In this document: piece after piece, positions 1 to 64,000 of the stretch
Layout of the letters: every line of letters begins with the position of its first letter
How positions within the stretch are numbered: the first letter of the stretch is position 1
Assembly (NCBI GenBank): GCA_029907715.1
Contig: JARYLI010000005.1
Coordinates: 1-64,000, forward strand
DNA from: Methanothrix sp.
GTDB taxonomy: Archaea; Halobacteriota; Methanosarcinia; Methanotrichales; Methanotrichaceae
Length of the DNA: 64,000 nt
Reading direction: 5' to 3'
Made by a program: the position numbers and the translations under genes
The notes under the pieces: model-generated
Seen by the model: only the letters and a program-made list of their open reading frames with translations
Told to the model about the DNA's origin: nothing
The model's database searches: none

Positions 1-49
1 CGTATAACATTATGACGAAGATTCTTGAAAGAATAAGAGAGAATATATG

Positions 50-100
50 AATATAAAGCTACTTATCCAACACAGCACACACAGTTGAGATGCAGGAGGT
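50..100 (+). promoter_or_regulatory. TATA box and strong Shine-Dalgarno site of the VWA gene
   Basis: An archaeal TATA-like AATATAAAG lies at about 50-58. A strong ribosome-binding site AGGAGGT lies at 94-100. The site is 28 bases before the first standard start codon (GTG at 128) but only about 7 bases before an in-frame ATC at 107. This matters for choosing the start of the following gene. Confidence 0.55.
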
Positions 101-127
101 AAAATCATCAAACGGGAAGTCGTTTGG

Positions 128-2467
128 GTGATTCTTGTTCTTTTCTGGACTGGCGGGGCGTTGGGTTCAGCAGTGACTGCTGACCAGCACCTGAGCAGGA
201 ATGCAATCTCGCCCTCTGAGATCTGCACTGTTAGCATAAGCCTCATGGGAGGGGAGGTGCCCTGCGCCAGTCCGATAGATGTCGTTCTCTCGATAGACAG
301 CTCTGGCAGCATGACTACAAGCGATCCTGGAGATCTGAGGAAGTCTGCTGCCAGGGAGTTTGTCGCCGGCCTGGATCTGAGCATGGACAGGGTCGGCATC
401 GTCAGCTGGAATACATCAGCAGTATCCTCGCCGCTCACGAGCAACCTAGAAGATATCGAATCGTCGATAAACAGCATCGGTGCCGATGGAAACACATCTC
501 TGGATACAGGCCTGGAGGCTGCGATCGATCTGCTACCGGAGAGCAGCAGATCAAAGGTGATAGTGCTCCTCACGGATGGTGTCAGCACAGATGGTGGCCA
601 TTACACGCCACCAGGCGTTCCGGGATCTCCGGTGGACGAGGCCAGATCGAAGGGGATCGTGGTATTCACCATAGGTCTCGGTCCTGAGGCTGACGCGAGA
701 AATCTCACGGAGATTGCACACAGCACCGGCGGAGAGTTCTACAGCACTCCTGATGCGAGCGCTCTGGCAAGCATATACCAGAGAATCAGGAGCAGCATCA
801 CCGGGATCGTGGCGAAGGATGTGACCGTGACCTACGTGCTGCCAGCGTCTCTGAATGTGAATCTCTCTCCTGGATCGCAGCCTGTGGCATCCATGAGAAG
901 GCAGGGCGACTCTACTGTTCTGACCTGGCAGATCGGGATCCTTCAGGCAAACCAGAGCAGGACGCTCTCTTTTGATGTGAGCTCGCCTGACCCGGGCGCA
1001 TTCATCCTGGGAATGGCTCCTGATACGGCAGTCAGCTACACCGAATGTGACGGCACACGCTCAACGGTTGCAATACCCCCAGCGACTCTGAGGGTCAGCC
1101 CGCCTGGCTCGTTCAGCCTGGAGGGCAGCGGTATCGGCGGAAGCAATGAATCCGTGGTACAGAACACCAGCGTGCTGAGTGTGAGCAAAGAGGTGCTGCC
1201 AAACGGAAATGGACCATGTCCCGACTGCCCGAGGCTGAGGGTTGCACTTGAGACGCCAGAGAGACCGTGCAATGCGGATATCCTGTTTGTCATGGACAAA
1301 TCCGGGAGCATGAGAGATCGCGATAACAGTGGCAGGAAGAACTTCGAAGTCATGCAGGATGCCCTTTATGAGATGCTCCAGACTGCATCGAGCACTCCCG
1401 GGCTCAGGAACGCGAGGATCGCCATCGTGAGCTGGGACGACTGGAATCCCACTGATTCTGCAGACCGGGATACCACTCTCGACCCACAGTGGCTGGCGAT
1501 CGGGGATCAGAGAATAATGGCGACGATCCAGCGGTACAACGAAGATACATGCAGGGAGACCGATCTGACGTTCTACGAGGCGGGGCTGCAGAAAGCGATG
1601 CGTATCATGCACAGCCGCATAATTTCGCAGGCGAACGATCCGCTCAGCTGCGATACGCGGAGGTTCATCATATTCATAACGTGCCGCAGCGAGTTCAGGG
1701 GCATTTCGCAGCCCAGCGTGCTCTACACGATCCCCGGAAACAGCACACTGATCCGCGGAGGGTTCGAGGGCATCCTTCCGTTCTACATCGGCACGGATCT
1801 GAACGAGTTTCCTCTGGAGGAACAAAACCTGACTGAGATTGCGCAGCTCGGCGATCCCCTGCAGCGCGGAATATCAGCTCCTCAGAGCCTCACCGCCGGA
1901 AACCTGATCTCCACGATACTCAAGAGGATGAACGGATGCGCTCAGGGGCCATGGGTCACCAACGTCACCCTCACCGAGACGCTGTACCCGTATCTGAAGT
2001 ACACCGGCGCCGATCCCCTCCCAGATGCGGTTACTTATAACAGAGACGGCTCGACGACGCTCACATGGAACATTGGAACCCTGAACTCCGGAGAGAGGTG
2101 GAGTGCCACGATCGATGCGTCGGTACAGCTGAAGCTGCCTGTGGATGTTACGGAGAGGAGAACCGAATTTGTTGGCAACATCAGCTCCAGCACGCCGTAC
2201 TCCAGAGTGGACTTCGACTGGCCAGCGCTATCATGTGCAGCGCCACTCAGGCGGCATTACGAGCTGCCTCTGGCAGAGGGCAGAATGTGGATAACCTGCG
2301 GAGCGCCATGCAAGACGCCAGAGATGAGCGAACAGACTGCTCAGCAGAACAGAAAGGCAAGTGAGACGCCAGAGACCCCGACAAGCAGCAGGGCACAGCC
2401 TGGCTTCGAGGGGCTGCTGGGTGTGCTCTCACTTATGGCAGGCTATCTGTGCATCAGACGCTTCTGA
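128..2467 (+). CDS. Secreted protein with two VWA domains and a PGF-CTERM-like C-terminus
   Basis: A protein of about 780 residues, exported and probably surface-anchored. VWA domain 1 carries the metal-ion-dependent adhesion motif DSSGSM near residue 57. A second VWA domain has DKSGSM near residue 390. Each is followed by a beta-rich segment with a 'TWNIG/TWQIG' pattern. The C-terminus has PGF, a hydrophobic stretch (GLLGVLSLMAGYL) and basic RR, the layout of PGF-CTERM tails cut by archaeosortase A. The only standard start (GTG 128) falls inside the signal peptide. In-frame codons upstream encode KREVVW, a normal basic n-region, and are preceded by AGGAGGT at 94-100, so translation may begin at an ATC at 104 or 107. 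It ends just before a hairpin terminator, so it is probably transcribed separately from the FtsZ-like operon downstream. The partner of the VWA domains is unknown. Confidence 0.85.
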   Translation: MILVLFWTGGALGSAVTADQHLSRNAISPSEICTVSISLMGGEVPCASPIDVVLSIDSSGSMTTSDPGDLRKSAAREFVAGLDLSMDRVGIVSWNTSAVSSPLTSNLEDIESSINSIGADGNTSLDTGLEAAIDLLPESSRSKVIVLLTDGVSTDGGHYTPPGVPGSPVDEARSKGIVVFTIGLGPEADARNLTEIAHSTGGEFYSTPDASALASIYQRIRSSITGIVAKDVTVTYVLPASLNVNLSPGSQPVASMRRQGDSTVLTWQIGILQANQSRTLSFDVSSPDPGAFILGMAPDTAVSYTECDGTRSTVAIPPATLRVSPPGSFSLEGSGIGGSNESVVQNTSVLSVSKEVLPNGNGPCPDCPRLRVALETPERPCNADILFVMDKSGSMRDRDNSGRKNFEVMQDALYEMLQTASSTPGLRNARIAIVSWDDWNPTDSADRDTTLDPQWLAIGDQRIMATIQRYNEDTCRETDLTFYEAGLQKAMRIMHSRIISQANDPLSCDTRRFIIFITCRSEFRGISQPSVLYTIPGNSTLIRGGFEGILPFYIGTDLNEFPLEEQNLTEIAQLGDPLQRGISAPQSLTAGNLISTILKRMNGCAQGPWVTNVTLTETLYPYLKYTGADPLPDAVTYNRDGSTTLTWNIGTLNSGERWSATIDASVQLKLPVDVTERRTEFVGNISSSTPYSRVDFDWPALSCAAPLRRHYELPLAEGRMWITCGAPCKTPEMSEQTAQQNRKASETPETPTSSRAQPGFEGLLGVLSLMAGYLCIRRF

Positions 2468-2468
2468 G

Positions 2469-2498
2469 GCCGGGATCGATTCCCGGCTTCGCTTTTAT
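2469..2498 (+). terminator. Hairpin terminator after the VWA gene
   Basis: GCCGGGA and TCCCGGC form a perfect 7-bp stem around a 5-base loop at 2469-2487, followed by the T-rich stretch TTCGCTTTTAT. It begins one base after the VWA stop codon. The T-rich part overlaps the left end of the family-A element. Confidence 0.6.
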
Positions 2499-2638
2499 AT
2501 GTCTGATAACCTGCCCGAAGAAAAGTCATGCTATGTGCTCGTTTCGACTTATCTTCGACTGCGTCGAAGGCCTGGGGAGCGAATGATTGCGTTCATCAAC
2601 CGGCTTGCATCCTTCTGGTTGCTGAATACATAAGAGCT
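2490..2638 (+). mobile_element. Family-A MITE-like element, copy 1
   Basis: A 149-bp noncoding copy of the dispersed family. The left end CGCTTTTAT and right end ATAAGAGCT are slightly diverged from the consensus. Internal landmarks are TGATAACCTGCCCGAAG, the hairpin-forming TTCGACTTATCTTCGAC and TTGCTGAATACATAAGAG. No flanking duplication is visible, consistent with an old insertion. Confidence 0.75.
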
Positions 2639-3063
2639 TGATATTTTTAGGCACATGGAGTCGGAACATGGCGATTTGTGATGCCCGTCAGGCTTCGCTA
2701 AATTTCGGGTTAAACCTGGAATGGTAGCACAGTTTCAGACGTTTCAGTCCCAAATGATGTGGAGCCAAGGTAAAAGCGGCTGGCTTTTTATTCAGGCTCT
2801 CCCGGGTAGTCTGTCTGATGGATTGCTGTGCGGTTTCTGGACATGCGATCTGGAGGGCCAGTGTGCCTCATGCCTGCCTGGTTTTCTGAAAACGTGAGAG
2901 CGACATCTGCGAGGGATTGTTCGCAACACATCACCTGCAGAAGGCTTTAAATGTTATAATCGTATAGGAGGCTGTGAGAGCTGCCTGGACAATGGGCTGC
3001 AATCTGCATATATGGATCATAGTGGTTGGTGGGCATCTGCCTGTTGGCATGGGGGTTAACTGA
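2639..3063. other. Intergenic region with a promoter at its 3' end
   Basis: I see no gene here. A TATA-like CTTTAAATG at 2945-2953 would start a transcript near 2975 and give a leader of about 90 nt to the next gene. The leader holds no obvious riboswitch. The rest (2640-2940) is unassigned. Confidence 0.45.
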
Positions 3064-4677
3064 TTGAGAGGATTGCTGTGTCTCATGGTGCTTGTGCTTG
3101 CAGTCACATCATCTCGTGGAATAGATGCGTCGATCTACTTCTCGCAGGAGGGCACACCCAGAGAGCCGCTTGATGTTGGCAAGAGCCTCGTCTACGTTGT
3201 GGAGCTCTCGGGCGCGAAGAACTCGATGATGTACACCGTGGAGTTCACAATCGGCCCGGATTCATCCGATACCTCAATCTCGAAGAGCTTCACGGAAAAG
3301 CTGAACCTGAACCCTGGCGCAACAGGTGTGCTCAGATTTGATGTCAACTTCCAGTCCCCGGATCTCAGAAAGGGGGATTTCGGCAGATGGCTATCTGACA
3401 AAAACGACACGAGCATATGGGACAGGACCTGGTACAGGGCAACGATAACATCGCTTGACCCCTTTGAGAAGCCGGTGGTCAGGGAGGACTACACCGGCCA
3501 TCCAACGCTGGTGAAGGTCTTTGAGGAGTTCAAGGACGCCTCTGTGACCCCGAGAAAGGGAACCAGGGATGATCTCTACACGTACGAGGTGAGCGTCTTC
3601 TCCACAGCGCCTGACAACATAACTCTTGAGGTCGCTCCATCAAAGAACGGCCCGTGGACGCCTGTGGGAACACAGGATTACACCGCTCCAGGAAGCTGGA
3701 AGGTGCTGAGATGGCAGAACGTGTCCCTCGACTTCGACTTCAGCTCGGCCTACTACAGATTTGTGGGTAGAAAGGAGAAGACCTTTGACGGCCCCTTCTG
3801 GCCGGTCTCGGTCGAGTTCAGAAACGCGACCCTCTCTCCGGAGAGGGGTCTCTCTGACACACCGTTCCAGTACGCCCTCGAGGTCAACGCATCCAAGGAG
3901 ATAGAGGTCTCGCTTAATGTTTGGGATGTCGGATCGAAGAGCTTTGTCACAGGGGGAAGGCGCACATACAGAAACGTCTCCACCTGGGAGAGGCTCGAGT
4001 GGAATGATGTACGTGTGACTGCCACGCCTGAAGCATACGGATCGTCCCAGTACTACTATGGCTTTCACTACATAGATGCAGAGTCGCCATTCGCCACAAC
4101 AAAGGATATGATCGGAAGGTACTATGCCGGCCCAGATGTGGTGGTCGTGTGGGTGAAGAACGCGACCGTATCACCGGAGAAGGGCAGCGCCTACACATCA
4201 TACACGTACACAGCCGAGATCGAGACCACAAAGCCCAGATGCGATCTGGAGCTGCAGATAAGGCCACCGGAATCTGACCTCTGGGTTTCCAGGGGAATGT
4301 TGACTTACACAGGCTCCAGCAGCACACTTGTTTGGAAGAACGTGACCTTCGATATCAAGGATGCTGATCTCCTCGGAATGGCCTGGTACAGATTCGTTCT
4401 CGATAACAACGTGCTCGGCGAGTTCCCCGGGCCGGAGTTCGATGTGAGCTTCAGGGACGCGACGTACAGCAGGATAGGCAACACAGACAGATTCAACTAC
4501 AGGGTCTCGGTCAGAGCTCTGAGGCCGATTGATGTTGAGCTCATCTACACAGACGACGGGAAGAGCTGGATACGCTCAGGTCTCCTTCAGAACTACAGCA
4601 CCCCTGGCAACTGGACCGAGCTATCATGGAACAACCAGCCCTGGCACCAGACGGTGCAGTTCGATGTGAAGAGGTAA
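3064..4677 (+). CDS. Secreted protein with four beta-sandwich-like repeats (FtsZ-like operon, first gene)
   Basis: A 537-residue protein starting with TTG, preceded by GGGGG at 3052-3056. It has a signal peptide (MRGLLCLMVLVLAVTSS). After an N-terminal region it holds four diverged repeats of about 100 residues, each opening with a motif like NATVSPEKG or NATLSPERG, then a YTY strand, and ending with 'W.NV' and 'YRF'. Many N-x-S/T sequons suggest surface glycosylation. There is no transmembrane segment at the C-terminus. It is the first gene of a tight operon: 4 bases separate it from the next gene. I know no named family for it. The repeats suggest an extracellular structural or adhesive role. 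Confidence 0.85.
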   Translation: MRGLLCLMVLVLAVTSSRGIDASIYFSQEGTPREPLDVGKSLVYVVELSGAKNSMMYTVEFTIGPDSSDTSISKSFTEKLNLNPGATGVLRFDVNFQSPDLRKGDFGRWLSDKNDTSIWDRTWYRATITSLDPFEKPVVREDYTGHPTLVKVFEEFKDASVTPRKGTRDDLYTYEVSVFSTAPDNITLEVAPSKNGPWTPVGTQDYTAPGSWKVLRWQNVSLDFDFSSAYYRFVGRKEKTFDGPFWPVSVEFRNATLSPERGLSDTPFQYALEVNASKEIEVSLNVWDVGSKSFVTGGRRTYRNVSTWERLEWNDVRVTATPEAYGSSQYYYGFHYIDAESPFATTKDMIGRYYAGPDVVVVWVKNATVSPEKGSAYTSYTYTAEIETTKPRCDLELQIRPPESDLWVSRGMLTYTGSSSTLVWKNVTFDIKDADLLGMAWYRFVLDNNVLGEFPGPEFDVSFRDATYSRIGNTDRFNYRVSVRALRPIDVELIYTDDGKSWIRSGLLQNYSTPGNWTELSWNNQPWHQTVQFDVKR

Positions 4678-4681
4678 TAGC

Positions 4682-6124
4682 ATGCGATACAGGCTTCTCG
4701 CTCTCCTGCTGCTCATGCTTGTCCTCTCAGCATATGCAGAGGGGCCGAGCGTGAGCCCCGCGCCACCCACGCCCTCTGAGGGCGGAGGAGGTGGGAGCAG
4801 CCACAGGCAGACCGATATGGAGAAGATAATAAAGGCGCTCGAGCAGGGGAAGAAACAGAACCCGAAGAGGTTTGAGTATCTGCAGACTCTCCTATGGAAG
4901 GAGTACACCCCTCCCGGGGAGTACAGGCTGCCTGCGGTCCTCATCTACTACAAGGGAAACACAACGGTTCGCAGAAGCGATCCCCTGGAGATACAGGCGT
5001 ATGTGACAAATGAGAACGAGCTTGAGATAAGACGACCTCTTTACATCGACCTTGAGATGGCGGAGCCAGGGGGGGATTTCAGGCGGGTCAACAGCCAGAC
5101 CCAGATCGTGCAGGTCAATGAATACTTCTCCACTGACGGCATCAACTACACATACAGGAGCTTCCCTGAGATCACCGATCTGCGGAGCCTGAAAGAGACG
5201 GGAAGGGTTCGTTTCAGGATAAAATACACTGACAGCCTGTACAAGATGTACTCATCTAACTGGTCGGTATCATCCCCGCAGCTCTTCCCCGTGCTGGAGC
5301 TTAATGTGATCAACAATCCGCCCGTGGTAAATTACACGAATGTCACATACAGACCGAGATACAGCGATCCGATAGAGTATGTAGCTGATATCATGGATCC
5401 CGATGGTGATACTCTGAATGTGACGCTCCACATCTTGAATGAGGATAACAGCACTGAGCGGACGAATGTCACCCAGGAGCTTCGCGGCAGCGGGACAGTG
5501 AGGTTCAGAAACAGCGAGTACGGTTTCTTCGGAAAGGAAGATGCAGGGAAGACATTCCGCTACTACTACACTGTGGGTGATGGGATCAATGTGACCTCAA
5601 CGAATATCGCAGAGGGCCCTGAGATAAGGCCCACACCAAAGCTGCTCGTAGAGAGCCCGAGGATGGTTGCAGAGGATGAAAACTACTACTGGTGGGGCAG
5701 GTACAACTTCAGCATAGACGTGAAGAGCCAGGACGAGAACTCGTTCCCGCTGACTGTATACCTCTACACCAGCACACCATCAAATCCATGGAAGCTCCGC
5801 GGATCGAGGACGGTCACGGTGACGCCCGAGAGGCAGACTGTATCATTCGAGACGAGCTTTGATGTATCTGACAGCAACCAGACGTTTGCATACAGGTTCT
5901 CCTACTCAGAGCCGGATCAGAACGGCAGGACGAGCATGGATCTCGCAGCGGACAAACCGATAAATCCGAAGATCGTGAAGTATTCGATACTCTCACCATT
6001 GGGCATAGCAAATGTGATCCTCACTCTGATAATATTCCTCTCTGCCGGTGTGATCGTGGAACGCGTGAGCAACAACAGGGGAAGGAAAAAAGAGATTAAA
6101 GGCAACCAGGAGGGAGGCAGATGA
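4682..6124 (+). CDS. Secreted, C-terminally membrane-anchored beta-rich protein (FtsZ-like operon)
   Basis: A 480-residue protein. Residues 1-20 form a signal peptide, followed by a Pro/Gly/Ser linker. Two or more beta-sandwich segments follow; one has DPDGDTLNVTLHI, a cadherin-like calcium-loop pattern. A single transmembrane helix lies near residues 437-458 (LGIANVILTLIIFLSAGVIV), with a basic cytoplasmic tail rich in K, R and N. The topology is outside-facing domain, one helix, short inside tail. The stop overlaps the ATG of the next gene (ATGA), implying translational coupling. It could join the outer surface to cytoplasmic components such as the FtsZ-like GTPase; this is inference from context. 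Confidence 0.85.
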   Translation: MRYRLLALLLLMLVLSAYAEGPSVSPAPPTPSEGGGGGSSHRQTDMEKIIKALEQGKKQNPKRFEYLQTLLWKEYTPPGEYRLPAVLIYYKGNTTVRRSDPLEIQAYVTNENELEIRRPLYIDLEMAEPGGDFRRVNSQTQIVQVNEYFSTDGINYTYRSFPEITDLRSLKETGRVRFRIKYTDSLYKMYSSNWSVSSPQLFPVLELNVINNPPVVNYTNVTYRPRYSDPIEYVADIMDPDGDTLNVTLHILNEDNSTERTNVTQELRGSGTVRFRNSEYGFFGKEDAGKTFRYYYTVGDGINVTSTNIAEGPEIRPTPKLLVESPRMVAEDENYYWWGRYNFSIDVKSQDENSFPLTVYLYTSTPSNPWKLRGSRTVTVTPERQTVSFETSFDVSDSNQTFAYRFSYSEPDQNGRTSMDLAADKPINPKIVKYSILSPLGIANVILTLIIFLSAGVIVERVSNNRGRKKEIKGNQEGGR

Positions 6125-6702
6125 TCTGGGCTGCGATGCTGCTCGCCCTGCTGCTCGTAGGGCTGGTGGTTCACCGGATGAACTTCGAGCGCGTATACAG
6201 GAGGCTCTCCGAGCTCTCATCTGGCGTCTCCAGGGATAAGCTGTATGAGCTGCTGTCCGTAGATCACGGAGCCAACTTCTCTGCCATGGTCTTTTCCTCA
6301 TGGGTCGCGTTCTTCGTAGCGTTCATGTATTACATTCTCCCACCATTGATCCCGTGGCTGCTCAGATCAGGGTTTCCAATTGCCAGCAACTACGGATTGG
6401 TCCTTTTCGCTGTGATCGTTGCATCACTGGCATCGTTCCTGCTATGGGCCAGCAGAAGCTTTCCCGTATGGCTGAGGCTCTCTGAGATCTACAGAATATA
6501 CCCACTATCGAGGAATGAGATGTCTCTGTGCGCAGCCACGGTGTTTGTGCTTGTGGTCTCGGCAGGACTATCAATCTGCAATTTTGTCAATTATCCCTTC
6601 GTGAACAGGACGCTTGAAACTGCAGCCTGGCTGCTGCTTCTTGTGGCCCTGATTTTGCTTTTCATCCCTGTGTTTAATGAGTTCGTGGAGGCCGGTCGAT
6701 GA
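6121..6702 (+). CDS. Five-helix integral membrane protein (FtsZ-like operon)
   Basis: A 193-residue protein with hydrophobic helices at about 2-17, 56-84, 93-111, 136-156 and 165-184. A basic, Ser-rich cytoplasmic-type loop (residues 20-50, NFERVYRRLSELSSG) follows the first helix. Both ends overlap neighbours by 4 bases (ATGA), so the gene is strictly co-translated with the anchored secreted protein and the FtsZ-like GTPase. I do not recognise the family. By position it is the natural membrane receptor for the GTPase. Confidence 0.8.
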   Translation: MIWAAMLLALLLVGLVVHRMNFERVYRRLSELSSGVSRDKLYELLSVDHGANFSAMVFSSWVAFFVAFMYYILPPLIPWLLRSGFPIASNYGLVLFAVIVASLASFLLWASRSFPVWLRLSEIYRIYPLSRNEMSLCAATVFVLVVSAGLSICNFVNYPFVNRTLETAAWLLLLVALILLFIPVFNEFVEAGR

Positions 6703-8249
6703 GATCATGCTGTGTTGGCATAGGCGGATGTGGCGGCAATCTGCTAATGGTCTTTCTCAGTTCCCTTGATGTGATAAAGCTCCTATCAAAACTGACAAAT
6801 GCTGAGCATGTTGCATTCGGCGGAATCGAGGGGGTGTGGCTGGAGGCAGATGTCAACGCCGCGGTTAATAAGCAGAGCTTTTTCAAGAGCCTGAAGGATG
6901 GGTACCCGGGATACGTCATACCACACGACTCGATAGAGGTCGGATCAAAGACGCACTCCCTCGTCATGCGCAAGTACGGATATGATATCAAGAAGCAGGG
7001 GTTCTTCAGGGAGGCTCAGTATCTGAAGGCGATATTCGAGATATTCGATGAGGATGATGAGGTCAGAGGTGTTGCCAGAGAGGAGTTCGGAGATGATAAC
7101 CCCATACTAGAGAACGCCTGGAATTCCATAAAGGGATTCACAACCCTCAGCGGAGGCAGATGCGATAACATACTGTTCATAGTATCCCTCGGCGGAGGCA
7201 CCGGAACGGGATTCATAAATCCGATCCTTCGCTACATAAGATCCGGAGGGATCCAGGACTACCCCGTCTTCGTTCTTGGCGTTCTCACAGAGCAGGGGGA
7301 TGAGGCAGACAGGGAGCAGCAGTCGAAGGAGGCGCGGAGAGATCTCGGAGCGACGATATCCATGTATGATCTCCTCACCAAAAGCGCAAAAGAGGGTGTG
7401 GACGCTCTGATCCTTGTGGATAATCAGATCCTCGTTGAGAGGTTCAAGCAGGACTACACAAGTATAAACAATTATATATTTCAGGTCATGAAGCCCTTCC
7501 TGGCAGACCGCGCGTTTCCACAGGAGGACCCGCCGTCTCTGGCCCTGGCGCAGAACTTCACAGAGGGTCTGAACAGGCCGCCTGTTATGGTTCCATGCTA
7601 TGCATCGTTGAACAGCAAGAAATCCGTTGAAGAGGAGCTGGTCTCAAAAGCCCTCACGGGAAGCGTGCAAAGGGATGGATGCGGCCCGCTGTTCCCATGC
7701 GATCCGGCAATGGCAGACAGAGCGTTCATCTTCTCGAGAGGTTATCTCTCCGCTGAGAAACTGGAATCGTCTGTAAAGAGCATCACCGGACTCGATACGA
7801 ACCATATATTCACATGGAGGAAGCTCGGAGAAAACAGGGGGAGCGAGGTTCTGATACTGCTTAGGAACCCATATGGATCAGGCTGTGATGGGCCATTCGA
7901 AAAAAGGATGTACAGGGTGATATCATTCGCCCTGAAGTACATAGAGGAGAACCGGCGCGAGCTTCTTCACATGGAGCATGAAAACGATGATCAGAGCCTG
8001 ACATCTCTTACGACAGAGGCTCTGAGCAGGTACTTCGATCGTCTGGTCAGAGAGTTGAATGAAGCGAAGTCACGCCTCAAGAAAGGAGAGAAGCCGTTCT
8101 TCATGAATGAGTTGAGGATATTCGAGAAATCGACGAACAACATGCATCAGCAGGATAACAATATTCAGAACAACCTCGACCTTTCAGAGGAGATGATCAG
8201 AAGAATCGTGCGGGATGAGCTCAGAAAGCTGCTTCCAGCAACGGCATGA
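6699..8249 (+). CDS. Divergent FtsZ/tubulin-superfamily GTPase
   Basis: A 516-residue protein. The N-terminus has GIGGCGGN (residues 7-14), matching the FtsZ T1 nucleotide loop. The tubulin/FtsZ signature GGGTGTG is present near residues 164-170 (VSLGGGTGTGF). A helix with DYTSINNYIFQ corresponds to the part of FtsZ just before the T7 loop, but I cannot see a clear NxDxxD catalytic motif. The C-terminus has an Asn/Gln-rich linker followed by a short charged amphipathic peptide (SEEMIRRIVRDELRKLL), resembling the FtsZ linker plus C-terminal peptide. It is longer than FtsZ (about 350-400) and is clearly not the division paralog. It is the last gene of an operon with two secreted proteins and a membrane protein, close to a VWA protein. 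A family called FtsZl-1/Tubulin_2, predicted to remodel membranes with VWA partners, is the best comparison. Confidence 0.85.
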   Translation: MRSCCVGIGGCGGNLLMVFLSSLDVIKLLSKLTNAEHVAFGGIEGVWLEADVNAAVNKQSFFKSLKDGYPGYVIPHDSIEVGSKTHSLVMRKYGYDIKKQGFFREAQYLKAIFEIFDEDDEVRGVAREEFGDDNPILENAWNSIKGFTTLSGGRCDNILFIVSLGGGTGTGFINPILRYIRSGGIQDYPVFVLGVLTEQGDEADREQQSKEARRDLGATISMYDLLTKSAKEGVDALILVDNQILVERFKQDYTSINNYIFQVMKPFLADRAFPQEDPPSLALAQNFTEGLNRPPVMVPCYASLNSKKSVEEELVSKALTGSVQRDGCGPLFPCDPAMADRAFIFSRGYLSAEKLESSVKSITGLDTNHIFTWRKLGENRGSEVLILLRNPYGSGCDGPFEKRMYRVISFALKYIEENRRELLHMEHENDDQSLTSLTTEALSRYFDRLVRELNEAKSRLKKGEKPFFMNELRIFEKSTNNMHQQDNNIQNNLDLSEEMIRRIVRDELRKLLPATA

Positions 8250-8251
8250 TG

Positions 8252-8278
8252 CCCTCTTGCTCCTTCTGATTGAGGGCA
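8252..8278 (+). terminator. Possible terminator hairpin after the FtsZ-like operon
   Basis: GCCCTC and GAGGGC form a 6-bp stem around a 15-base loop, directly after the stop codon. There is no strong T-run, so it may be a transcript-end hairpin and not an intrinsic terminator. Confidence 0.3.
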
Positions 8279-8315
8279 GGCGGGCCGCAGCTCCCCTGTC
8301 AGATCCATCGGAAAA

Positions 8316-8327
8316 CTAAATATATAG
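8316..8327 (+). promoter_or_regulatory. TATA box for the secreted 295-residue protein
   Basis: CTAAATATATAG is a good archaeal TATA box. A start about 25 bases downstream gives a leader of about 25 bases before the ATG at 8374. The gene therefore seems to be transcribed independently of the FtsZ-like operon. Confidence 0.55.
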
Positions 8328-8373
8328 TTACAATATATCTCAGAAGTAATTCACAGCATCCGTGGTGGCTGAG

Positions 8374-9261
8374 ATGATACGAACTGCAGCCCTGGGGTTC
8401 ATACTCATACTGATGCTCTCTGTGATGGAGTCTGCGTGTGGACTGCCTGTTACAGGTGGCAACGGAGAGCTCTGCTGCACCGTCTTCGACATTTTCAAGG
8501 GGCCCCTTTATCAGGGAGGCTCTTACGATGCGGACAGAATGGTTCTGTACCTTGATGCGGGCCTGAGATGGCACAATGGAAGCTGCGCGGAGCTTTCCCG
8601 GGTCAGATATGTTCTGATCGACGGAAACGACAGGAGCTACACCAGAGATGCGGCATCGAGCAGGCCCATCTCTCCAGGAAGGAAGCTTCTCGCATTCGTG
8701 GTTCCTAGAGAGGCGATACCGAAGAGCCTCGTGGTGGACTCCGGAATCGGGGAGGTGTTCAAGGTGGATTTCGGAGAGCCGCTGAACTACACAGACGAGA
8801 ACGTCACAGTCGTGTATTACGGAATCCTGGGGTCGAGGCTTGATTACAGCCGGAAGGTGCTTGATATAGATGTCTCCGTCAGGAACAACTCCACGTCTCC
8901 ACTGAAAGTGTCCCCTGAGAACTACACCCTCGTCGACCAGTGGGGATGGGGCTACAGGGCGACTGATGGGTTCGAGCCCAGAACGCTGAAGACCAACGAG
9001 AGCATCCGGGGAGTGGTGCGGTTCAGTTACCTGGCGCCATCCAGCATCCCATCAATGCTGCTCTACAACCTCTCTTACGGGGATGGAATAATAGTGATAA
9101 GCGAGGGGATGTGTGAGAACACCACAGAGGCCGCCCCAGAGCAGGAATCATCCGGAGAGTGCAACAGGTGTGCTGTTAATGAGAACAGCGTCAAGGGACG
9201 GGTCGCAGCAGCAAAGGAACGCCTCGCCAGAATACGTGCCTCGCATGATACCGAATCCTAG
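8374..9261 (+). CDS. Secreted protein, paralog of the 29.1-30.1 kb gene
   Basis: A 295-residue protein. I chose ATG 8374 over the in-frame GTG 8362 because it gives a compact signal peptide (MIRTAALGFILILMLSV). It shares with the gene at 29140-30060 a conserved core: a 'C-x-VFD' start, an 'LxLDxG' strand, the motif ENYTLVDQWGW and a C-terminal 'AAKERLARIRA' helix. A C-terminal cysteine pair (CNRC) is unique to this copy. The fold resembles small Ig-like telokin/DUF4352-type secreted domains, but I cannot assign a family with confidence. It lies just downstream of the FtsZ-like operon; its paralog is paired with a giant surface protein. Confidence 0.8.
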   Translation: MIRTAALGFILILMLSVMESACGLPVTGGNGELCCTVFDIFKGPLYQGGSYDADRMVLYLDAGLRWHNGSCAELSRVRYVLIDGNDRSYTRDAASSRPISPGRKLLAFVVPREAIPKSLVVDSGIGEVFKVDFGEPLNYTDENVTVVYYGILGSRLDYSRKVLDIDVSVRNNSTSPLKVSPENYTLVDQWGWGYRATDGFEPRTLKTNESIRGVVRFSYLAPSSIPSMLLYNLSYGDGIIVISEGMCENTTEAAPEQESSGECNRCAVNENSVKGRVAAAKERLARIRASHDTES

Positions 9262-9555
9262 GGCGCTCCTCGGTAGCTCCATGGCACGGCCCGATCATGC
9301 GCCCATGATGATCAGGTACCGGCTTTCATGAAACTGCTGAAAGGACAGCATGCGTCATCGGTTAAGATCGACATGTGTAGAATTGAACTTAATAGTCTTA
9401 TCTCGCCTCAGTACTGCTATCACGTATCAAGTCCACAGGGCGGTCGATTTGAATCAAACTCTCCACTATGGTGCGATCTAAATTTGTCAAATTTCATGGC
9501 CAATATATTTGCAGAAAATCTTTAACCGATGACCAATGGAAAGGACAGGGGCGTT
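9262..9555. other. Convergent intergenic region, nothing recognised
   Basis: The region lies between two convergent genes. It has AT-rich stretches but I see no RNA gene, hairpin terminator or repeat copy. Confidence 0.3.
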
Positions 9556-10455
9556 TCAGGAGCCCTTCCCGCCCTTCTCGAACTCCTGCTGTATGTCGCA
9601 CCCCAGCCTGCCGATCGCATCAGACCTGCACTGCCTGCAGTGGCGCATCTGCTTTATTATCTTGTTCAACTCATCCTGTATCGCTCTCTTCTCCTCCGGA
9701 GTTGGAGGCTTTATGTGCGCGAACTTGTACTGAGGTATGAGTGGCATCACGTTGTGAATGAAGACTCCCATCGACTTTATCTTCCTCGCGATATCAAAGA
9801 CGTGCCTGTCGTTTATTCCAGGGATCAGAACGGTGTTCACCTTCACGATCTTCTTCCGCCGCACAGCCTCCTCGATCCCCCTGAGCTGGTTCTCGAGCAG
9901 GATCTGTGCAGCCTCCAGCCCCTCATGCCTCTTTCCCTTATAAATGACATAATCGTATATCTGCTCGCCTATGGCTGGATCGACAGCATTGAGTGTCACG
10001 GTGATGTTGGTCACCCCGATACGGTCGAGATCCTCGATCCTGTCCGGGAGGAGCAGACCGTTCGTGCTTATGCAGAGTATGAGGTGCGGATACTTCTCCC
10101 CGACGAGCCTGAGCGTCTCGAATGTCTCCTCGTTTGCGAGAGGCTCCCCGGGTCCAGCAACAGCCACGACCTTGATGTAATGGTGCTTCGAGAGAACCTC
10201 ATCGACACGCTCAAGCGCTTCCTGCGGGGTCAGAACCCTGCTCGTCACCCCTGGCCTCGACTCATTAACGCAATCAAAATCTCTTATGCAGTACCTGCAC
10301 TGTATGTTGCACTTCGGAGCAACAGGGAGATGCATCCTGCCGAAGGCGTGGCATGCCTTCTCGCTGAAGCACGGATGCTCCTGGATCCTCCTGAGCTGTT
10401 CCGGATCGTAGGGGACCTCCCTGTCAGCCACGACGGCCGTCGGGTATTGTTCCAT
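9556..10455 (-). CDS. nifB: NifB, radical SAM FeMo-cofactor core synthase (short archaeal form)
   Basis: A 299-residue radical SAM enzyme. CNIQCRYC (near residue 53) is the C-x3-C-x2-C cluster motif. CRQCRSDAIGRLG near the C-terminus is the NifB-specific signature with its extra cysteines. The length fits archaeal NifB lacking the NifX-like domain. NifB fuses two [4Fe-4S] clusters and inserts carbide to form NifB-co (L-cluster). In methanogens the product serves nitrogenase and has also been linked to L-cluster-like centres in the MCR activation complex; the markers of that complex lie at 41-48 kb here. No other nif gene is in the window. Confidence 0.93.
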   Translation of the reverse strand: MEQYPTAVVADREVPYDPEQLRRIQEHPCFSEKACHAFGRMHLPVAPKCNIQCRYCIRDFDCVNESRPGVTSRVLTPQEALERVDEVLSKHHYIKVVAVAGPGEPLANEETFETLRLVGEKYPHLILCISTNGLLLPDRIEDLDRIGVTNITVTLNAVDPAIGEQIYDYVIYKGKRHEGLEAAQILLENQLRGIEEAVRRKKIVKVNTVLIPGINDRHVFDIARKIKSMGVFIHNVMPLIPQYKFAHIKPPTPEEKRAIQDELNKIIKQMRHCRQCRSDAIGRLGCDIQQEFEKGGKGS

Positions 10456-10630
10456 CTGGATTCACCTGTACTTCCTTCGCATGCTTCGGCTAAAAGCCTA
10501 TCCTTGGGTCGTCTGGATGCAAATACTTCAACGTCCCCCGCGAAGGGTGAGCTGATTCCACCATACGCACTCTACCCCTGACAGAACGCCTGGCATCTCC
10601 TAATATACATGAAGCGAGCTTGATCCATTC

Positions 10631-11368
10631 ATGCGTGCTGCCTGCGTACAGCTCTCCGTGAGAGAGTGTGATGCATACGATAACAAGCGGCGAGCTCTTC
10701 AGTTATCGGCGGACGCGGCTGACAGCGGCGCTGATATCATAGTTCTCCCCGAGCTCTTCCTCACAGGCTTCTGCTATGATCTCGAGCCGGAGAGATACCC
10801 ATATCCATCGCTGACATCCTTCAGAGCTCTATCCCTCGAGTCAGGCGCGATCCTTGCTGGCTCCATCATGGCATCATCTGGGAGAGGGGTGCTCAACATG
10901 GGATTCTGCATGGCCGGGGCTGAGATGGGGTTTTACTGCAAGACACATCCGTTTGGTGATGAAAAGAGGCACTTCGTTCCAGGAGAGAGGATCTCCCCTG
11001 TGAGGGTCGCGGATCTGTCGATCGGGCTCGAGATCTGCTACGACATCAGGTTTCCTGAGGTTGCCCGAAAGCTCTGCGCAGCTGGGGCAGACCTACTCAT
11101 CACAATCGCCCAGTTTCCCGCTGAGAGGATCCACCACTGGAGGGCCCTTGTGACCGCCAGGGCGATAGAGAACCAGATACACCATATCGCTTGCAATGCC
11201 TCCGGATCAGCCGGTGGATCGAGCATGATTGTTGGGCCTGCGGGTGAGGCGCTCGCAGAGGCAGATGGCGAGGAGTGCGTCATAATCGCTGACCTCGACC
11301 TGGACGAGAGGGATCGAGTGAGGAGATCCATCACATGCTGGGAGGACAGAAGGCCAGAGCTCTACTGA
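10631..11368 (+). CDS. Carbon-nitrogen hydrolase (nitrilase superfamily amidase)
   Basis: A 245-residue cytoplasmic enzyme. The catalytic Glu-Lys-Cys triad is visible: Glu in VLPELFLTG (about residue 41), Lys in CKTHPFG (about 104) and Cys in EICYDIRFPE (about 138). The size and FPE motif fit the omega-amidase/NIT2-like branch, which hydrolyses alpha-keto acid amides or related amides. The substrate is not determined here. It lies 18 bases upstream of priS and may be read with it. Confidence 0.88.
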   Translation: MRAACVQLSVRECDAYDNKRRALQLSADAADSGADIIVLPELFLTGFCYDLEPERYPYPSLTSFRALSLESGAILAGSIMASSGRGVLNMGFCMAGAEMGFYCKTHPFGDEKRHFVPGERISPVRVADLSIGLEICYDIRFPEVARKLCAAGADLLITIAQFPAERIHHWRALVTARAIENQIHHIACNASGSAGGSSMIVGPAGEALAEADGEECVIIADLDLDERDRVRRSITCWEDRRPELY

Positions 11369-11386
11369 GAGAGCTGGGGTGGTGAT

Positions 11387-12586
11387 GTGGATAGCAGGAC
11401 CGCGAGCTACCTGCGCGCCAGGTTCAGGGAGTACTATCTCACCGCGTCGATGGATGCCCCACCTGGAATTGAGTCCAGGGAATGGGGGTTCATATTCTAC
11501 GATACTCCTGGCATGAGGAGGCACAGGTCTTTCAGGAGCAGGAAGGAGCTGGTTGATTATATCAGGAGCACTGTGCCGGCGCATGTCTATCACTCCGCTG
11601 CGTACTACCTCAAGCCGGATGCCCCCACGATGAAGGAGAAGATCTGGAGGGGAGCGGATCTGATCTTCGATCTGGACGCCGATCACCTCTCAGAGTACAG
11701 GGATTCTGGAAGAAGGGATTACGGAGAGATGCTGGAGCGCGTTAAAAGAGAGACCATGAAGCTCCTGGAGTTTCTGCTGAGCGATTTCGGTTTTGATGAT
11801 GAGAGAATAAGCGTGGTCTTCTCCGGAGGCAGGGGATACCACATACACGTCCGCGATCCTTCAATCATGAAGCTCAGGAGCGATGCCAGGCGCGAGATCG
11901 TGGATTACCTTACGGGAAGAGGGCTGGATCCGGAGAGGTTCATACACAAGATCGACGTTGATGGGGATGCTGGTGTTGAGAGGGCGAGATCCCTGCGGGG
12001 GCCTGCATATGGCACAGCTGGGTGGGGCGGAAGGATCAACAAAGCGATCGAGTCCATGGTAATGCATCTCAGAGAGCTCGATGATGAGGAGGCGCTGAGC
12101 TTGCTGAAAAACGTGAAGGGGATAGGCTCTCAGAAGGCCAGGCTATTCCTGGCACAGATCAGGGAGGAGAATGCGATAAAGAGCATCCGCGCCGGAAACC
12201 TGGACTTCTTCAAGTACGCCTCAGGTATATGGAAGCTGATAATCCCGTACCTGATGGAGGAGTCTGTCCGCGCTCTGAGCGGCGAGACGGACGAGCCTGT
12301 GACCGCGGATGTGCATCGCCTCATACGCTTCCCGGAGAGCCTGCATGGCGGCACGGGACTCAGGGTCACGAAGCTGAGCATCGATTCGCTGCGCGCATTT
12401 GACCCGCTGAGGGATGCGGTCGTCTTCGGCGAAGATCCTGTTTCTGTGGACATCCTTCGTCCGGCGAGCATCGAGCTGGCTGGGAAGCGCTTTGATCTGA
12501 GCGAGGGCGGGGCGGAGCTGCCGGCATACGCTGCCATATTCCTGATGGCGAGGGGCTTCGCTGAGATAGGGGCTGCTCCCCGCTGA
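11387..12586 (+). CDS. priS: DNA primase small (catalytic) subunit PriS
   Basis: A 399-residue protein starting with GTG, preceded by GGGGTGGTG. The catalytic aspartates are in LIFDLDADHL (about residue 98) and the conserved SGGRGYHIHV motif is at about 146. PriS makes RNA primers with PriL, which is not in the window. It opens the conserved archaeal replication/translation run: priS, GINS, L44e, S27e, aIF2-alpha, nop10, PAC2. Confidence 0.95.
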   Translation: MDSRTASYLRARFREYYLTASMDAPPGIESREWGFIFYDTPGMRRHRSFRSRKELVDYIRSTVPAHVYHSAAYYLKPDAPTMKEKIWRGADLIFDLDADHLSEYRDSGRRDYGEMLERVKRETMKLLEFLLSDFGFDDERISVVFSGGRGYHIHVRDPSIMKLRSDARREIVDYLTGRGLDPERFIHKIDVDGDAGVERARSLRGPAYGTAGWGGRINKAIESMVMHLRELDDEEALSLLKNVKGIGSQKARLFLAQIREENAIKSIRAGNLDFFKYASGIWKLIIPYLMEESVRALSGETDEPVTADVHRLIRFPESLHGGTGLRVTKLSIDSLRAFDPLRDAVVFGEDPVSVDILRPASIELAGKRFDLSEGGAELPAYAAIFLMARGFAEIGAAPR

Positions 12587-12629
12587 GATAAAGATTAAGT
12601 CACTGCTGAGAGAACTATGGCGGGGTATC

Positions 12630-13226
12630 ATGGAGCTTGACCTGGCAAACGTCCTTAGAGGAGAGAGACGGTCAGCAGAGCTCCAGCATCTCGAGGGCGA
12701 TTTCTACAGGCTTGCGGGAAAGCACATAGCATCTCTCGAGAGGGATCTGGAAAAGCTCGAGGACCACTTCAGCGTGGAGGCTCAGATAATAGAGGATGAG
12801 CTGAAGTCCAGCAGAAAGAGCATCAGCAAGCTAATAGACCTCAGGATAAAGAAGATTGCCAAGAAGGCGATGATGCAGGCAAGCTCCTCGACGCCTGCAA
12901 AGCTTCCGGACGGCATGACGGAGGAGGAGGTCGTCCTATACCAAACCATACTTGAGGCGCTGACCAGATGCAGGGAGAACATACTCTCGCATCTCTCGCG
13001 TCCCAGCACCGAAAGACCTTTAACGGGCAAAAAAGATATAGCCAAGGAATACATCGCTGTGAGGTTGCTGGATACAGTCCCGATGTTTGTAGGGGTCGAC
13101 GGGAAGCGGTATGCTCTGAGTAAGGATGATGTTGTTATGCTCCCGAAGATCCATGCGAGGAATCTGTGTAGCAAAAACATAGCTGTGGAAGTGAGGATGA
13201 ATCATGAAGATGCCAAAGGAGATTGA
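12630..13226 (+). CDS. GINS complex subunit (Gins51/Gins15 type)
   Basis: A 198-residue protein. A helical N-terminal GINS A-domain with coiled coil (residues 5-95) is followed by a C-terminal small B-domain (about 140-190: [23 protein letters not shown]). This A-then-B order is typical of the Gins51 (Sld5/Psf1-like) subunit of the CMG-type helicase, alongside MCM and GAN/RecJ. It follows priS and overlaps the L44e start by 23 bases, suggesting coupled expression. Confidence 0.9.
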
Positions 13227-13485
13227 GGCTCACTGTCCGTTCTGCAACAAGCACACAACCCATACGGTGGAGAGGGTCAGAAGGGGACAGGCGCGCTCCA
13301 TGACGCGCATCGTGAGACAGAAGGCTAGGGCAAATGGTACGGGCAACCAGGGCAAGTTCTCAAAGGTGCCGGGCGGCGACAAGCCGACGAAGAGGGTCAA
13401 CCTCAGATACAGGTGCAGCCTGTGCAAGAAAGCTCATAACAGAAAGGGGATACGCCTCGGAAGATTCGAGCTTGTGGAGGGATGA
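13204..13485 (+). CDS. rpl44e: Ribosomal protein L44e
   Basis: A 93-residue zinc-binding large-subunit protein. Two CxxC pairs (CPFC near residue 11 and CSLC near 74) bind zinc. The basic middle contains the conserved [16 protein letters not shown] block. Length and composition match archaeal L44e. The stop overlaps the S27e ATG (ATGA). Confidence 0.97.
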
Positions 13486-13652
13486 GTCTGTCTAAGTTTC
13501 TCAGGGTCAAGTGCAACGACTGCGAGAACGTGCAGGTGATATTCAGCAGGGCGGCCACTGTGGTGAAGTGCCTCGTCTGCGGCAGGACGCTTGCTGAGCC
13601 GAGAGGCGGCAAGGCTGACATCAAGACAGAGGTTCTCGAGGTCCTAGAGTGA
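13482..13652 (+). CDS. rps27e: Ribosomal protein S27e
   Basis: A 56-residue protein found by reading the short gap. It begins [14 protein letters not shown] and ends VLEVLE. Zinc pairs are CNDC (residues 11-14) and CLVC (about 32-35), with the 'F..A...V.C..C' pattern of S27e. It overlaps L44e by 4 bases and lies 5 bases before aIF2-alpha. Both sequence and position (L44e-S27e-aIF2alpha) support the call. Confidence 0.97.
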
Positions 13653-13657
13653 TCTGA

Positions 13658-14431
13658 ATGCAACGCGAAGGTTGGCCGGTGCCTGGGGATCTGGTTGTAT
13701 GCACAGTCGATCAGGTCCTGGATTTTGGTGCGTTCGTCACACTGGATGAGTATGCGGACAAGAAGGGATTCATTCACATCTCAGAGGTGGCGAGCGGCTG
13801 GATCAAGTACATCCGCGACCATGTCCGCGAGGGACAGAAGATCGTCTGCAAGGTTCTGAATGTCGATAAATCGAAGCATCACATCGATCTCTCTCTGAAG
13901 GACGTCAACGAGCACCAGCGGAGGGAGAAGATCCAGGCGTGGAAGGCCGACCTCAAGGCCTGGAAGTGGCTTCAGATGGCTTATGAGGGGCGAGATGAGG
14001 ATCTGAAGCGCGTCAAGGATACGCTGATGAGAAGCTACAGCAGCCTTTATGGAGCACTGGAGGAGGCTGCGATAAGCGGCGAGGAGAGCCTCTCAGACAG
14101 TGGGCTCACAGAGGAGGACATAAAGATAATCTCCCGCCTGGCAAAGGAGAATGTCAAGATACCTACGGTCGAGATCGCCGGCTATGTGGATCTGAGATCC
14201 TTCGCGCCAGATGGTGTTGAGGTCATCAAAAAGGCTCTGAAGCAGGCCAAGCGAATACGGGACAAGGATGCGACGCTCGAGATAAAGTATGTCGGCGCGC
14301 CGAGGTACAGGATAAAGGTGATCGCTCCCGATTACAAGCATGCTGAGGCTGTCCTGAAAAAGTCGGCACAGGCTGCGATAAAGTACATTGAGCAGCACGG
14401 TGGAGAGGGCGCATTCGTGAGAGAGGCCTAG
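13658..14431 (+). CDS. Translation initiation factor aIF2, alpha subunit
   Basis: A 257-residue protein. The N-terminal S1/OB domain (residues 10-85) contains the conserved GFIHISEVASGWIKYIRD segment, followed by a helical domain and a C-terminal alpha-beta domain that binds aIF2-gamma. It is part of the heterotrimer that brings initiator tRNA-Met to the ribosome; an initiator tRNA gene occurs at 28.9 kb. It lies in the conserved cluster, 2 bases before nop10. Confidence 0.97.
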   Translation: MQREGWPVPGDLVVCTVDQVLDFGAFVTLDEYADKKGFIHISEVASGWIKYIRDHVREGQKIVCKVLNVDKSKHHIDLSLKDVNEHQRREKIQAWKADLKAWKWLQMAYEGRDEDLKRVKDTLMRSYSSLYGALEEAAISGEESLSDSGLTEEDIKIISRLAKENVKIPTVEIAGYVDLRSFAPDGVEVIKKALKQAKRIRDKDATLEIKYVGAPRYRIKVIAPDYKHAEAVLKKSAQAAIKYIEQHGGEGAFVREA

Positions 14432-14433
14432 CA

Positions 14434-14616
14434 TTGGCAAGATCCAAGATACTGAGATGTGAGCGGTGCAGGATCTACACTCTCAAGGAAACCTGCCCAA
14501 GATGTGGATCCCGCACAAGCGGCACGAAGCCGGCCAGGTTCTCCCCTGAGGACCGGTATGGCAGGTACCGGCGTGCTCTGTTCTCTGAAAGCGGGCGGGA
14601 AGAGGGAAGATCATGA
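14434..14616 (+). CDS. nop10: H/ACA RNP protein Nop10
   Basis: A 60-residue protein with a TTG start. CERC and CPRC form the N-terminal zinc ribbon, and the conserved 'ARFSPEDRYGRYRR' segment contacts the pseudouridine synthase Cbf5. It works in rRNA pseudouridylation. It overlaps the next ATG by 4 bases. Position between aIF2-alpha and PAC2 is typical of archaea. Confidence 0.96.
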   Translation: MARSKILRCERCRIYTLKETCPRCGSRTSGTKPARFSPEDRYGRYRRALFSESGREEGRS

Positions 14617-15380
14617 AAAAGACGCTTGTTCGAAGGCTCAAGGAGGTATCTCTCGAGAGCCCCATTCTGGTTGAGGGCCTGCCCGGGGTTGGGCATGTTG
14701 GAAAACTCGTCGCTGAGCATCTCATAGAAGAGCTCAAAGCAGAGAAGATCATCGAGATATACTCTCCGCACTTCCCTCCGCAGGTACTGGTACAGGCAGA
14801 TGGCACTGTCAGGCAGGTAAGGAACGAGATCTACGCATACAGGGGAAAGGATGGAGAGCCGGATCTGCTGATCCTGGTGGGCGATTACCAGAGCGCCACG
14901 AACGAAGGGCATTACGAGCTCACAGGCATATTTCTTGACATAGCAGAGGAGTTCGGGGTCCGGCGGATTTACACCCTTGGAGGCTACGGAACAGGCCAGT
15001 TCGTGGAGCCGCAGGTGATCGGCGCAACGAACAGGTCAGAACTCGTTGAGGAGATGAAGGGGCTGGGGGTGGTCTTCCACGAGAACGAGCCTGGAGGGGG
15101 GATCATCGGGGTCAGCGGCCTTCTGGTGGGTCTTGGCGGCCTGAGGGGCATCGATGCCATCTGCCTCATGGGCACGACAAGCGGGTATCTGGTTGATCCA
15201 AAGTCTGCGCATGCTGTTCTTAAGGTCCTCTGCAGGGCGCTCGGGATCGAGGTCAGGACTCAGGCTCTCGAGGAGAGAGCGGGCGAGATGGAGCGGATAG
15301 TGAGCAAGCTCCAGGAGATGGAGAGGGCACAGGTACCTTACGAGAGCGGGGGCGAGGAGGATCTCAGGTACATCGGATGA
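14613..15380 (+). CDS. PAC2-family proteasome assembly chaperone-like protein
   Basis: A 255-residue protein. The N-terminal ILVEGLPGVGHVGKL is the conserved PAC2 start, and GGIIGVSGLLVGLGGLRGI lies in the core. The C-terminal ~40 residues form a charged helix. Archaeal members (PbaB-like) bind proteasome-related proteins. It closes the conserved cluster and its stop region carries the upstream part of the pmbA translation signal. Confidence 0.85.
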   Translation: MKKTLVRRLKEVSLESPILVEGLPGVGHVGKLVAEHLIEELKAEKIIEIYSPHFPPQVLVQADGTVRQVRNEIYAYRGKDGEPDLLILVGDYQSATNEGHYELTGIFLDIAEEFGVRRIYTLGGYGTGQFVEPQVIGATNRSELVEEMKGLGVVFHENEPGGGIIGVSGLLVGLGGLRGIDAICLMGTTSGYLVDPKSAHAVLKVLCRALGIEVRTQALEERAGEMERIVSKLQEMERAQVPYESGGEEDLRYIG

Positions 15381-15381
15381 T

Positions 15382-16692
15382 CTGAGGATAGCTGCGGAGA
15401 GGCTGCTTGAGAGGGCTCTGCGCCTGGGGGCTGATGAGGCTGAGGTATTCGGGGTTCAGAGCAGGAACCTGACGCTCGAGCTCAGAAGGAGAAACGTCGA
15501 GAGCATCAGCGAGAGCGTTCTCAGGGGGCTGGGGCTCCGCGCTGTTATCAAGGGAGGCGTTGGTTTTTCAAGCACATCAGATCTGGGCAGGCTCGATGAT
15601 GTCGCAGAGGCTGCTGTGAGCGCTGCCCGCATATTCGGGCCGGATCGACTCTGGAAGGGACTTCCAGGAAAATCGCAGATATTCCCTGTGGCTGGCGTGT
15701 TCGACCGCAGGATAGCAGAGGTCCAAACCGAGACCCTCCTGGGGATATCGGAGGAGCTCCTGAGAGGATGCGGTGCTGTTGATGGAGTGGAGCCAGTATC
15801 TGGCGGCATATCATGCACGCACAGCCTGGAGATCCTGATCAACTCCAGCGGTGTCGACCTCTCAGAGGAGGGCACATCGGTTCATCTCGCCCTTGAGACG
15901 ATCGCCAGGGGGAGCTCAGGGGTTGCGACGGGAAGCGAGTTTGACAACTCGCGGAGCTTCAGCGTCAACGCGAGAGCTGTGGGAGAAAAGGCCGCGGATC
16001 TCGCAAGACGCTCTCTTGACGGCATATCCATAGAGACCAATACTTATGATGTTGTGCTCTCGCCAGTTGCATTCGCAGAGCTTCTCGAGAGCACTTTTAT
16101 TCCATCGCTCTCCGCAGAGAACGTCCAGAAGGGAAGGTCTGCGCTCGCTGGCATGCTGGGCAAGAGCACAGCCGACCCGCGGCTCCAGATGATCGACGAT
16201 GGAGCGCTTCCAGCGGGCATGGGGAGTTCTGCTTTCGACGGAGAGGGCGTCCCCTCACAGAGAAATGTGATCCTGGAGGACGGCATCCTTGGGAGCTACC
16301 TCTATGATACCTACACAGCCGGAAAGGAGGGAAGATCAAGCACCGGAAACTCTGTCAGATCCGGCTACTCGGATATGCCCAGGATCGGCGTCCGCAATCT
16401 TATCATCTCCTCAAAAGAGCCTGTGGATCTTCTGGAGGGTGTGCGCGAAGGTGTACTGGTCAACAGCGTGATAGGGGCGCACACCGCAAACCCCATATCC
16501 GGAGACTTCTCAGTTGAGGCAAGAAATGCATTTCGCATCCGCGCCGGCGAGATCGCAGAGCCTGTGCGCTCGGCCATGATCGCCGGGAACATATTCGATC
16601 TCCTGAAGCATATGGATGTCGGGAGAGAGGCGAGAGCGGTCGGGCCGATCGTGACTCCAGGCGTCAGGGTGCGGATGAGAGTGGTGTGCTGA
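15382..16692 (+). CDS. PmbA/TldE-family protease subunit, no standard start codon
   Basis: The open frame encodes about 436 residues, the normal PmbA/TldE length, with the N-terminal ERLLERALRLGADEAEVFG and the C-terminal ISGDFSVEARNAFRI motif. No HEXXXH metal site is present, so it is PmbA/TldE and not TldD. The first ATG in frame is at 15616 and would delete about 78 conserved residues. The frame opens after a stop at 15301 and contains no ATG, GTG or TTG before 15616. CTG 15382 is the nearest plausible codon, with GGAGG at 15355-15359. Alternatively, one missing base would place the ATG at 15377, which overlaps the PAC2 stop, in frame. The TldD/E pair processes modified peptides; no TldD partner is in the window. 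Confidence 0.85.
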   Translation: MRIAAERLLERALRLGADEAEVFGVQSRNLTLELRRRNVESISESVLRGLGLRAVIKGGVGFSSTSDLGRLDDVAEAAVSAARIFGPDRLWKGLPGKSQIFPVAGVFDRRIAEVQTETLLGISEELLRGCGAVDGVEPVSGGISCTHSLEILINSSGVDLSEEGTSVHLALETIARGSSGVATGSEFDNSRSFSVNARAVGEKAADLARRSLDGISIETNTYDVVLSPVAFAELLESTFIPSLSAENVQKGRSALAGMLGKSTADPRLQMIDDGALPAGMGSSAFDGEGVPSQRNVILEDGILGSYLYDTYTAGKEGRSSTGNSVRSGYSDMPRIGVRNLIISSKEPVDLLEGVREGVLVNSVIGAHTANPISGDFSVEARNAFRIRAGEIAEPVRSAMIAGNIFDLLKHMDVGREARAVGPIVTPGVRVRMRVVC

Positions 16693-16757
16693 TACCGGCC
16701 GGGTGATCTTCCCCTCTTTCACTGGGGTTCGCTGTACCTGTGCCGTGGGAGGTTATC

Positions 16758-17606
16758 ATGATCATAGGAGGTCCATCGTCGCAGCTGCTCGCTGGAAGGG
16801 TCGCCGCGATCCTCGGGGAGAGGGTGGCGCTCTGCGAGTACAGGACGTTCCCGGATGGGGAGGCATACACGCAGCTCCAGTCCGAGATCGATGATGATGT
16901 TGTTGTGATACAGAGCACCCCATCTGACAGGGATATTGTTTATCTTCTGCAGCTCCTTGACATAGTCCGTGGAAGGAACGTGACACTTGTCATACCCTAC
17001 TTCGGATATGCCAGGCAGGACAAGATATTCAAGCCAGGAGAGCCGCTCACCGCGAGGGCGATAGCGAGCGCCCTGAACCCGTTCCTGAATGGCGGCTCCA
17101 GGGTCTTCACGGTGAACATCCACGCGCAATCAGTGCTCACACACTTCAAATGCAGAGCGGAGAGCCTAGATGCGACTCCTCTTCTCGCGGAGGAGATCCG
17201 CAGGCTGGATCTGAGGGATCCGGTTGTGATATCTCCAGACAGGGGCGCGATAGCGATGGCATCAAGGGCATCTGAGATCCTGGGATGTGAGTTCGATCAC
17301 CTGGAGAAGACCAGATACAGCGGAACAGAGGTCTCAATCGCGCCAAAGGAGATCGATGTCAGAGGCAGGGATGTCATAATCATGGATGATATGATTGCAA
17401 CAGGTGGCACGATGGCCACTGCGATATCGATGCTTCGGAGGCAGGGCGCCCAGAGCGTTCATCTGGCAGCTGTCCACCCTGTGCTCACAGGAAACGCTCT
17501 CCTAAAGCTGTATCACGCCGGTGTCGACAGGGTCATAGCAACAGACACGCTTGACCGAGGGGTGAGCACCGTCTCCGTAGCGCCGCTGATAGCCGGATCA
17601 AAATAA
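16758..17606 (+). CDS. prs: Ribose-phosphate pyrophosphokinase (PRPP synthetase)
   Basis: A 282-residue enzyme that makes PRPP from ribose 5-phosphate and ATP. I chose ATG 16758 because GGGAGG lies 6 bases upstream; an in-frame GTG at 16740 lacks such a site. Motifs: FPDGEAY near the N-terminus, FGYARQDK catalytic loop, SPDRGA, and the PRPP loop VIIMDDMIATGGTM at about 208-221. Length fits the archaeal class, shorter than bacterial enzymes. Confidence 0.95.
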   Translation: MIIGGPSSQLLAGRVAAILGERVALCEYRTFPDGEAYTQLQSEIDDDVVVIQSTPSDRDIVYLLQLLDIVRGRNVTLVIPYFGYARQDKIFKPGEPLTARAIASALNPFLNGGSRVFTVNIHAQSVLTHFKCRAESLDATPLLAEEIRRLDLRDPVVISPDRGAIAMASRASEILGCEFDHLEKTRYSGTEVSIAPKEIDVRGRDVIIMDDMIATGGTMATAISMLRRQGAQSVHLAAVHPVLTGNALLKLYHAGVDRVIATDTLDRGVSTVSVAPLIAGSK

Positions 17607-17619
17607 TCGTGGGGCCGAA

Positions 17620-18606
17620 ATGAAAAGCAGAGCAGAGGTGAAGGGAAGGGCGGCCAGGCTCTCCGTTGTCGCCTGCTCATTTCTTGTTGCCCTCAAGCTG
17701 GCTGTCGGGCTGATGATCGGCTCTGTCTCGATCATATCAGAGGCCGCGCATTCCGCAGTCGACCTCATCGCAGCCATCATGGCGTTTCTCTCCGTCCGGA
17801 TCGCAGGCAGGCCTGCAGACGATGACCATCCCTTCGGCCACGGGAAGATCGAGAACATCTCTGGCACTCTGGAGGCGCTGCTGATCCTCCTCGCTGCCTA
17901 CTGGATACTCTCTGAAGCATGGTCTAAGATACTGAACCCCACGGAGATCGAGACGGTATGGCTCGGCGCTGGGGTCATGCTCATCTCTGCGATTGTGAAC
18001 ACACTCGTCTCCCGGAGACTCTTCTCCGTCGGACGCGAGACGGAGTCGGTTGCCCTCCAGGCGGACGCGTGGCATCTCCGTACCGATGTTTACACATCCC
18101 TGGGCGTGATGCTGGGGCTTGCAGCGATCTGGATCGGCGACAGAATGTCAATGGACCTGAGAATTCTGGATCCGCTTGCCGCAATCTTCGTATCCCTTCT
18201 GATCCTGAAGGCTGCCCTCCATCTCACAGTCGACTCTGCGCGCGATCTCCTCGATTCAAGCCTGCCTGATGACGAGAAGGCCCTCATAAAGGAGAAGATA
18301 GTCTCCATGAAGCCGGATGTCCGAGGATTTCACGCCTTCAGAACCAGGCGCTCCGGCTCGTACAGGTTTGCTGAGTTTCACATCCTGGTGGACTCGGATA
18401 TGACAGTTGAGGAATCGCATCAGCTCACAGATATACTTAAAGAGGCCATACGTGAGCACTACCCGTGCTCGTTTGTCACGATACATGTGGAGCCCTGCAG
18501 GCTCTGCTGCGATCCCGGATGTGTTGAGGGATGCATCCTGAGCGAGGAGGAGAGGAGAACAATCGAAGGACATGCAGGCAGCATGAGAGCGGCCAGCACT
18601 GACTGA
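17620..18606 (+). CDS. Cation diffusion facilitator transporter with Cys-rich tail
   Basis: A 328-residue CDF-family metal exporter. It has about six transmembrane helices. Metal-site motifs are SEAAHSAVD (helix 2), HPFGHGKIE, and HLRTDVYTS (helix 5; HxxxD). A cytoplasmic ferredoxin-like domain follows (about 210-300) with HILVDSDM and THIHVEP-like strands. The tail has CRLCCDPGCVEGC, five closely spaced cysteines that may sense soft metal ions. This is an extension of the usual C-terminal domain. Substrate (Zn, Fe, Mn or other) cannot be assigned. Confidence 0.9.
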   Translation: MKSRAEVKGRAARLSVVACSFLVALKLAVGLMIGSVSIISEAAHSAVDLIAAIMAFLSVRIAGRPADDDHPFGHGKIENISGTLEALLILLAAYWILSEAWSKILNPTEIETVWLGAGVMLISAIVNTLVSRRLFSVGRETESVALQADAWHLRTDVYTSLGVMLGLAAIWIGDRMSMDLRILDPLAAIFVSLLILKAALHLTVDSARDLLDSSLPDDEKALIKEKIVSMKPDVRGFHAFRTRRSGSYRFAEFHILVDSDMTVEESHQLTDILKEAIREHYPCSFVTIHVEPCRLCCDPGCVEGCILSEEERRTIEGHAGSMRAASTD

Positions 18607-18613
18607 ATTGCAT

Positions 18614-19552
18614 TCATCCAATGCTCAGAAGCGCCAGCAGGAATATGGCGCGCACCATGACGCTCAGGCCTGTGGATATCGTGACGATCGTGAGACCGAC
18701 TCGCGGGCCGAATATGGCGGTGTAGTTCGGCACCATGCTCTTCATGGCGAAGATCGGGAGCATGAACATGCTGCCCAGCATGAGCACGGTCGCTGCCTGG
18801 ACCTCAGTCAGGGAGCCGCTCTGGATCATCGGGCTGAGCAGGGATATCCCGATGAGCGGGCTCGCGACGTATGTTGTCAGGGGCACTATCGCCTCAGGGG
18901 AGATGCCGAAGGTCTGGGCGATCGGAAGCACGCTCAGTCTGTCGAAGAAGCCGTGATCGTTCAGGGAGAGCACCAGCAGCGTCATCGCCATGTATGTGAT
19001 GGATATCCTGGCGAATGGTTTCATCTGCGTGCGAAGTATCTTCATTGTGGCATCAAGCGGGTTTCTGTTTCTTCTGGGTGGCTGCCAGGTGATCTCCGCA
19101 CCATTCCTTTCTCTGAGCAGCAGCCTGCCGAGCACTATCACTATGAGGATCTTGACGATGGCCGTGGTTATGAACACGCCTGCGTAGAAGAGACCAACCA
19201 CCGGTCCAAGAAGTGGAACAATCACCGGTATCTGGTATGTGAGTATCTCCCTGATGTACACCGGTATGCTGTTCATCATGGCGCAGAGCACGGTCTCGCG
19301 GTCGTCGAGAGCGCCACGCATCTTGAACTCCGCGATCATCGAGTTAGCTGCGACCGCTGAGCCGAGGGAGACCAGGAATGAGGATGCAGATATCGATGGC
19401 AGGTTCGCCATGGAAACGAGTGGTCTTGAGAGGACTGAGAGGCGATCGAGAATGCCGAGCTCCATTAGCATGCCCGCTAGAAACAGTCCGAGGAATACTG
19501 TCAACAGCACGGGTATCGCGGTGTCCAGGGCTCTGAACAGCAGGTCGAGCAT
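18614..19552 (-). CDS. Nucleoside-recognition (SpmA/GATE-like) membrane protein
   Basis: A 312-residue polytopic membrane protein with 7-8 hydrophobic helices. The internal SLGSAVAANSMIAEF and SPLIGISLLSPM segments resemble the 'nucleoside recognition'/GATE domain proteins common in archaea. Function in this family is unclear. A TATA-like TTTAAAAG lies 10-18 bases upstream of the ATG. It is convergent with the CDF gene. Confidence 0.7.
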   Translation of the reverse strand: MLDLLFRALDTAIPVLLTVFLGLFLAGMLMELGILDRLSVLSRPLVSMANLPSISASSFLVSLGSAVAANSMIAEFKMRGALDDRETVLCAMMNSIPVYIREILTYQIPVIVPLLGPVVGLFYAGVFITTAIVKILIVIVLGRLLLRERNGAEITWQPPRRNRNPLDATMKILRTQMKPFARISITYMAMTLLVLSLNDHGFFDRLSVLPIAQTFGISPEAIVPLTTYVASPLIGISLLSPMIQSGSLTEVQAATVLMLGSMFMLPIFAMKSMVPNYTAIFGPRVGLTIVTISTGLSVMVRAIFLLALLSIG

Positions 19553-19639
19553 CCCAGGTTTCTTTTAAAGTGATCGTAGATCAAATTGCTGGTTGAACCC
19601 CCATGGAGTCAGAGCCACGTCCCAGGTTGTTTGCTCGTA

Positions 19640-19795
19640 CGCTCTTATCTATCTTATAACCTGCCCGGAGAGGCATCAGCTCTGCTATGCGCTCGTTTCG
19701 ACTTGTCTTTGACTAGCGTCGAAGGCCTGTCGAGCGAATGAGTGCATTAAGCAGCATGCTTGCATGTCCTTCAAGCTGCTGAACACATAAGAGCG
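19640..19795 (+). mobile_element. Family-A MITE-like element, copy 2
   Basis: A 156-bp copy with ends CGCTCTTAT and ATAAGAGCG and an internal TTCGACTTGTCTTTGAC hairpin segment. Flanking 8-mers are TGCTCGTA (19632-19639) and CGCTCGTA (19796-19803), a 7/8 match to a target duplication. Confidence 0.85.
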
Positions 19796-19886
19796 CGCTC
19801 GTAATGTGAACCGTGAGATCGACTGCATTCAGCTCGTGGAACGCATCATGCCAGGGTGCCGGTTCCAGAATGGCTGCGGTGAATGG

Positions 19887-20004
19887 GAACATGCTCGATA
19901 TGTTGAGGTAAATCGACCTCTTGGTAGATTTCTGGACGAACGACTGTGCAAGGCGGCTTCATTTGAGCAGTACCTCAAGTACGCTCACGATATTGAGCAT
20001 GTTC
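19887..20004 (+). mobile_element. Family-B MITE-like element, intact copy
   Basis: A 118-bp element with perfect 10-bp terminal inverted repeats GAACATGCTC (19887-19896) and GAGCATGTTC (19995-20004); pairing extends further with one mismatch. It is flanked by a perfect 8-bp direct repeat GTGAATGG (19879-19886 and 20005-20012). It ends 77 bases upstream of the malic enzyme ATG. Confidence 0.85.
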
Positions 20005-20046
20005 GTGAATGGGACCACACGCCCCGAGATGGTCAAAATCAACAGC

Positions 20047-20056
20047 AATATTTATC
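20047..20056 (+). promoter_or_regulatory. TATA box of the malic enzyme gene
   Basis: AATATTTATC lies 25-34 bases before ATG 20081, giving a near-leaderless transcript. It is 43 bases downstream of the family-B element, so the upstream BRE/TATA region may be affected by that insertion. Confidence 0.5.
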
Positions 20057-20080
20057 TCAAATACATCCAGATACCCAGCG

Positions 20081-21322
20081 ATGTCGATTCAGGATGATGC
20101 TCTCAGGTACCACAGGATGGGCAAGATAGCCATCTGCAGCAGAGTCGCTTTAAGGAATGCAAACGACCTCAGCCTGGCCTACACACCCGGTGTGGCAGAG
20201 CCATCCCTCGCGATAAGCAGGAACCCGGATGATGTGTACCTCTACACATCGAAGGGGAACATGGTGGCTGTAGTCACAGACGGCACCGCGGTTCTGGGCC
20301 TCGGTGACATAGGTCCACTAGCAGCGATACCCGTCATGGAGGGCAAGGCGCTCCTCTTCAAGAGGCTTGCAGGGATAGATGCATTTCCGATAGCTCTGAG
20401 CACGACAGATCCATCAGAGATCGTGGAGACCGTTGTCAGGATCTCGCCGGTCTTCGGCGGCATAAACCTGGAGGATATCAGCGCGCCGAGGTGCTTTGAG
20501 ATAGAGGAGGCACTCAAGAAGAGGCTGGACATCCCTGTATTTCATGACGACCAGCACGGGACCGCGGTTGTTGCGGTCGCTGCTCTGATCAACGCGCTGA
20601 AGCTCGTCGGCAAGAGCTTTGAGGAGATATCGGTCGCTGTATCGGGCGCCGGTGCCGCAGGGGTCGCTGTGACAAAGATTCTCCTGGATTTCGGTGTGAG
20701 GGATATAAGGGTATGCGACAGGAGAGGCATAATCCACAGGGATCGTGGGGATCTAAGCCCAATCAAGAGAATGCTGGCCGGGCTCACGAACCCTAAGGGG
20801 ATGAAAGGCTCCCTGAGAGATGCGATGAGAGGCGCAGATGTCTTCATAGGGCTCTCTGTTGGAGGAATAGTCAGCAGGGATATGGTCGAGGGAATGGCCG
20901 GTGATCCAATAGTTTTTGCGATGGCAAATCCCGTGCCCGAGATAATGCCAGAGGAGGCGAGGATGGCGGGCGCAAGGATCGTTGCCACCGGAAGGTCCGA
21001 CTATCCCAACCAGGTGAACAATGCTCTTGGCTTCCCGGGCATATTCCGTGGCGCGCTAGATGTCAGGGCCAGCGATATAAACGAGAGCATGAAGATAGCA
21101 GCTGCTGAGGCGATAGCATCTCTGGTTGATCAGATAAGGGATGACTGCATAATCCCATCCCCCCTGGACAGGAGGGTTGTTCCTGCGGTGGCAGAGGCAG
21201 TGGCTGCGGCCGCAATTGCCAGCGGCGTGGCGCGCAGGCCTCTCGATCCCTCCGAGGTGAGAGAGCATGCGATAGAGCTTGTATCTGAGGAGTGGAGCGC
21301 TAAGGAGAGAGAATTCAGATAG
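20081..21322 (+). CDS. Malic enzyme (malate dehydrogenase, oxaloacetate-decarboxylating)
   Basis: A 413-residue enzyme converting malate to pyruvate and CO2 with NAD(P). ATG 20081 was chosen over ATG 20009 since the extra residues are not conserved and 20009 lies inside the mobile-element flank. Motifs: LAYTPGVAEPSL, NMVAVVTDGTAVLGLGDIG, PVFHDDQHGTA metal/substrate region, and AVSGAGAAG for the nucleotide. It matches the short bacterial/archaeal type without a phosphotransacetylase domain. In an acetate-using methanogen it may adjust the pyruvate/malate balance. Confidence 0.95.
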   Translation: MSIQDDALRYHRMGKIAICSRVALRNANDLSLAYTPGVAEPSLAISRNPDDVYLYTSKGNMVAVVTDGTAVLGLGDIGPLAAIPVMEGKALLFKRLAGIDAFPIALSTTDPSEIVETVVRISPVFGGINLEDISAPRCFEIEEALKKRLDIPVFHDDQHGTAVVAVAALINALKLVGKSFEEISVAVSGAGAAGVAVTKILLDFGVRDIRVCDRRGIIHRDRGDLSPIKRMLAGLTNPKGMKGSLRDAMRGADVFIGLSVGGIVSRDMVEGMAGDPIVFAMANPVPEIMPEEARMAGARIVATGRSDYPNQVNNALGFPGIFRGALDVRASDINESMKIAAAEAIASLVDQIRDDCIIPSPLDRRVVPAVAEAVAAAAIASGVARRPLDPSEVREHAIELVSEEWSAKEREFR

Positions 21323-21388
21323 GATTACATAGAAGCAGAATGGCGAGGTGAACCTGCACAGGTATGTGCAAGCGGAACGGAGGCGGAT

Positions 21389-22291
21389 ATGGATCCTGCA
21401 GTCCTTGAGCAACAGGGGTACCATATTGTGGGGGAGGGCGCTGTGAAGCCATGTCTATGGCTGAAGAGGAGCCTGAGAGGGGGGGAGCAGTGCTACAAGC
21501 ATCACTTCTACGGCATTGAGAGCCACAGATGCGTGCAGATGACGCCGACGCTCCACTGCAACCACCTCTGTCTCCACTGCTGGCGGCCTGTGGATGATTC
21601 GTTCCCGCTACCTGAGAGATGGACTGAACCGGAGGATCTCCTGGAGCTTGTGCTCAGAGAGCAGAGGAGGATCCTGTCTGGTTACTGGGGTTCGGATGTC
21701 GTCGACCGCGAGAGGCTTCATGAGGCCTCTACACCAAAACATGTGGCGATATCGCTCATGGGCGAGCCCACATTCTACCCGCATCTCCGAGGTCTGATCG
21801 AGGCAATAGATGCGAGGGGGATGACATCATTCCTGGTGACGAACGGCACAAATCCAGAGGCACTGAATGATGTGAAGCCGACACAGCTGTACATAAGCCT
21901 GAACGCCCCGGATGAGGACACCTACAGAAAGGTCTCCTGTGGGAGAGAGTGGGATTGCATCCTGGAGAGCCTGGCCATGATGCGTGATCTGAGGTGCAGG
22001 ACTGTTGTCAGGATCACGCTTGTCAGAGGCGTGAACATGTTTTCCCCTGAGTCATACGCCCAGCTTCTAGATAATGCAGAGCCGGACTTCATAGAGGTCA
22101 AGGCATACATGCATCTCGGCAGATCAAGATACAGGTTATCCAGAGATGCCATGCCATCACATGAGGAGGTCGTGAGCTTCGCCTTAGCGCTCTCCGAATC
22201 CACTGGATACACTCTGGAGGACCAGGTGAGCCTCAGCAGGGTGGTCCTTCTCTCCAGAGGAAGTGTCCAGAGAAAACTAGATAAACCCTGA
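21389..22291 (+). CDS. taw1: tRNA 4-demethylwyosine synthase Taw1 (TYW1)
   Basis: A 300-residue radical SAM enzyme. CNHLCLHC (about residue 59) is the C-x3-C-x2-C motif, followed by WRP typical of TYW1. GEPTFYPHL and TNGTNPEAL are SAM/substrate motifs. It condenses pyruvate with m1G37 of tRNA-Phe to make the tricyclic wyosine base. Length fits the archaeal enzyme without a flavodoxin domain. Confidence 0.93.
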   Translation: MDPAVLEQQGYHIVGEGAVKPCLWLKRSLRGGEQCYKHHFYGIESHRCVQMTPTLHCNHLCLHCWRPVDDSFPLPERWTEPEDLLELVLREQRRILSGYWGSDVVDRERLHEASTPKHVAISLMGEPTFYPHLRGLIEAIDARGMTSFLVTNGTNPEALNDVKPTQLYISLNAPDEDTYRKVSCGREWDCILESLAMMRDLRCRTVVRITLVRGVNMFSPESYAQLLDNAEPDFIEVKAYMHLGRSRYRLSRDAMPSHEEVVSFALALSESTGYTLEDQVSLSRVVLLSRGSVQRKLDKP

Positions 22292-22341
22292 GGTGAAGGA
22301 CCAAGGGCCTGCTAAAAAGATTCAGAAAGCTCAGGTGCAGT

Positions 22342-22770
22342 ATGGGCTCAAGAAGTGCTTGCATTATGGTTGAAGATACGAGAAAGCTCAGGATACTCCT
22401 CGTGGAGGACAACCCGGAGGATGTCTTTCTCACAAGAAAGGTTCTGAGAAGGAGTGGCCTGGATGGAGACATGCAGATCACAGGTGACGGCGCGGAGGCT
22501 CTGCGTATTCTTGAGGATATGTTCAGAGATGGAGAGCACCTGCCGGATCTCATTCTTCTCGACATAAACCTCCCGGACGTGGGGGGCATGGCGGTGCTGA
22601 AGAGCATCAAGGGCGATCCACGTTTCTCCAGGATACCTGTGGTGATGCTGACGTGCTCCAATGCGGACTCTGACATACAGAAGAGCTACGACCTTGGAGC
22701 GAGCACCTACCTTGTTAAGCCAGTCTCAAGAGACGCGATTATGCTTGTCATGAGGGCCCTCTTCGGCTGA
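22342..22770 (+). CDS. Stand-alone response regulator receiver protein (CheY/Rcp1-like)
   Basis: A 142-residue protein that is a receiver domain only. The acidic pair is in LLVEDNPEDVF, the phospho-accepting Asp in ILLDINLPD, and the conserved Lys in YLVKPVS. NPEDVFLTRKVL resembles Rcp1-type regulators paired with phytochrome-like or hybrid kinases. No kinase is nearby. The start may be ATG 22342 or 22366. Its 3' end overlaps the convergent endonuclease IV gene by 23 bases. Confidence 0.9.
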   Translation: MGSRSACIMVEDTRKLRILLVEDNPEDVFLTRKVLRRSGLDGDMQITGDGAEALRILEDMFRDGEHLPDLILLDINLPDVGGMAVLKSIKGDPRFSRIPVVMLTCSNADSDIQKSYDLGASTYLVKPVSRDAIMLVMRALFG

Positions 22771-23596
22771 GTCCACGAACCACCTCCAGGTTCCCGCGGT
22801 CATCCCTCCTCTCATCGACAGGCGTCTCCATTATCATGGGCAGCTCTCTGAGACGGCGATCGTTTACCACCGCTGCGAACCCCTCAAGTCCTATCTTGCC
22901 CATGCCGATATGCTCATGCCTGTCCAGGCCGGATCCGAGATCGCCCACCGAATCGTTGAGATGTATGAGCATGAGGTTTCCCAGCCCAACGGTGCTGTCG
23001 AATTCCCTCAGGGTTTCATCCAGGCTCGTCTCATCTCTAAGATCGTATCCGGCAGCGAATACATGACAGGTATCCAGACATATGCCGAGAAGATCTGAGC
23101 CAACTCTTTCCCTGACATCTGCAAGATCCTCGAACCTCCCGCCGATGCTGTTCCTCGATCCGGATGTGGTCTCCAGCAGGATCTTGGTGCCATCTGAATG
23201 AGGAAGCGCGGCCTCGATCGCGCCAACTGTGCGGGATATGCCGTTATCTCTGCCGGATCCGAGATGGCTTCCCATGTGCGTTACAAGATACGGAATGCCC
23301 AGGGCGCTGCATCTCATCAGCTCATCCTTCAGCGCCTGCACAGATCTGGAGTAAACGTTCTCCCTGGGGGATGCCAGGTTCGGGAGATACGGCATGTGGC
23401 CCACCACCGGCCATATCCCTGAGCTGCTTAGTTTGGCTTTAAAAGATTCTATAACGCCAGCTGAAAGATGCTTTGATCTCCATCCTCTTGGATTCGATGT
23501 GAATATCTGATATGTATCACAGCCCAGCTCAATCGCCCTTCCCACAGAGAGGTCCAGACCACCAGCAATCGATACATGCACGCCAAATCTCGCCAA
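22748..23596 (-). CDS. nfo: Endonuclease IV (AP endonuclease, TIM barrel)
   Basis: A 282-residue DNA-repair enzyme of the EndoIV family. Metal ligands are in HVSIAGG, VTHMGSH, LETTSG, CLDTCHVFAAGYD, HLNDS and DRHEHIG. A TTG start at 23596 follows GGGGGTG and gives the normal N-terminus (ARFGVHVSIAGG); a longer open frame to 23872 runs into mobile-element sequence and is probably not coding. It cuts 5' of abasic sites. Confidence 0.92.
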   Translation of the reverse strand: MARFGVHVSIAGGLDLSVGRAIELGCDTYQIFTSNPRGWRSKHLSAGVIESFKAKLSSSGIWPVVGHMPYLPNLASPRENVYSRSVQALKDELMRCSALGIPYLVTHMGSHLGSGRDNGISRTVGAIEAALPHSDGTKILLETTSGSRNSIGGRFEDLADVRERVGSDLLGICLDTCHVFAAGYDLRDETSLDETLREFDSTVGLGNLMLIHLNDSVGDLGSGLDRHEHIGMGKIGLEGFAAVVNDRRLRELPMIMETPVDERRDDRGNLEVVRGLSRRGPS

Positions 23597-23626
23597 GCTA
23601 ACACCCCCGGACCATTTGAGATCCAG

Positions 23627-23640
23627 GAACATGCTCAATA
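23627..23640 (+). mobile_element. Solo end of family B
   Basis: A 14-base exact match to the family-B left end (GAACATGCTCAATA), with no matching right end. It lies about 30 bases upstream of the nfo start, in its leader. It is probably the remains of an excised or decayed element. Confidence 0.4.
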
Positions 23641-23776
23641 CTATGAGCGAGCAAGAGTCAATAATGGACTGCATCCCTAATAGTAAACAGGTATTTAAGC
23701 AACAGTATTTAAAGCAACCTCCGATTCGAACTGATCTGGTGGCCTGTAATCCAATGCTGAATGCAGTCTTTTCTTG

Positions 23777-23893
23777 GAACATGCTCAATATGTGAGGTAA
23801 ATTGCCCTCTTGGCGGATTTCTGGATAAACGACTACGTCCGATGATAGGGCCTTACTTGATAAGTAACTCAAGTACGCTCACGATATTGAGCA
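23777..23893 (+). mobile_element. Family-B MITE-like element, decayed copy
   Basis: About 117 bases matching the 19.9-kb copy along the whole length, including TGAGGTAAATNG, GATTTCTGGA and CTCAAGTACGCTCACGATATTGAGC. The left end GAACATGCTCAATAT is intact; the outer right end has diverged after GAGCA. No direct repeat is visible. Confidence 0.7.
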
Positions 23894-23903
23894 AATACAA
23901 CTC

Positions 23904-24027
23904 CGCTCTTATCCATATGATGACCTGCCCGAAGAGGCACCAGTCACGCTGTGCGCTCGTGGCGAGCGATTGAGTGCATTAAGAAACCGGCCTGCATATC
24001 CTTCAAGTTGCTGAATACATAAGAGCG
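23904..24027 (+). mobile_element. Family-A MITE-like element, copy 3, with perfect 8-bp duplication
   Basis: A 124-bp copy, ends CGCTCTTAT and ATAAGAGCG. The 8-bp sequence TACAACTC is directly repeated at 23896-23903 and 24028-24035. It inserted within a few bases of the decayed family-B right end. Confidence 0.9.
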
Positions 24028-24035
24028 TACAACTC

Positions 24036-24312
24036 TTGCGCATCCTCTGGCTGGACACAATGTTCTGCCATAAGTTCTTTATAAACTGAAGATACAAGGT
24101 ATGTATAAGTCGCTAAATCAATATGAGCGTTATCTTATTCGGACATGTCCGATTGAACATCCCAGGCGATGCTGGAATGTATCGTAAGGCGGGTATGAGC
24201 ATATCCACTCCCGATGAGACCGGCCGTCTGGATGGTGTGAGGTGCGGCCTCGCAGGGATCAAAATACTCTGGCGGCATAACTCGAACATCCGGGCTGGAC
24301 CTTCATCTTGGC
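24036..24312. other. Unassigned intergenic sequence with a 14-bp palindrome
   Basis: No gene seen. TCGGACATGTCCGA at 24139-24152 is a perfect palindrome, but it is far from any start codon, since both flanking genes point away from it or end here. Confidence 0.3.
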
Positions 24313-25626
24313 TCATGATGAGAAGATCTTCCTGACCCTCGAGATGGAGGACTGGTATGAGACGACGAAGACCCTGTCCCCCTCCTCCAGGATCGTGTGC
24401 TCATCTGGGACCAGAGGAAGACCGTTTCTGAGGATCATCCCGGCGATTGCGCCTGATGGCAGCTCCCTCATCAGATGTCTGCCCGCAAGCCTGGAGTTGG
24501 CCCTGACCGCGAAATCCATCAGGGTCATGCCCTCATCGCTCAGCGTCACCATCTCCTCGCTTCCCATGGCAAGCCAGAGGACCGCATCTGCGGTGACCTG
24601 CCCTGGGCTGACAGCCCTGTCTATGCCGACACGCTCGAAGAGCTTCACGTAGTAGCTTCTGTTAGCCCTCGAGATAATCTTCTTCGCGCCGAGCTGCCTT
24701 GAAAGAAGGGAGCTCAGAAGGTTCTTCTCATCGATCCCTGTGACTGCAAACACAACATCAGCATCCCCCACGCCCTCCTCTGTCAGGAGAGAGATATCTG
24801 TCCCATCCCCGTTCAGGATCATGGTGTCCGAGAGATACGTCGAGATCTCCCTGCACCTCTGGTTGTCGATCTCGATGAGCTTGAGATCTATGCCCATCTC
24901 CTCCAGCCGCTGGGCCAGATAGAATCCCACAAGCCCGCCACCGACTATGACTGCCTTCTCGTCCCTGGCATCCTCATGTATGCTCCGCCTGAGATCCGCG
25001 ACGCTCCTCGGATCTATAAGCATTGTCACATGATCATTCGGTTTCACTGTGATGTTCGGATCGCCAAGCCTGACCCTGCCGTTGCTCTTGACGGCCACGA
25101 TCTTCGAGCCCCTGGGTATGTTCAGGTCCCTGAGCTGGCCGACAAGCGGCATATCCTCGCTCACCTTGAGCTCGATAAGCTCGAGCATCCCGCCGGCAAG
25201 CCTTCTGTTCATCAGAGCAGCTGGAAACGAGATCGTGCTGGCGAGATCCTCGACCATGACGAGCTCCGGACAGATCATGTACTCTATTCCCAGCTCCCTC
25301 AGAGGCTTCACCGGCTGATCGATATAGTCTGGGTTCCTGACCCTGGCTATTGTGTGTTTGACGCCCAGCCGGCTCGCTATTATGCATGTGATTATGTTTA
25401 TCTCATCGCTGCCTGTGACCGCCATGACCAGATCCATATCCCTGACATCGAGCTCCTCGAGCAGTCTTGCATTTGCCGCGTTCCCCTCCCGTGGCTTCAG
25501 GTCCATGCCCTCGAAGCGGCTCAGTGCGGCGATGTCCCTGTCAATAACAGTCACATCGTGCTCTGCCACCATCGCCTCTGCCAGCCGGTAGCCGATCTCA
25601 CCGGCGCCGGTTATGAGTACACGCAT
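24313..25626 (-). CDS. trkA: TrkA, potassium-uptake regulatory subunit (two RCK pairs)
   Basis: A 437-residue cytoplasmic protein with two tandem RCK_N (Rossmann) plus RCK_C units. The first starts VLITGAGEIGYRLAE (nucleotide-binding glycine loop) and the second near residue 222 (KAVIVGGGLVGFYLA). It gates a TrkH-type K+ channel in response to NAD(H)/ATP. The TrkH partner is not in the window. It is divergent from the DHH gene; both use a short shared promoter region near 25640-25740. Confidence 0.93.
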   Translation of the reverse strand: MRVLITGAGEIGYRLAEAMVAEHDVTVIDRDIAALSRFEGMDLKPREGNAANARLLEELDVRDMDLVMAVTGSDEINIITCIIASRLGVKHTIARVRNPDYIDQPVKPLRELGIEYMICPELVMVEDLASTISFPAALMNRRLAGGMLELIELKVSEDMPLVGQLRDLNIPRGSKIVAVKSNGRVRLGDPNITVKPNDHVTMLIDPRSVADLRRSIHEDARDEKAVIVGGGLVGFYLAQRLEEMGIDLKLIEIDNQRCREISTYLSDTMILNGDGTDISLLTEEGVGDADVVFAVTGIDEKNLLSSLLSRQLGAKKIISRANRSYYVKLFERVGIDRAVSPGQVTADAVLWLAMGSEEMVTLSDEGMTLMDFAVRANSRLAGRHLMRELPSGAIAGMILRNGLPLVPDEHTILEEGDRVFVVSYQSSISRVRKIFSS

Positions 25627-25741
25627 GATCCATCATCGGATATGCTCTGGGAAAAAGATTTCTATAAGGCGCACACCTTACCACTGTTTTCTGTTCCACC
25701 GTTGACCTGGATGTTGAGCATAAACGGAGATCTGCACATTC

Positions 25742-26689
25742 ATGCGCATTCCAGAAACCGATGCCATAAAGCACCTTTGCGGCCGCAGGAAGATATACCT
25801 CTGCCACAGGAACGCAGACCCGGATGCAATAGGGAGCGCTTTCGCTCTCAGCTGGCTTTTCGGCGGTGATATCGGGGCTGTTGGCGATCTGAGCAGGGCC
25901 GCCATTCAGCTTGCAGATTCGATAGGAATAGCGCCCATAATAGATCCGGATCTCAACTCATACGATCTGGTAGTTCTTGTTGACACCTCAGTGAGCTCAC
26001 AGATAGGCGGCGCGATTCTCCAGAGGTACGGCGTCATAGATCACCATCTCGATACAGATCTCCTGGAGAATGCCGAGTTCTACATCCAGCGTGAGGTGGA
26101 TTCTACAGCTCAGATCGTGTGGAGTATTATAAAGAGCTCCGGCAGGGCGTTCGAGATCCCCAGAGAGGTCGCTCTTGCCCTCCTCGCAGGCATGATCTCT
26201 GACACGGGGAGGTTCAGGCATGCATCAGCAGAGACCTTCAGAGATGTGTACGAGATCCTGGAGGCCGGCGATGTGGATTACGGCGAGGTCATGGAGGTCC
26301 TCTCCAGGGCTCCCCTGGACTTCTCACAGCGGGTGGCGGTGCTCAAGGCTGCGACCAGAGCGAGGATCACCTGGAAGGGCGAGTGGATAATCGCATGCAC
26401 AGAGGTGAGCGCATTCGAGGGCTCCTCTGCCATGGCGCTCCTTGACCTGGGCGCAGATGTTGCATTTGCGGCCAGCAGCCACGGCGGGGTCTGCAGGGTT
26501 AGCGGGAGGGCCAGCTTCAGAGCCGCTCAGGCTGGTATCGATCTGGCGGATCTGATGAAGAGCATTGCCAGAATGCATGGCGGGAGCGGCGGCGGCCATC
26601 GGGGGGCTGCAGCAATGGAGGTGTGCTATCCTCCAGGGAGGCTGCTGGCAGAGCTGGCTGAGGCCGCGCTTGACAGGCTGAAGGCCTGA
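25742..26689 (+). CDS. DHH-family phosphoesterase (nanoRNase/pAp-phosphatase type)
   Basis: A 315-residue enzyme. The DHH domain has RNADPDAIGSA, VVLVDTS and GVIDHHLDTD manganese-binding motifs. The C-terminal DHHA1 domain has the glycine-rich GGSGGGHRGAAA. Such proteins degrade short RNAs, pAp or cyclic dinucleotide products; the exact substrate is not visible. Confidence 0.88.
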   Translation: MRIPETDAIKHLCGRRKIYLCHRNADPDAIGSAFALSWLFGGDIGAVGDLSRAAIQLADSIGIAPIIDPDLNSYDLVVLVDTSVSSQIGGAILQRYGVIDHHLDTDLLENAEFYIQREVDSTAQIVWSIIKSSGRAFEIPREVALALLAGMISDTGRFRHASAETFRDVYEILEAGDVDYGEVMEVLSRAPLDFSQRVAVLKAATRARITWKGEWIIACTEVSAFEGSSAMALLDLGADVAFAASSHGGVCRVSGRASFRAAQAGIDLADLMKSIARMHGGSGGGHRGAAAMEVCYPPGRLLAELAEAALDRLKA

Positions 26690-26712
26690 TCCGCCTGAGG
26701 TGTAACCATCAA

Positions 26713-26881
26713 CGCTCTTATGCGTTCAGCAACTTGAAGGAGATGCAGGCCGGTTTCTTAATGCACTCATACCCTCGGAAACCCTTCGACTACGTCGAAT
26801 GGTTTCGACGCAGTCGAAGATAAGTCGAAACGAGCACATAGCATGACTTTTCTTCGGGCAAGTTATCAGATGGATGGAGCG
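26713..26881 (-). mobile_element. Family-A MITE-like element, copy 4, with perfect 8-bp duplication
   Basis: A 169-bp copy in the opposite orientation, the longest, carrying an enlarged internal hairpin built of TTCGACTACGTCGAA and TTCGACGCAGTCGAA. It is flanked by direct repeats ACCATCAA at 26705-26712 and 26882-26889. Confidence 0.9.
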
Positions 26882-26945
26882 ACCATCAATTTTCCTGCAG
26901 AGTTGATGCCTGAAGAACGCATATGCATCTCCCTAAAGGGATCCA

Positions 26946-28160
26946 TCAGAGCTTCCGGTACCTCGCTGCGGCGCTCTTCAGCGCCTCGATTCCTGGCATC
27001 GGCTCGCCGGAGAGGTATGTTATGCTCGCGCCGCCGCCCATGCTCACATGCGAGAAACGCGACTCCAGGCCGAGCTTCTCGATCGCTGCAACCGTATGCC
27101 CCCCACCAGCTATCGAATATCCTGCTTCTGTCGCGGCCTTCAGGATCTCGGCTGTTCCGAGGACGAACCTCTCCTTCTCGGTGATGCCGGCAGGCCCGTT
27201 GAGCACCGCAACCCTCGCGGATCTCAGGATCTTCGAGAACTCAACTATCGTCTCGAGCCCGATATCTGAGATGGGGTAGTCGGGTATGCTCTCCACGCTC
27301 GCCTCAAGCCTCTCGCCATCCCTATCGACGGCGATGTCCCTGGGCAGAATGACCTTTCCAGGGTGCTCGTTCAGGATCTTCTTTGCGATCTCGACCTGAT
27401 CCAGGTAACCCTGGCTCTCAACAAACCTGCGGTTTGTCTCGCCCACATTCATCCCAGCTGCCATCAGGAATACAACCGAGACGAGACCGAGAGCGAGAAC
27501 AGAATCCGCACCACGCCTGAGCACGTTCTGGGCGACCTTTATCGAGTCGTCGACCTTAGCGCCGCCGAGTGCGAAGACGCACGGATGCTCGCTGGCCTTC
27601 AGACCCTTATCAAGCGCCTGGATCTCTTTATCCATGAGAATACCGGCTGCGCTCGGCAGGACCTCTGTAAAGCCGACAACAGAGAGATGAGATCTATGTG
27701 ACACAGCAAAAGCATCATTTATGAAAACATCAAAGAGCGGGGCGAGTTTCTGCACCATGTGGCTCTTTGCGTGATCTGCAGGGCTTCTTGACAAACTCTC
27801 CTCAGCATAGAATCTGGTGTTCTCCAGCAGCAGAATCTCACCCGACTCGAGGGAGCGTATCGCATCCCTGGCCATGCTGCCGAAGATATCATCGACGTAG
27901 GTCACATCCTTCCTCAAAAGCTTTGACAGCTGTTTTGCATGCGGCTCCATGGTGGAGAAGTCCTTTTTGCCAGGCCTGGACTGATGGGCCATCAGAACGA
28001 CCTTCGAGTCCTCCAGTGCCTTCAGAGTTTCAAGATGGCTCCTGAACCTCTTGTCGTCCAGAATCTTTCCCGTGGGGTCCATCGGGGAGTTGATGTCAAC
28101 TCTCACCAGCACCCGTTTGTTCTCCAGTATGAGATCATCCATGGTGAGGTAATCCTTCAC
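26946..28160 (-). CDS. pgk: Phosphoglycerate kinase
   Basis: A 404-residue enzyme. The GTG start at 28160 follows GGAGGG at good spacing. Motifs: RVLVRVDINSPMD, MAHQSRPG, ENTRFYAEE, FINDAFAVSHR and the C-terminal GGGHTVAAIE ATP region. It interconverts 1,3-bisphosphoglycerate and 3-phosphoglycerate, mainly for gluconeogenesis in an acetate- or CO2-using methanogen. A TATA-like CTATATTATC lies on the minus strand near 28199-28208. Confidence 0.96.
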   Translation of the reverse strand: MKDYLTMDDLILENKRVLVRVDINSPMDPTGKILDDKRFRSHLETLKALEDSKVVLMAHQSRPGKKDFSTMEPHAKQLSKLLRKDVTYVDDIFGSMARDAIRSLESGEILLLENTRFYAEESLSRSPADHAKSHMVQKLAPLFDVFINDAFAVSHRSHLSVVGFTEVLPSAAGILMDKEIQALDKGLKASEHPCVFALGGAKVDDSIKVAQNVLRRGADSVLALGLVSVVFLMAAGMNVGETNRRFVESQGYLDQVEIAKKILNEHPGKVILPRDIAVDRDGERLEASVESIPDYPISDIGLETIVEFSKILRSARVAVLNGPAGITEKERFVLGTAEILKAATEAGYSIAGGGHTVAAIEKLGLESRFSHVSMGGGASITYLSGEPMPGIEALKSAAARYRKL

Positions 28161-28267
28161 GCAATCCCTCCAGGTGGTAGAACTGATCGGTAAATCAGAT
28201 AATATAGCTTTCCCCGCCAGATCGGATCACGCAGCGTGGGTCGCAGTCTGCATATGCTGCCTGAAAA

Positions 28268-28391
28268 CGCTCTTATCCATCTGATAACTTGCCCGAAGAG
28301 GCACCAGTCACGCTGTGCGCTCGTGGCGAGCGAATGAGTGCATTCAGCAACCGGCCTGCATGGCCTCCAAGTTGCTGAATACATAAGAGCG
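28268..28391 (+). mobile_element. Family-A MITE-like element, copy 5 (closest to consensus)
   Basis: A 124-bp copy with perfect inverted ends; the flanking AAA/TTT extends them to AAACGCTCTTAT/ATAAGAGCGTTT. It is almost identical to the 41.1-kb copy, indicating recent spread. No 8-bp duplication flanks it, so the copy may have recombined with another. Confidence 0.88.
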
Positions 28392-28535
28392 TTTGCAGAT
28401 ATCGACGACGCTACCAAAATAACCGGCAGCGCTGTGGAAGGCCGTATCACCACCGAGATCAAAAGCGTGTGGCCTTGTGAATTCTGCGATCTGCTATGCC
28501 ACTGAATGCCAAATCCTGAAATTGCATTCTGTGAA

Positions 28536-28660
28536 CGCTCTTATCCATATGTTAACTTGCCCAATAGAAGCACTGGGCTTGCTATGCATTCCAGGTAAAT
28601 GAATAAGTGCGTTCAGCAGCCATATTACACGACCCGCAAGTTGCCAAACACATAAGAGCG
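28536..28660 (+). mobile_element. Family-A MITE-like element, copy 6, with perfect 8-bp duplication
   Basis: A 125-bp copy whose interior is diverged (CCAATAGAAGCACTGGG region) but whose ends CGCTCTTAT and ATAAGAGCG are intact. It is flanked by TCTGTGAA at 28528-28535 and 28661-28668. Confidence 0.9.
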
Positions 28661-28668
28661 TCTGTGAA

Positions 28669-28933
28669 TTATAGTCCTTTGCGTCACTTCATGTAAATCC
28701 ATTTAAAAGCTACTGGATATGTAATACCTCATAGATGATTTTATGTGACATGCGATATTATATCAACTTATGAGGAATACAATAATCCGATGGCGGCGTG
28801 GGCCTGAAAATCAGATGCGTCGTCCCAGTGATTGCTGATGCTCTCTGGAGGAGTTCAGCATCAAACCGCATCTGAGGCACAGAAGTCCATGAGATTCGGG
28901 CAATCCCATCATACAGAAGACCGCAATGAGAAG
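28669..28933. other. Intergenic sequence, nothing recognised
   Basis: AT-rich between 28680 and 28790. I see no gene, hairpin terminator or element copy. Confidence 0.3.
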
Positions 28934-29008
28934 TAGCGGGGAGTAGATTTGAACTACTGATCTACGGGTTATGAGCCCGTCGGGATTTCCTGGCTACCCC
29001 ACCCCGCT
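28934..29008 (-). tRNA. Initiator tRNA-Met (CAT anticodon)
   Basis: A 75-base cloverleaf on the minus strand. The acceptor stem AGCGGGG/CCCCGCT has the A1-U72 pair of archaeal initiators, with discriminator A. The anticodon arm GGG-CTCATAA-CCC has the three G:C pairs diagnostic of initiator tRNA. The T-arm has GTAG-TTCAAAT-CTAC. CCA is not encoded and there is no intron. A TATA-like TTTATACC lies about 35-42 bases upstream (near 29041-29048). Confidence 0.95.
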
Positions 29009-29139
29009 TCTGTGGGATACAAGCTAGAGAACGCAGATCCGGTATAAAACCCTTTTGCAGGACACGCACGACGGATCGCGCTTGAATGCCAGGATCGCAA
29101 ATAAAGTGAGGGGAGCGGGCGATCCCATCGCTCAGCTCA

Positions 29140-30060
29140 TCACTTTCTGCGCATCATCTCCTGCACGCTGGCCAGCCTCTCGCGCGCAGCCATCACCTTC
29201 TCCTGAGTCGTCATGGGCTTAGGCTCCTCCATCTGTGGGGGCAGCTGTGGCAGAGTCTGGGTCACGTTTGCGGTCTCATTCACCCCGGCTGCAGGAGGTG
29301 CGGTCCCAGACGGCACTTCCGCCGGAGCTTCAGCAGGCATGGTCATCTGTATCTCGATCAGGCTTGTGTCAAGGGGTATCTGGATCGCGTGATCGGTTGC
29401 GAAGTCATACTCGAGAAGAACAGGCCTGCTCCTGGGTGAGATGCTCGCAAATGTTATCTCGCTTTTCATTATGCTCTTCGGTGGTATGACCACCGGAGAG
29501 AACGTGACATCGGCAAAGTACCTCCAGCCCCACTGATCGACCAGCGTGAAGTTCTCAGGGCTCATTATTATCTCCCCCTCGGTAGCGTTGTTTGAGAGGC
29601 TTATCTCCATGGATATCGTCTGGCTTGTGTTTGAGAGAAGCCAGTCTGTTATGCTGTAAAACCTGAAGTTCGCAACACCATTGGTGTACTTGACAGGCCT
29701 GTCCCATGCGATGGAGAACGGATTGCTCCCCTCAGGGATCACGTTCAGATATGATGGATCCGAGGTTCTGGGGAGCATGAATACCAGGGCGAACCTCCCC
29801 GGCTGCAGAGCCCTTGAGCGGCTGAGATCCACCGGATATGTATTGTTGTTCTGATCCACAACCTCGAATGTCGCATTGATCCCTCTTGTCATCCCGACAT
29901 CGAGAAACAGCGCACTTGTGTTCATGTCGTAGTGGCTCTTGTACCCATCAAAGACCACGCATGTGACAGCGCCATTGCTCCCCTGAAAAGGATACGCATG
30001 TGATGCTGAGATCAATCCCAGGACGAGAACCAATGGCCAGATAAATCCGATCGCGTTCAT
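29140..30060 (-). CDS. Secreted protein, paralog of the 8.4-9.3 kb gene
   Basis: A 306-residue protein with a signal peptide (MNAIGFIWPLVLVLGLISASHA). It shares with the other paralog a VFDG/LFLDVG N-terminal region, the ENFTLVDQWGWRY motif and a C-terminal 'AARERLASVQEMMRRK' helix. It has a longer Pro/Ala-rich linker (residues 240-280) before that helix. It is 8 bases downstream of the giant repeat protein and almost certainly in one operon with it. Function unknown; the fold may be an Ig-like DUF4352-type domain. Confidence 0.82.
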   Translation of the reverse strand: MNAIGFIWPLVLVLGLISASHAYPFQGSNGAVTCVVFDGYKSHYDMNTSALFLDVGMTRGINATFEVVDQNNNTYPVDLSRSRALQPGRFALVFMLPRTSDPSYLNVIPEGSNPFSIAWDRPVKYTNGVANFRFYSITDWLLSNTSQTISMEISLSNNATEGEIIMSPENFTLVDQWGWRYFADVTFSPVVIPPKSIMKSEITFASISPRSRPVLLEYDFATDHAIQIPLDTSLIEIQMTMPAEAPAEVPSGTAPPAAGVNETANVTQTLPQLPPQMEEPKPMTTQEKVMAARERLASVQEMMRRK

Positions 30061-30068
30061 AAAACCAC

Positions 30069-33000
30069 CTACCTTCCAACCCTTACGGATGTCACGTTCC
30101 TGCTCCCGAGGGCAGCGCTGCTCCTGGAGCCGATGCCGCTGAGAGCCTCGTCCACCATGGATCGTATTGTATAATTGCCTGACGCGCTGCTGATGCTGCT
30201 TCCATCACTGACCTGCACCGTGATGTTGTGATCACCAGCTGCCACACCCACGGTGTTCCAGGTGAACCTGCCGGACGGCGACCAGTCTGTGGCGGGCGAG
30301 CCGTCCACCAGGAATCTGTAAAGCAGAGGAGCACTCTCCGGGTCGCGCGCCACCGCGGTCCATATCACAGATATGCCGGCGTGCTGCGGGCTGCTCAGAT
30401 CTGGCGTGAGGCTTTCGATCACAGGCGGCTGGTTCACGACCCTCTTTGACTCCACCGTGAACACGGATGTGATGCTCTGGCCGTTCTCATGAGACCCATC
30501 CCTCACAGCCACTGTGATGCTGTGCCTTCCCACCTCTGAGACAGTCAAAGTCCAGCGGCCTGTGCCCGACCAGTCGCTCACAGCCACGCCATCGACAAAG
30601 AACCTGTACAGCAGCGCATCGCCCTCTGGATCCCTCGCCACCGCGGTCCATATCACCTCATCCCCGGGCTCGTAGGGTCCTGCCCTGTCAGCGGTGAGGG
30701 ATATCACCTCAGGTGGTCGATTCTCAGGGTTCAGTATGAACTTCGATGTCTGGGCAGCATCAAAACCTGCGGAACCAGCATGCTGTCCGTCCCTGACCCA
30801 CACTCCAACCATGTACTCCCCCGGGGACAAACCGGATGTGTTCCATCTCCAGATGCCTGACGAGGACCAGTCGGACACAGCCTTCCCGTTCAGAGAGAAC
30901 CTGTACAGCAGCGTGTCGTTGTCGGGATCATCCGCCGATGCGGTCCATGTTATCATAGAGCCCACAGGCTGCGGGCTTTCTGGAGAGGATGAGATCTTCA
31001 GCCTGGCTGGCGGCCTGTTGGGGGCGCTGAGCTCGAAGCTCTTCTCCTTTGCATCATCATGATCCGCGTGCATGCCGTCTCTCACATGAACACTGAGTGT
31101 GTGATTGCCAGGCCGGAGCCCCGATGTATCGAGCTCGAAGACCGCAGACGAGGACCAGTCGCTCACAGCCACATCATCAACAAAGAACCTGTACAGGATC
31201 GGATCGTTATCTGGATCCTCTGCCAGGACGCTCCAGGTGATCCTCGAGCCCACAGGCTGCGGGCTCTCCCTGTCCGGCAGAAGGCTCAGCGCCCTGGGTG
31301 GAGAGTTCTTCTTTTCCAGAGAGAAGACCGCATCCTTACTCTCCTGATCACCGCGCTCATCTCTCGCCAGAACGCTCACCCTGTGCTCTCCCTCGCTGTA
31401 TCCGCTCGTGTTCCATAAGAACCAATCTTCCGCCGACCAGTCGCTCACTACAACGCCATCGACCAGGAACCTGTACAGGATGGTATCGTTATCAGGATCG
31501 TCTGCTGAGGCTGTCCATTTTATGGCCGATCCCACGGGCTGCGGGCTCTCTCTGTCAGGCACCAGTCCGGTTATCCTTGGAGGGGTGTTAGCCTCAACAA
31601 TCTCTAGGACCCTCTCCAGAGAATCATCATTTTCAGCTGAATGGAGTCCGTCCCTCACATCAACGCGGACCGTATGGTTCCCCGGAGCTAGACCGGATGT
31701 GTTCATAACAAACACGCCAGATCCAGACCACCCCCCAGCAGGAAGGCCGTCAACATAGAACCTGTACAGCAGCGTGTCATTCTCCGCGTCCGACGCAAAA
31801 GCTGACCATCTGATCCGTGCACCCTGAGGCTGAGCCCCCTCAGGATCAGCTGCCAGTGCTCTGAGTTCCGGCGGCAGGTTCGCCGGAAGGAGTGTGTACA
31901 GCGACCATGCCGTATCCTCGCAGTCCGTGTTATCCAAGCCTCTCACACACGCGCTCACGTTGTACTCGCCAGCCGGGATTCCTGATGTGTACCATGTCCA
32001 GCTCGGGATGCTGCTCCAGCCGGTGATCGGCCTGCCGTTCAAAAAGAACCTGTAGCTCAGGCCATTCGCGGCCCCTGAAGCCCTTACAGTCCAGACAACC
32101 GTGGTTCCTACCTTCTGGGGGCTCTCCTTATCCGGCCAAAGGCTCTCGATCTCGGGGCCCAGCCTCGGAGGAACGATCCCCTGAGATTCATTCTCCGGCG
32201 CGCTCATGCTCCTCTCCTCCGGAGATGGCGCAGCCAAATGATCTGCATTCTCGAGGTCCGTTGAGGTTGTGGATGCATTCGTTGATGCCTCCATGACTGC
32301 AGCATCGTGAGATTCTTCTTTCGTCTGATTCCGGATGGCTGAAGCGTTCATCAAAGCATCAATTATGGAGTCAGGAGCCAGCGTGGTGTTCGCGAGGGCG
32401 GTTGCGTTTCCGTCAGGCCTTGCTGTTGCTGATGCATTGCCGGTCGTATTCAGAGGCGTTCTGCTCTCGTTCTGCGACCTTTCAGAACCAGCGCTCTTCT
32501 CCTCAGATCCTCCTGATGAGGATGAGTAGTCCGAGCCGCTGGAGGATCCAGATCTACCGGATCCCGATGACACCCGCCGCGTGGCGGCCAGTGATGTGCT
32601 GCGAAGAGATGCGCTCTTGGAGATGTTCTTCGAGCCGTCCGTGACATTCGATGTTATATTCACGGGCTCCGCTTCCCCGCCTGCAGAGAGGTTATCAGGC
32701 GGCTTTTCTGTGATGTAATCGCTGATCCTCAGGGTCTTCTGGTAGTCCTTTAACATCTCGCCATCCCTGTAGAGAAGAATTCTGAGCGCGCAGAGATCAC
32801 CTGCTTCTTCGGGTATGCTCCACTCCAGCGTGTCCTCGTATGCGCTACCATCAGACAGATGTGCGTCCCTCTGGGCCGCCCTCCCTCCATTCACCTCAAC
32901 AGCGATCGTGTAGTTTGCATCCACCCCCTCATGGTTTATGACACCAACTGTCGCTGTCGCGCGCCCATCGCTCTTCATGCTCAGACCGGTCACGTAGAAC

Positions 33001-33512
33001 TCCGTGAAACCCTCATGCTTCTCGCTCTTCACCGTCACATAGCCGAAAGATATGGCAGCGATCATCAGAAGAAGAACGATCGCGGGAACGATGTTCTGCG
33101 GGACTTTACTTCGACTGCTTCTGAGACCGTACCTCTGGGTTTGGAGCGAGAACCGTCTCCTCCTCGGCACCGCCCCCCTCCGGATGTGCGCAAGAACCGC
33201 GAGAAACAAAACCAGCACGGCGACAATCAGCACGGGAAACTCCCGCAAGCCCAGTGCGAGCTCCGCCAGCGATGCCGTCAGGGAGATGGCGATGCTGAGT
33301 GTGATCCTCTGCAGAAGAGATCCAAGTGGCTTGTTCTCGGGAAGCATCGCTGATATGAGTGCATAGAACAGAAGCGCCTGAAGCGCAAACGCGATCACAC
33401 CATCTCCCGCATGGATGCTCATGCCGATGACTGTCGTGATCAGAGCCAGAGCAGCCACCACAATGAGATCCAAAGGCAGTGCCTCGCCTCTCAGCCGGAT
33501 TTTACTCGCCAC
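30069..33512 (-). CDS. Giant membrane-anchored surface protein: DUF1616-like domain plus seven tandem beta-sandwich repeats
   Basis: A 1147-residue protein with a GTG start. The N-terminus has about four hydrophobic helices (residues 15-110), then a basic loop, another helix (about 142-162), then a DUF1616-like domain (about 165-270; FYVTGLSMKSDGRATATVGV and VGVINHEG). A Ser/Asn/Thr-rich low-complexity linker (about 270-455) leads to seven repeats of about 90 residues. Each repeat has the pattern 'PP...L.PD..SPQPVG..I.WTA.A.DPDNDTLLYRF.VDG..VSDWS' and ends '.NTSG..PG.H...V.VRDG'. The DPDND loops look calcium-binding. The design is a helical anchor with a long glycosylated rod outside. Encoded with the 306-residue secreted paralog, it is a sheath, S-layer or adhesin candidate. 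Confidence 0.85.
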   Translation of the reverse strand: MASKIRLRGEALPLDLIVVAALALITTVIGMSIHAGDGVIAFALQALLFYALISAMLPENKPLGSLLQRITLSIAISLTASLAELALGLREFPVLIVAVLVLFLAVLAHIRRGAVPRRRRFSLQTQRYGLRSSRSKVPQNIVPAIVLLLMIAAISFGYVTVKSEKHEGFTEFYVTGLSMKSDGRATATVGVINHEGVDANYTIAVEVNGGRAAQRDAHLSDGSAYEDTLEWSIPEEAGDLCALRILLYRDGEMLKDYQKTLRISDYITEKPPDNLSAGGEAEPVNITSNVTDGSKNISKSASLRSTSLAATRRVSSGSGRSGSSSGSDYSSSSGGSEEKSAGSERSQNESRTPLNTTGNASATARPDGNATALANTTLAPDSIIDALMNASAIRNQTKEESHDAAVMEASTNASTTSTDLENADHLAAPSPEERSMSAPENESQGIVPPRLGPEIESLWPDKESPQKVGTTVVWTVRASGAANGLSYRFFLNGRPITGWSSIPSWTWYTSGIPAGEYNVSACVRGLDNTDCEDTAWSLYTLLPANLPPELRALAADPEGAQPQGARIRWSAFASDAENDTLLYRFYVDGLPAGGWSGSGVFVMNTSGLAPGNHTVRVDVRDGLHSAENDDSLERVLEIVEANTPPRITGLVPDRESPQPVGSAIKWTASADDPDNDTILYRFLVDGVVVSDWSAEDWFLWNTSGYSEGEHRVSVLARDERGDQESKDAVFSLEKKNSPPRALSLLPDRESPQPVGSRITWSVLAEDPDNDPILYRFFVDDVAVSDWSSSAVFELDTSGLRPGNHTLSVHVRDGMHADHDDAKEKSFELSAPNRPPARLKISSSPESPQPVGSMITWTASADDPDNDTLLYRFSLNGKAVSDWSSSGIWRWNTSGLSPGEYMVGVWVRDGQHAGSAGFDAAQTSKFILNPENRPPEVISLTADRAGPYEPGDEVIWTAVARDPEGDALLYRFFVDGVAVSDWSGTGRWTLTVSEVGRHSITVAVRDGSHENGQSITSVFTVESKRVVNQPPVIESLTPDLSSPQHAGISVIWTAVARDPESAPLLYRFLVDGSPATDWSPSGRFTWNTVGVAAGDHNITVQVSDGSSISSASGNYTIRSMVDEALSGIGSRSSAALGSRNVTSVRVGR

Positions 33513-33738
33513 CCTTTAAGCCTGTTGGATCTCTATCTTCCCATTTTATGTGTTAAAGCTTTCTCTGAGAACCGCATGGAGACGTAGGCCCAGCTAATGA
33601 CCAGCACTCTGAGACTCGCCATGATATTCGCGGAGCAGTGTATTTCAGGCATGATCAGACACACCGTTTTCATTATCAAAGAATGTCTGATCTGCAGTAC
33701 GTACCGTTCATCAGTAACATACTTAAGCACAGAAAGAG

Positions 33739-34623
33739 ATGGTTTCAAATGTGAACTGGCTCCTTCTCGCCCTCTTCGGGACTGTATCGTTTACGCTTGC
33801 CGGACTGCTGGACAAGCTCATACTGGATCGGTACATGCAGGAGCCGAAGGTCTATCTGCTCTGCCAGGTGGTGGCCCAGCAGCTCTTCGCACTGGCTGCA
33901 TTCGCGTTTATAAGACCTGCGTTTGTGTTTCCGGATTCGCTTTTCGCCGTGGCTCTTGGCAGCCTCCAGGTCCTTCCAACGGTCTATTTTCTCAGGGCGA
34001 TCAAGGAGGATGAGCTCTCAAGGGTGACATCACTCGAGTACTTCTACGTGGTTCTTGTGTTCTTCCTCTCTGCATCACTCCTCGACGAGAGCCTGCCTGT
34101 GAAGAACTACGCTGGCGCAGCGCTCATACTTCTGAGCTCTCTCATCGTCGCATACAGTCCGGCTTCGCTCACCACCCCGGCTCTGAGGCACATTCTCCCA
34201 TACTGGGTGATGAACACTATATACTATTTCGCAATGAAGTGCCTTCTCTGCTCGATGGGAGAATGGGATATGTACATATGGTCCGCATTCGGAAATTTCA
34301 TAGCCGTGATGCCGTTTCTGAGATCAGGGGGAGCATCGGGTCTGTGCATGATGCTCTCAAGCGCGCACGCCCTGTGCTCCATCTTTGTGGAGGAGGCATT
34401 CCAGTTTCTTGGGATGATCCTCTTCATATTCGCATATGCCAGGGGGCCGCTCGCGCTTGTGAATGGCATTGGCGCGCTCCAGCCGATGATGACATTCATA
34501 TCCATACTGGTCATCAGGTCCATGTATTCGGGGATAATCGAGGAGGACACATGCAGAGGGGCTGTGATGAGGAAGTTCTCTGCAGTCTCCATGGTGGCGC
34601 TGGGAATATACTTAATATGCTGA
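33739..34623 (+). CDS. EamA/DMT-family permease
   Basis: A 294-residue protein of about ten hydrophobic helices in two halves, like drug/metabolite transporters. The N-terminus has the EamA-type 'FGTVSFTLAGLLDKLIL' and the first half ends 'AGAALILLSSLIVAY'. Substrate unknown. A TATA-like TACTTAAG lies 17-20 bases before the ATG. Confidence 0.8.
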   Translation: MVSNVNWLLLALFGTVSFTLAGLLDKLILDRYMQEPKVYLLCQVVAQQLFALAAFAFIRPAFVFPDSLFAVALGSLQVLPTVYFLRAIKEDELSRVTSLEYFYVVLVFFLSASLLDESLPVKNYAGAALILLSSLIVAYSPASLTTPALRHILPYWVMNTIYYFAMKCLLCSMGEWDMYIWSAFGNFIAVMPFLRSGGASGLCMMLSSAHALCSIFVEEAFQFLGMILFIFAYARGPLALVNGIGALQPMMTFISILVIRSMYSGIIEEDTCRGAVMRKFSAVSMVALGIYLIC

Positions 34624-34731
34624 TAACCCCCATCAGGTGATCCGGCGGAAGCCTGCGATGGAAAAGAGACCCGGCGAAATGCTGCTCAACTCGGAATATC
34701 CGATATTTCTAGGGAGATCTGCCCATCGGTT

Positions 34732-36009
34732 TCAGAGAAGCTGGCTGAGGTGAGGGAGGGCATTGACATACCAGAAAAGCACCATGATCCCCACTGCCAT
34801 CATTGGAATGAAGACCTTCGCCATCTCCATTCCGAACTCCCTGCTGCCCATGATGAATGCGATTGATAGCTTTAGCGCAGTGTTCGTTATCGCTGCGAGC
34901 ATTATGGCGATGACCGCGGTCTCGCTGCTGATGCTCCCTGCTGCAAGCGTCGCCATTGCAAGAACAACAGCATCAACATCCGCCAGCCCGGAGATCACAC
35001 CCGCCGCGTAGCTTCCGGTCTCCCCCAGTGAGATGGATGCGAGCTTTGTGACAAAGAGTATGAAGGCGAAGAGCACGCCGAACTTCAGCGCGGGAATCAA
35101 TCTGAACGGATCCTTGTGCGCTACACGGCTCTCGATCGGTGCGGCATTCTTTCTGAGAACATACGCCAGAACCACGCCGACTACCGCCATTGCTGCGAGC
35201 TGGGCTGAGAGTGGCAGAAGCAGCTCCACGTTGACAAGCATAACTATCAGAAGTATTCGAGGGAACATCGTGCAGCTTGCCAGGGTTGTGGCGAAGACAG
35301 CAGATGCCAGCGACTGGCTTCTCGCCCTCACCTCTGATGCCATGCTCATCGTGACAGCGGTGCTGGAGACAATACCGCCAAGAATTCCTGTGAGCGTGAT
35401 CCCCCGATCATCTCCAAGCACTCTTATGAGAATGTAGCCCACATAGCTTATCAGGCTCACAAGAACGACCATCATCCATATCCTTCTCGGATTCAGAACC
35501 TCAAGGGGATCCAGCGCCCGGTCGGGCAGAAGGGGGAGTATCACAAGCGCCACAAGCCCCATCTTGAGCGTGTCGAGCAGCTCTGTATCGCTGATCGCCT
35601 CGACGTATCTGTGGACTGTCTTCCTGATGGCCAGAGTCCAAGTGACGAGAATCGAGAGGGCAACCGCCAGAAGCATGCTCTCCTCGAAGCAGCAGAGCGC
35701 TCCAAGGAGAAATGTGATCGCAGCAGCGACAGCGGATGTGAAATCGAGCCATCCAATGATCCTGGATGCTGTGGCATATCCTGTTCCCACAAGTATGAGA
35801 AAGCCGGCATATGCAACCACAATAAACAGATCACCGAAGATCTCCGAGAGGCTGGCCGCAAGAGCGCCCAGAAGCGCTATGAGCACGAACGTGCGGAGGC
35901 CGGCCACGCCCCTGGTTTTGTCCTCTACGATTCTTTTCTGGCGCTCGACTCCTATCAGCGCTCCGATGATCATGGCCATTACGAAGGGATAGAGGTCTGC
36001 GAACTCCAT
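34732..36009 (-). CDS. MgtC/DUF4010 family membrane protein
   Basis: A 425-residue protein starting at ATG 36009 (MEFADLYPF); upstream in-frame codons do not look coding. The N-terminal MgtC-like part has GALIGVERQ and TRGVAGLRTFVLIALLGAL. The C-terminal DUF4010 part has repeated Gly/Ala-rich helices, including AGVISGLADVDAV and ISSETAVIAIMLAAI. About 12 transmembrane helices. The family is linked to metal or pH homeostasis but the function is unknown. Confidence 0.85.
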   Translation of the reverse strand: MEFADLYPFVMAMIIGALIGVERQKRIVEDKTRGVAGLRTFVLIALLGALAASLSEIFGDLFIVVAYAGFLILVGTGYATASRIIGWLDFTSAVAAAITFLLGALCCFEESMLLAVALSILVTWTLAIRKTVHRYVEAISDTELLDTLKMGLVALVILPLLPDRALDPLEVLNPRRIWMMVVLVSLISYVGYILIRVLGDDRGITLTGILGGIVSSTAVTMSMASEVRARSQSLASAVFATTLASCTMFPRILLIVMLVNVELLLPLSAQLAAMAVVGVVLAYVLRKNAAPIESRVAHKDPFRLIPALKFGVLFAFILFVTKLASISLGETGSYAAGVISGLADVDAVVLAMATLAAGSISSETAVIAIMLAAITNTALKLSIAFIMGSREFGMEMAKVFIPMMAVGIMVLFWYVNALPHLSQLL

Positions 36010-36220
36010 TGGATTCCAGCCATGGCTCCGTGCGTTATACAATTTCCGGTCAGATCTACAATCGATGCGACCACATGAACCCTCCAGTAGCAACTCAGTG
36101 GCTAGTGAAGAAGCAAATTGAAGAAACACCCATTCTTCCTGCATGAATGTGCTGTTTTGTCAAATGATCCTGGCGGATCCTCTCGCAACCATTATTACCC
36201 CATGCGCCAGAGCATCCAGC

Positions 36221-36880
36221 ATGATAGACCTCCATACGCACACGGTCTTCAGCGATGGTGAGCTAATTCCAGCCGAGCTACTCAGACGTGCTGAGGCGAT
36301 CGGGTACACGGCCATAGCGATAACGGATCACGTCGACTTCACGAACGTGGAGCATGTCGTCGGAAGCATGCTTAAAGTGAAGGAGATGGAGGATGCCTAC
36401 TCCCTCAAGGTGATTCCAGGGGTCGAGATAACCCATGTTCCACCGGGAAAGATAGAGCGGCTTGTGCTTCTCTCGAGAGCCCTTGGCGCTGAGATCGTGG
36501 TGGTCCATGGTGAAACCCCGGTCGAGCCGGTTGCGCATGGAACCAACAGAGCTGCGATAGAGGCCGGCGTGGATCTGCTCGCGCACCCGGGTTTCATCAC
36601 CCTGGAGGAGGCTGAGCTCGCCCGCGAGAACGATGTCGTGCTGGAGATAACATCCAGGCTGGGACACAACATCACAAACGGACATGTTGTGCGCGTTGCA
36701 AAGAAAGCAGGCGCAAAGATGGCTGTGAACACCGACACACACGATCCCGAAGACCTGATCACATCAAAGAGGGCGGTGGAGATAGCTATCGGCGCCGGAC
36801 TGACACGGGAGGAGGCTGTGGAACTGTTGAGAGACCATCCGCTGGCCTCACAGCTGGGACTTGAGCGCTCCGGCATCTGA
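36221..36880 (+). CDS. PHP-domain phosphoesterase
   Basis: A 219-residue protein beginning MIDLHTHTVFSDGE, the metal motif at the PHP N-terminus; the ATG at 36221 fits the family. Other ligands: ITDHVDF, PGVEITH, VVHGE, LAHPGF and NTDTHDPED. It is a small trinuclear-metal phosphatase of the histidinol-phosphatase-like/YcdX type. The substrate is not clear from context. Confidence 0.88.
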   Translation: MIDLHTHTVFSDGELIPAELLRRAEAIGYTAIAITDHVDFTNVEHVVGSMLKVKEMEDAYSLKVIPGVEITHVPPGKIERLVLLSRALGAEIVVVHGETPVEPVAHGTNRAAIEAGVDLLAHPGFITLEEAELARENDVVLEITSRLGHNITNGHVVRVAKKAGAKMAVNTDTHDPEDLITSKRAVEIAIGAGLTREEAVELLRDHPLASQLGLERSGI

Positions 36881-36900
36881 TGCATTTCTGGCGCTTCATC

Positions 36901-37479
36901 TCAGCGCTGCCTGAGTCGCTCTATGGTCTCCCTGACCGCCTTCTGGACTATCGGGCTCTCATCGCTTATGCTTTCCAGGTGGCTGATGACCTTCGGGTCG
37001 CCTATAAGCCCCAGAGCTCTTGTCACATGATACCTGACCTTCCAGCTTGTATCTTTCAGCATTGGAATCAGCGGCTCGACAGCCCTCGGATCGCCGATGC
37101 TGCCGAGAGCGCATGCTGCGTTCAGCCTCACATCCTGGCTCATGTCATTGAGAACCCCGATGAGCGCCTCCACCGCCCTGCGATCGCCTATGCTCCCAAG
37201 GGCCCAGGCAGCGTTCCATCTCACAAGAGCGTTCGCATCGGTCAGGGCTCTGCTCAGCGGCTCCACCGCCCTGGAGTCTTTGATCTTCCCCAGCGCCTCC
37301 GCGGCCTCTGATCTCACGCTCGCATCCACATCGAGAAGCGCATCGATCAGGGGCCCCACCGCTTTCGGGTCGCCGATCTTACCGAGCGCCTCCGCGGCCC
37401 GCGCCCGGACCGTGGAGCTGTCGTCCTTCAGATCTTTTATGAACCTATCGACCTTTTCAGCATCAGCTCTCAGCGGCAT
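36901..37479 (-). CDS. HEAT-repeat (PBS-lyase-type) protein
   Basis: A 192-residue protein with five to six tandem 31-residue HEAT-like repeats, each with the pattern '[20 protein letters not shown]....VR'. No signal peptide. These repeats form a protein-binding solenoid. No neighbour suggests its partner. Confidence 0.9.
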
Positions 37480-37569
37480 GATGACACCCCAGATCAGCTT
37501 TCAGTCGATGTATTTAAGAGAAACTCTGCAGGTCGCGGTGTATCAGATGGGCGGATGCCCTGAGGCATA

Positions 37570-37579
37570 CTTTTAAAAG
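37570..37579 (+). promoter_or_regulatory. TATA box of a leaderless gene
   Basis: CTTTTAAAAG ends 22 bases before the ATG at 37602, so the lamin-tail gene is likely transcribed without a leader. Confidence 0.5.
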
Positions 37580-37601
37580 CCACGGCCGGTTACTTGCAAC
37601 C

Positions 37602-38060
37602 ATGAGATCTGTTATTATCATGATTGCACTTCTCTCGTGCTGCAGCGCAGCAGGTGTGCTCCTGAACGAGGTGGAGCTCGGCCCGCCGGAGGGATCGAGC
37701 GAGTGGGTTGAGCTCTACAACCCTGGGAACGAGAGCGTCGTGATCGGCGGATGGTGCGTGCGAATAATAGATGAAAGCTGGATTGGCGAGATTCGTCTGC
37801 CGGATAACGCCCTGATCGAGCCGCACGGCTTCTATGTCGCACTTGGCAGGAAGGAGTGGATGCACAACAGCAGCGGCGTGGTTCAGCTCATCGATGATAC
37901 CGGGAATGTCGTGGATGAGTCACCTCTTAGAAGAGACACGCTCAAGAACGAGATGACATGGGGGAGGTACCCTGACGGGCGCGACACAGACACGGCAGGC
38001 GACTGGGGATACATGATGGGCACGATGGGCGCGCCAAACACGATATCAGCCAAAGCATAG
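37602..38060 (+). CDS. Small secreted lamin-tail-domain protein
   Basis: A 152-residue protein with a short signal peptide (MRSVIIMIALLSCCSAAG). The remainder is a single lamin-tail Ig-like domain: LLNEVELGPPEGSSEWVELYNPG, then IGGWCVRIID, ALIEPHGFYVALG and VVQLIDDTGNVVDE strands. LTD domains in prokaryotes occur on secreted nucleases and surface proteins; here there is no catalytic partner domain. It is probably an extracellular binding module. Confidence 0.85.
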   Translation: MRSVIIMIALLSCCSAAGVLLNEVELGPPEGSSEWVELYNPGNESVVIGGWCVRIIDESWIGEIRLPDNALIEPHGFYVALGRKEWMHNSSGVVQLIDDTGNVVDESPLRRDTLKNEMTWGRYPDGRDTDTAGDWGYMMGTMGAPNTISAKA

Positions 38061-38376
38061 ATCAGGACTCATCCTGAAGACGATGCCCTCGCTGAGTTCT
38101 GAATGCACGTATCAGGCCAGGACTGTGAATATCAACTGATCTGACACAAGACGGTGCTTTCGTAGTGAGGACTTACGTATCGTATTCACTCTTATGTGCT
38201 TAGCAACTCGGATGCTGTGCAGGCGGGTTGCTGGAAACACTCATTTTAGGAGAACATCGGAAGGCCAATTTATCGGATAGAGACAAGAAATATATTAATA
38301 TAAATGTTTGAAGTGGCCATTAGGAGCCTGCAGGATTCCCGGATGATGATGTGCGATACAGCGAGCTGAAGGGTCA
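38061..38376. other. Intergenic region with a truncated family-A copy
   Basis: A 60-base fragment at about 38188-38247 (minus orientation) matches the tail half of family A (CTCTTATGTGCTTAGCAACT and GTTGCTGGAAACACTCAT). The rest has no visible gene. A 9-base inverted pair TGGCCATTA/TAATGGCCA (38314-38322 and 38398-38406) brackets the promoter of the next gene. Confidence 0.5.
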
Positions 38377-38386
38377 CTATAAATAG
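38377..38386 (+). promoter_or_regulatory. TATA box of the DUF3795 gene
   Basis: CTATAAATAG lies 24-33 bases before the ATG, predicting a leaderless transcript. It lies inside a 9-bp inverted repeat pair (TGGCCATTA/TAATGGCCA) that may be an operator. Confidence 0.5.
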
Positions 38387-38409
38387 ATCGTGGATGTAAT
38401 GGCCATTGC

Positions 38410-38859
38410 ATGAGTGATGCATCAGATGAGAGCAAGGTCCGGGTAGGTCCCTGCGGGATCATCTGCAGTGCCTGTCCCCTTGGAAGTTGTGCTGTCGCTG
38501 AGTCTGCTGCGACTCTAAAGCAGCACATTAAGAACTACAAGATTCCAGAGTGGTCGCACTTTGTTCCTGAAGGCGAGGAGCTGAAGTGGGATGAAGTCGA
38601 TTTGGCCTTAAACTGGATGGCGAAATATGCTCGATGCGCAGGTTGCGAGAGCGGTGGAGGTCCGCCGGACTGCCCGATCAGGCGCTGTGCACAGGATAGG
38701 GGTTATGATATGTGCAGCTCATGTGATGATCTTGAATCCTGCACAAAGTTCGACTGGCTGAAGGAGCATGGATCGATTATGAAGGCTGCACTAAAGGAGA
38801 ACAGGTGCAGATCAAAGGAGGAGTATGCTCTTGCAATGGCGGGCAGGATGAAAATTTAG
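38410..38859 (+). CDS. DUF3795 cysteine-rich protein
   Basis: A 149-residue protein. The N-terminus GPCGIICSACPLG and the later CAGCESG..PDCPIRRCA and CSSCDDLESC motifs match DUF3795, a family with 10 or more conserved cysteines. Such proteins are common in anaerobes and probably bind iron-sulfur clusters or zinc; function unknown. It stands alone in an element-rich stretch. Confidence 0.85.
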   Translation: MSDASDESKVRVGPCGIICSACPLGSCAVAESAATLKQHIKNYKIPEWSHFVPEGEELKWDEVDLALNWMAKYARCAGCESGGGPPDCPIRRCAQDRGYDMCSSCDDLESCTKFDWLKEHGSIMKAALKENRCRSKEEYALAMAGRMKI

Positions 38860-38903
38860 CACTGTCCGTATGATACTTACTCACAGGTGCATTGGTCTGG
38901 CCA

Positions 38904-39006
38904 TGCGCTCGTTTCGACTTATCTTCGACGCAGTCGAAGGCATGACGGGTGAGTGCCTCCAGAAGCCAGCTGGCACGAACCCCAGGCTGCTGAGCACGCG
39001 AGAGCG
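38904..39006 (+). mobile_element. Family-A MITE-like element, degenerate fragment
   Basis: Matches the middle and right part of family A: GCGCTCGTTTCGACTTATC, TTCGACGCAGTCGAAG, GAGTGC, and a decayed right end (CTGCTGAGCACGCGAGAGCG). The left end is missing. Confidence 0.6.
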
Positions 39007-39032
39007 ATGATTTAAATATTTTGTTGCCAGTT

Positions 39033-39873
39033 ATGGGTGCAGATGAGATGCTTTTCAGAGCACTGAAGCCCAAGCTTGTTTTATTTGCTCTGTCACTGTT
39101 CGTGATGGTCATCTGTGCTTCAGCCATGGACCCGGGTTAATGGCTTGAAAAAGGCGATGAGTTTGTTGAAAACGGCTCATACGAAGAAGCGCTTGAGATG
39201 TATGGGAATTCGATTCGTATCGATCCCGATAACCTGGATGCCTGGGAGGCAGGGCCACGGTTTTCGGTTTGCTGGAGAGGCAGGCCTGGATGAATGTCCT
39301 TAACCTCAGCGAGAATAGGGTGATGGATAATCCGGACGATGCCAGAGCATGGCAGGCACGTGCCGTCGCTCTCATGTGGCTTGGCAGAACTGAAGAAGCA
39401 GATCTGTCCCGGAATAAGGCCCTTGAGGTCTATGAGCGGGAGGCCAGAATGATCCAGAAAATGCAACCGCCTGGTTCTACAGGGCAGAGCTCACTCCCAA
39501 CCGGACAGAAGCCCTGCAGTACTACAGCAAAGTGATCGAGCTGAACGGCTCCATGAAGATGGCTGCCCTGCTAACGAAGAGCAACATACTTCTGAATCTG
39601 GGGAGATCGGAGGAGGCACTTACCGCCATCAACAAAGCCATTGACCTCGATCCGAATAACACACGCGGGTGGGAAGAGAAAGCCATAACATGTTATCTCC
39701 TCGGAAGATATAACGAATCACTTGCAGCATATGAAAGGATAATCGAGCTGAGATCTGGAAATGTTCCTGCCTGGGTGTGGAAGGGCAGGGGTGATGCTCT
39801 CAAGGCGCTGGGCCGCCAGGCGGAGGCAGAGACTGATTACGTCAGGGCAAGGGGACTGAGGTATCTGGTATGA
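39033..39873 (+). pseudogene. Broken secreted TPR-repeat protein gene
   Basis: The reading begins at ATG 39033 (or 39048) with a signal peptide (LVLFALSLFVMVICASA). It then meets an in-frame TAA at about 39138, after which coding similarity continues (WLEKGDEFVENGSYEEALEMY, a TPR unit). The frame shifts near 39245, again near 39455, and ends with a third segment (LTAINKAIDLDPNNTRGWEEKA..., two TPRs) to 39873. One stop and two shifts break what would have been a secreted protein of about 275 residues with about six TPRs. A TATA-like ATTTAAATATT remains at 39009-39020. The stop is TAA, so recoding as pyrrolysine is excluded. Confidence 0.85.
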
Positions 39874-39884
39874 CATGAGTTGAA

Positions 39885-39926
39885 GGTGAGTTCTCCCGTC
39901 CTGAAGGACGGGGTTTCCTGCTTCGT
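39885..39926 (+). mobile_element. Possible IS200/IS605-type terminal hairpin remnant
   Basis: CCCGTCC-TGAA-GGACGGG is a perfect 7-bp stem with a tetraloop, followed by GTTTCCTGCTTC. This hairpin type is common at ends of IS200/IS605 (TnpB) elements in archaea. No tnpA or tnpB is near, so it would be a relic or a PATE-like element. Confidence 0.4.
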
Positions 39927-40185
39927 GGATCTGGCCATTTGACATAGCACCCTAAAAGCGCTTGATGAGACTTCCCTGATCGTCCAGGTAGCCGGATTCG
40001 CGGATGAGATGCATTTTCGATCGAGCATTTTGGGTCACGGGGGCGTTTTCATCCTTTGGGACGCCTCTGCTGTTGCATGCGGGGTTTACAGCTGCCACGT
40101 CGTACCTTCCTAAGCTGCCAAACATATAAAGAACGAACCGTTAATGCGAAATAGGGTCTGTGCCAGACCAGCGGGTGGTCGACCC
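39927..40185. other. Intergenic region with a decayed family-A tail
   Basis: At about 40106-40135 a stretch (AAGCTGCCAAACATATAAAG) resembles the right end of family A copy 6. No other feature is seen. Confidence 0.35.
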
Positions 40186-40992
40186 ATGACAGAATGCTAC
40201 GTTCACGGCTACTCAGATCGTGAGGCTGAGCGGCTATCAGACCAGGCCGCAACACTCGCACATCTGCTCCACTTTGATACAGCATATCAGGGAGGGCGTC
40301 TGGTCCTTGAGGCAGGCTGCGGTACCGGCTCGCAATCCAGGATCCTTGCCGCATCCAGCCCACATGCTGTAATAATCTCGCTGGACATATCCAGGAGTTC
40401 CCTTATGAGAGCAGAAGCTGAGCTGAAGAATCTCAATGCTGCAAACATCAGGCTGCTCCAAGCAGATATATTTCGCTTGCCGTTCGATGATGAGACATTT
40501 GATGACATCTTCGTCTGCTTCCTTTTAGAGCACCTCAAGGAGCCAGATGTGGCGCTCGCAGAGCTGTACAGAGTTCTCAAGAAGGGCGGCACTATAACCG
40601 TGATCGAAGGAGATCACGGATCCTGCTACTTTTATCCAGAGACCCCTGAGGCACTCAGGGTATGGCACTGTCTCATCGATGTACAGGCATCGATCGGCTG
40701 CAACTCACTCATAGGCCGGCAATTATATCCTCTGATCAAAGCAGCAGGCTTTACCTGCATATCCATATCCCCGCGTATGGTATATAGCGATGAGACGCAC
40801 CCCGAGATGATGGAGGGTTTTGTCAGAAGGACCATCATACCGATGGTCGAAGGTGTGAGGGACCGGGCGATCTCAACTGGCATGATAGATAGAGGGTCGT
40901 GGGATAAAGGGATTGCTGACCTATATGGCACAGCAAAGCCTCCATCCGGAACCTTCTGTTACACCTTCTTCAAGGCAAAAGCAATAAAGTGA
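40186..40992 (+). CDS. Class I SAM-dependent methyltransferase
   Basis: A 268-residue enzyme. ATG 40186 is preferred over 40144 because it gives MTECYVHGYSDREAERL, common at the start of this methyltransferase group. Motif I is VLEAGCGTGSQS, followed by SLDISRSSL, the ADIFRLPF segment and the FLLEHL motif, as in UbiE/COQ5-like Methyltransf_11 proteins. The acceptor is unknown. Confidence 0.85.
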   Translation: MTECYVHGYSDREAERLSDQAATLAHLLHFDTAYQGGRLVLEAGCGTGSQSRILAASSPHAVIISLDISRSSLMRAEAELKNLNAANIRLLQADIFRLPFDDETFDDIFVCFLLEHLKEPDVALAELYRVLKKGGTITVIEGDHGSCYFYPETPEALRVWHCLIDVQASIGCNSLIGRQLYPLIKAAGFTCISISPRMVYSDETHPEMMEGFVRRTIIPMVEGVRDRAISTGMIDRGSWDKGIADLYGTAKPPSGTFCYTFFKAKAIK

Positions 40993-41109
40993 GGACGTTC
41001 ATCACCTCATAACAACTTATTTATTCTTGATTGACGCTGAAAGTTTTGTATGAACATGAATCGTTCATGCCGGATGAGGAAGAGTGTTAGAACGTGCTCA
41101 GTTGAGAAA

Positions 41110-41233
41110 CGCTCTTACGTATTCAGCAACTTGGAGTGCATGCAGGCCGGTTGCTGAATGCACTCATTCGCTCGCCACGAGCGCACAGCGTGACTGGTGC
41201 CTCTTCGGGCAAGTTATCATATGGATATGAGCG
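41110..41233 (-). mobile_element. Family-A MITE-like element, copy 7
   Basis: A 124-bp copy in minus orientation, nearly identical to the 28.27-kb copy, with ends CGCTCTTAC and ATATGAGCG. No 8-bp duplication flanks it. It lies between the convergent methyltransferase and AhpD-like genes. Confidence 0.85.
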
Positions 41234-41260
41234 AATCAATTTTACTGAGCACCAGTACCT

Positions 41261-41698
41261 CTACTTCTTCTCATGCACCTCGCACGTCCCGATCTGGCAT
41301 GCTCTGCATATCTCCCTCTCCTCATCTAGCTCCCGGGTGGCAGTTGCGAGGACGCTCGCATTAACAAGGTTAGCCGCGAGGAACATCGCAGCAGCGATCT
41401 CCTCATCGCTTATCCCCATCCTTGACGCGACGCGGATGTGCATCTCCAGGCAGTGGCTGCATCTTATGGCAGCGCTGACAGCGATGGATATCAGCTCGAT
41501 CGTCTTCATGTCGAGCTTTGAGCTGCGCACGATCGCGTTGTTGTGAAGGACCTTTGTCACGAGAAGCTCCGGGCTGTCCTTCATGAAGTGAAATATGTAG
41601 GGCACCTCTCCGTAGAGCTTCTCGATCGTCTTCACCATATCCTCAGCAGATCTCTGAACACCCTTCTCGAGTATTTCCTTTAGCTCGTCCTCAAGCAT
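41261..41698 (-). CDS. Carboxymuconolactone-decarboxylase/AhpD-like protein, last gene of the MCR operon
   Basis: A 145-residue protein. ATG 41698 gives a family-like start (MLEDELKEIL). CSHCLEMH has the CxxC and following His of the AhpD-type thiol peroxidase/disulfide reductase fold. Two extra cysteines near the end (CRACQIGTC) suggest metal binding or an extra redox pair. It begins 4 bases after the marker-7 stop codon, so it is co-transcribed with the MCR activation genes. A redox role in MCR assembly is inference. Confidence 0.85.
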   Translation of the reverse strand: MLEDELKEILEKGVQRSAEDMVKTIEKLYGEVPYIFHFMKDSPELLVTKVLHNNAIVRSSKLDMKTIELISIAVSAAIRCSHCLEMHIRVASRMGISDEEIAAAMFLAANLVNASVLATATRELDEEREICRACQIGTCEVHEKK

Positions 41699-41702
41699 AT
41701 CC

Positions 41703-42626
41703 CTAAAACACCATCCCTGTCTCGGACTCCGGAAGAATCCTGACAAGCGTGTAGTTCTTCATCTTCGATGGCACTATCCTCGCGATCTCTTTGAGCGTGA
41801 CGCCCTCATCAAACCGCACAGCTCCTATTGCCTCGTGATACTCCTCGTATGGAAGCTTTATTCTGCATCCCGTCAGGTTCAGAGCGATCGGAAGCGGCGA
41901 GTAAGACCTCTCGATATCAGGAACCTGCTCGCGAACCGCGTCCATGACTCTCGGAGGAGACGTCGTCAGCGGATCTTTCTCTATATCCGCGCGCATCTTG
42001 TCAAGAGCTCTGCCCACTGCAGCGACGATCCTGTCAAGGTTTCCTATCTCTGTTGCCTTCTTAGACCGGTGAGCTATCCTCCCCACAGATGAGACGTACT
42101 CGAAGGCGTATGGCATCTCCCCCTTCGGGATCTCAGGCCCGCCTGTTACCACCACGGGGATGTTTATGCCCTTGTACAGCTCCTCCTTCTTGATTATGCA
42201 TTTTGCAAAGTTCCCGAAGATGAAGACCGCAGCATCATGCTCATTTATCAGAGCTGTCTCGTACTCATTTATCTGGGCTATCTCGCGCCCGACCCCCCGT
42301 GCCAGGCCGATCATGTTGCTCTTCGCTCCATTCCGCCTGAGGTACTCTGCGATATCACATGCTGTGTGCGGCAGGTGGTGTATCGCGAGGGTCGGGGTCA
42401 CAACAGCAACCTCTGTTCCGGCAAGCGGCGCCCGGGTGAGCTCTCCGCGAAGCTCCTTTGTGAGATCCTCCAGGATCCTGAGGTCCTCTGCGGGGACGAG
42501 CAGGAGCAGTATCACCTCGCTCTGCGTCACGTTCTTCTGGAGGAGGTAACCGCCAAGGTCCTCGACAAGCTCTATGACCAGATCGTGCTTGTAGACGCCG
42601 CCGGTAAACATCACAGGCTCAAGCAT
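41703..42626 (-). CDS. Methanogenesis marker protein 7 (MCR activation complex)
   Basis: A 307-residue protein starting MLEPVMFTGGVYKHDL, typical of marker 7. Known work on MCR activation places marker 7 in the complex with component A2, McrC and markers 3 and 17. Conserved features: GGYLLQKNV, ARGVGREIAQINEYE, and NLTGCRIKLPY near the C-terminus with a possible cluster-ligand cysteine. It overlaps the marker-17 gene by 8 bases. Confidence 0.93.
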   Translation of the reverse strand: MLEPVMFTGGVYKHDLVIELVEDLGGYLLQKNVTQSEVILLLLVPAEDLRILEDLTKELRGELTRAPLAGTEVAVVTPTLAIHHLPHTACDIAEYLRRNGAKSNMIGLARGVGREIAQINEYETALINEHDAAVFIFGNFAKCIIKKEELYKGINIPVVVTGGPEIPKGEMPYAFEYVSSVGRIAHRSKKATEIGNLDRIVAAVGRALDKMRADIEKDPLTTSPPRVMDAVREQVPDIERSYSPLPIALNLTGCRIKLPYEEYHEAIGAVRFDEGVTLKEIARIVPSKMKNYTLVRILPESETGMVF

Positions 42627-43188
42627 TCTCCATACCCCTCAGTTTCTCCCTGACCTCCTCGATCAGCTCCGGTGTTATCGTCTCCTCAGAGGCGATGAAG
42701 AGGAAGGAGTCCTCTGTCATCTCGTTCCTTCTGTTTCTGAAGCCTTCAGGCGCTATTCTTATCAGAGCATCAGTGAGGTCCCTTCTGAACTCCGCGTCCA
42801 CATCCGTCACAATCAGATCAGCCGGGCTAACATCGGAAGATACCGTGAGGAGGTCCCTGTCCGGCTGCTCCACCTTGTCGCGCCCGTACTTCTCCCAGAG
42901 CACCCTGAGCATATCGGCGAGATGCTCCTCTTCGTTCACCTTTACCTGATATCCCTCCTGGGTCCTGACGACATCTGCAACATCGCCAACACGCAGTGGT
43001 GGAAGCGAGCCGCGCAGCAGGCCATAGACGGCAAAATACGGTCTTTCCATATCTATGTAAACGTAAAGCCTGCCTATGGATCTGACCAGGCCTAGGTCCT
43101 GGAGTATGTCGAGTATGATCTCTCGGTACTTCGCAGCGCCGAACTCCTCTCCCGGAGCCTCCACCCTGTAGACCTCGAGAGGATCCAT
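42619..43188 (-). CDS. Methanogenesis marker protein 17 (MCR activation complex)
   Basis: A 189-residue protein. ATG 43188 (MDPLEVYRVEA) is preferred to the longer frame, whose extra 25 residues overlap the marker-15 coding sequence. Family motifs include IYMEV-like YVYIDMERPYFAVYG. It is part of the known MCR activation set. It sits between markers 15 and 7. Confidence 0.92.
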   Translation of the reverse strand: MDPLEVYRVEAPGEEFGAAKYREIILDILQDLGLVRSIGRLYVYIDMERPYFAVYGLLRGSLPPLRVGDVADVVRTQEGYQVKVNEEEHLADMLRVLWEKYGRDKVEQPDRDLLTVSSDVSPADLIVTDVDAEFRRDLTDALIRIAPEGFRNRRNEMTEDSFLFIASEETITPELIEEVREKLRGMENA

Positions 43189-43189
43189 A

Positions 43190-44416
43190 TCAGACCTCCA
43201 GCATACCGGAGACGAGCAGCGCGGCGCCGACAGCGCCGATGTACTGGGCGTGGTTCGGAACAATGACCTTTATTCCCAGAAGATCCTCCATCGCTCTTGG
43301 GAGGCCCTCAATTAGGGAGGTGCCGCCGACCATGATCACCGGTTGCTTCACCTCAACCTCCTGGAGCTGCTGCTCGAAGACCTGCTCCGCGACGCTGTGG
43401 CAGGCAGCCATCGCGACATCCTCCGGACGTGCGCCCTTCGAGAGGCTGTTTACGAGGCTCTGTGTGCCGAAGACAATACAGTAGCTGTTCATCGGCACGC
43501 TCTTGTACGACCCCCTGAGCGCGAGCTTGCCCAGATCTGTTATGTTCACGCCCAGCCTTCTCGCGGTGAGCTCCAGGAACCTTCCGGATGCGCCTGCGCA
43601 TATCCCGCCCATCGTGAAGCTCCCGGGCACGCCGTCCTGCACGGATATCGCCTTGTTATCCATCCCGCCTATATCTATCACAGTGGCAGGCCCCTTCTGG
43701 GCGTTCGCCAGGAAGACAGCGCCCTTGGAGTTTACCGTGATCTCCTCCTGGATAAGCCTAGCATCGAAGTGCTTGCCGACGAGGAATCTGCCGTAGCCGG
43801 TGACGCCGATGCCCTGGATCTCCTCGCGCTTCACCCCCGACTCCTGGAGAGCCTGCTGGAATGCCTCCTCCGCGCTCTTTATGACCTCTGTCGTTGGAAC
43901 CCAGCCTGTGCCGATGATCTGATTATCGCGCATTATCACTGCCTTTGTGGTGGTCGAGCCGGAGTCAATGCCGGCTGTGAGACCCGTCTGCCGCTCCCTG
44001 GCGAGCAATCCTCTCATCCTGGCAGTCGTCACCAGAGCCTCCATTCTCGTCAGCAGGGTCTCTGCTGTTGTCCTCTCCGTGAACGAGTAGCTCAATACGG
44101 GGAGCCTCGAATGCTCATGGATGTAGCGCCTCACCTCACCCCGGATAATGGCGCCCTCAGCGCATCTGAAACAGGTCGCCACGAAAACAGCGTCTGCAAG
44201 ATCTGGATTCTGTACCAGCCTGGTCGCCCTCGCCATGATCAGGTTGAGGTCTCCACTCGGAACCGATACGCCGAAGCGCTTCTCCACCTCCATCACATCC
44301 TCGAGCGAGACCTCGGGCGAGATCATCTTCGCGCCAACGATCTCGGCCGCCCTCTCAAGCTCCCTCTGGATTCCGCTGTACTCGGCGCCGCATGAAAGCT
44401 GGGCTATTCTTATCAT
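43190..44416 (-). CDS. Methanogenesis marker protein 15 (BadF/HgdC-type activase-like ATPase)
   Basis: A 408-residue protein. The C-terminal two-thirds is an actin-fold ATPase like 2-hydroxyacyl-CoA dehydratase activases: [37 protein letters not shown] (cluster-ligand Cys in the family) and [10 protein letters not shown]. The N-terminal ~140 residues carry CFRCAEG. In the activase family a [4Fe-4S] cluster bridges a dimer and ATP drives a low-potential electron; the same could help reduce nickel in F430. That mechanism here is inference. Confidence 0.93.
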
Positions 44417-44850
44417 TTCAGCCCCTCCAGGAACATTCTGATCTCATGAACGAAGCGCCTGGCCTCACCATCGTCCCTCGGGTATTTCAGCTCTATGAAC
44501 GGTATGCCCTTGATCTTTATCAGCAGCCTGGTGAGCTCATTCGTCCTGGCGCATCCAGTGCACCCCACGAGACAGTTGTTATCCTCGACTATTATCGCGG
44601 CCTCTGCCTCATCTATCATCGGACCTATCAGCGACATCCGCCCGCGAACACCTGAGGGCACATCGACTGCTGCATATTTCAGCCCCTTCTTCGGGTCCTC
44701 TGGTGTGATGTTCAGAGGAGGGGATTCGAGGCTCGGCGTGTCTATCTTCTTTCTGATCTCGTTCGCCATAACCAGGGGCGTGTGCCCCATCCTGTCGACG
44801 AGATCCGCGAGTATCGTGCTTGTGGGGGGGTAGACAATGACTTTGACCAT
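44413..44850 (-). CDS. Methanogenesis marker protein 5
   Basis: A 145-residue protein with [18 protein letters not shown] at the N-terminus and a conserved [15 protein letters not shown] motif (three cysteines) typical of marker 5. Part of the conserved MCR-associated gene block; role unknown. Overlaps marker 15 by 4 bases. Confidence 0.92.
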
Positions 44851-44859
44851 CAGGATACC

Positions 44860-45285
44860 TCAGGCAAACTCATCCTTAATAATCTCTACAAGTCTTTCCA
44901 TGCTCACGGGCGTCTTCTCGGGGGCGGCCTCTGGCAGGGGCGCGTTCCTGCTCTCCGCCTCGAGAGCTCTGGATATCATTGGAAGCATCTTCGACTCGCA
45001 CTCCAGCATGAAGAAGCCAGGCCTCGGCCCTCCGCCACGGTGCCCGCGGCATCTTCTTGGATCTCCCGGTGGGAACCCACGGTCCTTTATGAATATCCCG
45101 TTCGGATCCATGGCTCTTATCTCCCTGACGAGATCGTCGATCTCGTCCTTCTCACCGTTTATGATCACCCCGAAGCAGGTCTCCTTCACATGAACGTCGC
45201 GCTTGGATCCGTAGATGTGCATGGCGATGTCAGAGGGGAGGATCTCAGACTCCGGAGATGTTATCACGTACTTCGTAACCCTCAT
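44860..45285 (-). CDS. Methanogenesis marker protein 6
   Basis: A 141-residue protein. Family motifs include LPSDIAMHIYGS, NGIFIKDRGFPPGDPRRCRGH and GPRPGFFMLE. Conserved in methanogens next to markers 3 and 5. Function unknown, association with MCR by context. Confidence 0.92.
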   Translation of the reverse strand: MRVTKYVITSPESEILPSDIAMHIYGSKRDVHVKETCFGVIINGEKDEIDDLVREIRAMDPNGIFIKDRGFPPGDPRRCRGHRGGGPRPGFFMLECESKMLPMISRALEAESRNAPLPEAAPEKTPVSMERLVEIIKDEFA

Positions 45286-46811
45286 CTCTTCTCCTCCATT
45301 ACATACACGATCTCCCCCTCCTTCACGTCCCTGAGCTTGTCAAGATCTATAACCCTGCCGATGATGTTCGTGCCCTCGAACTTCTCCCCGGAGGGGCCAT
45401 ACCTCCTGTCCTCTACGAACTTCACTCCAATCAGCCCGGTCCTCTTCGCCACCTGGTTCGTGACGCCTATCGATCCCGCAGGCACAGGACCTGTGGGCTT
45501 GTTCTCAGGCAGCAACTCCTTGTATCTGAGCGCGTCGATCAACGGCTTGAACAGAACCGTGTTCTCATAAACAAAGAATACCGGAAGAGGCCCCACCGGC
45601 CGCTCCTTGAGCCCCACAACATGCCTGAAATAGTCCAGGGTCTTCGGGGCCAGATCGTCGTAGAGCTCTATCCTCACCAGCCTGGATGACTGTATCGCCT
45701 TCAGTGAAACCTTACCGGCCTTCAGAACCTCCATGGTTGTCGGCGGGTTCTGCTCGATGACGACCGCGTCATCTCCGGTGTAGCCATCGACCGATGGCTC
45801 TATGCCCCTGGATCTTGCGAGCTCCATCGCATCGCTGAGCGGCATGCCAAGCACCATGAACCTCTCAGGTCTTACCTTTGCGGTGAGACGCTGGCCGGGG
45901 GATGCGAGCTTGAGGAGGTCCAGACCTGCAGTGACCCTTCCGACGACAGAGTGGCCAGGGTTGGATGTTCTGTCAGCCTTGTAGATGAATATGTGGCCCA
46001 GCCCTCTTCCGGAAGTCCTCACCGTAACTGCGCCCTCAAGCCGCGGCTCTCTGTGCTCGAACTCTATCGGCTCGCCCTTGAGGACATGCGAGGAGATGTA
46101 TGAGCTCGAGACCGCATCCACCTTCAGAGCTCCATCCCTCGTCGCTGCAAGGAAGAACTCCGCCCCTCTTGGAGCGTCCTGGATGAGATCGACCTCGAAC
46201 CTGGAGTAGATCTCCATCCCATCGGCAAGTGGAAACGACATGTCGGATGTGACAAGCTTCTCGGTCAGGTCCTCCCACTCGACGATCGGCTCCACTTTGA
46301 GTATGCGGTCGTTCTTATCCAGCCTGTCGAGTATGTTCTTCCCGCCGACGACCCTCGCGAGGATCCCCCTGCTCTCAGACGGCACACCGTAGACCGCGGA
46401 ATGCCTGCGCTTGATGAAGATCAGCTGGGATTTCTCGCTTTCGAAGCCGCTGGCGCCGAGGAGCACATCAAACCTGCTGTACTCATATGCGCCCCTCCCC
46501 GGAGATATCGATGATGGGAAGTTCCCAAACGCAACAGCACCTGAATCAGACCATCTTCCCTCCAGACCACCTATCCGCTCCACCGCCTCATGCCATGCAT
46601 CCTTCAGGCCAGTATCCAGGAGATCGATCCTTATTCTGCCCTTGGTCGTGACAAGCCAGTAGGAGTCTGTGGCTCTCGCCTTCTCTCCGCGTCCTTTTAT
46701 GATGCCGATCACAGCTCCTGGCGATACTGTGGAGCTGGCAGCCTCGAGAGCCTCGCCCAGGGTGGCCCCATCCCTCAGAGATATCTCCGATCCATCTACT
46801 CTGACCCTCAT
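45282..46811 (-). CDS. Methanogenesis marker protein 3 (MCR activation complex)
   Basis: A 509-residue protein. It starts MRVRVDGSEISLRDGATL with a ubiquitin-like fold pattern and has a cyclophilin-like C-terminal region (DDLAPKTLDYFRHVVGL). It is a known member of the purified MCR activation assembly. It overlaps marker 6 by 4 bases and lies 34 bases after component A2. Confidence 0.93.
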   Translation of the reverse strand: MRVRVDGSEISLRDGATLGEALEAASSTVSPGAVIGIIKGRGEKARATDSYWLVTTKGRIRIDLLDTGLKDAWHEAVERIGGLEGRWSDSGAVAFGNFPSSISPGRGAYEYSRFDVLLGASGFESEKSQLIFIKRRHSAVYGVPSESRGILARVVGGKNILDRLDKNDRILKVEPIVEWEDLTEKLVTSDMSFPLADGMEIYSRFEVDLIQDAPRGAEFFLAATRDGALKVDAVSSSYISSHVLKGEPIEFEHREPRLEGAVTVRTSGRGLGHIFIYKADRTSNPGHSVVGRVTAGLDLLKLASPGQRLTAKVRPERFMVLGMPLSDAMELARSRGIEPSVDGYTGDDAVVIEQNPPTTMEVLKAGKVSLKAIQSSRLVRIELYDDLAPKTLDYFRHVVGLKERPVGPLPVFFVYENTVLFKPLIDALRYKELLPENKPTGPVPAGSIGVTNQVAKRTGLIGVKFVEDRRYGPSGEKFEGTNIIGRVIDLDKLRDVKEGEIVYVMEEKR

Positions 46812-46845
46812 ACGCCTCCTTGCCGCCGGAATCCGACGCCGGAGA

Positions 46846-48462
46846 TCAGCTCCCCAGCATCTCGCGCTCCTCCTCTTCTGTGAGCAGCTTCAGGACATCT
46901 GCCGGAGCGCCGATAGAGACTGCTCTTCCATTCCTCATAAGCATAGCGCGATCGCACACATTGCTGACGAAGTCCATGTCGTGGCTCACTATGACGAATG
47001 TCTCCTCCATCTCCTCCCTTGCGCTGAGGATGGACTTGCTCACCTCTATCTTCGTTATCGGATCCATCGTGCCTGTGGGCTCATCAAGAACGACTATCCT
47101 GGGCTCTTTTATGAGGACCTGAGCCATGGCGACCCTGTGCCGCTCGCCCTCGCTCAGCTCATCAGGATATTTGTTCAGGATCATCTCAGCCTCGTCATCT
47201 GTGAATCCAACGGTCGTTAGCGTGTGAATCGCCTTCCTCTCGCCCAGCTCATACGGAAGCGAGAGCCCTATAGCCTCTGTCAGGTTCTCTATGACGGTTC
47301 TGTACGGGTAGAGCGTGTACTCCTGGTGCAGGACTCCTATGTGCTTCGTGGCCCTGCCGCGGCCGTCCGCTCCGAGCAGCGTCATATCCACCCATTCATC
47401 TCCGACCCTGACAAACGCGAACCCGCTCGTCGGGGTTATTAGCCCGCTGATTATCTTCGAGAGCGTGGTCTTTCCGCCGCCGCTGACGCCCACTATGCCG
47501 AATATCTCCCTCTCATAGACCTCGAAGGATACGTTATCCACCGCCTTGACAACACCACGATCTATGCTGATGTATCTCTTGGAGAGGTTTATTGCTCTGA
47601 TTATGGGCTCGCCAACGGCGACCGGCTCCCTCTTCCCGATCTCTCCAGCCATGGCGATGAACTGGTCCGCTATCTTCCTGGGATCGCCTATTGCCTGAAT
47701 CTTCCCGTGATCGAGAAGTATCGCCCTGTCTGCCAGATCCACCATGACATCCTGCCAGTGGCTGGTGATGACCATGGTCATCTTGAAGTCCCTGACAGCT
47801 CTTTTTATGGAGTCGTGGACCAGAGCTGCGGTCGCCGGGTCCAGGGTTCCTGTGGGCTCATCCGCAAGAAGGAGCATCGGCGATTTTGCGAGCTGTCTGG
47901 CGAGCACAACCCTCTGCTTCTCGCCGCCACTGAGCTCCCTCGCCACATGCATCATCCTGTGCGAGAGGTTGACCTCATCGAGGAGATCAGCTGCCCTGTG
48001 AACGCTTATCGTCTCTCCAGTGTCCTCCACAGCCCTCATGACGTTCACGATCACCCTCTCATCGCCGTAAAGGGCGAACGTCCTCTGGAGCATTATGGCG
48101 ATTCGTCTGGCGACGGCTCTCCTGAGAGGATCGTTTATCCCCAGCTTTGCGAAATCTGCCTCAGCAGCCTTAAAAGTGCCACCGCATCTGCACTGACCGC
48201 CCACCCTGCTCGGCGGCTCAACATATCCGCATCTATCGCAGATTGCGATGTGGTAAACAACACTTCCACTTATGCCTGGAAATACCTCAACCCCTCTCAG
48301 GACATGCATCAGAACGCTCTTGCCCGCGCCGCTCCTGCCCAGGATCCCTACCGACTCACCCTCCTCGATCTCGAGATTCACATTGCTCAGGACCTCAAGA
48401 TCACCGAACCGAACAGTCAGATCCTTGATCTCTATAAAAGGTGCCAAAGTATCAATCCCCAT
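46846..48462 (-). CDS. atwA: Methyl-coenzyme M reductase activation component A2 (double ABC ATPase)
   Basis: A 538-residue cytoplasmic protein with two fused ABC ATPase domains. Domain 1: Walker A GRSGAGKS, signature LSGGEKQR, Walker B LLLADEPTGTLDP; it also holds a zinc-ribbon insertion (CDRCGY...CRCGG, about residues 75-95). Domain 2: GVSGGGKTT, LSEGERHR, VVLDEPTGTMDP. No membrane helix, consistent with a soluble ATPase. Component A2 uses ATP to reduce Ni(II) to Ni(I) in the F430 of MCR. It opens an operon with markers 3, 6, 5, 15, 17 and 7. Confidence 0.96.
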   Translation of the reverse strand: MGIDTLAPFIEIKDLTVRFGDLEVLSNVNLEIEEGESVGILGRSGAGKSVLMHVLRGVEVFPGISGSVVYHIAICDRCGYVEPPSRVGGQCRCGGTFKAAEADFAKLGINDPLRRAVARRIAIMLQRTFALYGDERVIVNVMRAVEDTGETISVHRAADLLDEVNLSHRMMHVARELSGGEKQRVVLARQLAKSPMLLLADEPTGTLDPATAALVHDSIKRAVRDFKMTMVITSHWQDVMVDLADRAILLDHGKIQAIGDPRKIADQFIAMAGEIGKREPVAVGEPIIRAINLSKRYISIDRGVVKAVDNVSFEVYEREIFGIVGVSGGGKTTLSKIISGLITPTSGFAFVRVGDEWVDMTLLGADGRGRATKHIGVLHQEYTLYPYRTVIENLTEAIGLSLPYELGERKAIHTLTTVGFTDDEAEMILNKYPDELSEGERHRVAMAQVLIKEPRIVVLDEPTGTMDPITKIEVSKSILSAREEMEETFVIVSHDMDFVSNVCDRAMLMRNGRAVSIGAPADVLKLLTEEEEREMLGS

Positions 48463-48503
48463 GGTGATTTATAAGATTGCATTCGGTCTCCAGGACTGAA
48501 TCC

Positions 48504-48526
48504 TACTTAAGTTTATTGTTAACAAT
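48504..48526 (-). promoter_or_regulatory. Promoter of the MCR activation operon with a 12-bp palindrome
   Basis: On the minus strand an AACTTAAGT TATA-like box (about 48505-48513) is preceded by the perfect palindrome ATTGTTAACAAT at 48515-48526, at the BRE position. An operator function is possible. Confidence 0.4.
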
Positions 48527-48576
48527 TGCATTCCCCATGGCACGATTCCAGAGGCGGGCGCTGGGCTGGAGATGCA

Positions 48577-48762
48577 TCAGTGCCCCTTTCCGCCGGTCCC
48601 TCCCTTTACCAGGAGGAACTCCTTGTCAAGGTATGCCTGATGGCTCAGCTCAAGGCACTCCTGGCAGATGTAGAACGTGGTATCCTTGGGACCAAAGATC
48701 GTCACCTGCTTCGCCTTTACGGGAAATGTCTCCTTCTCCACCCCACAGAGTTGACACTTCAT
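48577..48762 (-). CDS. Small zinc-ribbon protein
   Basis: A 61-residue protein. Two CxxC knuckles (CQLC at 3-6 and CQEC at about 33-36) are separated by a beta-rich spacer, a zinc-ribbon layout. A G/K tail follows. It lies 12 bases after the UbiX gene and is probably co-transcribed. Function unknown. Confidence 0.8.
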   Translation of the reverse strand: MKCQLCGVEKETFPVKAKQVTIFGPKDTTFYICQECLELSHQAYLDKEFLLVKGGTGGKGH

Positions 48763-48774
48763 TCAATTCACCTA

Positions 48775-49374
48775 CTACCGCTCTTCACCCGTATCATTAT
48801 AAGCATTTCCACCGAAACCGCGCCATCTGGGCGATATGCTGTTATCAATCCCGAGAATGTCCAGAATCCTGCATACAACAGTGTCCACTAGCTCCGCCAC
48901 GCTTCTGGGCCTGGAGTAGAATGATGGCGATGCTGGAAGTATGATTCCTCCTGCCTCTGAGACCGCGACCATGTTTCTGAGGTGTATGAGGCTCAGCGGA
49001 GTCTCCCTAGGCACCAGAACGAGCGTCCTCCTCTGCTTGAGACAGACATCAGCCACCCTGGCTATAAGCGTATCCGATATGCCGCAGGCTATTGCAGCCA
49101 TCGTTCTCATGCTGCATGGGGCCACAACCATGGCATCGAACAGATAGGAGCCACTTGCTATGGGCGATGTGAGATCGTCCGGCTCAAATACGCGATCCGC
49201 CAGAGAGATCATCTCCTTATGAGATCTACCGCACTCTATCTCCAGTATCTTCCTCGCAGCCTCGGTGATTATGAGGTTGACAAAGCAGCGCTCACGGAGG
49301 ACTTCCAGCAGCCTTGTCCCATACACAACACCAGATGCGCCGCTTATTCCAAGAACGATCTCCACGATATCCAT
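48775..49374 (-). CDS. ubiX: UbiX-family flavin prenyltransferase
   Basis: A 199-residue flavoprotein. GISGASGVVYG is the FMN-binding start; APCSMRTMAAIACGISD and LVPRETPLSLIHLRNM are hallmark motifs. It makes prenylated FMN for a UbiD-type decarboxylase, which is not in the window. The C-terminal tail ends with GFGGNAYNDTGEER. Confidence 0.92.
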   Translation of the reverse strand: MDIVEIVLGISGASGVVYGTRLLEVLRERCFVNLIITEAARKILEIECGRSHKEMISLADRVFEPDDLTSPIASGSYLFDAMVVAPCSMRTMAAIACGISDTLIARVADVCLKQRRTLVLVPRETPLSLIHLRNMVAVSEAGGIILPASPSFYSRPRSVAELVDTVVCRILDILGIDNSISPRWRGFGGNAYNDTGEER

Positions 49375-49661
49375 CCCCTTTTATAAATGCCCCTCAAAGC
49401 CTCCGATTACCTTCACGCCCTGCGTGAACATCTCATCCGGGCTCATCTCTTCCTGATGCCGTTCATTCTGTGTCGCGTGTGCGCACAATTACTGGAGCAT
49501 TCTGCATCGCAGGATTTGTGATCCAGTGGCGATCCCCGGCAGTTCTGTTTGGCGATTCAAACACACGACCGGAATCTGAAAGTGCTGTGAATCTTCACAC
49601 AATTTATCTCTGTCGATCTCTGCAGACTGCATGCACAAAAAATGCAGCCTACATGGGAGAT
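49375..49661. other. Intergenic, nothing recognised
   Basis: TATTATAAAAGG-like sequence (minus strand) at 49378-49388 is too close to the UbiX ATG to serve as a normal TATA box. No gene or repeat seen in the rest. Confidence 0.3.
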
Positions 49662-50816
49662 TCAGGTCTCCCTCAGGCTCAGAGTCATGGCTGAGATCAT
49701 CAGGGTAACGGCCAGGAATGCTGTGAGCGCTCCTGCCAAACCGCTGAGATCCGCTGTGAGGCCAGCTATTATAGGGCCTATGACGACCCCGAGCATTCTG
49801 GAGGTGTTGAAGATCCCGAAGATCTCCCCCCTCCTCTCAGGGCTTGTGACATCCGAGACCACCACAGCAGCTGCGGGTGTGCACATTCCGGAGCTCAGGC
49901 CGAGAAGTGAGAGGGCCAGAAGCTGCGGGAGAAGCCCCGGACCGTGGCCGAGCGCCGCGAATCCAAGAGCGCAGCCGAGGCTTCCTCCGCTTATGAGAAG
50001 CCTGCGGTGGCCGAGATCCGCTATTCTTCCGAAATATATATTGGAAAGAGCATTGGTGCCTGCGTACGCGAGGTACAGAATGCCCAGCTGAGACACGCCC
50101 ACACCGACGCTCAGCGCCAGCTCCGGCAGCAGCGTCATGTTGAACCCCCCGATCAGGCCGGGTAGCATCACCACGCTGCAGCATATGATGAACGTTATCA
50201 TGGATCCATCTATGATCAGCCTGGATCTGTGTGTGTTTGAGGACAGCACCCCGCTCCTGATCGGTGGCTCTCTGACGACGAAGATCACTATGACAAGAGC
50301 TGCAGTGGCAAACATGCTCCAGAAGACGAACGGCGCTTTTATTCCAAAGACTCCGTAGAGGATGCTTCCGATGACCGGCCCCACAGCCACGGCGGAGTAG
50401 AATGATGCGTTGTACCAGCCCATGGCAAGGCCTCTGTGAGATTGATCCACGCAGTCCACTATCAGGGCCATGGCGACCGGCCAGACCATCGAAGCTCCTA
50501 TGCCGCCGAAGATTCTTATCAGTACAAGCTGATACACGTTCGAGGCATAAATGTAGAGCAGCGGCATCATCGCAAATGTCAGAAGACCGACGAGAAGAAC
50601 CGGCTTTCTCCCCCTGAGATCTGAGAGCCTCCCGGCGGGCATCTGCGTCAGCAGCTGAACCGCGCCGTAAACAGAGATTATTATCCCCAGCATGAGGTGC
50701 GTGGCCCCGAGATCGAGGACATAAAGGGGAAATACCGGCGCCACCACTGAGAAACCCAGAACGGAGACGAAGACCGACAGGTACAGGGGGAATATGCTCT
50801 TCGGAAGATCTGTCAT
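49662..50816 (-). CDS. Major facilitator superfamily permease
   Basis: A 384-residue protein of 12 hydrophobic segments. The A-motif GRLSDLRGRKPVL lies between helices 2 and 3, and GRIADLGHRR repeats it in the second half. It is similar to DHA1-type efflux permeases. Substrate unknown. The RAM-domain gene ends exactly where this one starts. Confidence 0.88.
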   Translation of the reverse strand: MTDLPKSIFPLYLSVFVSVLGFSVVAPVFPLYVLDLGATHLMLGIIISVYGAVQLLTQMPAGRLSDLRGRKPVLLVGLLTFAMMPLLYIYASNVYQLVLIRIFGGIGASMVWPVAMALIVDCVDQSHRGLAMGWYNASFYSAVAVGPVIGSILYGVFGIKAPFVFWSMFATAALVIVIFVVREPPIRSGVLSSNTHRSRLIIDGSMITFIICCSVVMLPGLIGGFNMTLLPELALSVGVGVSQLGILYLAYAGTNALSNIYFGRIADLGHRRLLISGGSLGCALGFAALGHGPGLLPQLLALSLLGLSSGMCTPAAAVVVSDVTSPERRGEIFGIFNTSRMLGVVIGPIIAGLTADLSGLAGALTAFLAVTLMISAMTLSLRET

Positions 50817-51050
50817 CTAGAACTTTAGCTCCATGCCGAGTATTGTTCTTGTGTTTGTCACGCTGGGTATCTCGCGAACCGAGAGAACTATCCTGTTAAG
50901 ATCAGATATCGCCTCGACATCTGCTATCGCTATGAAGTCGTACTCACCGTAAACCGGCACGACCTCCTTTATATCTCTGATTCTCTGAAGGGAGTCAAAG
51001 ACCTGCTTCTCGGAGCCCGGCTCGACATTTATCATTATAAATCCTTTCAT
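50817..51050 (-). CDS. Stand-alone Lrp/AsnC RAM-domain protein
   Basis: A 77-residue protein. ATG 51050 (MKGFIMINVEPGSE) is the usual start; a longer frame has no support. The beta-alpha-beta pattern with the VVPVYGEYDFIAIADV segment is the RAM ligand-binding domain of Lrp regulators, without a DNA-binding domain. It may bind an amino acid and act on another regulator. It is read together with the MFS gene. Confidence 0.9.
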   Translation of the reverse strand: MKGFIMINVEPGSEKQVFDSLQRIRDIKEVVPVYGEYDFIAIADVEAISDLNRIVLSVREIPSVTNTRTILGMELKF

Positions 51051-51086
51051 GCGCGCCCTCCATGCACCGGCCAATCGACCAGATCC

Positions 51087-51599
51087 TCACCCTCCGCTCT
51101 GCTCGGAGCCGCTGCTCTCCCGGGCGAGATCCTCCATCGCCTGGACCTTTCCGATTATGGCAGCCATCTCGACCTCGAACCTTGGGTCAGGAGTCATCTC
51201 GTAAGCCCTGCCGATGCATTCGATCGCCTCCTGGAACCTGCCCAGCGCCACGAGTATGGTTGCCTTCGCCTCCAGGTCGTAGGCATCTCCGCCCCTCTCC
51301 ATAACGGTCTCGTAGAGTTCCATTGCCTTCTCAAAATCACCACGTGCGCGGTGGACAAACGCGATGTTCCTCATGGCATCCAGGTTATCTGGATCGATCT
51401 CCAGTGCTCTGTTGTAGCACTGGAGCGCCTCATCGATCCTGTCCAGGTTGTACAGCGCAACTCCTTTGTTGTTCCAGGCATCCGAGCTGTTCGGGTTGAT
51501 CTCCAGCGCTCTGTCATAGTACTCCAGGGCCTTTTCATGCATTCCTCGCTTCACCATGTCAATGCCTTTGTGTATGAGGATCTTCTCCTTGGTATGCAT
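51087..51599 (-). CDS. TPR-repeat protein
   Basis: A 170-residue cytoplasmic protein with about four tandem TPRs (for example 'AWNNKGVALYNLDRIDEALQCYNRALEIDPDN'-type units) and an acidic/Ser tail. Likely a protein-interaction scaffold. It lies between the RAM gene and the DUF3467 gene in one direction. Confidence 0.9.
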   Translation of the reverse strand: MHTKEKILIHKGIDMVKRGMHEKALEYYDRALEINPNSSDAWNNKGVALYNLDRIDEALQCYNRALEIDPDNLDAMRNIAFVHRARGDFEKAMELYETVMERGGDAYDLEAKATILVALGRFQEAIECIGRAYEMTPDPRFEVEMAAIIGKVQAMEDLARESSGSEQSGG

Positions 51600-51610
51600 C
51601 CCGCTTCCCC

Positions 51611-51934
51611 CTACATGTAACCCTGGAGCTGGGATGATCTCTCAGGCTCCTTCGGCTTCCCAGGGCGCTTGATCTCCCCGAAGAGCTTCTCGTACTCCTT
51701 TATGTGGTTCATCAGCCACTCAGCAAGCTCCTTTGCCGCCAGCGGAGAGAGTATGACCTCAACCTCCATGCTCCTTTCGACCGCGCTCAGCTGCTTTCCG
51801 CCCTCTATGAAAGCTCTCGGTGAATCATTGTAGAATGATATCCTGAAATCGTACGGGCTGTGACCGCCAATGGCTCCTATCGCGTAGACCTGCCGGAATG
51901 CAGGGCTCCTTGTTACCTCTATAGAGACTTCCAT
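51611..51934 (-). CDS. DUF3467 family protein
   Basis: A 107-residue protein with ATG at 51934. The core pattern 'PYDFRISFYN', 'VILSPLAAKELAEWL' and 'IKEYEKLFGEI' matches the DUF3467 fold seen in bacteria and archaea. The C-terminal tail is Pro/Lys-rich. Function unknown. Confidence 0.82.
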   Translation of the reverse strand: MEVSIEVTRSPAFRQVYAIGAIGGHSPYDFRISFYNDSPRAFIEGGKQLSAVERSMEVEVILSPLAAKELAEWLMNHIKEYEKLFGEIKRPGKPKEPERSSQLQGYM

Positions 51935-52563
51935 GGTATTCCGGTAAAACATCTATATTAAAATAGGTGTTGAGACTGCGAAAAAACTGGGTGCGCTCGT
52001 GCACCAGGCACAGCTCTCTGCTGAGAGCATACGCCCTTTGTGCTGCTCTCATGCGAGCGCCGGATGTTGCGCATCCTGTCCGCACGATTCAAGCAGCACT
52101 TGTTGTGCTTTGCCGTTCATCGATTCAGGCCCTCGACAGAACCCCAGGCGCCATATGCAAAGGAAGCGGGTGAGAGGTTGGACGCAGATCCAGGGAGGAG
52201 ACCCTCTCACCGGGTGTTATATGGCCTCTGGAGTTTATCCAGATATCTTGAGTATGGACAATTTTACTTACTTAAACCTTCCGGATGACGGTGCATCGAA
52301 CAACTGGCAGCGCAGAAGAGATGCTCCGGGATAATATCGCGACATTTTTGGGCTCGAGCTGGAGGCAGAGGCAATCGATAGCCTTCGCCGGGATGGATGC
52401 TGTTGATCGATGGGATGCAGGTACTCACTCAGCCCCACATGCGCCGAAAGACTGATGTAGTGCGCTGAGACGCACTCAAAACCTTCCAGAGTCACAGAAC
52501 AGGAACTCATATGCTGCACGCTCCGGATAAGATGGAGCTCTTACATCCTCAAGCCTCAGCTAA
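51935..52563. other. Long intergenic region, nothing recognised
   Basis: About 630 bases without a convincing gene. Codon usage in open frames does not look coding. A short inverted pair GGTGCGCTCGTGCACC occurs near 51989-52004. It may contain decayed genes or an unrecognised RNA. Confidence 0.3.
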
Positions 52564-52564
52564 G

Positions 52565-52594
52565 GTTATATACATTAAAAACTTAATGATTAAG
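52565..52594 (+). promoter_or_regulatory. TATA box and 13-bp palindrome before a small gene
   Basis: TTATATAC (about 52566-52573) is a TATA box 23-30 bases before ATG 52596. Between the two, CTTAATGATTAAG (52582-52594) is a perfect palindrome about the central G, ending 1 base before the start codon. It spans the predicted transcription start, a classic operator position. Confidence 0.6.
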
Positions 52595-52595
52595 C

Positions 52596-52928
52596 ATGAA
52601 CTATGGCTACACGGGCTATGTGGCCACGCAGGGCTCTGACGAGGTGGATATCACCGATTTCCTCAGAAGTCTCGGATTCCTGGAGGACGAGATCTTCAGC
52701 GTTGTGTACGAGCTGAACTCATACAGAACGATACCCGGCACAACTCTGGAGAGATACATCCACAGAGTCGTATCATCCATAGTTGATGAGGAGAGATTGT
52801 CATTCCTCAAAGGGCTCCTGGTGGGAATAGCCATACGTCAGGTTGTCGATACGATCCAGGACGATGATGAGCCGCCGCTCAGTGATGAGGAGGCGCTGCT
52901 GCTGGAGGAGCTGAGGAGGCTCTCCTGA
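52596..52928 (+). CDS. Uncharacterised small acidic protein
   Basis: A 110-residue protein, acidic, largely helical, with no signal peptide or cysteines. The middle (EEERLSFLKGLLVGIAIRQVV-like) is amphipathic and a Leu/Glu-rich tail ends LLLEELRRLS. I do not recognise it. A leaderless promoter with an operator-like palindrome supports it being a real, regulated gene. Confidence 0.7.
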   Translation: MNYGYTGYVATQGSDEVDITDFLRSLGFLEDEIFSVVYELNSYRTIPGTTLERYIHRVVSSIVDEERLSFLKGLLVGIAIRQVVDTIQDDDEPPLSDEEALLLEELRRLS

Positions 52929-53187
52929 TTGGGAATTCAGCACACAGACTCCGGTCTTCATGCCTGACAGGATTTCAAATGCACAGCATTTGACGGACCT
53001 GCGGCGCACTCGCCTGCTCCGACAGCTGCCATCGCGTGCTCGATGTAGCTGGGCTGAGGGAAATTCAGCCTGCCCTATCATTTGGCTTATCTTTTTGATC
53101 GTATTACAGATGAATATGTGCCATGTGTCTCCAAGCCTGCATGGTCCCGAGTTGCTGGCACAGAGGATTCATCTGCCCTAAGACAAT

Positions 53188-53604
53188 TCAGAGATTCAGC
53201 AGATCTCTGTGTGCTTTCCTGCAAGCAAACAGCATCTCTCTGTAACTCGGGCTGTAATGCAGATGGCTCGTGCATCTGCAATCGGTGCATCCGAAACGCG
53301 CTACAGGGATGCAATTCACGCCGATCCTCCTGGCTGCCTCACATTCTAGATCCCTATCGGTTGCTGTGGTGATGACATCCCTCAAAATGACATGTGGAAG
53401 GAGATAATCGATATGCCAGCGGCGCGTGGCGTTCTCACCATTCATCACCGCAATATGGCGATTTATCCGCCTGAAGCCGCCCGGGCCGCGGGCAGAGCCG
53501 GTGTACGCGTAGTATCCTTCTGGAAACAGAATCTCGCCGAGAGAGCCAACTCTTATCCGGATCCCATGCTCCAGGTCCAGTATCAGGGTGTAGATGCCTC
53601 GCAT
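53188..53604 (-). CDS. DUF123 / GIY-YIG-like Uri nuclease-family protein
   Basis: A 138-residue protein starting MRGIYTLILD (ATG 53604). The GYYAYTGSARGPGG segment is the modified GIY-YIG core of DUF123, with RRWHIDYLL and a C-terminal GCTDCRCTSHL cysteine/His cluster. In other genomes this domain occurs alone or fused to endonuclease III. It follows the marker-10 gene by 22 bases. Confidence 0.88.
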   Translation of the reverse strand: MRGIYTLILDLEHGIRIRVGSLGEILFPEGYYAYTGSARGPGGFRRINRHIAVMNGENATRRWHIDYLLPHVILRDVITTATDRDLECEAARRIGVNCIPVARFGCTDCRCTSHLHYSPSYREMLFACRKAHRDLLNL

Positions 53605-53626
53605 CCTGATCTCCGCGTTCGCGTTC

Positions 53627-54889
53627 TTACACGCCGAGCGCGTTGATCTCATCGATCAGCTCGGCGAAGGCCTCAAGCTCTAGCTCTATGACCTCCTCCT
53701 CTGTCATCGAGATGCTCATCTCGCCATCGACTGTGAGCCTGTCCGGACCTCTCACTATCAGCCTGTCGATACCATCCCTTGAGAGCTCCTTTTTCACCTC
53801 CCTCTCATGCGCAAGCATTCTCCCCGGAATGACGACGGTCCTTCTGACCCTGGAGAGGTCCACATCCCTGAGATCGTCGATCGTCATGAGGCATGCTACG
53901 TCCTTCTTCGTGGCGATAACATTCACATCTCCACCCAGCGCGGAGAATATCCTCTCCAGCAGCGGAGCGGCTATCGATCCCGTGATGATCGTCGCAGATC
54001 TCCTCAGCTCCGGGAGGGATCTGAGCCTCTCGGTATTGTGGGACAGAGCAAAAGGCGCCTTCGTCTCCGGGTCCCAGAGTGGAGTTCCGGTTATCCTGAT
54101 TCTGTATCTCTGATTCATCTCAGTAACAGTGTCCCTGAACTCCTCGACGGTGTGAACATCCTGCCCTGGGATGATAGGCGCATTTCCCAGTATCAATCCC
54201 TGCTCAGGATGGTTTGCGAACCTCATCAGGATCAGGCCCTTTGCTCCCATGTCCTCGAGATCCTGGCATGTCCTCTCAAGGACCTCCCTGTCGTTCACGC
54301 CCTTCAGCAGGACCGCTGCAGCATAGACATCACACCTCTCGCAGAATATCCTCAGGTTTGATAGAGCCGCCTCTGGATGCTTATCATGCATGTATTTCCG
54401 TCTCAGCTCAGGATCTGTGGAGAAGACTGTGAATGAGACCTCTCTGACGCCCGCGTCCACAAGCTCATCCGCCTCATCGCCCCGCTTGAAGCCCTTGCCG
54501 CTGGTGTACCCCAGATGTATCGGGACGCTCTTCTGACCGAGAATCCTCACAAGCTTCAGAAGATCCGGATAGCAGCTCAGGTCTCCACCACCGCTTATGG
54601 TCACCTTGTCCGGCGTGGCTCCATAAGAGGCCTGGGCGACATCGAACACCACCGCATCGATCGGCTTGAATCCGGGGTAGCCCTCGATTATGGCCCTGGT
54701 GCAGTAATCGCAGCCCTTCCTGAACGGAAGACAGTGCTTGCAGCCGAAGGGCGGAACCGGCTTCACGCCCCTGAAGTAGCAGTAGGTGCAGAAGCCACCG
54801 CAATCAATGCCGGGCCTGCCGCCAACATCTGCGAGTATCTCCATGAGAGCGAGTCTGTCCGGGAACATAAAAAGGTTGGCGATCGACAC
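53627..54889 (-). CDS. mmp10: Methanogenesis marker protein 10, radical SAM McrA arginine C-methyltransferase
   Basis: A 420-residue protein. CGGFCTYCYF is the C-x3-C-x2-C cluster motif, followed by CKHCLPFRKGCDYC, characteristic of marker 10. TISGGGDLSCYPDL is the SAM-binding part. Mmp10 makes the 5-methylarginine in the McrA active site and uses cobalamin. It is physically separate from the MCR activation operon at 41-48 kb. Confidence 0.94.
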   Translation of the reverse strand: MSIANLFMFPDRLALMEILADVGGRPGIDCGGFCTYCYFRGVKPVPPFGCKHCLPFRKGCDYCTRAIIEGYPGFKPIDAVVFDVAQASYGATPDKVTISGGGDLSCYPDLLKLVRILGQKSVPIHLGYTSGKGFKRGDEADELVDAGVREVSFTVFSTDPELRRKYMHDKHPEAALSNLRIFCERCDVYAAAVLLKGVNDREVLERTCQDLEDMGAKGLILMRFANHPEQGLILGNAPIIPGQDVHTVEEFRDTVTEMNQRYRIRITGTPLWDPETKAPFALSHNTERLRSLPELRRSATIITGSIAAPLLERIFSALGGDVNVIATKKDVACLMTIDDLRDVDLSRVRRTVVIPGRMLAHEREVKKELSRDGIDRLIVRGPDRLTVDGEMSISMTEEEVIELELEAFAELIDEINALGV

Positions 54890-55205
54890 TGTCCTGGAGA
54901 TCTACCCGACTGATGTAGCGGATGATCGGCCAGGTTCGAATAGACGACAAGATGTCTGGCCATCTGTGGTTGCAGTATCACCCGATACGGTATTCGAATC
55001 GACGAGTTCTGACGCATCCAACCTCGTGGATATCATGCAGCATTATGCCAGAGCAGTATTCCTGATAGCTGATAGCGTTCAGTTATTCGAGCCCATGATC
55101 CTCAACCCCATACGATCTGGCAAAGGCGATAAACAGTCTGGCAGATTACGAATGTATCGACTCCATCACAAAAAACCCATGCTGCAGGCATTTTTGCTAC
55201 AATTG
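54890..55205. other. Intergenic, no gene seen
   Basis: No convincing gene. The end of the region, from 55206, is promoter sequence for the FmdE-domain gene. Confidence 0.3.
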
Positions 55206-55225
55206 TTAAGATTAATCTTAAATAG
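55206..55225 (+). promoter_or_regulatory. 16-bp palindrome overlapping the FmdE-gene promoter
   Basis: TTAAGATTAATCTTAA at 55206-55221 is a perfect palindrome. It overlaps a TTAAATA TATA-like box at 55218-55224, 33-40 bases before the ATG. Binding there would block TBP/TFB, so it is a good repressor-site candidate. The regulator is unknown. Confidence 0.6.
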
Positions 55226-55257
55226 TAGTATACTAATATTCCAAAATCGGTGATGGT

Positions 55258-56349
55258 ATGATGAGATTTGTTTTAAGTAGTATCTGCATCACCCTTGTCC
55301 TGATATCATGCGCGTTTGCAGACGATGCCGCGATACAGGAGATTGGTGTCAGAGCTGCAGAGAAGGCGATGAGCGAGTTATCCTTCCAGAAAGGCGATGA
55401 GAACATACTTGTTTTGACGAATGCTGGTTACGCGATCGTCTCAGGCATGACCACCCAGAAGGCGCTGAAGGGAGTCTCAGAGACCGCAGGCTGCTCTCAT
55501 GGCGACGGAAACCTCTTTCAGGTTCTGAGGCCGCACTGGAAGCCGCTGTGGTTCTACTTCTTCGATAAGAACAGCAAAGAGGCGCTGTATCTGGAAGTGA
55601 AGGCGGAGGCGCTCTCGATGAGTCTAGAGGGGTTGAAAGCTGCGTCGGATGATGCAGTCTTCTCAAAGATCTCAAAGGCAAATGTGGATCTCGATTACCT
55701 ATTGAACAACACCGATGAAGGTAACAGAACTTTTAACGAGAAGATCTTCGATGGGAACGAGTTCTCGCTTGTGGGAATATCAAATGTGTGGGCCAGGAAC
55801 GCAAGCTTCGACTTCATTCAGGCAGCTTCATTCCACGACCATCTCTGCCCCGGAGTCACCAGCGGATACATGATCGCGAAATACGTGGAGAAGGAGCTGC
55901 CGATAAACAGCAGCGCTGAGAGCTACAAGGTGATAGCAGTGCCTCCATGGTGCAAGGATGACGCACTCCAGATTCTCTGGGATGCGACGGTCGGAAAGAG
56001 CGGCATCTTCGTCATGGCTCTGACGGATACAGAGAAGAACGCGCTCAGGGCGAAGTACAACCAGAGCGACGTCGCAGGGATATTCGTTAGATGGAACGAT
56101 ACCGCAAAGCAGGGGGATGCGCTGGTTCTGAGCTTCAACTGGACTAGGATGTACGAGCTCACGGAGACGAAGGACTGGAAGGGCCCATCCTGGGCACCGA
56201 AGCTCGTGATGGATGTTCGCATGATGGACTACTGGGATGAGCCAGAGATCGCGGTGAGCGTTATAAAGAGATTCCAGGTTGACCAGAATATGCTGGCCCA
56301 GCTCCAGAACGCTGGCATGCATCCCCTGAAGGTTGCGGGAGTGATGTGA
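55258..56349 (+). CDS. Secreted FmdE-domain protein
   Basis: A 363-residue protein with a signal peptide (MMRFVLSSICITLVLISCAFA). The second half has FHDHLCPGVTSGYMIAKYV, the metal/cysteine motif of the FmdE fold seen in tungsten/molybdenum formylmethanofuran dehydrogenase gene clusters. WCKDDALQ near residue 224 adds another conserved Cys. The first half is a divergent duplication without the HDHLCPG site. An exported location is unlike the cytoplasmic FmdE. Together with the solute-binding protein and CooC downstream, a role in metal acquisition is likely (inference). Confidence 0.85.
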   Translation: MMRFVLSSICITLVLISCAFADDAAIQEIGVRAAEKAMSELSFQKGDENILVLTNAGYAIVSGMTTQKALKGVSETAGCSHGDGNLFQVLRPHWKPLWFYFFDKNSKEALYLEVKAEALSMSLEGLKAASDDAVFSKISKANVDLDYLLNNTDEGNRTFNEKIFDGNEFSLVGISNVWARNASFDFIQAASFHDHLCPGVTSGYMIAKYVEKELPINSSAESYKVIAVPPWCKDDALQILWDATVGKSGIFVMALTDTEKNALRAKYNQSDVAGIFVRWNDTAKQGDALVLSFNWTRMYELTETKDWKGPSWAPKLVMDVRMMDYWDEPEIAVSVIKRFQVDQNMLAQLQNAGMHPLKVAGVM

Positions 56350-56538
56350 GGGACATAATCCCTCCTTTATATTTAGCAACTTTAATGACCTCTACCAATA
56401 AATACGACACTTTAGTTGCCAGATTAAATTGATGAGCCAGACTTGTTGCAAGCAATTTCATTAAAGATGTTATTCAATGACAAAGAATTCATATATGTAG
56501 GAAAAATTTCATATTAACTTGAAAAGGAGATGTAGAAC

Positions 56539-58071
56539 ATGAGCAGGTTGGTAAAGATCCTCTGCACTGCCATGCTGATATCGCTTCTTCTGCCGGCAGT
56601 TGCAGAGGAGATACCGGTATACACGATAGCGGACACGACCGGGGACTGGGGGTACCCATCGCCGTACCTCCACTACTCCAGGGGTCCCGGATATGTGCGG
56701 ATGAGCTTCATCTTCGATACCTTGGTCTGGAAGGACCAGAACGGCTTCGTGCCTGCGCTCGCAGAGAGCTGGGAGTATCTGAAGGACGAGAACGCGTACA
56801 TCTTCAATCTGAATCCGAACGCGAAATGGCATGACGGCGAGCCATTCACAGCGGACGATGTGGTCTTCACGATCAACTACATAAAAGAGCATCCGTACCA
56901 GTGGGTCGACAGCAGCACTGTGGATAGGGCTGAGAAGATCGATGATCACACGGTTAAGATCTACCTGGCGAAGCCCTACGCCCCGTTCCTGGACCAGGTC
57001 GCAGGTACACTGCCGATCCTCCCGGAGCACATCTACATCGATGTGACGAAGCCGGAGGATTTCCAGGATGCGAAGGCGCTTACAGGCACAGGACCGTTCA
57101 AGCTTGTCGATTACAACAAGGCCCAGGGCACCTATCTGTACGAGGCTAATGAGGATTACTACCAGGGCGCTCCGAAGGTGAAGCAGCTCAAGTTCGTCAA
57201 GCTGAGCGAGGAGATGGCAGGGCCGGCGCTGAAGCGAGGCGAGGTCGATGCTGCGGCTGTGCCTCCAGAGGTCGCTGAGGGGCTCAGGGGCAGCTTCGTG
57301 GTTCTCGAGGGCGCGCACGACTGGCTCGCGAAGCTCATGATAAACCACAAGAAGGAGCCGTTCTCCGATGTCAGGTTCAGACAGGCTCTTGCGTATTCCA
57401 TAGACAGGGAGAAGCTCGTTGAGATAGCCCAGCGCGGGTATGGTGTTCCTGCGAGCCCCGGCCTCTTCGCGCCTGACAGCGAGTGGTACAATCCGGATGT
57501 TGAGCAGTATGCCCATGATCCGGAGAAGGCGGGCGAGCTCCTGAAGGAGCTGGGGTATGAGAAGAAGGGGGTCTTCTTCGAGAAGGACGGAAAGACGCTG
57601 GAGGTTGAGCTTCTCGTCACATCGAGCAATGAGCGCGCTGGCGAGCTCATAAAAAGAGATCTGGAGGAGGCGGGCATAAAGGTCAACATGCGCAGCGTCG
57701 ACTCGAAGACTCTTGATAACGCGGTCAACGAGTGGAACTTCGATCTCGCGCTCAGCGGGCACGGCGGAATGGGCGGAGATCCGGCGATACTGAACAAGGT
57801 GATCACAGGGTCTGGCTTCAACAGCGCCAGATACGATAACCAGGAGCTGAGTGATCTTCTCAAGAGGGAGATCTCGGAGATGGATCCGGAGAAGAGAAGA
57901 GAGCTGGTGAACGAGATACAGGAGGTCTACGCGAGAGAACTTCCAGCGCTCCCGCTCTACTACCCGACCAACTACTGGGCACACGACGGGAAGGTCGATC
58001 TCTTCTACACAAAGAACGGCGTTGGGAGCGGCGTGCCAATTCCGCTGAACAAGATGGCCTTCCTGGCCTGA
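56539..58071 (+). CDS. ABC-type solute-binding protein, family 5 (peptide/nickel)
   Basis: A 510-residue exported protein. Signal peptide (MSRLVKILCTAMLISLLLPAVAE) without a lipobox. Family-5 signatures: FIFDTLVWKDQNG, WHDGEPFTADDVVFTINY and FRQALAYSIDREKLVE. It binds peptides, nickel chelates or similar; in a nickel-rich metabolism (MCR, CODH) nickel is plausible. No permease or ATPase genes follow; the next gene is CooC after a T8 run. The ribosome-binding site is AAAAGGAGATG. Confidence 0.9.
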   Translation: MSRLVKILCTAMLISLLLPAVAEEIPVYTIADTTGDWGYPSPYLHYSRGPGYVRMSFIFDTLVWKDQNGFVPALAESWEYLKDENAYIFNLNPNAKWHDGEPFTADDVVFTINYIKEHPYQWVDSSTVDRAEKIDDHTVKIYLAKPYAPFLDQVAGTLPILPEHIYIDVTKPEDFQDAKALTGTGPFKLVDYNKAQGTYLYEANEDYYQGAPKVKQLKFVKLSEEMAGPALKRGEVDAAAVPPEVAEGLRGSFVVLEGAHDWLAKLMINHKKEPFSDVRFRQALAYSIDREKLVEIAQRGYGVPASPGLFAPDSEWYNPDVEQYAHDPEKAGELLKELGYEKKGVFFEKDGKTLEVELLVTSSNERAGELIKRDLEEAGIKVNMRSVDSKTLDNAVNEWNFDLALSGHGGMGGDPAILNKVITGSGFNSARYDNQELSDLLKREISEMDPEKRRELVNEIQEVYARELPALPLYYPTNYWAHDGKVDLFYTKNGVGSGVPIPLNKMAFLA

Positions 58072-58088
58072 ATTTTTTTTGGAGGTGG

Positions 58089-58841
58089 ATGATGAAGATA
58101 CTGATATGCGGCAAGGGCGGTAGCGGTAAGAGCACAGTTTCAGCTCTTCTCGCCAGGGAGATTGCTGGAAGGGGCACGAGGGTTCTTGTGGTCGATGCTG
58201 ACGAGTCCAACTTCGGAATTTACAGGATGCTCGGCTTTGATCAGCCGAAAGACTTCATGGAATCCTTAGGAGGAAAGAGGGCGCTCAGTGAGAGACTGAT
58301 GCGTTTCATCAGATCCGAACGGAGAGAGGCGCTGAGCATAATTCCAGAGGAGTTCCAGATAAAGGATATACCTCCGGAGGTCGTGGTTGGTGATGAGATG
58401 GTAAAGCTCGTCGCCATAGGCAAGATCCACAACTTCGGCGAAGGGTGCGCGTGCCCCATGGGCGCTCTCGCCCGGGAGTTTCTGGAGAAGCTCAGGACCA
58501 ATGGAGAATATGTGATCGTCGATACAGACGCTGGAATAGAGCACTTTGGGAGGGGTGTGGAGACAGGCTGCGATAAGATCGTGGCTGTCATAGATCCATG
58601 CTACGAGTCTGTACAGCTATCTGAGAAGATAGCTGAGATGGGCGAAAAGATTGGAAAAGATGTGTTTTTCATCGTGAACAGAATCGATGAGGACTCTGAG
58701 GACATCCTGGATATGATCGACAGGGACAGGGTCATCGGCGTGATACCGAAACGTAAGGATCTATTCAGGGCAAGCCTGACCGGCGGAGCACTCCCAGAGA
58801 TCGCGATAATGGGAGAGATCGCCGACAGGCTGATCAGATAG
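58089..58841 (+). CDS. cooC: CooC-type nickel-insertion ATPase
   Basis: A 250-residue P-loop ATPase of the MinD/ArsA class. Walker A GKGGSGKST (deviant), VVDADESN switch, and the CACPMGAL motif (CXC, nickel-binding in CooC). It inserts nickel into CO dehydrogenase/acetyl-CoA synthase, the key enzyme for splitting acetate. A run of eight T residues (58073-58080) precedes its RBS, possibly ending the upstream transcript. Confidence 0.93.
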   Translation: MMKILICGKGGSGKSTVSALLAREIAGRGTRVLVVDADESNFGIYRMLGFDQPKDFMESLGGKRALSERLMRFIRSERREALSIIPEEFQIKDIPPEVVVGDEMVKLVAIGKIHNFGEGCACPMGALAREFLEKLRTNGEYVIVDTDAGIEHFGRGVETGCDKIVAVIDPCYESVQLSEKIAEMGEKIGKDVFFIVNRIDEDSEDILDMIDRDRVIGVIPKRKDLFRASLTGGALPEIAIMGEIADRLIR

Positions 58842-58865
58842 ATGGAACAACATAGTATCTCCTTC

Positions 58866-58902
58866 AGTCACAAGCTCCGGTCTTCAGGTCGGGCAGTTGG
58901 CA
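58866..58902 (+). mobile_element. Possible IS200/IS605-like end hairpin
   Basis: AAGCTCCGGTCTTCAGGTCGGG can fold as a 6-bp stem (two G-U pairs) around TTCA. The AAGCTCC...CAGTTGG context resembles TnpB-element right ends. Could equally be the cooC terminator. Confidence 0.3.
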
Positions 58903-58912
58903 GATGGGATGA

Positions 58913-59371
58913 ATGGACATGGAGAGCGAGATGGTACTAAGACCCATTGGGGTGATCCACACCCCCTTCACCAGCAGGGCCGAGGCGCCGCACCAGGGCA
59001 GGGTCTCCAGAGAGATCTGCGAGATCGAGATCTTTCCCGAGTTTGAGGATGGGCTGATGGATATTGAGAAATGCACGCATCTCATAGTGCTTTACTGGCT
59101 GGACAGAGCAGACAGAACGAAGCTCAGAGCTGTACCGCCTCATGACGGCCGTGTCCATGGGGTCTTTGCGACACGATCCCCGGATCGGCCGAATCCGGTG
59201 GCATTCAGTGTCGCAGAGCTGCTGTCTGTGGATGGGAGAAGGCTGCAGGTCAGGGGCCTGGACGCACTCGACGGCACACCGCTGATCGATATAAAGCCGT
59301 ACTCTCCGGGAATAGATTGCGTTCCGGATGCTAAGATCGGCTGGTGGGATGAGAAGCAGAGCGGGAAGTGA
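58913..59371 (+). CDS. TrmO/TsaA-family tRNA t6A37 methyltransferase
   Basis: A 152-residue single-domain beta-barrel protein. Motifs: RPIGVIHTPF, APHQGRVS, VFATRSPDRPNPVAFSV and SPGIDC, all characteristic of TsaA/TrmO. In bacteria it uses SAM to methylate t6A37 in tRNA-Thr. In archaea the family is less certain. It lies 71 bases after cooC. Confidence 0.9.
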   Translation: MDMESEMVLRPIGVIHTPFTSRAEAPHQGRVSREICEIEIFPEFEDGLMDIEKCTHLIVLYWLDRADRTKLRAVPPHDGRVHGVFATRSPDRPNPVAFSVAELLSVDGRRLQVRGLDALDGTPLIDIKPYSPGIDCVPDAKIGWWDEKQSGK

Positions 59372-59388
59372 GAGTTCCTGGAGGATCC

Positions 59389-60555
59389 TCAAAACCGGAG
59401 CAGATTGAGAATAAATCGCGGCAGCATGCCTGGCATGGCTCTTGCCACGTTCAAAAAAGCATTCGCGCTCTTTTTCCACAGACCTCCAGATGCCAGCAGA
59501 TCACGGCCGGAGAGGGAGAGAAAGAGCCGGTCGATCTCATCATCGCTCATCGATCTGAGACTCTCAAGCGATGCCCTTCCGAGAACGTATTCGAGGCCGA
59601 GCTCCCGCCACCACCTTCTGCTGTACTCTGAGAGGCGCTTCCCGGATGCATCTCCTGCCAGGGCAGCTCTGCCTGCAACGTCGCCGCATATCGAACCGGC
59701 GTGCATCGAGTAGGCTAGCCCGCTCTGGGCTGCAGCCCCGCCTGTGACCATTATACTATCATCAACAATCCTCCCCGGAAGTGCTGCGATCGGGTCGCCG
59801 CCCCGCCTGGTCTCCATGATCCTCATCTGCTCCAGGCCGTGATATGAGTCGGCTCTTCTTCTGATGAACCTCTTCAGGAACGCGTCCAGAAACATCTGAA
59901 CGTCTCTCCCGTGGCGTCTCACAAAGACCCCCAGCGTGGCCATGTCATCGCCAGCGGGTGAGAACGTGGCCTTCCATCCCGGTGCTATGCTCCCCACCCA
60001 GTACTCGAACCGATCCTCCTCCCCGATGCCCGGATGGCGCACATCGACCTCGACAGCCCAGGCCACGTCCTCTGGATGACGCATGGTTTTGATTCCCAGA
60101 GATGATGCAATCCGAGAATCCACACCGGCAGCATCTATGACGATCCTGGCATCGATCACATCGCCGGAGGAGAGCGAGAGCTCCATGCCATTCGAGGATC
60201 TCGATACAGACCTGACCTCTGATTCGATGATCTCAGCACCGCAGTCGGCTGCTGAGTTCAGGTGATGAGCATAAAACCTCTTCCTGTCCAGGAAATGGCC
60301 TCTTGCATCGATCTCAAGGGTATGGCCTGATGGGGAGACGAGCCGCATGCCACTGACCTGATGAATGGAGAACCGATCCACATTGAGATATGCAACAGAT
60401 GCCATCCCATCGAATACCGTGTTGGCATTCGGCACCGATGCGAGATCCCTGTCGACGAGCACGGTCCTCGCGCCGGTACGGGCAGAGCATGCTGCAGCAG
60501 AGAGCCCGGCGGGCGATGCGCCGACAATAGCAACATCAAACTTCACCCTTCTCAT
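59389..60555 (-). CDS. Geranylgeranyl-reductase-family flavoprotein
   Basis: A 388-residue enzyme. ATG 60555 follows a good RBS (GGGGGAG). FDVAIVGASPAGLSAA is the FAD-binding Rossmann motif and VIDAAGVDSRIA the second. The fold matches digeranylgeranylglycerophospholipid reductases that saturate archaeal lipid tails or prenyl quinone-like carriers (such as methanophenazine). The exact substrate cannot be told. Confidence 0.85.
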   Translation of the reverse strand: MRRVKFDVAIVGASPAGLSAAACSARTGARTVLVDRDLASVPNANTVFDGMASVAYLNVDRFSIHQVSGMRLVSPSGHTLEIDARGHFLDRKRFYAHHLNSAADCGAEIIESEVRSVSRSSNGMELSLSSGDVIDARIVIDAAGVDSRIASSLGIKTMRHPEDVAWAVEVDVRHPGIGEEDRFEYWVGSIAPGWKATFSPAGDDMATLGVFVRRHGRDVQMFLDAFLKRFIRRRADSYHGLEQMRIMETRRGGDPIAALPGRIVDDSIMVTGGAAAQSGLAYSMHAGSICGDVAGRAALAGDASGKRLSEYSRRWWRELGLEYVLGRASLESLRSMSDDEIDRLFLSLSGRDLLASGGLWKKSANAFLNVARAMPGMLPRFILNLLRF

Positions 60556-60817
60556 GGATCTCCCCCAGGGCATCTGTTCAAGCCGGATCATCTATGATCA
60601 TCTTATTAGCATGATAAAAAAGCATCATGCATTCAGAAGCGATCTGCGTTGTGATCCCTCTGGTCACCATGCTTCATGGCTGTTTATACATTCATCGGTT
60701 ATTCTGCAGACTCAGCGGTCGATCAGGCGATTGTGGAGCTTTTTCAAAAACCGGCATGCTCGGACGATCGTATCAAAAACTCATATCATCCAAAACCCGT
60801 ACAGGAGCAGCCCCGTA
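60556..60817. other. Intergenic, no gene seen
   Basis: No convincing coding sequence or repeat. It includes the promoter of the flavoprotein gene and the tRNA-Pro 3' side. Confidence 0.3.
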
Positions 60818-60890
60818 TGGGGCCATCGCGATTTGAACGCGAGTCACAGGACCCCCAGTCCTGTAGGATACCAGGCTACCCTATGGCCCC
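60818..60890 (-). tRNA. tRNA-Pro (GGG anticodon)
   Basis: A 73-base cloverleaf on the minus strand. Acceptor stem GGGGCCA/TGGCCCC; anticodon arm CAGGA-CTGGGGG-TCCTG with anticodon GGG; T-arm with TTCAAAT. No intron; CCA not encoded. A TATA-like CTTATATTG lies about 42-50 bases upstream (60932-60940). Confidence 0.95.
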
Positions 60891-61427
60891 AAGACACAGG
60901 CTGGCTTGAGTTGGCCCAGCTGCAATATAAGGGTTTCCCCAAATATGACGGGAAACAGGTGGTGTGGCCGTCAGCCAGATATAACGTCTCAGCCCATGCA
61001 CCTCAAAGCTGGAGTGTGTGAAACTCCAGGAGCGCCAAGGCAGAGCATACGGGTCGTGTACTTGTTTGATTGAACATCTTTTATACTTTCGTCAAATTAT
61101 ATTTGATTCAGTTATGTGTGTACTCGAATAGCCGAACTGGCCATCAGATTCTGCATGCATTGGCATAATGCCACATGAATCTCATAATGTCGCATGCTTC
61201 TGAATTCAATGATGCAAGTCACAATCGACACGGGTGCACAACTGCAGCGGGCGATCTGTCATGTTCAGCACGTTCAAATCCGGCGGATCTTCGAGGATGC
61301 ATATGAATAAATGTTCCAAAGTGTATGGCCGGTTTGTCGTTACATTTTAGCGTCATCAAAAGCTCCATCCATGGTGCACCTTATGCGCTAATTTTAAATA
61401 GAGTTACCTACATTATCAATTAAAATA
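60891..61427. other. Long intergenic region before the OFA permease
   Basis: No gene seen in 60950-61390. A TATA-like ATTTTAAATAG is at 61391-61401. Confidence 0.35.
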
Positions 61428-61449
61428 AACCTGATGCATTCATCAGGTT
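61428..61449 (+). promoter_or_regulatory. 9-bp perfect hairpin in the leader of the OFA permease
   Basis: AACCTGATG-CATT-CATCAGGTT forms a perfect 9-bp stem with a 4-base loop. It lies about 27-50 bases after the TATA-like box at 61391-61401, so at or just after the transcription start, in a leader of about 145 bases. It may be an operator (as DNA palindrome) or a regulatory RNA hairpin. Confidence 0.5.
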
Positions 61450-61570
61450 TGCCAAAGTGGTAAAGGAGGGTAGTGAAGAGAGTGGCGATTGGAATTTTAT
61501 AATAATTAAACTGTATAATAAATTAGTACAATTTGTATAGCATGCAGAGCATCCTGAAGAGGTGTTATTC

Positions 61571-62854
61571 ATGTCTGATGATGTGAAAATTATGGGAATG
61601 AAGGCTGAGTCAGGGCGCTGGATCCTTGTGATAGCTGGCCTTCTGATAGAGCTTTGTCTTGGTGCCATTTATGCATACAGTATAATAAACCCGCCGCTGA
61701 AGAAGTTGTTCACAGAGAACTACGGGCTGACTGTCAGCGCGACTGCCATGCAGATTCCGTACATCGTTTTCCTGCTGATCTTCGCCCTGACCATGCCCCT
61801 GGTCGGAAAGTACATAGAGAAGCTCGGGCCTCGGAAGGTCGGAATCGGAGGCGGCGTTCTTGTGGGTCTTGGATGGATTCTGGCGTCCTTCTCCACATCT
61901 CCCACAACGCTTGCGATATACTACGGCGTTATCGGCGGTCTCGGTGTGGGAATAGCATACAACTGCCCCATCACGACATCTGCGAGATGGTTCCCGGATA
62001 GGAGAGGGCTCGCTGTGGGGCTCACGGTTCTTGGTTTCGGCTTCTCTGCAGCCGTCACCGGACCGATAGCGGATTATCTAACCGCAAACTTCGGCGTGCT
62101 GAACATGTTCCGCTTCCTTGGAATAGCCTTCCTGATAATAACCGTGGTCCTTTCGACTGTGCTTGTGTTCCCACCCGCCGGCTGGACACCAGCGGGCTGG
62201 AAACCGCCTGAGCCAAAGGCTGGAGCCGCTCCAAAAGCAGAGTTCATGAGGAGCGAGATGACCAAGACCACGACGTTCTATGGACTCTGGATATGCTACA
62301 CTATAGGCACACTTGCAGGGCTGATGGCCATAGGCGTCTCCAAGCCAGTTGGCCTTGAGGTTGCGAGCAACGCTGGCATGGATCAGGCGCGCGCCTCGGC
62401 GCTCATGACCAGCCTGATAATACCGTTCGCATTCTGTAACGGTGGTGGAAGGCCGATATTCGGATGGCTCACAGATAAGCTCACTCCCCCAAGGGCTGCG
62501 ATGCTGTCGTTCATACTGATACTGCTGGCGTCTCTGCTGATATACACGAGCCCGGCGTCGATCTCAGCTTACACAATAAGCTTCGCCATCCTGTGGATGT
62601 GTCTGGGTGGCTGGCTGGCGATCGCCCCGACAGCAACTGCGAGCTTCTTCGGCACGAAGGATTACGCGCGCAACTATGGGCTGGTCTTCACAGCTTACGG
62701 CGCAGGCGCGGTCATCGGCAACATCATGGCAGGCCAGGCCAAGGATATATTCGGCGCGTACATCCAGGTCTTCCCGTATGTGGCTGTGCTGGCCGTCATA
62801 GGCTTCATTGTGGCCATGACGATGCTCAAGCCGCCAAAGCCGAAAACAGCATGA
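61571..62854 (+). CDS. OFA-family MFS transporter (oxalate/formate antiporter-like)
   Basis: A 427-residue, 12-helix permease. ATG 61571 follows GAGGTG. The N-terminus (RWILVIAGLLIELCLGAIYAYSII) and GGLGVGIAYNCPITTSARWFPDRRGLAVGL are OFA signatures. Family members carry organic anions such as oxalate, formate or lactate. In an acetate-using methanogen a small-carboxylate role is possible, but the substrate is not visible. Confidence 0.92.
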   Translation: MSDDVKIMGMKAESGRWILVIAGLLIELCLGAIYAYSIINPPLKKLFTENYGLTVSATAMQIPYIVFLLIFALTMPLVGKYIEKLGPRKVGIGGGVLVGLGWILASFSTSPTTLAIYYGVIGGLGVGIAYNCPITTSARWFPDRRGLAVGLTVLGFGFSAAVTGPIADYLTANFGVLNMFRFLGIAFLIITVVLSTVLVFPPAGWTPAGWKPPEPKAGAAPKAEFMRSEMTKTTTFYGLWICYTIGTLAGLMAIGVSKPVGLEVASNAGMDQARASALMTSLIIPFAFCNGGGRPIFGWLTDKLTPPRAAMLSFILILLASLLIYTSPASISAYTISFAILWMCLGGWLAIAPTATASFFGTKDYARNYGLVFTAYGAGAVIGNIMAGQAKDIFGAYIQVFPYVAVLAVIGFIVAMTMLKPPKPKTA

Positions 62855-62951
62855 CCTGTATCAACAAAAAGTGCATCACGCCCTGGAGATGTTCTGATGG
62901 CATCCCCGGGCGTGTCATATTTATGACCAACTGCTTTTCAGGGCGTTTGCT

Positions 62952-63956
62952 TCAGATGTAGAGGGCATATCCGGGCTCGACCCAGAGCGTGGTGGTCACG
63001 CCCCTCGGATAGTACTTGGGCTTTCCGTAGAAGAACTGGCCATCCCAGACCTTTATGAAGTGCTCCATGTTGCCCACGACCCTCAGGGTGAACGAGCCAT
63101 CGAGAGGATCTCCGCCCCTTCCATCGGTTCCAACATACACATCATCCAGGTAGACATCATAGCCTCTCATTCCCGTGGATCTTATGATCACAACAGTATC
63201 GCCAGCCTGTGATGACGCCAGCGGCGCAGCCGGAGGGGCGTACACCTGAACAGCGCTCACTGCAGAGATGGCGGGAGCTGTCTGTTGGGGTATTTGCGGC
63301 GGGGCGGTTTGAACAGCAGGAACGACGTCTATGATGACGATGTTGCTCGGGATGCTGTTCGCTATGAAGAAAACCATGTTCCTTCCAACAGAATCTGCCC
63401 TGAAGTTCATCTCGTTGGGCCCTGGGAATATGGGGTACTGTCTGCGGTTGATCGTGTTGTTCGGGTATATCTCGTAGATGTCAGCCACACCATCAGCTGT
63501 GGAGTCTGCGATGAGCTTGAGCAGTGTGTTCACCGGGCATACAACGTACTGCGTCCATTTGTCAGGTCCGGCGATCCAGAGCTGGTTTGTTCCCAGCAGG
63601 GAGACGCGCGATACAAACTCCCTGTAGGGTATCGGCTCAGCTCCGAAGAGGTAGACGAGCTGCGGCTCATGCCCCCGTATCTCAATTCTCCGCGGCTGGC
63701 TCAGGCCTGATGTCATGGATACGGAGGAAGTGACAGAAGAGCTGCTGAAGTAGAACTGGCTGAAGAATGACATGCTTGCATTGTCGAAGTGATCCATCAT
63801 CGAGAACGTCGTGTTCGAGCCGAATCCGGGAACGGTCATATCCAGATAGCTGTAATTCGCATCGCCGAAGAGTTCCTCCGGCGTTATCGAGGCTGCTGTG
63901 CCTGCGATCACGCCCGCAATCAGCAATACCATGATGAGAGATCTCAAATTTAACAC
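62952..63956 (-). CDS. Secreted protein with beta-sandwich C-terminal domain
   Basis: A 334-residue protein with a signal peptide (MLNLRSLIMVLLIAGVIAGTAAS). The N-terminal ~200 residues are beta-rich; a Pro/Gln/Ala-rich linker (about 215-250) follows; the last ~80 residues have YDVYLDDVYVGTDGRGGDPLDG, a small beta domain reminiscent of PEGA-type repeats. Family unknown; likely envelope-located. Confidence 0.8.
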   Translation of the reverse strand: MLNLRSLIMVLLIAGVIAGTAASITPEELFGDANYSYLDMTVPGFGSNTTFSMMDHFDNASMSFFSQFYFSSSSVTSSVSMTSGLSQPRRIEIRGHEPQLVYLFGAEPIPYREFVSRVSLLGTNQLWIAGPDKWTQYVVCPVNTLLKLIADSTADGVADIYEIYPNNTINRRQYPIFPGPNEMNFRADSVGRNMVFFIANSIPSNIVIIDVVPAVQTAPPQIPQQTAPAISAVSAVQVYAPPAAPLASSQAGDTVVIIRSTGMRGYDVYLDDVYVGTDGRGGDPLDGSFTLRVVGNMEHFIKVWDGQFFYGKPKYYPRGVTTTLWVEPGYALYI

Positions 63957-64000
63957 CTCAGGAGACCGTTGATCAACGCATTATAAATCACTGAGCATCC

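What the first reader, a model, noticed from the sequence alone, without database searches (positions are those of the whole stretch)
19879..20012. Second short mobile family (B) with 10-bp TIRs and a perfect 8-bp duplication
A 118-bp element with TIRs GAACATGCTC/GAGCATGTTC flanked by GTGAATGG. A decayed copy lies at 23777-23893 and a 14-base solo end at 23627. The TIRs differ from family A but both make 8-bp duplications, hinting at related transposases.
Basis: seen in the sequence. Interest (0 to 1): 0.65.

Follow-up and report, generated by a model that had tools for sequence, protein, structure and literature searches.

The report
Orphan archaeal MITE from IS66-type transposon
A 118-bp piece of DNA in a methane-producing archaeon is one of about 48 copies of a small non-autonomous jumping element whose ends match those of a divergent IS66-type transposon found in related archaea but not detected in this genome or genus; it is a new family of an ordinary kind of mobile element.

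Summary
Window 19887-20004 is a 118-bp element with perfect ends (GAACATGCTC/GAGCATGTTC) and a perfect 8-bp duplication (GTGAATGG). A relative in the same genus has the empty site, with a single copy of the target. About 48 near-full-length copies lie in the genome; 27 have 7-8 of 8 matching flanking bases, against a flat 25% at shifted registers. The window copy is an atypical variant: the common form is about 119-124 bp and asymmetric (GAACATGCTCAATA...TATTGAGCAAATAC). It is a MITE.

The likely source was found. Same-family archaea carry complete ~1.53-1.6-kb insertion sequences with exactly these ends (GAACATGCTCAATA or GTATTTGCTCAATA), exact 8-bp duplications and one ~475-aa DDE transposase, a divergent member of the IS66 family's single-ORF ISBst12 group. 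The MITE's left end matches one such IS left end over 20/20 bases, and the window's 'solo end' (23627) matches that same IS's right end over 33/37. No such transposase was detected in the window's genome or five congeners, one of them closed. So this is an orphan or recently stranded MITE family: a new member of a known kind. The hint that family A uses a related transposase is not supported.

The parts
19887..20004 (+). MITE family B, variant copy (118 bp, perfect 10-bp ends, no transposase gene)
   Evidence: strongly hairpin-forming by palindromy (z -5.1)
19879..19886 (.). target-site duplication, left copy GTGAATGG
   Evidence: empty site in G005
20005..20012 (.). target-site duplication, right copy GTGAATGG
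23777..23898 (+). MITE family B, common asymmetric form (GAACATGCTCAATA...GAGCAAATAC)
   Evidence: own duplication decayed (5 of 8)
23627..23663 (+). solo relic: right end of an IS66-type IS (37 nt, 33/37 identical to the right end of the IS in G021)
23904..24027 (+). family-A MITE inserted across the right border of the B copy, with its own 8-bp duplication TACAACTC (23896-23903 / 24028-24035)
19640..19795 (+). family-A-related element upstream in the same intergenic region, duplication TGCTCGTA/CGCTCGTA; locus also empty in G005

Best explanation
The element is a MITE: a non-autonomous deletion derivative of a small archaeal insertion sequence of the IS66 family, single-ORF (ISBst12-like) group. 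The transposase of such an IS, acting in trans, recognises the terminal repeat (G-A--TGCTCAATA, present as GAACATGCTCAATA or GTATTTGCTCAATA), mobilises the ~120-bp piece and joins it to staggered cuts 8 bp apart, so that repair leaves an 8-bp duplication. Shown here: copies, ends, duplications, an empty site, and complete ISs with the same ends and duplication length in the same archaeal family. Inferred: trans-mobilisation by this transposase. Also shown: the source IS was not detected in the window's genome or its genus, so today's copies are probably stranded unless an IS re-enters. How the family formed (for example, by use of a cryptic internal end in a longer deletion derivative like the 164-bp element of G005) is inference.
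For: Copies and duplications. Empty site. Complete ISs: L145 1397-2928 (1532 bp), ends GAACATGCTCAATATCGTG/GAATATGCTCAATATC, duplication GTCTTCTT, 471-aa ORF; L142 287-1814 (1528 bp), both ends GTATTTGCTCAATA, duplication GATAATTC, 478-aa ORF; L143 1105-2700, both ends GAACATGCTCAATAAA, duplication GAAACGAT. In G021, three pairs of IS-end contigs share identical 8-bp flanks (GAAACTCA, CAATTGCA, CTAAATGC), and the right-end contigs encode the transposase C-terminus. MITE left end = G021 IS left end 20/20; window solo end = G021 IS right end 33/37. G005 L042 2090-2253 is a 164-bp element joining both, duplication GACTGATG. Transposase: PF03050 77 bits, E 1.6e-21; NCBIfam IS66 E 6e-42 and 2e-43; D, D, E motifs align with other IS66 transposases. 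The TGCTCAATA-type end recurs on distant bacterial relatives.
Against: No such transposase is detected in the window's genome or its five sequenced congeners, so no helper-MITE pair co-resides. Between MITE and any one IS only the terminal 14-20 bases match; the interior is unrelated. The two ends of the common MITE match end types that were seen on different ISs.
Confidence: 0.85

Rival explanations
1. It is a MITE, but driven by another transposase (another 8-bp-duplicating family) of the genus; the end match to the IS66-type elements reflects convergence or a shared older ancestor.
For: No IS66-type gene found in the genus, yet at least one insertion is younger than the split from G005 and some copies are 99-100% identical.
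Against: 20/20 identity to the G021 IS left end, 33/37 of the solo end to its right end, and both MITE end types occurring as IS ends with exact 8-bp duplications. No transposase was found between paired ends in the window's genome; the 1.3-kb candidate is an IS630-type element nested inside a copy.
Confidence: 0.1
2. A palindromic repeat kept as a structured RNA or regulatory site, not a mobile element.
For: Strong hairpin (z -5.1); many copies; the window copy sits just upstream of the malic-enzyme promoter region.
Against: 8-bp duplications at one exact register, an empty orthologous site, nested insertions and no Rfam match. The hairpin follows from the inverted repeats alone.
Confidence: 0.03
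3. Relics of whole IS66-type elements decayed in place rather than copies of a small mobile unit.
For: The solo end at 23627 and the 164-bp element in G005 look like IS remnants.
Against: Dozens of copies share the same ~120-bp interior (91% to consensus) and most have their own duplications: they moved as the short unit.
Confidence: 0.02

Closest known systems
IS66 family, ISBst12 group (single-ORF; e.g. ISDge4 of Deinococcus geothermalis, PMC12898284)
   Same: The presumed source ISs: single DDE_Tnp_IS66 ORF (471-478 aa against 449), 8-bp duplication, imperfect ends of the same style (GTAACTGCTCAGCA in ISDge4; GTATTTGCTCAATA here).
   Different: Archaeal, divergent (NCBIfam IS66 scores 144-149, below its 180 cut-off); many ends start GAACATGCTC; the MITE itself has no gene.
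Prokaryotic MITEs (e.g. MITECca01 from an IS982-family element, PMC9769881; review PMC10969869)
   Same: Short, multicopy, inverted ends, target duplication, presumed trans-mobilisation by an IS sharing only terminal bases.
   Different: No co-resident source IS detected; source is IS66-type, which the review does not mention (no 'IS66' in its text).
Archaeal MITEs of Sulfolobus, Halobacterium, Haloquadratum (listed in PMC10969869)
   Same: Same kind of element in archaea.
   Different: Different hosts; their ends and source transposases were not compared here. This one is in the Methanothrix family.

Membership tests
MITE | short (<~300 bp) with terminal inverted repeats | tested here: met
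   116-125 bp typical; ends GAACATGCTCAATA / GTATTTGCTCAATA
MITE | target-site duplication of fixed length | tested here: met
   8 bp; 27 of 50 rows with 7-8 matches, offset control flat
MITE | multicopy and mobile as a unit | tested here: met
   ~48 copies; empty site in G005
MITE | autonomous partner with the same ends | tested here: met
   complete ISs in same-family genomes; none detected in own genus
MITE | mobilised in trans by that partner | not testable with these tools
   needs a transposition assay
IS66 family (for the presumed source IS) | DDE_Tnp_IS66 transposase | tested here: met
   PF03050 77 bits over a 23.1 cut-off; D, D, E motifs
IS66 family (for the presumed source IS) | NCBIfam curated IS66 cut-off (180 bits) | tested here: not met
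   144 and 149 bits, E 6e-42 and 2e-43: a divergent branch
IS66 family (for the presumed source IS) | 8-bp duplication | tested here: met
ISBst12 group | single transposase ORF, no accessory tnpA/tnpB | tested here: met
   only one ORF of at least 150 aa within each 1.53-kb element
ISBst12 group | phylogenetic placement inside the group | not tested
   no reference set of ISBst12 proteins at hand

The most novel reading that the evidence does not exclude
An IS66/ISBst12-derived MITE family that multiplied and changed sites within a genus of methanogens that has lost, or never kept, the driving transposase, so that movement depends on transient visits of the IS; with ends of two types (GAACATGCTC and GTATTTGCTC) combined in one element, pointing to an enzyme that tolerates mixed ends.
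Probability: 0.4. Interest if true: 0.45.

Novelty: new member of a known kind. Interest (0 to 1): 0.33.

Why it matters
It assigns an unannotated repeat family of Methanothrix-type archaea to a likely source transposon in an IS family for which I found no MITE in the papers searched, and offers a clean case of a MITE apparently outliving its transposase: an empty site, an intermediate 164-bp form and related autonomous ISs one genus away. It also warns that intergenic repeats near promoters in these genomes (such as upstream of the malic-enzyme gene here) are insertions, not conserved regulatory elements.

Tried and rejected
IS630-type element between paired ends at G000:C7:65530-66833 (L057): it is nested inside a MITE copy, not its driver. 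Two inverted copies flanking 1.17 kb at G000:C3:94632-96031 (L059): no transposase recognised between them and independent flanks. Classical IS66 hits (PF03050) in same-family genomes: their loci lack these ends; the divergent branch found from the ORF next to the end has them. Structured RNA: no Rfam match. Viral contigs: no exact match of a 22-base end. Family-A transposase: none found; ends essentially absent from 15 other same-family genomes.

Full report
OBSERVATION. The window holds GTGAATGG-[GAACATGCTC...GAGCATGTTC, 118 bp]-GTGAATGG at 19879-20012, in the intergenic region between a Gate-domain gene (18614-19552, minus) and a malic-enzyme gene (from ~20096, plus). A DNA search of the whole genome (2.0 Mb, 55 contigs) gives 53 matches. 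Pattern searches for the two end types give 60 and 74 hits, with none for the reversed control pattern. Collecting copies from fetched loci leaves ~48 near-full-length ones (50 rows, two of them wrong-strand duplicates), 91% identical to a 124-bp consensus on average; some pairs are 99-100% identical.

ENDS AND DUPLICATION. Most copies are asymmetric: GAACATGCTCAATACGTTGAGG... on the left and ...CACGATATTGAGCAAATAC on the right (that is, GTATTTGCTCAATATCGTG inward). The window's 19887 copy and L002 (97% identical) are a variant with the GAACATGCTC type at both ends. Comparing the 8 bases outside each end, summed over all rows, gives 63% identity at the exact register and 24-29% at shifts of -6 to +6. 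27 of 50 rows match at 7 or 8 of 8 (chance 0.0004 each). Larger copies are explained by nested insertions: a family-A MITE (for example L065, L067, L062), a TA-type element (L060, L064), and an IS630-type IS in L057.

EMPTY SITE. The orthologous locus of G005 (same genus, 94% identical on the malic-enzyme side) reads ...GTCTACGGCGAATGGGAGCACGGGCCC..., with one GCGAATGG and no element. It also lacks the family-A-related element at 19640-19795. The window insertion is therefore younger than that split, or was lost precisely from G005, which is less likely.

THE SOURCE. In same-family genomes G021 and G009, contigs break just after GAACATGCTCAATA followed by an ORF start. In G021, left-end and right-end contigs pair by identical 8-bp flanks three times (GAAACTCA, CAATTGCA, CTAAATGC), and the right-end contigs encode residues 435-471 of the transposase at 57% identity. 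Complete elements were then found: L145, L142 and L143, all with exact 8-bp duplications; L179 and L180 are the named records (Methanothrix sp. CSMAG_2495, JAUWQF010000022.1; uncultured Methanosarcinales, CAIQHB010000007.1). The single ORF of L145 and L142 matches DDE_Tnp_IS66 and NCBIfam IS66 below its strict cut-off, with D, D and E motifs aligned to other IS66 transposases. Distant relatives in cyanobacteria, Desulfobacterota and Omnitrophota (31-51% identity) carry ends of the same type, e.g. GTATCCGCTCAATAAG, GTAACTTCTCAATAAG, GTAATTGCTCAATAAC. A published ISBst12-group element, ISDge4, has GTAACTGCTCAGCA, one ORF and an 8-bp duplication, and was caught transposing (PMC12898284).

LINK BETWEEN MITE AND IS. 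The MITE consensus left end equals the G021 IS left end for 20 of 20 bases. The window's solo end at 23627 equals the G021 IS right end for 33 of 37; both beat 500 shuffles. G005 L042 2090-2253 is a 164-bp element that starts as the MITE and ends as that IS right end, between perfect GACTGATG duplications. This is the kind of intermediate expected of a deletion derivative. That the present MITE arose from such a form by using the internal GTATTTGC end is inference.

ABSENCE OF THE TRANSPOSASE. Neither PF03050 nor the transposase itself finds anything in the six genus-g1 genomes, one of them closed. In the window's genome no contig ends inside such an end, as a collapsed IS would leave, among the places listed. 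So the helper is absent or transient. Since mobilisation was not assayed, trans-mobilisation remains inferred.

FAMILY A. Its ends (CGCTCTTATCCATCTGATAACTTG / CGCTCTTATGTATTCAGCAACTTG) number 275 hits in this genome and 89 in G002, but only single two-mismatch hits in two of the other 15 same-family genomes. A copy of A is inserted across the right border of the B copy at 23777, with duplication TACAACTC. Kinship of the A and B transposases is not shown.

VERDICT. A real, well-delimited MITE family with a likely identified source IS type: a new member of a known kind, of modest specialist interest.

Noticed in passing
G000:C15:33477-33690 and 34704-35102 (L034): Family-B copies expanded into head-to-tail arrays with a 92-bp unit that keeps one end and loses ~27 bases of the other; two arrays ~1 kb apart.
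   Followed up: partly
window 28268-28394, 23904-24027, 41107-41233, 26711-26870 and ~275 ends genome-wide: Family A (CGCTCTTAT... ends, 8-bp duplications) is far more abundant than family B; source transposase unknown, ends essentially confined to the genus.
   Followed up: partly
L060, L064: A third small element (TATAGTATTCCGCATAAGTTGC...GGACTATA), inserted at TA inside B copies: probably an IS630/Tc1-type MITE.
   Followed up: no
L057 610-1727: IS630-type element with its transposase split into two ORFs (HTH and DDE_3), nested in a B copy.
   Followed up: partly
L145 1209-2928: One IS66-type element inserted into another with a perfect GTCTTCTT duplication.
   Followed up: partly
window 19887-20060: The insertion lies ~40 bp upstream of an A/T-rich promoter-like stretch (ATATTTATCTCAAAT) conserved before the malic-enzyme gene in all five congeners; it could alter upstream regulation.
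   Followed up: no
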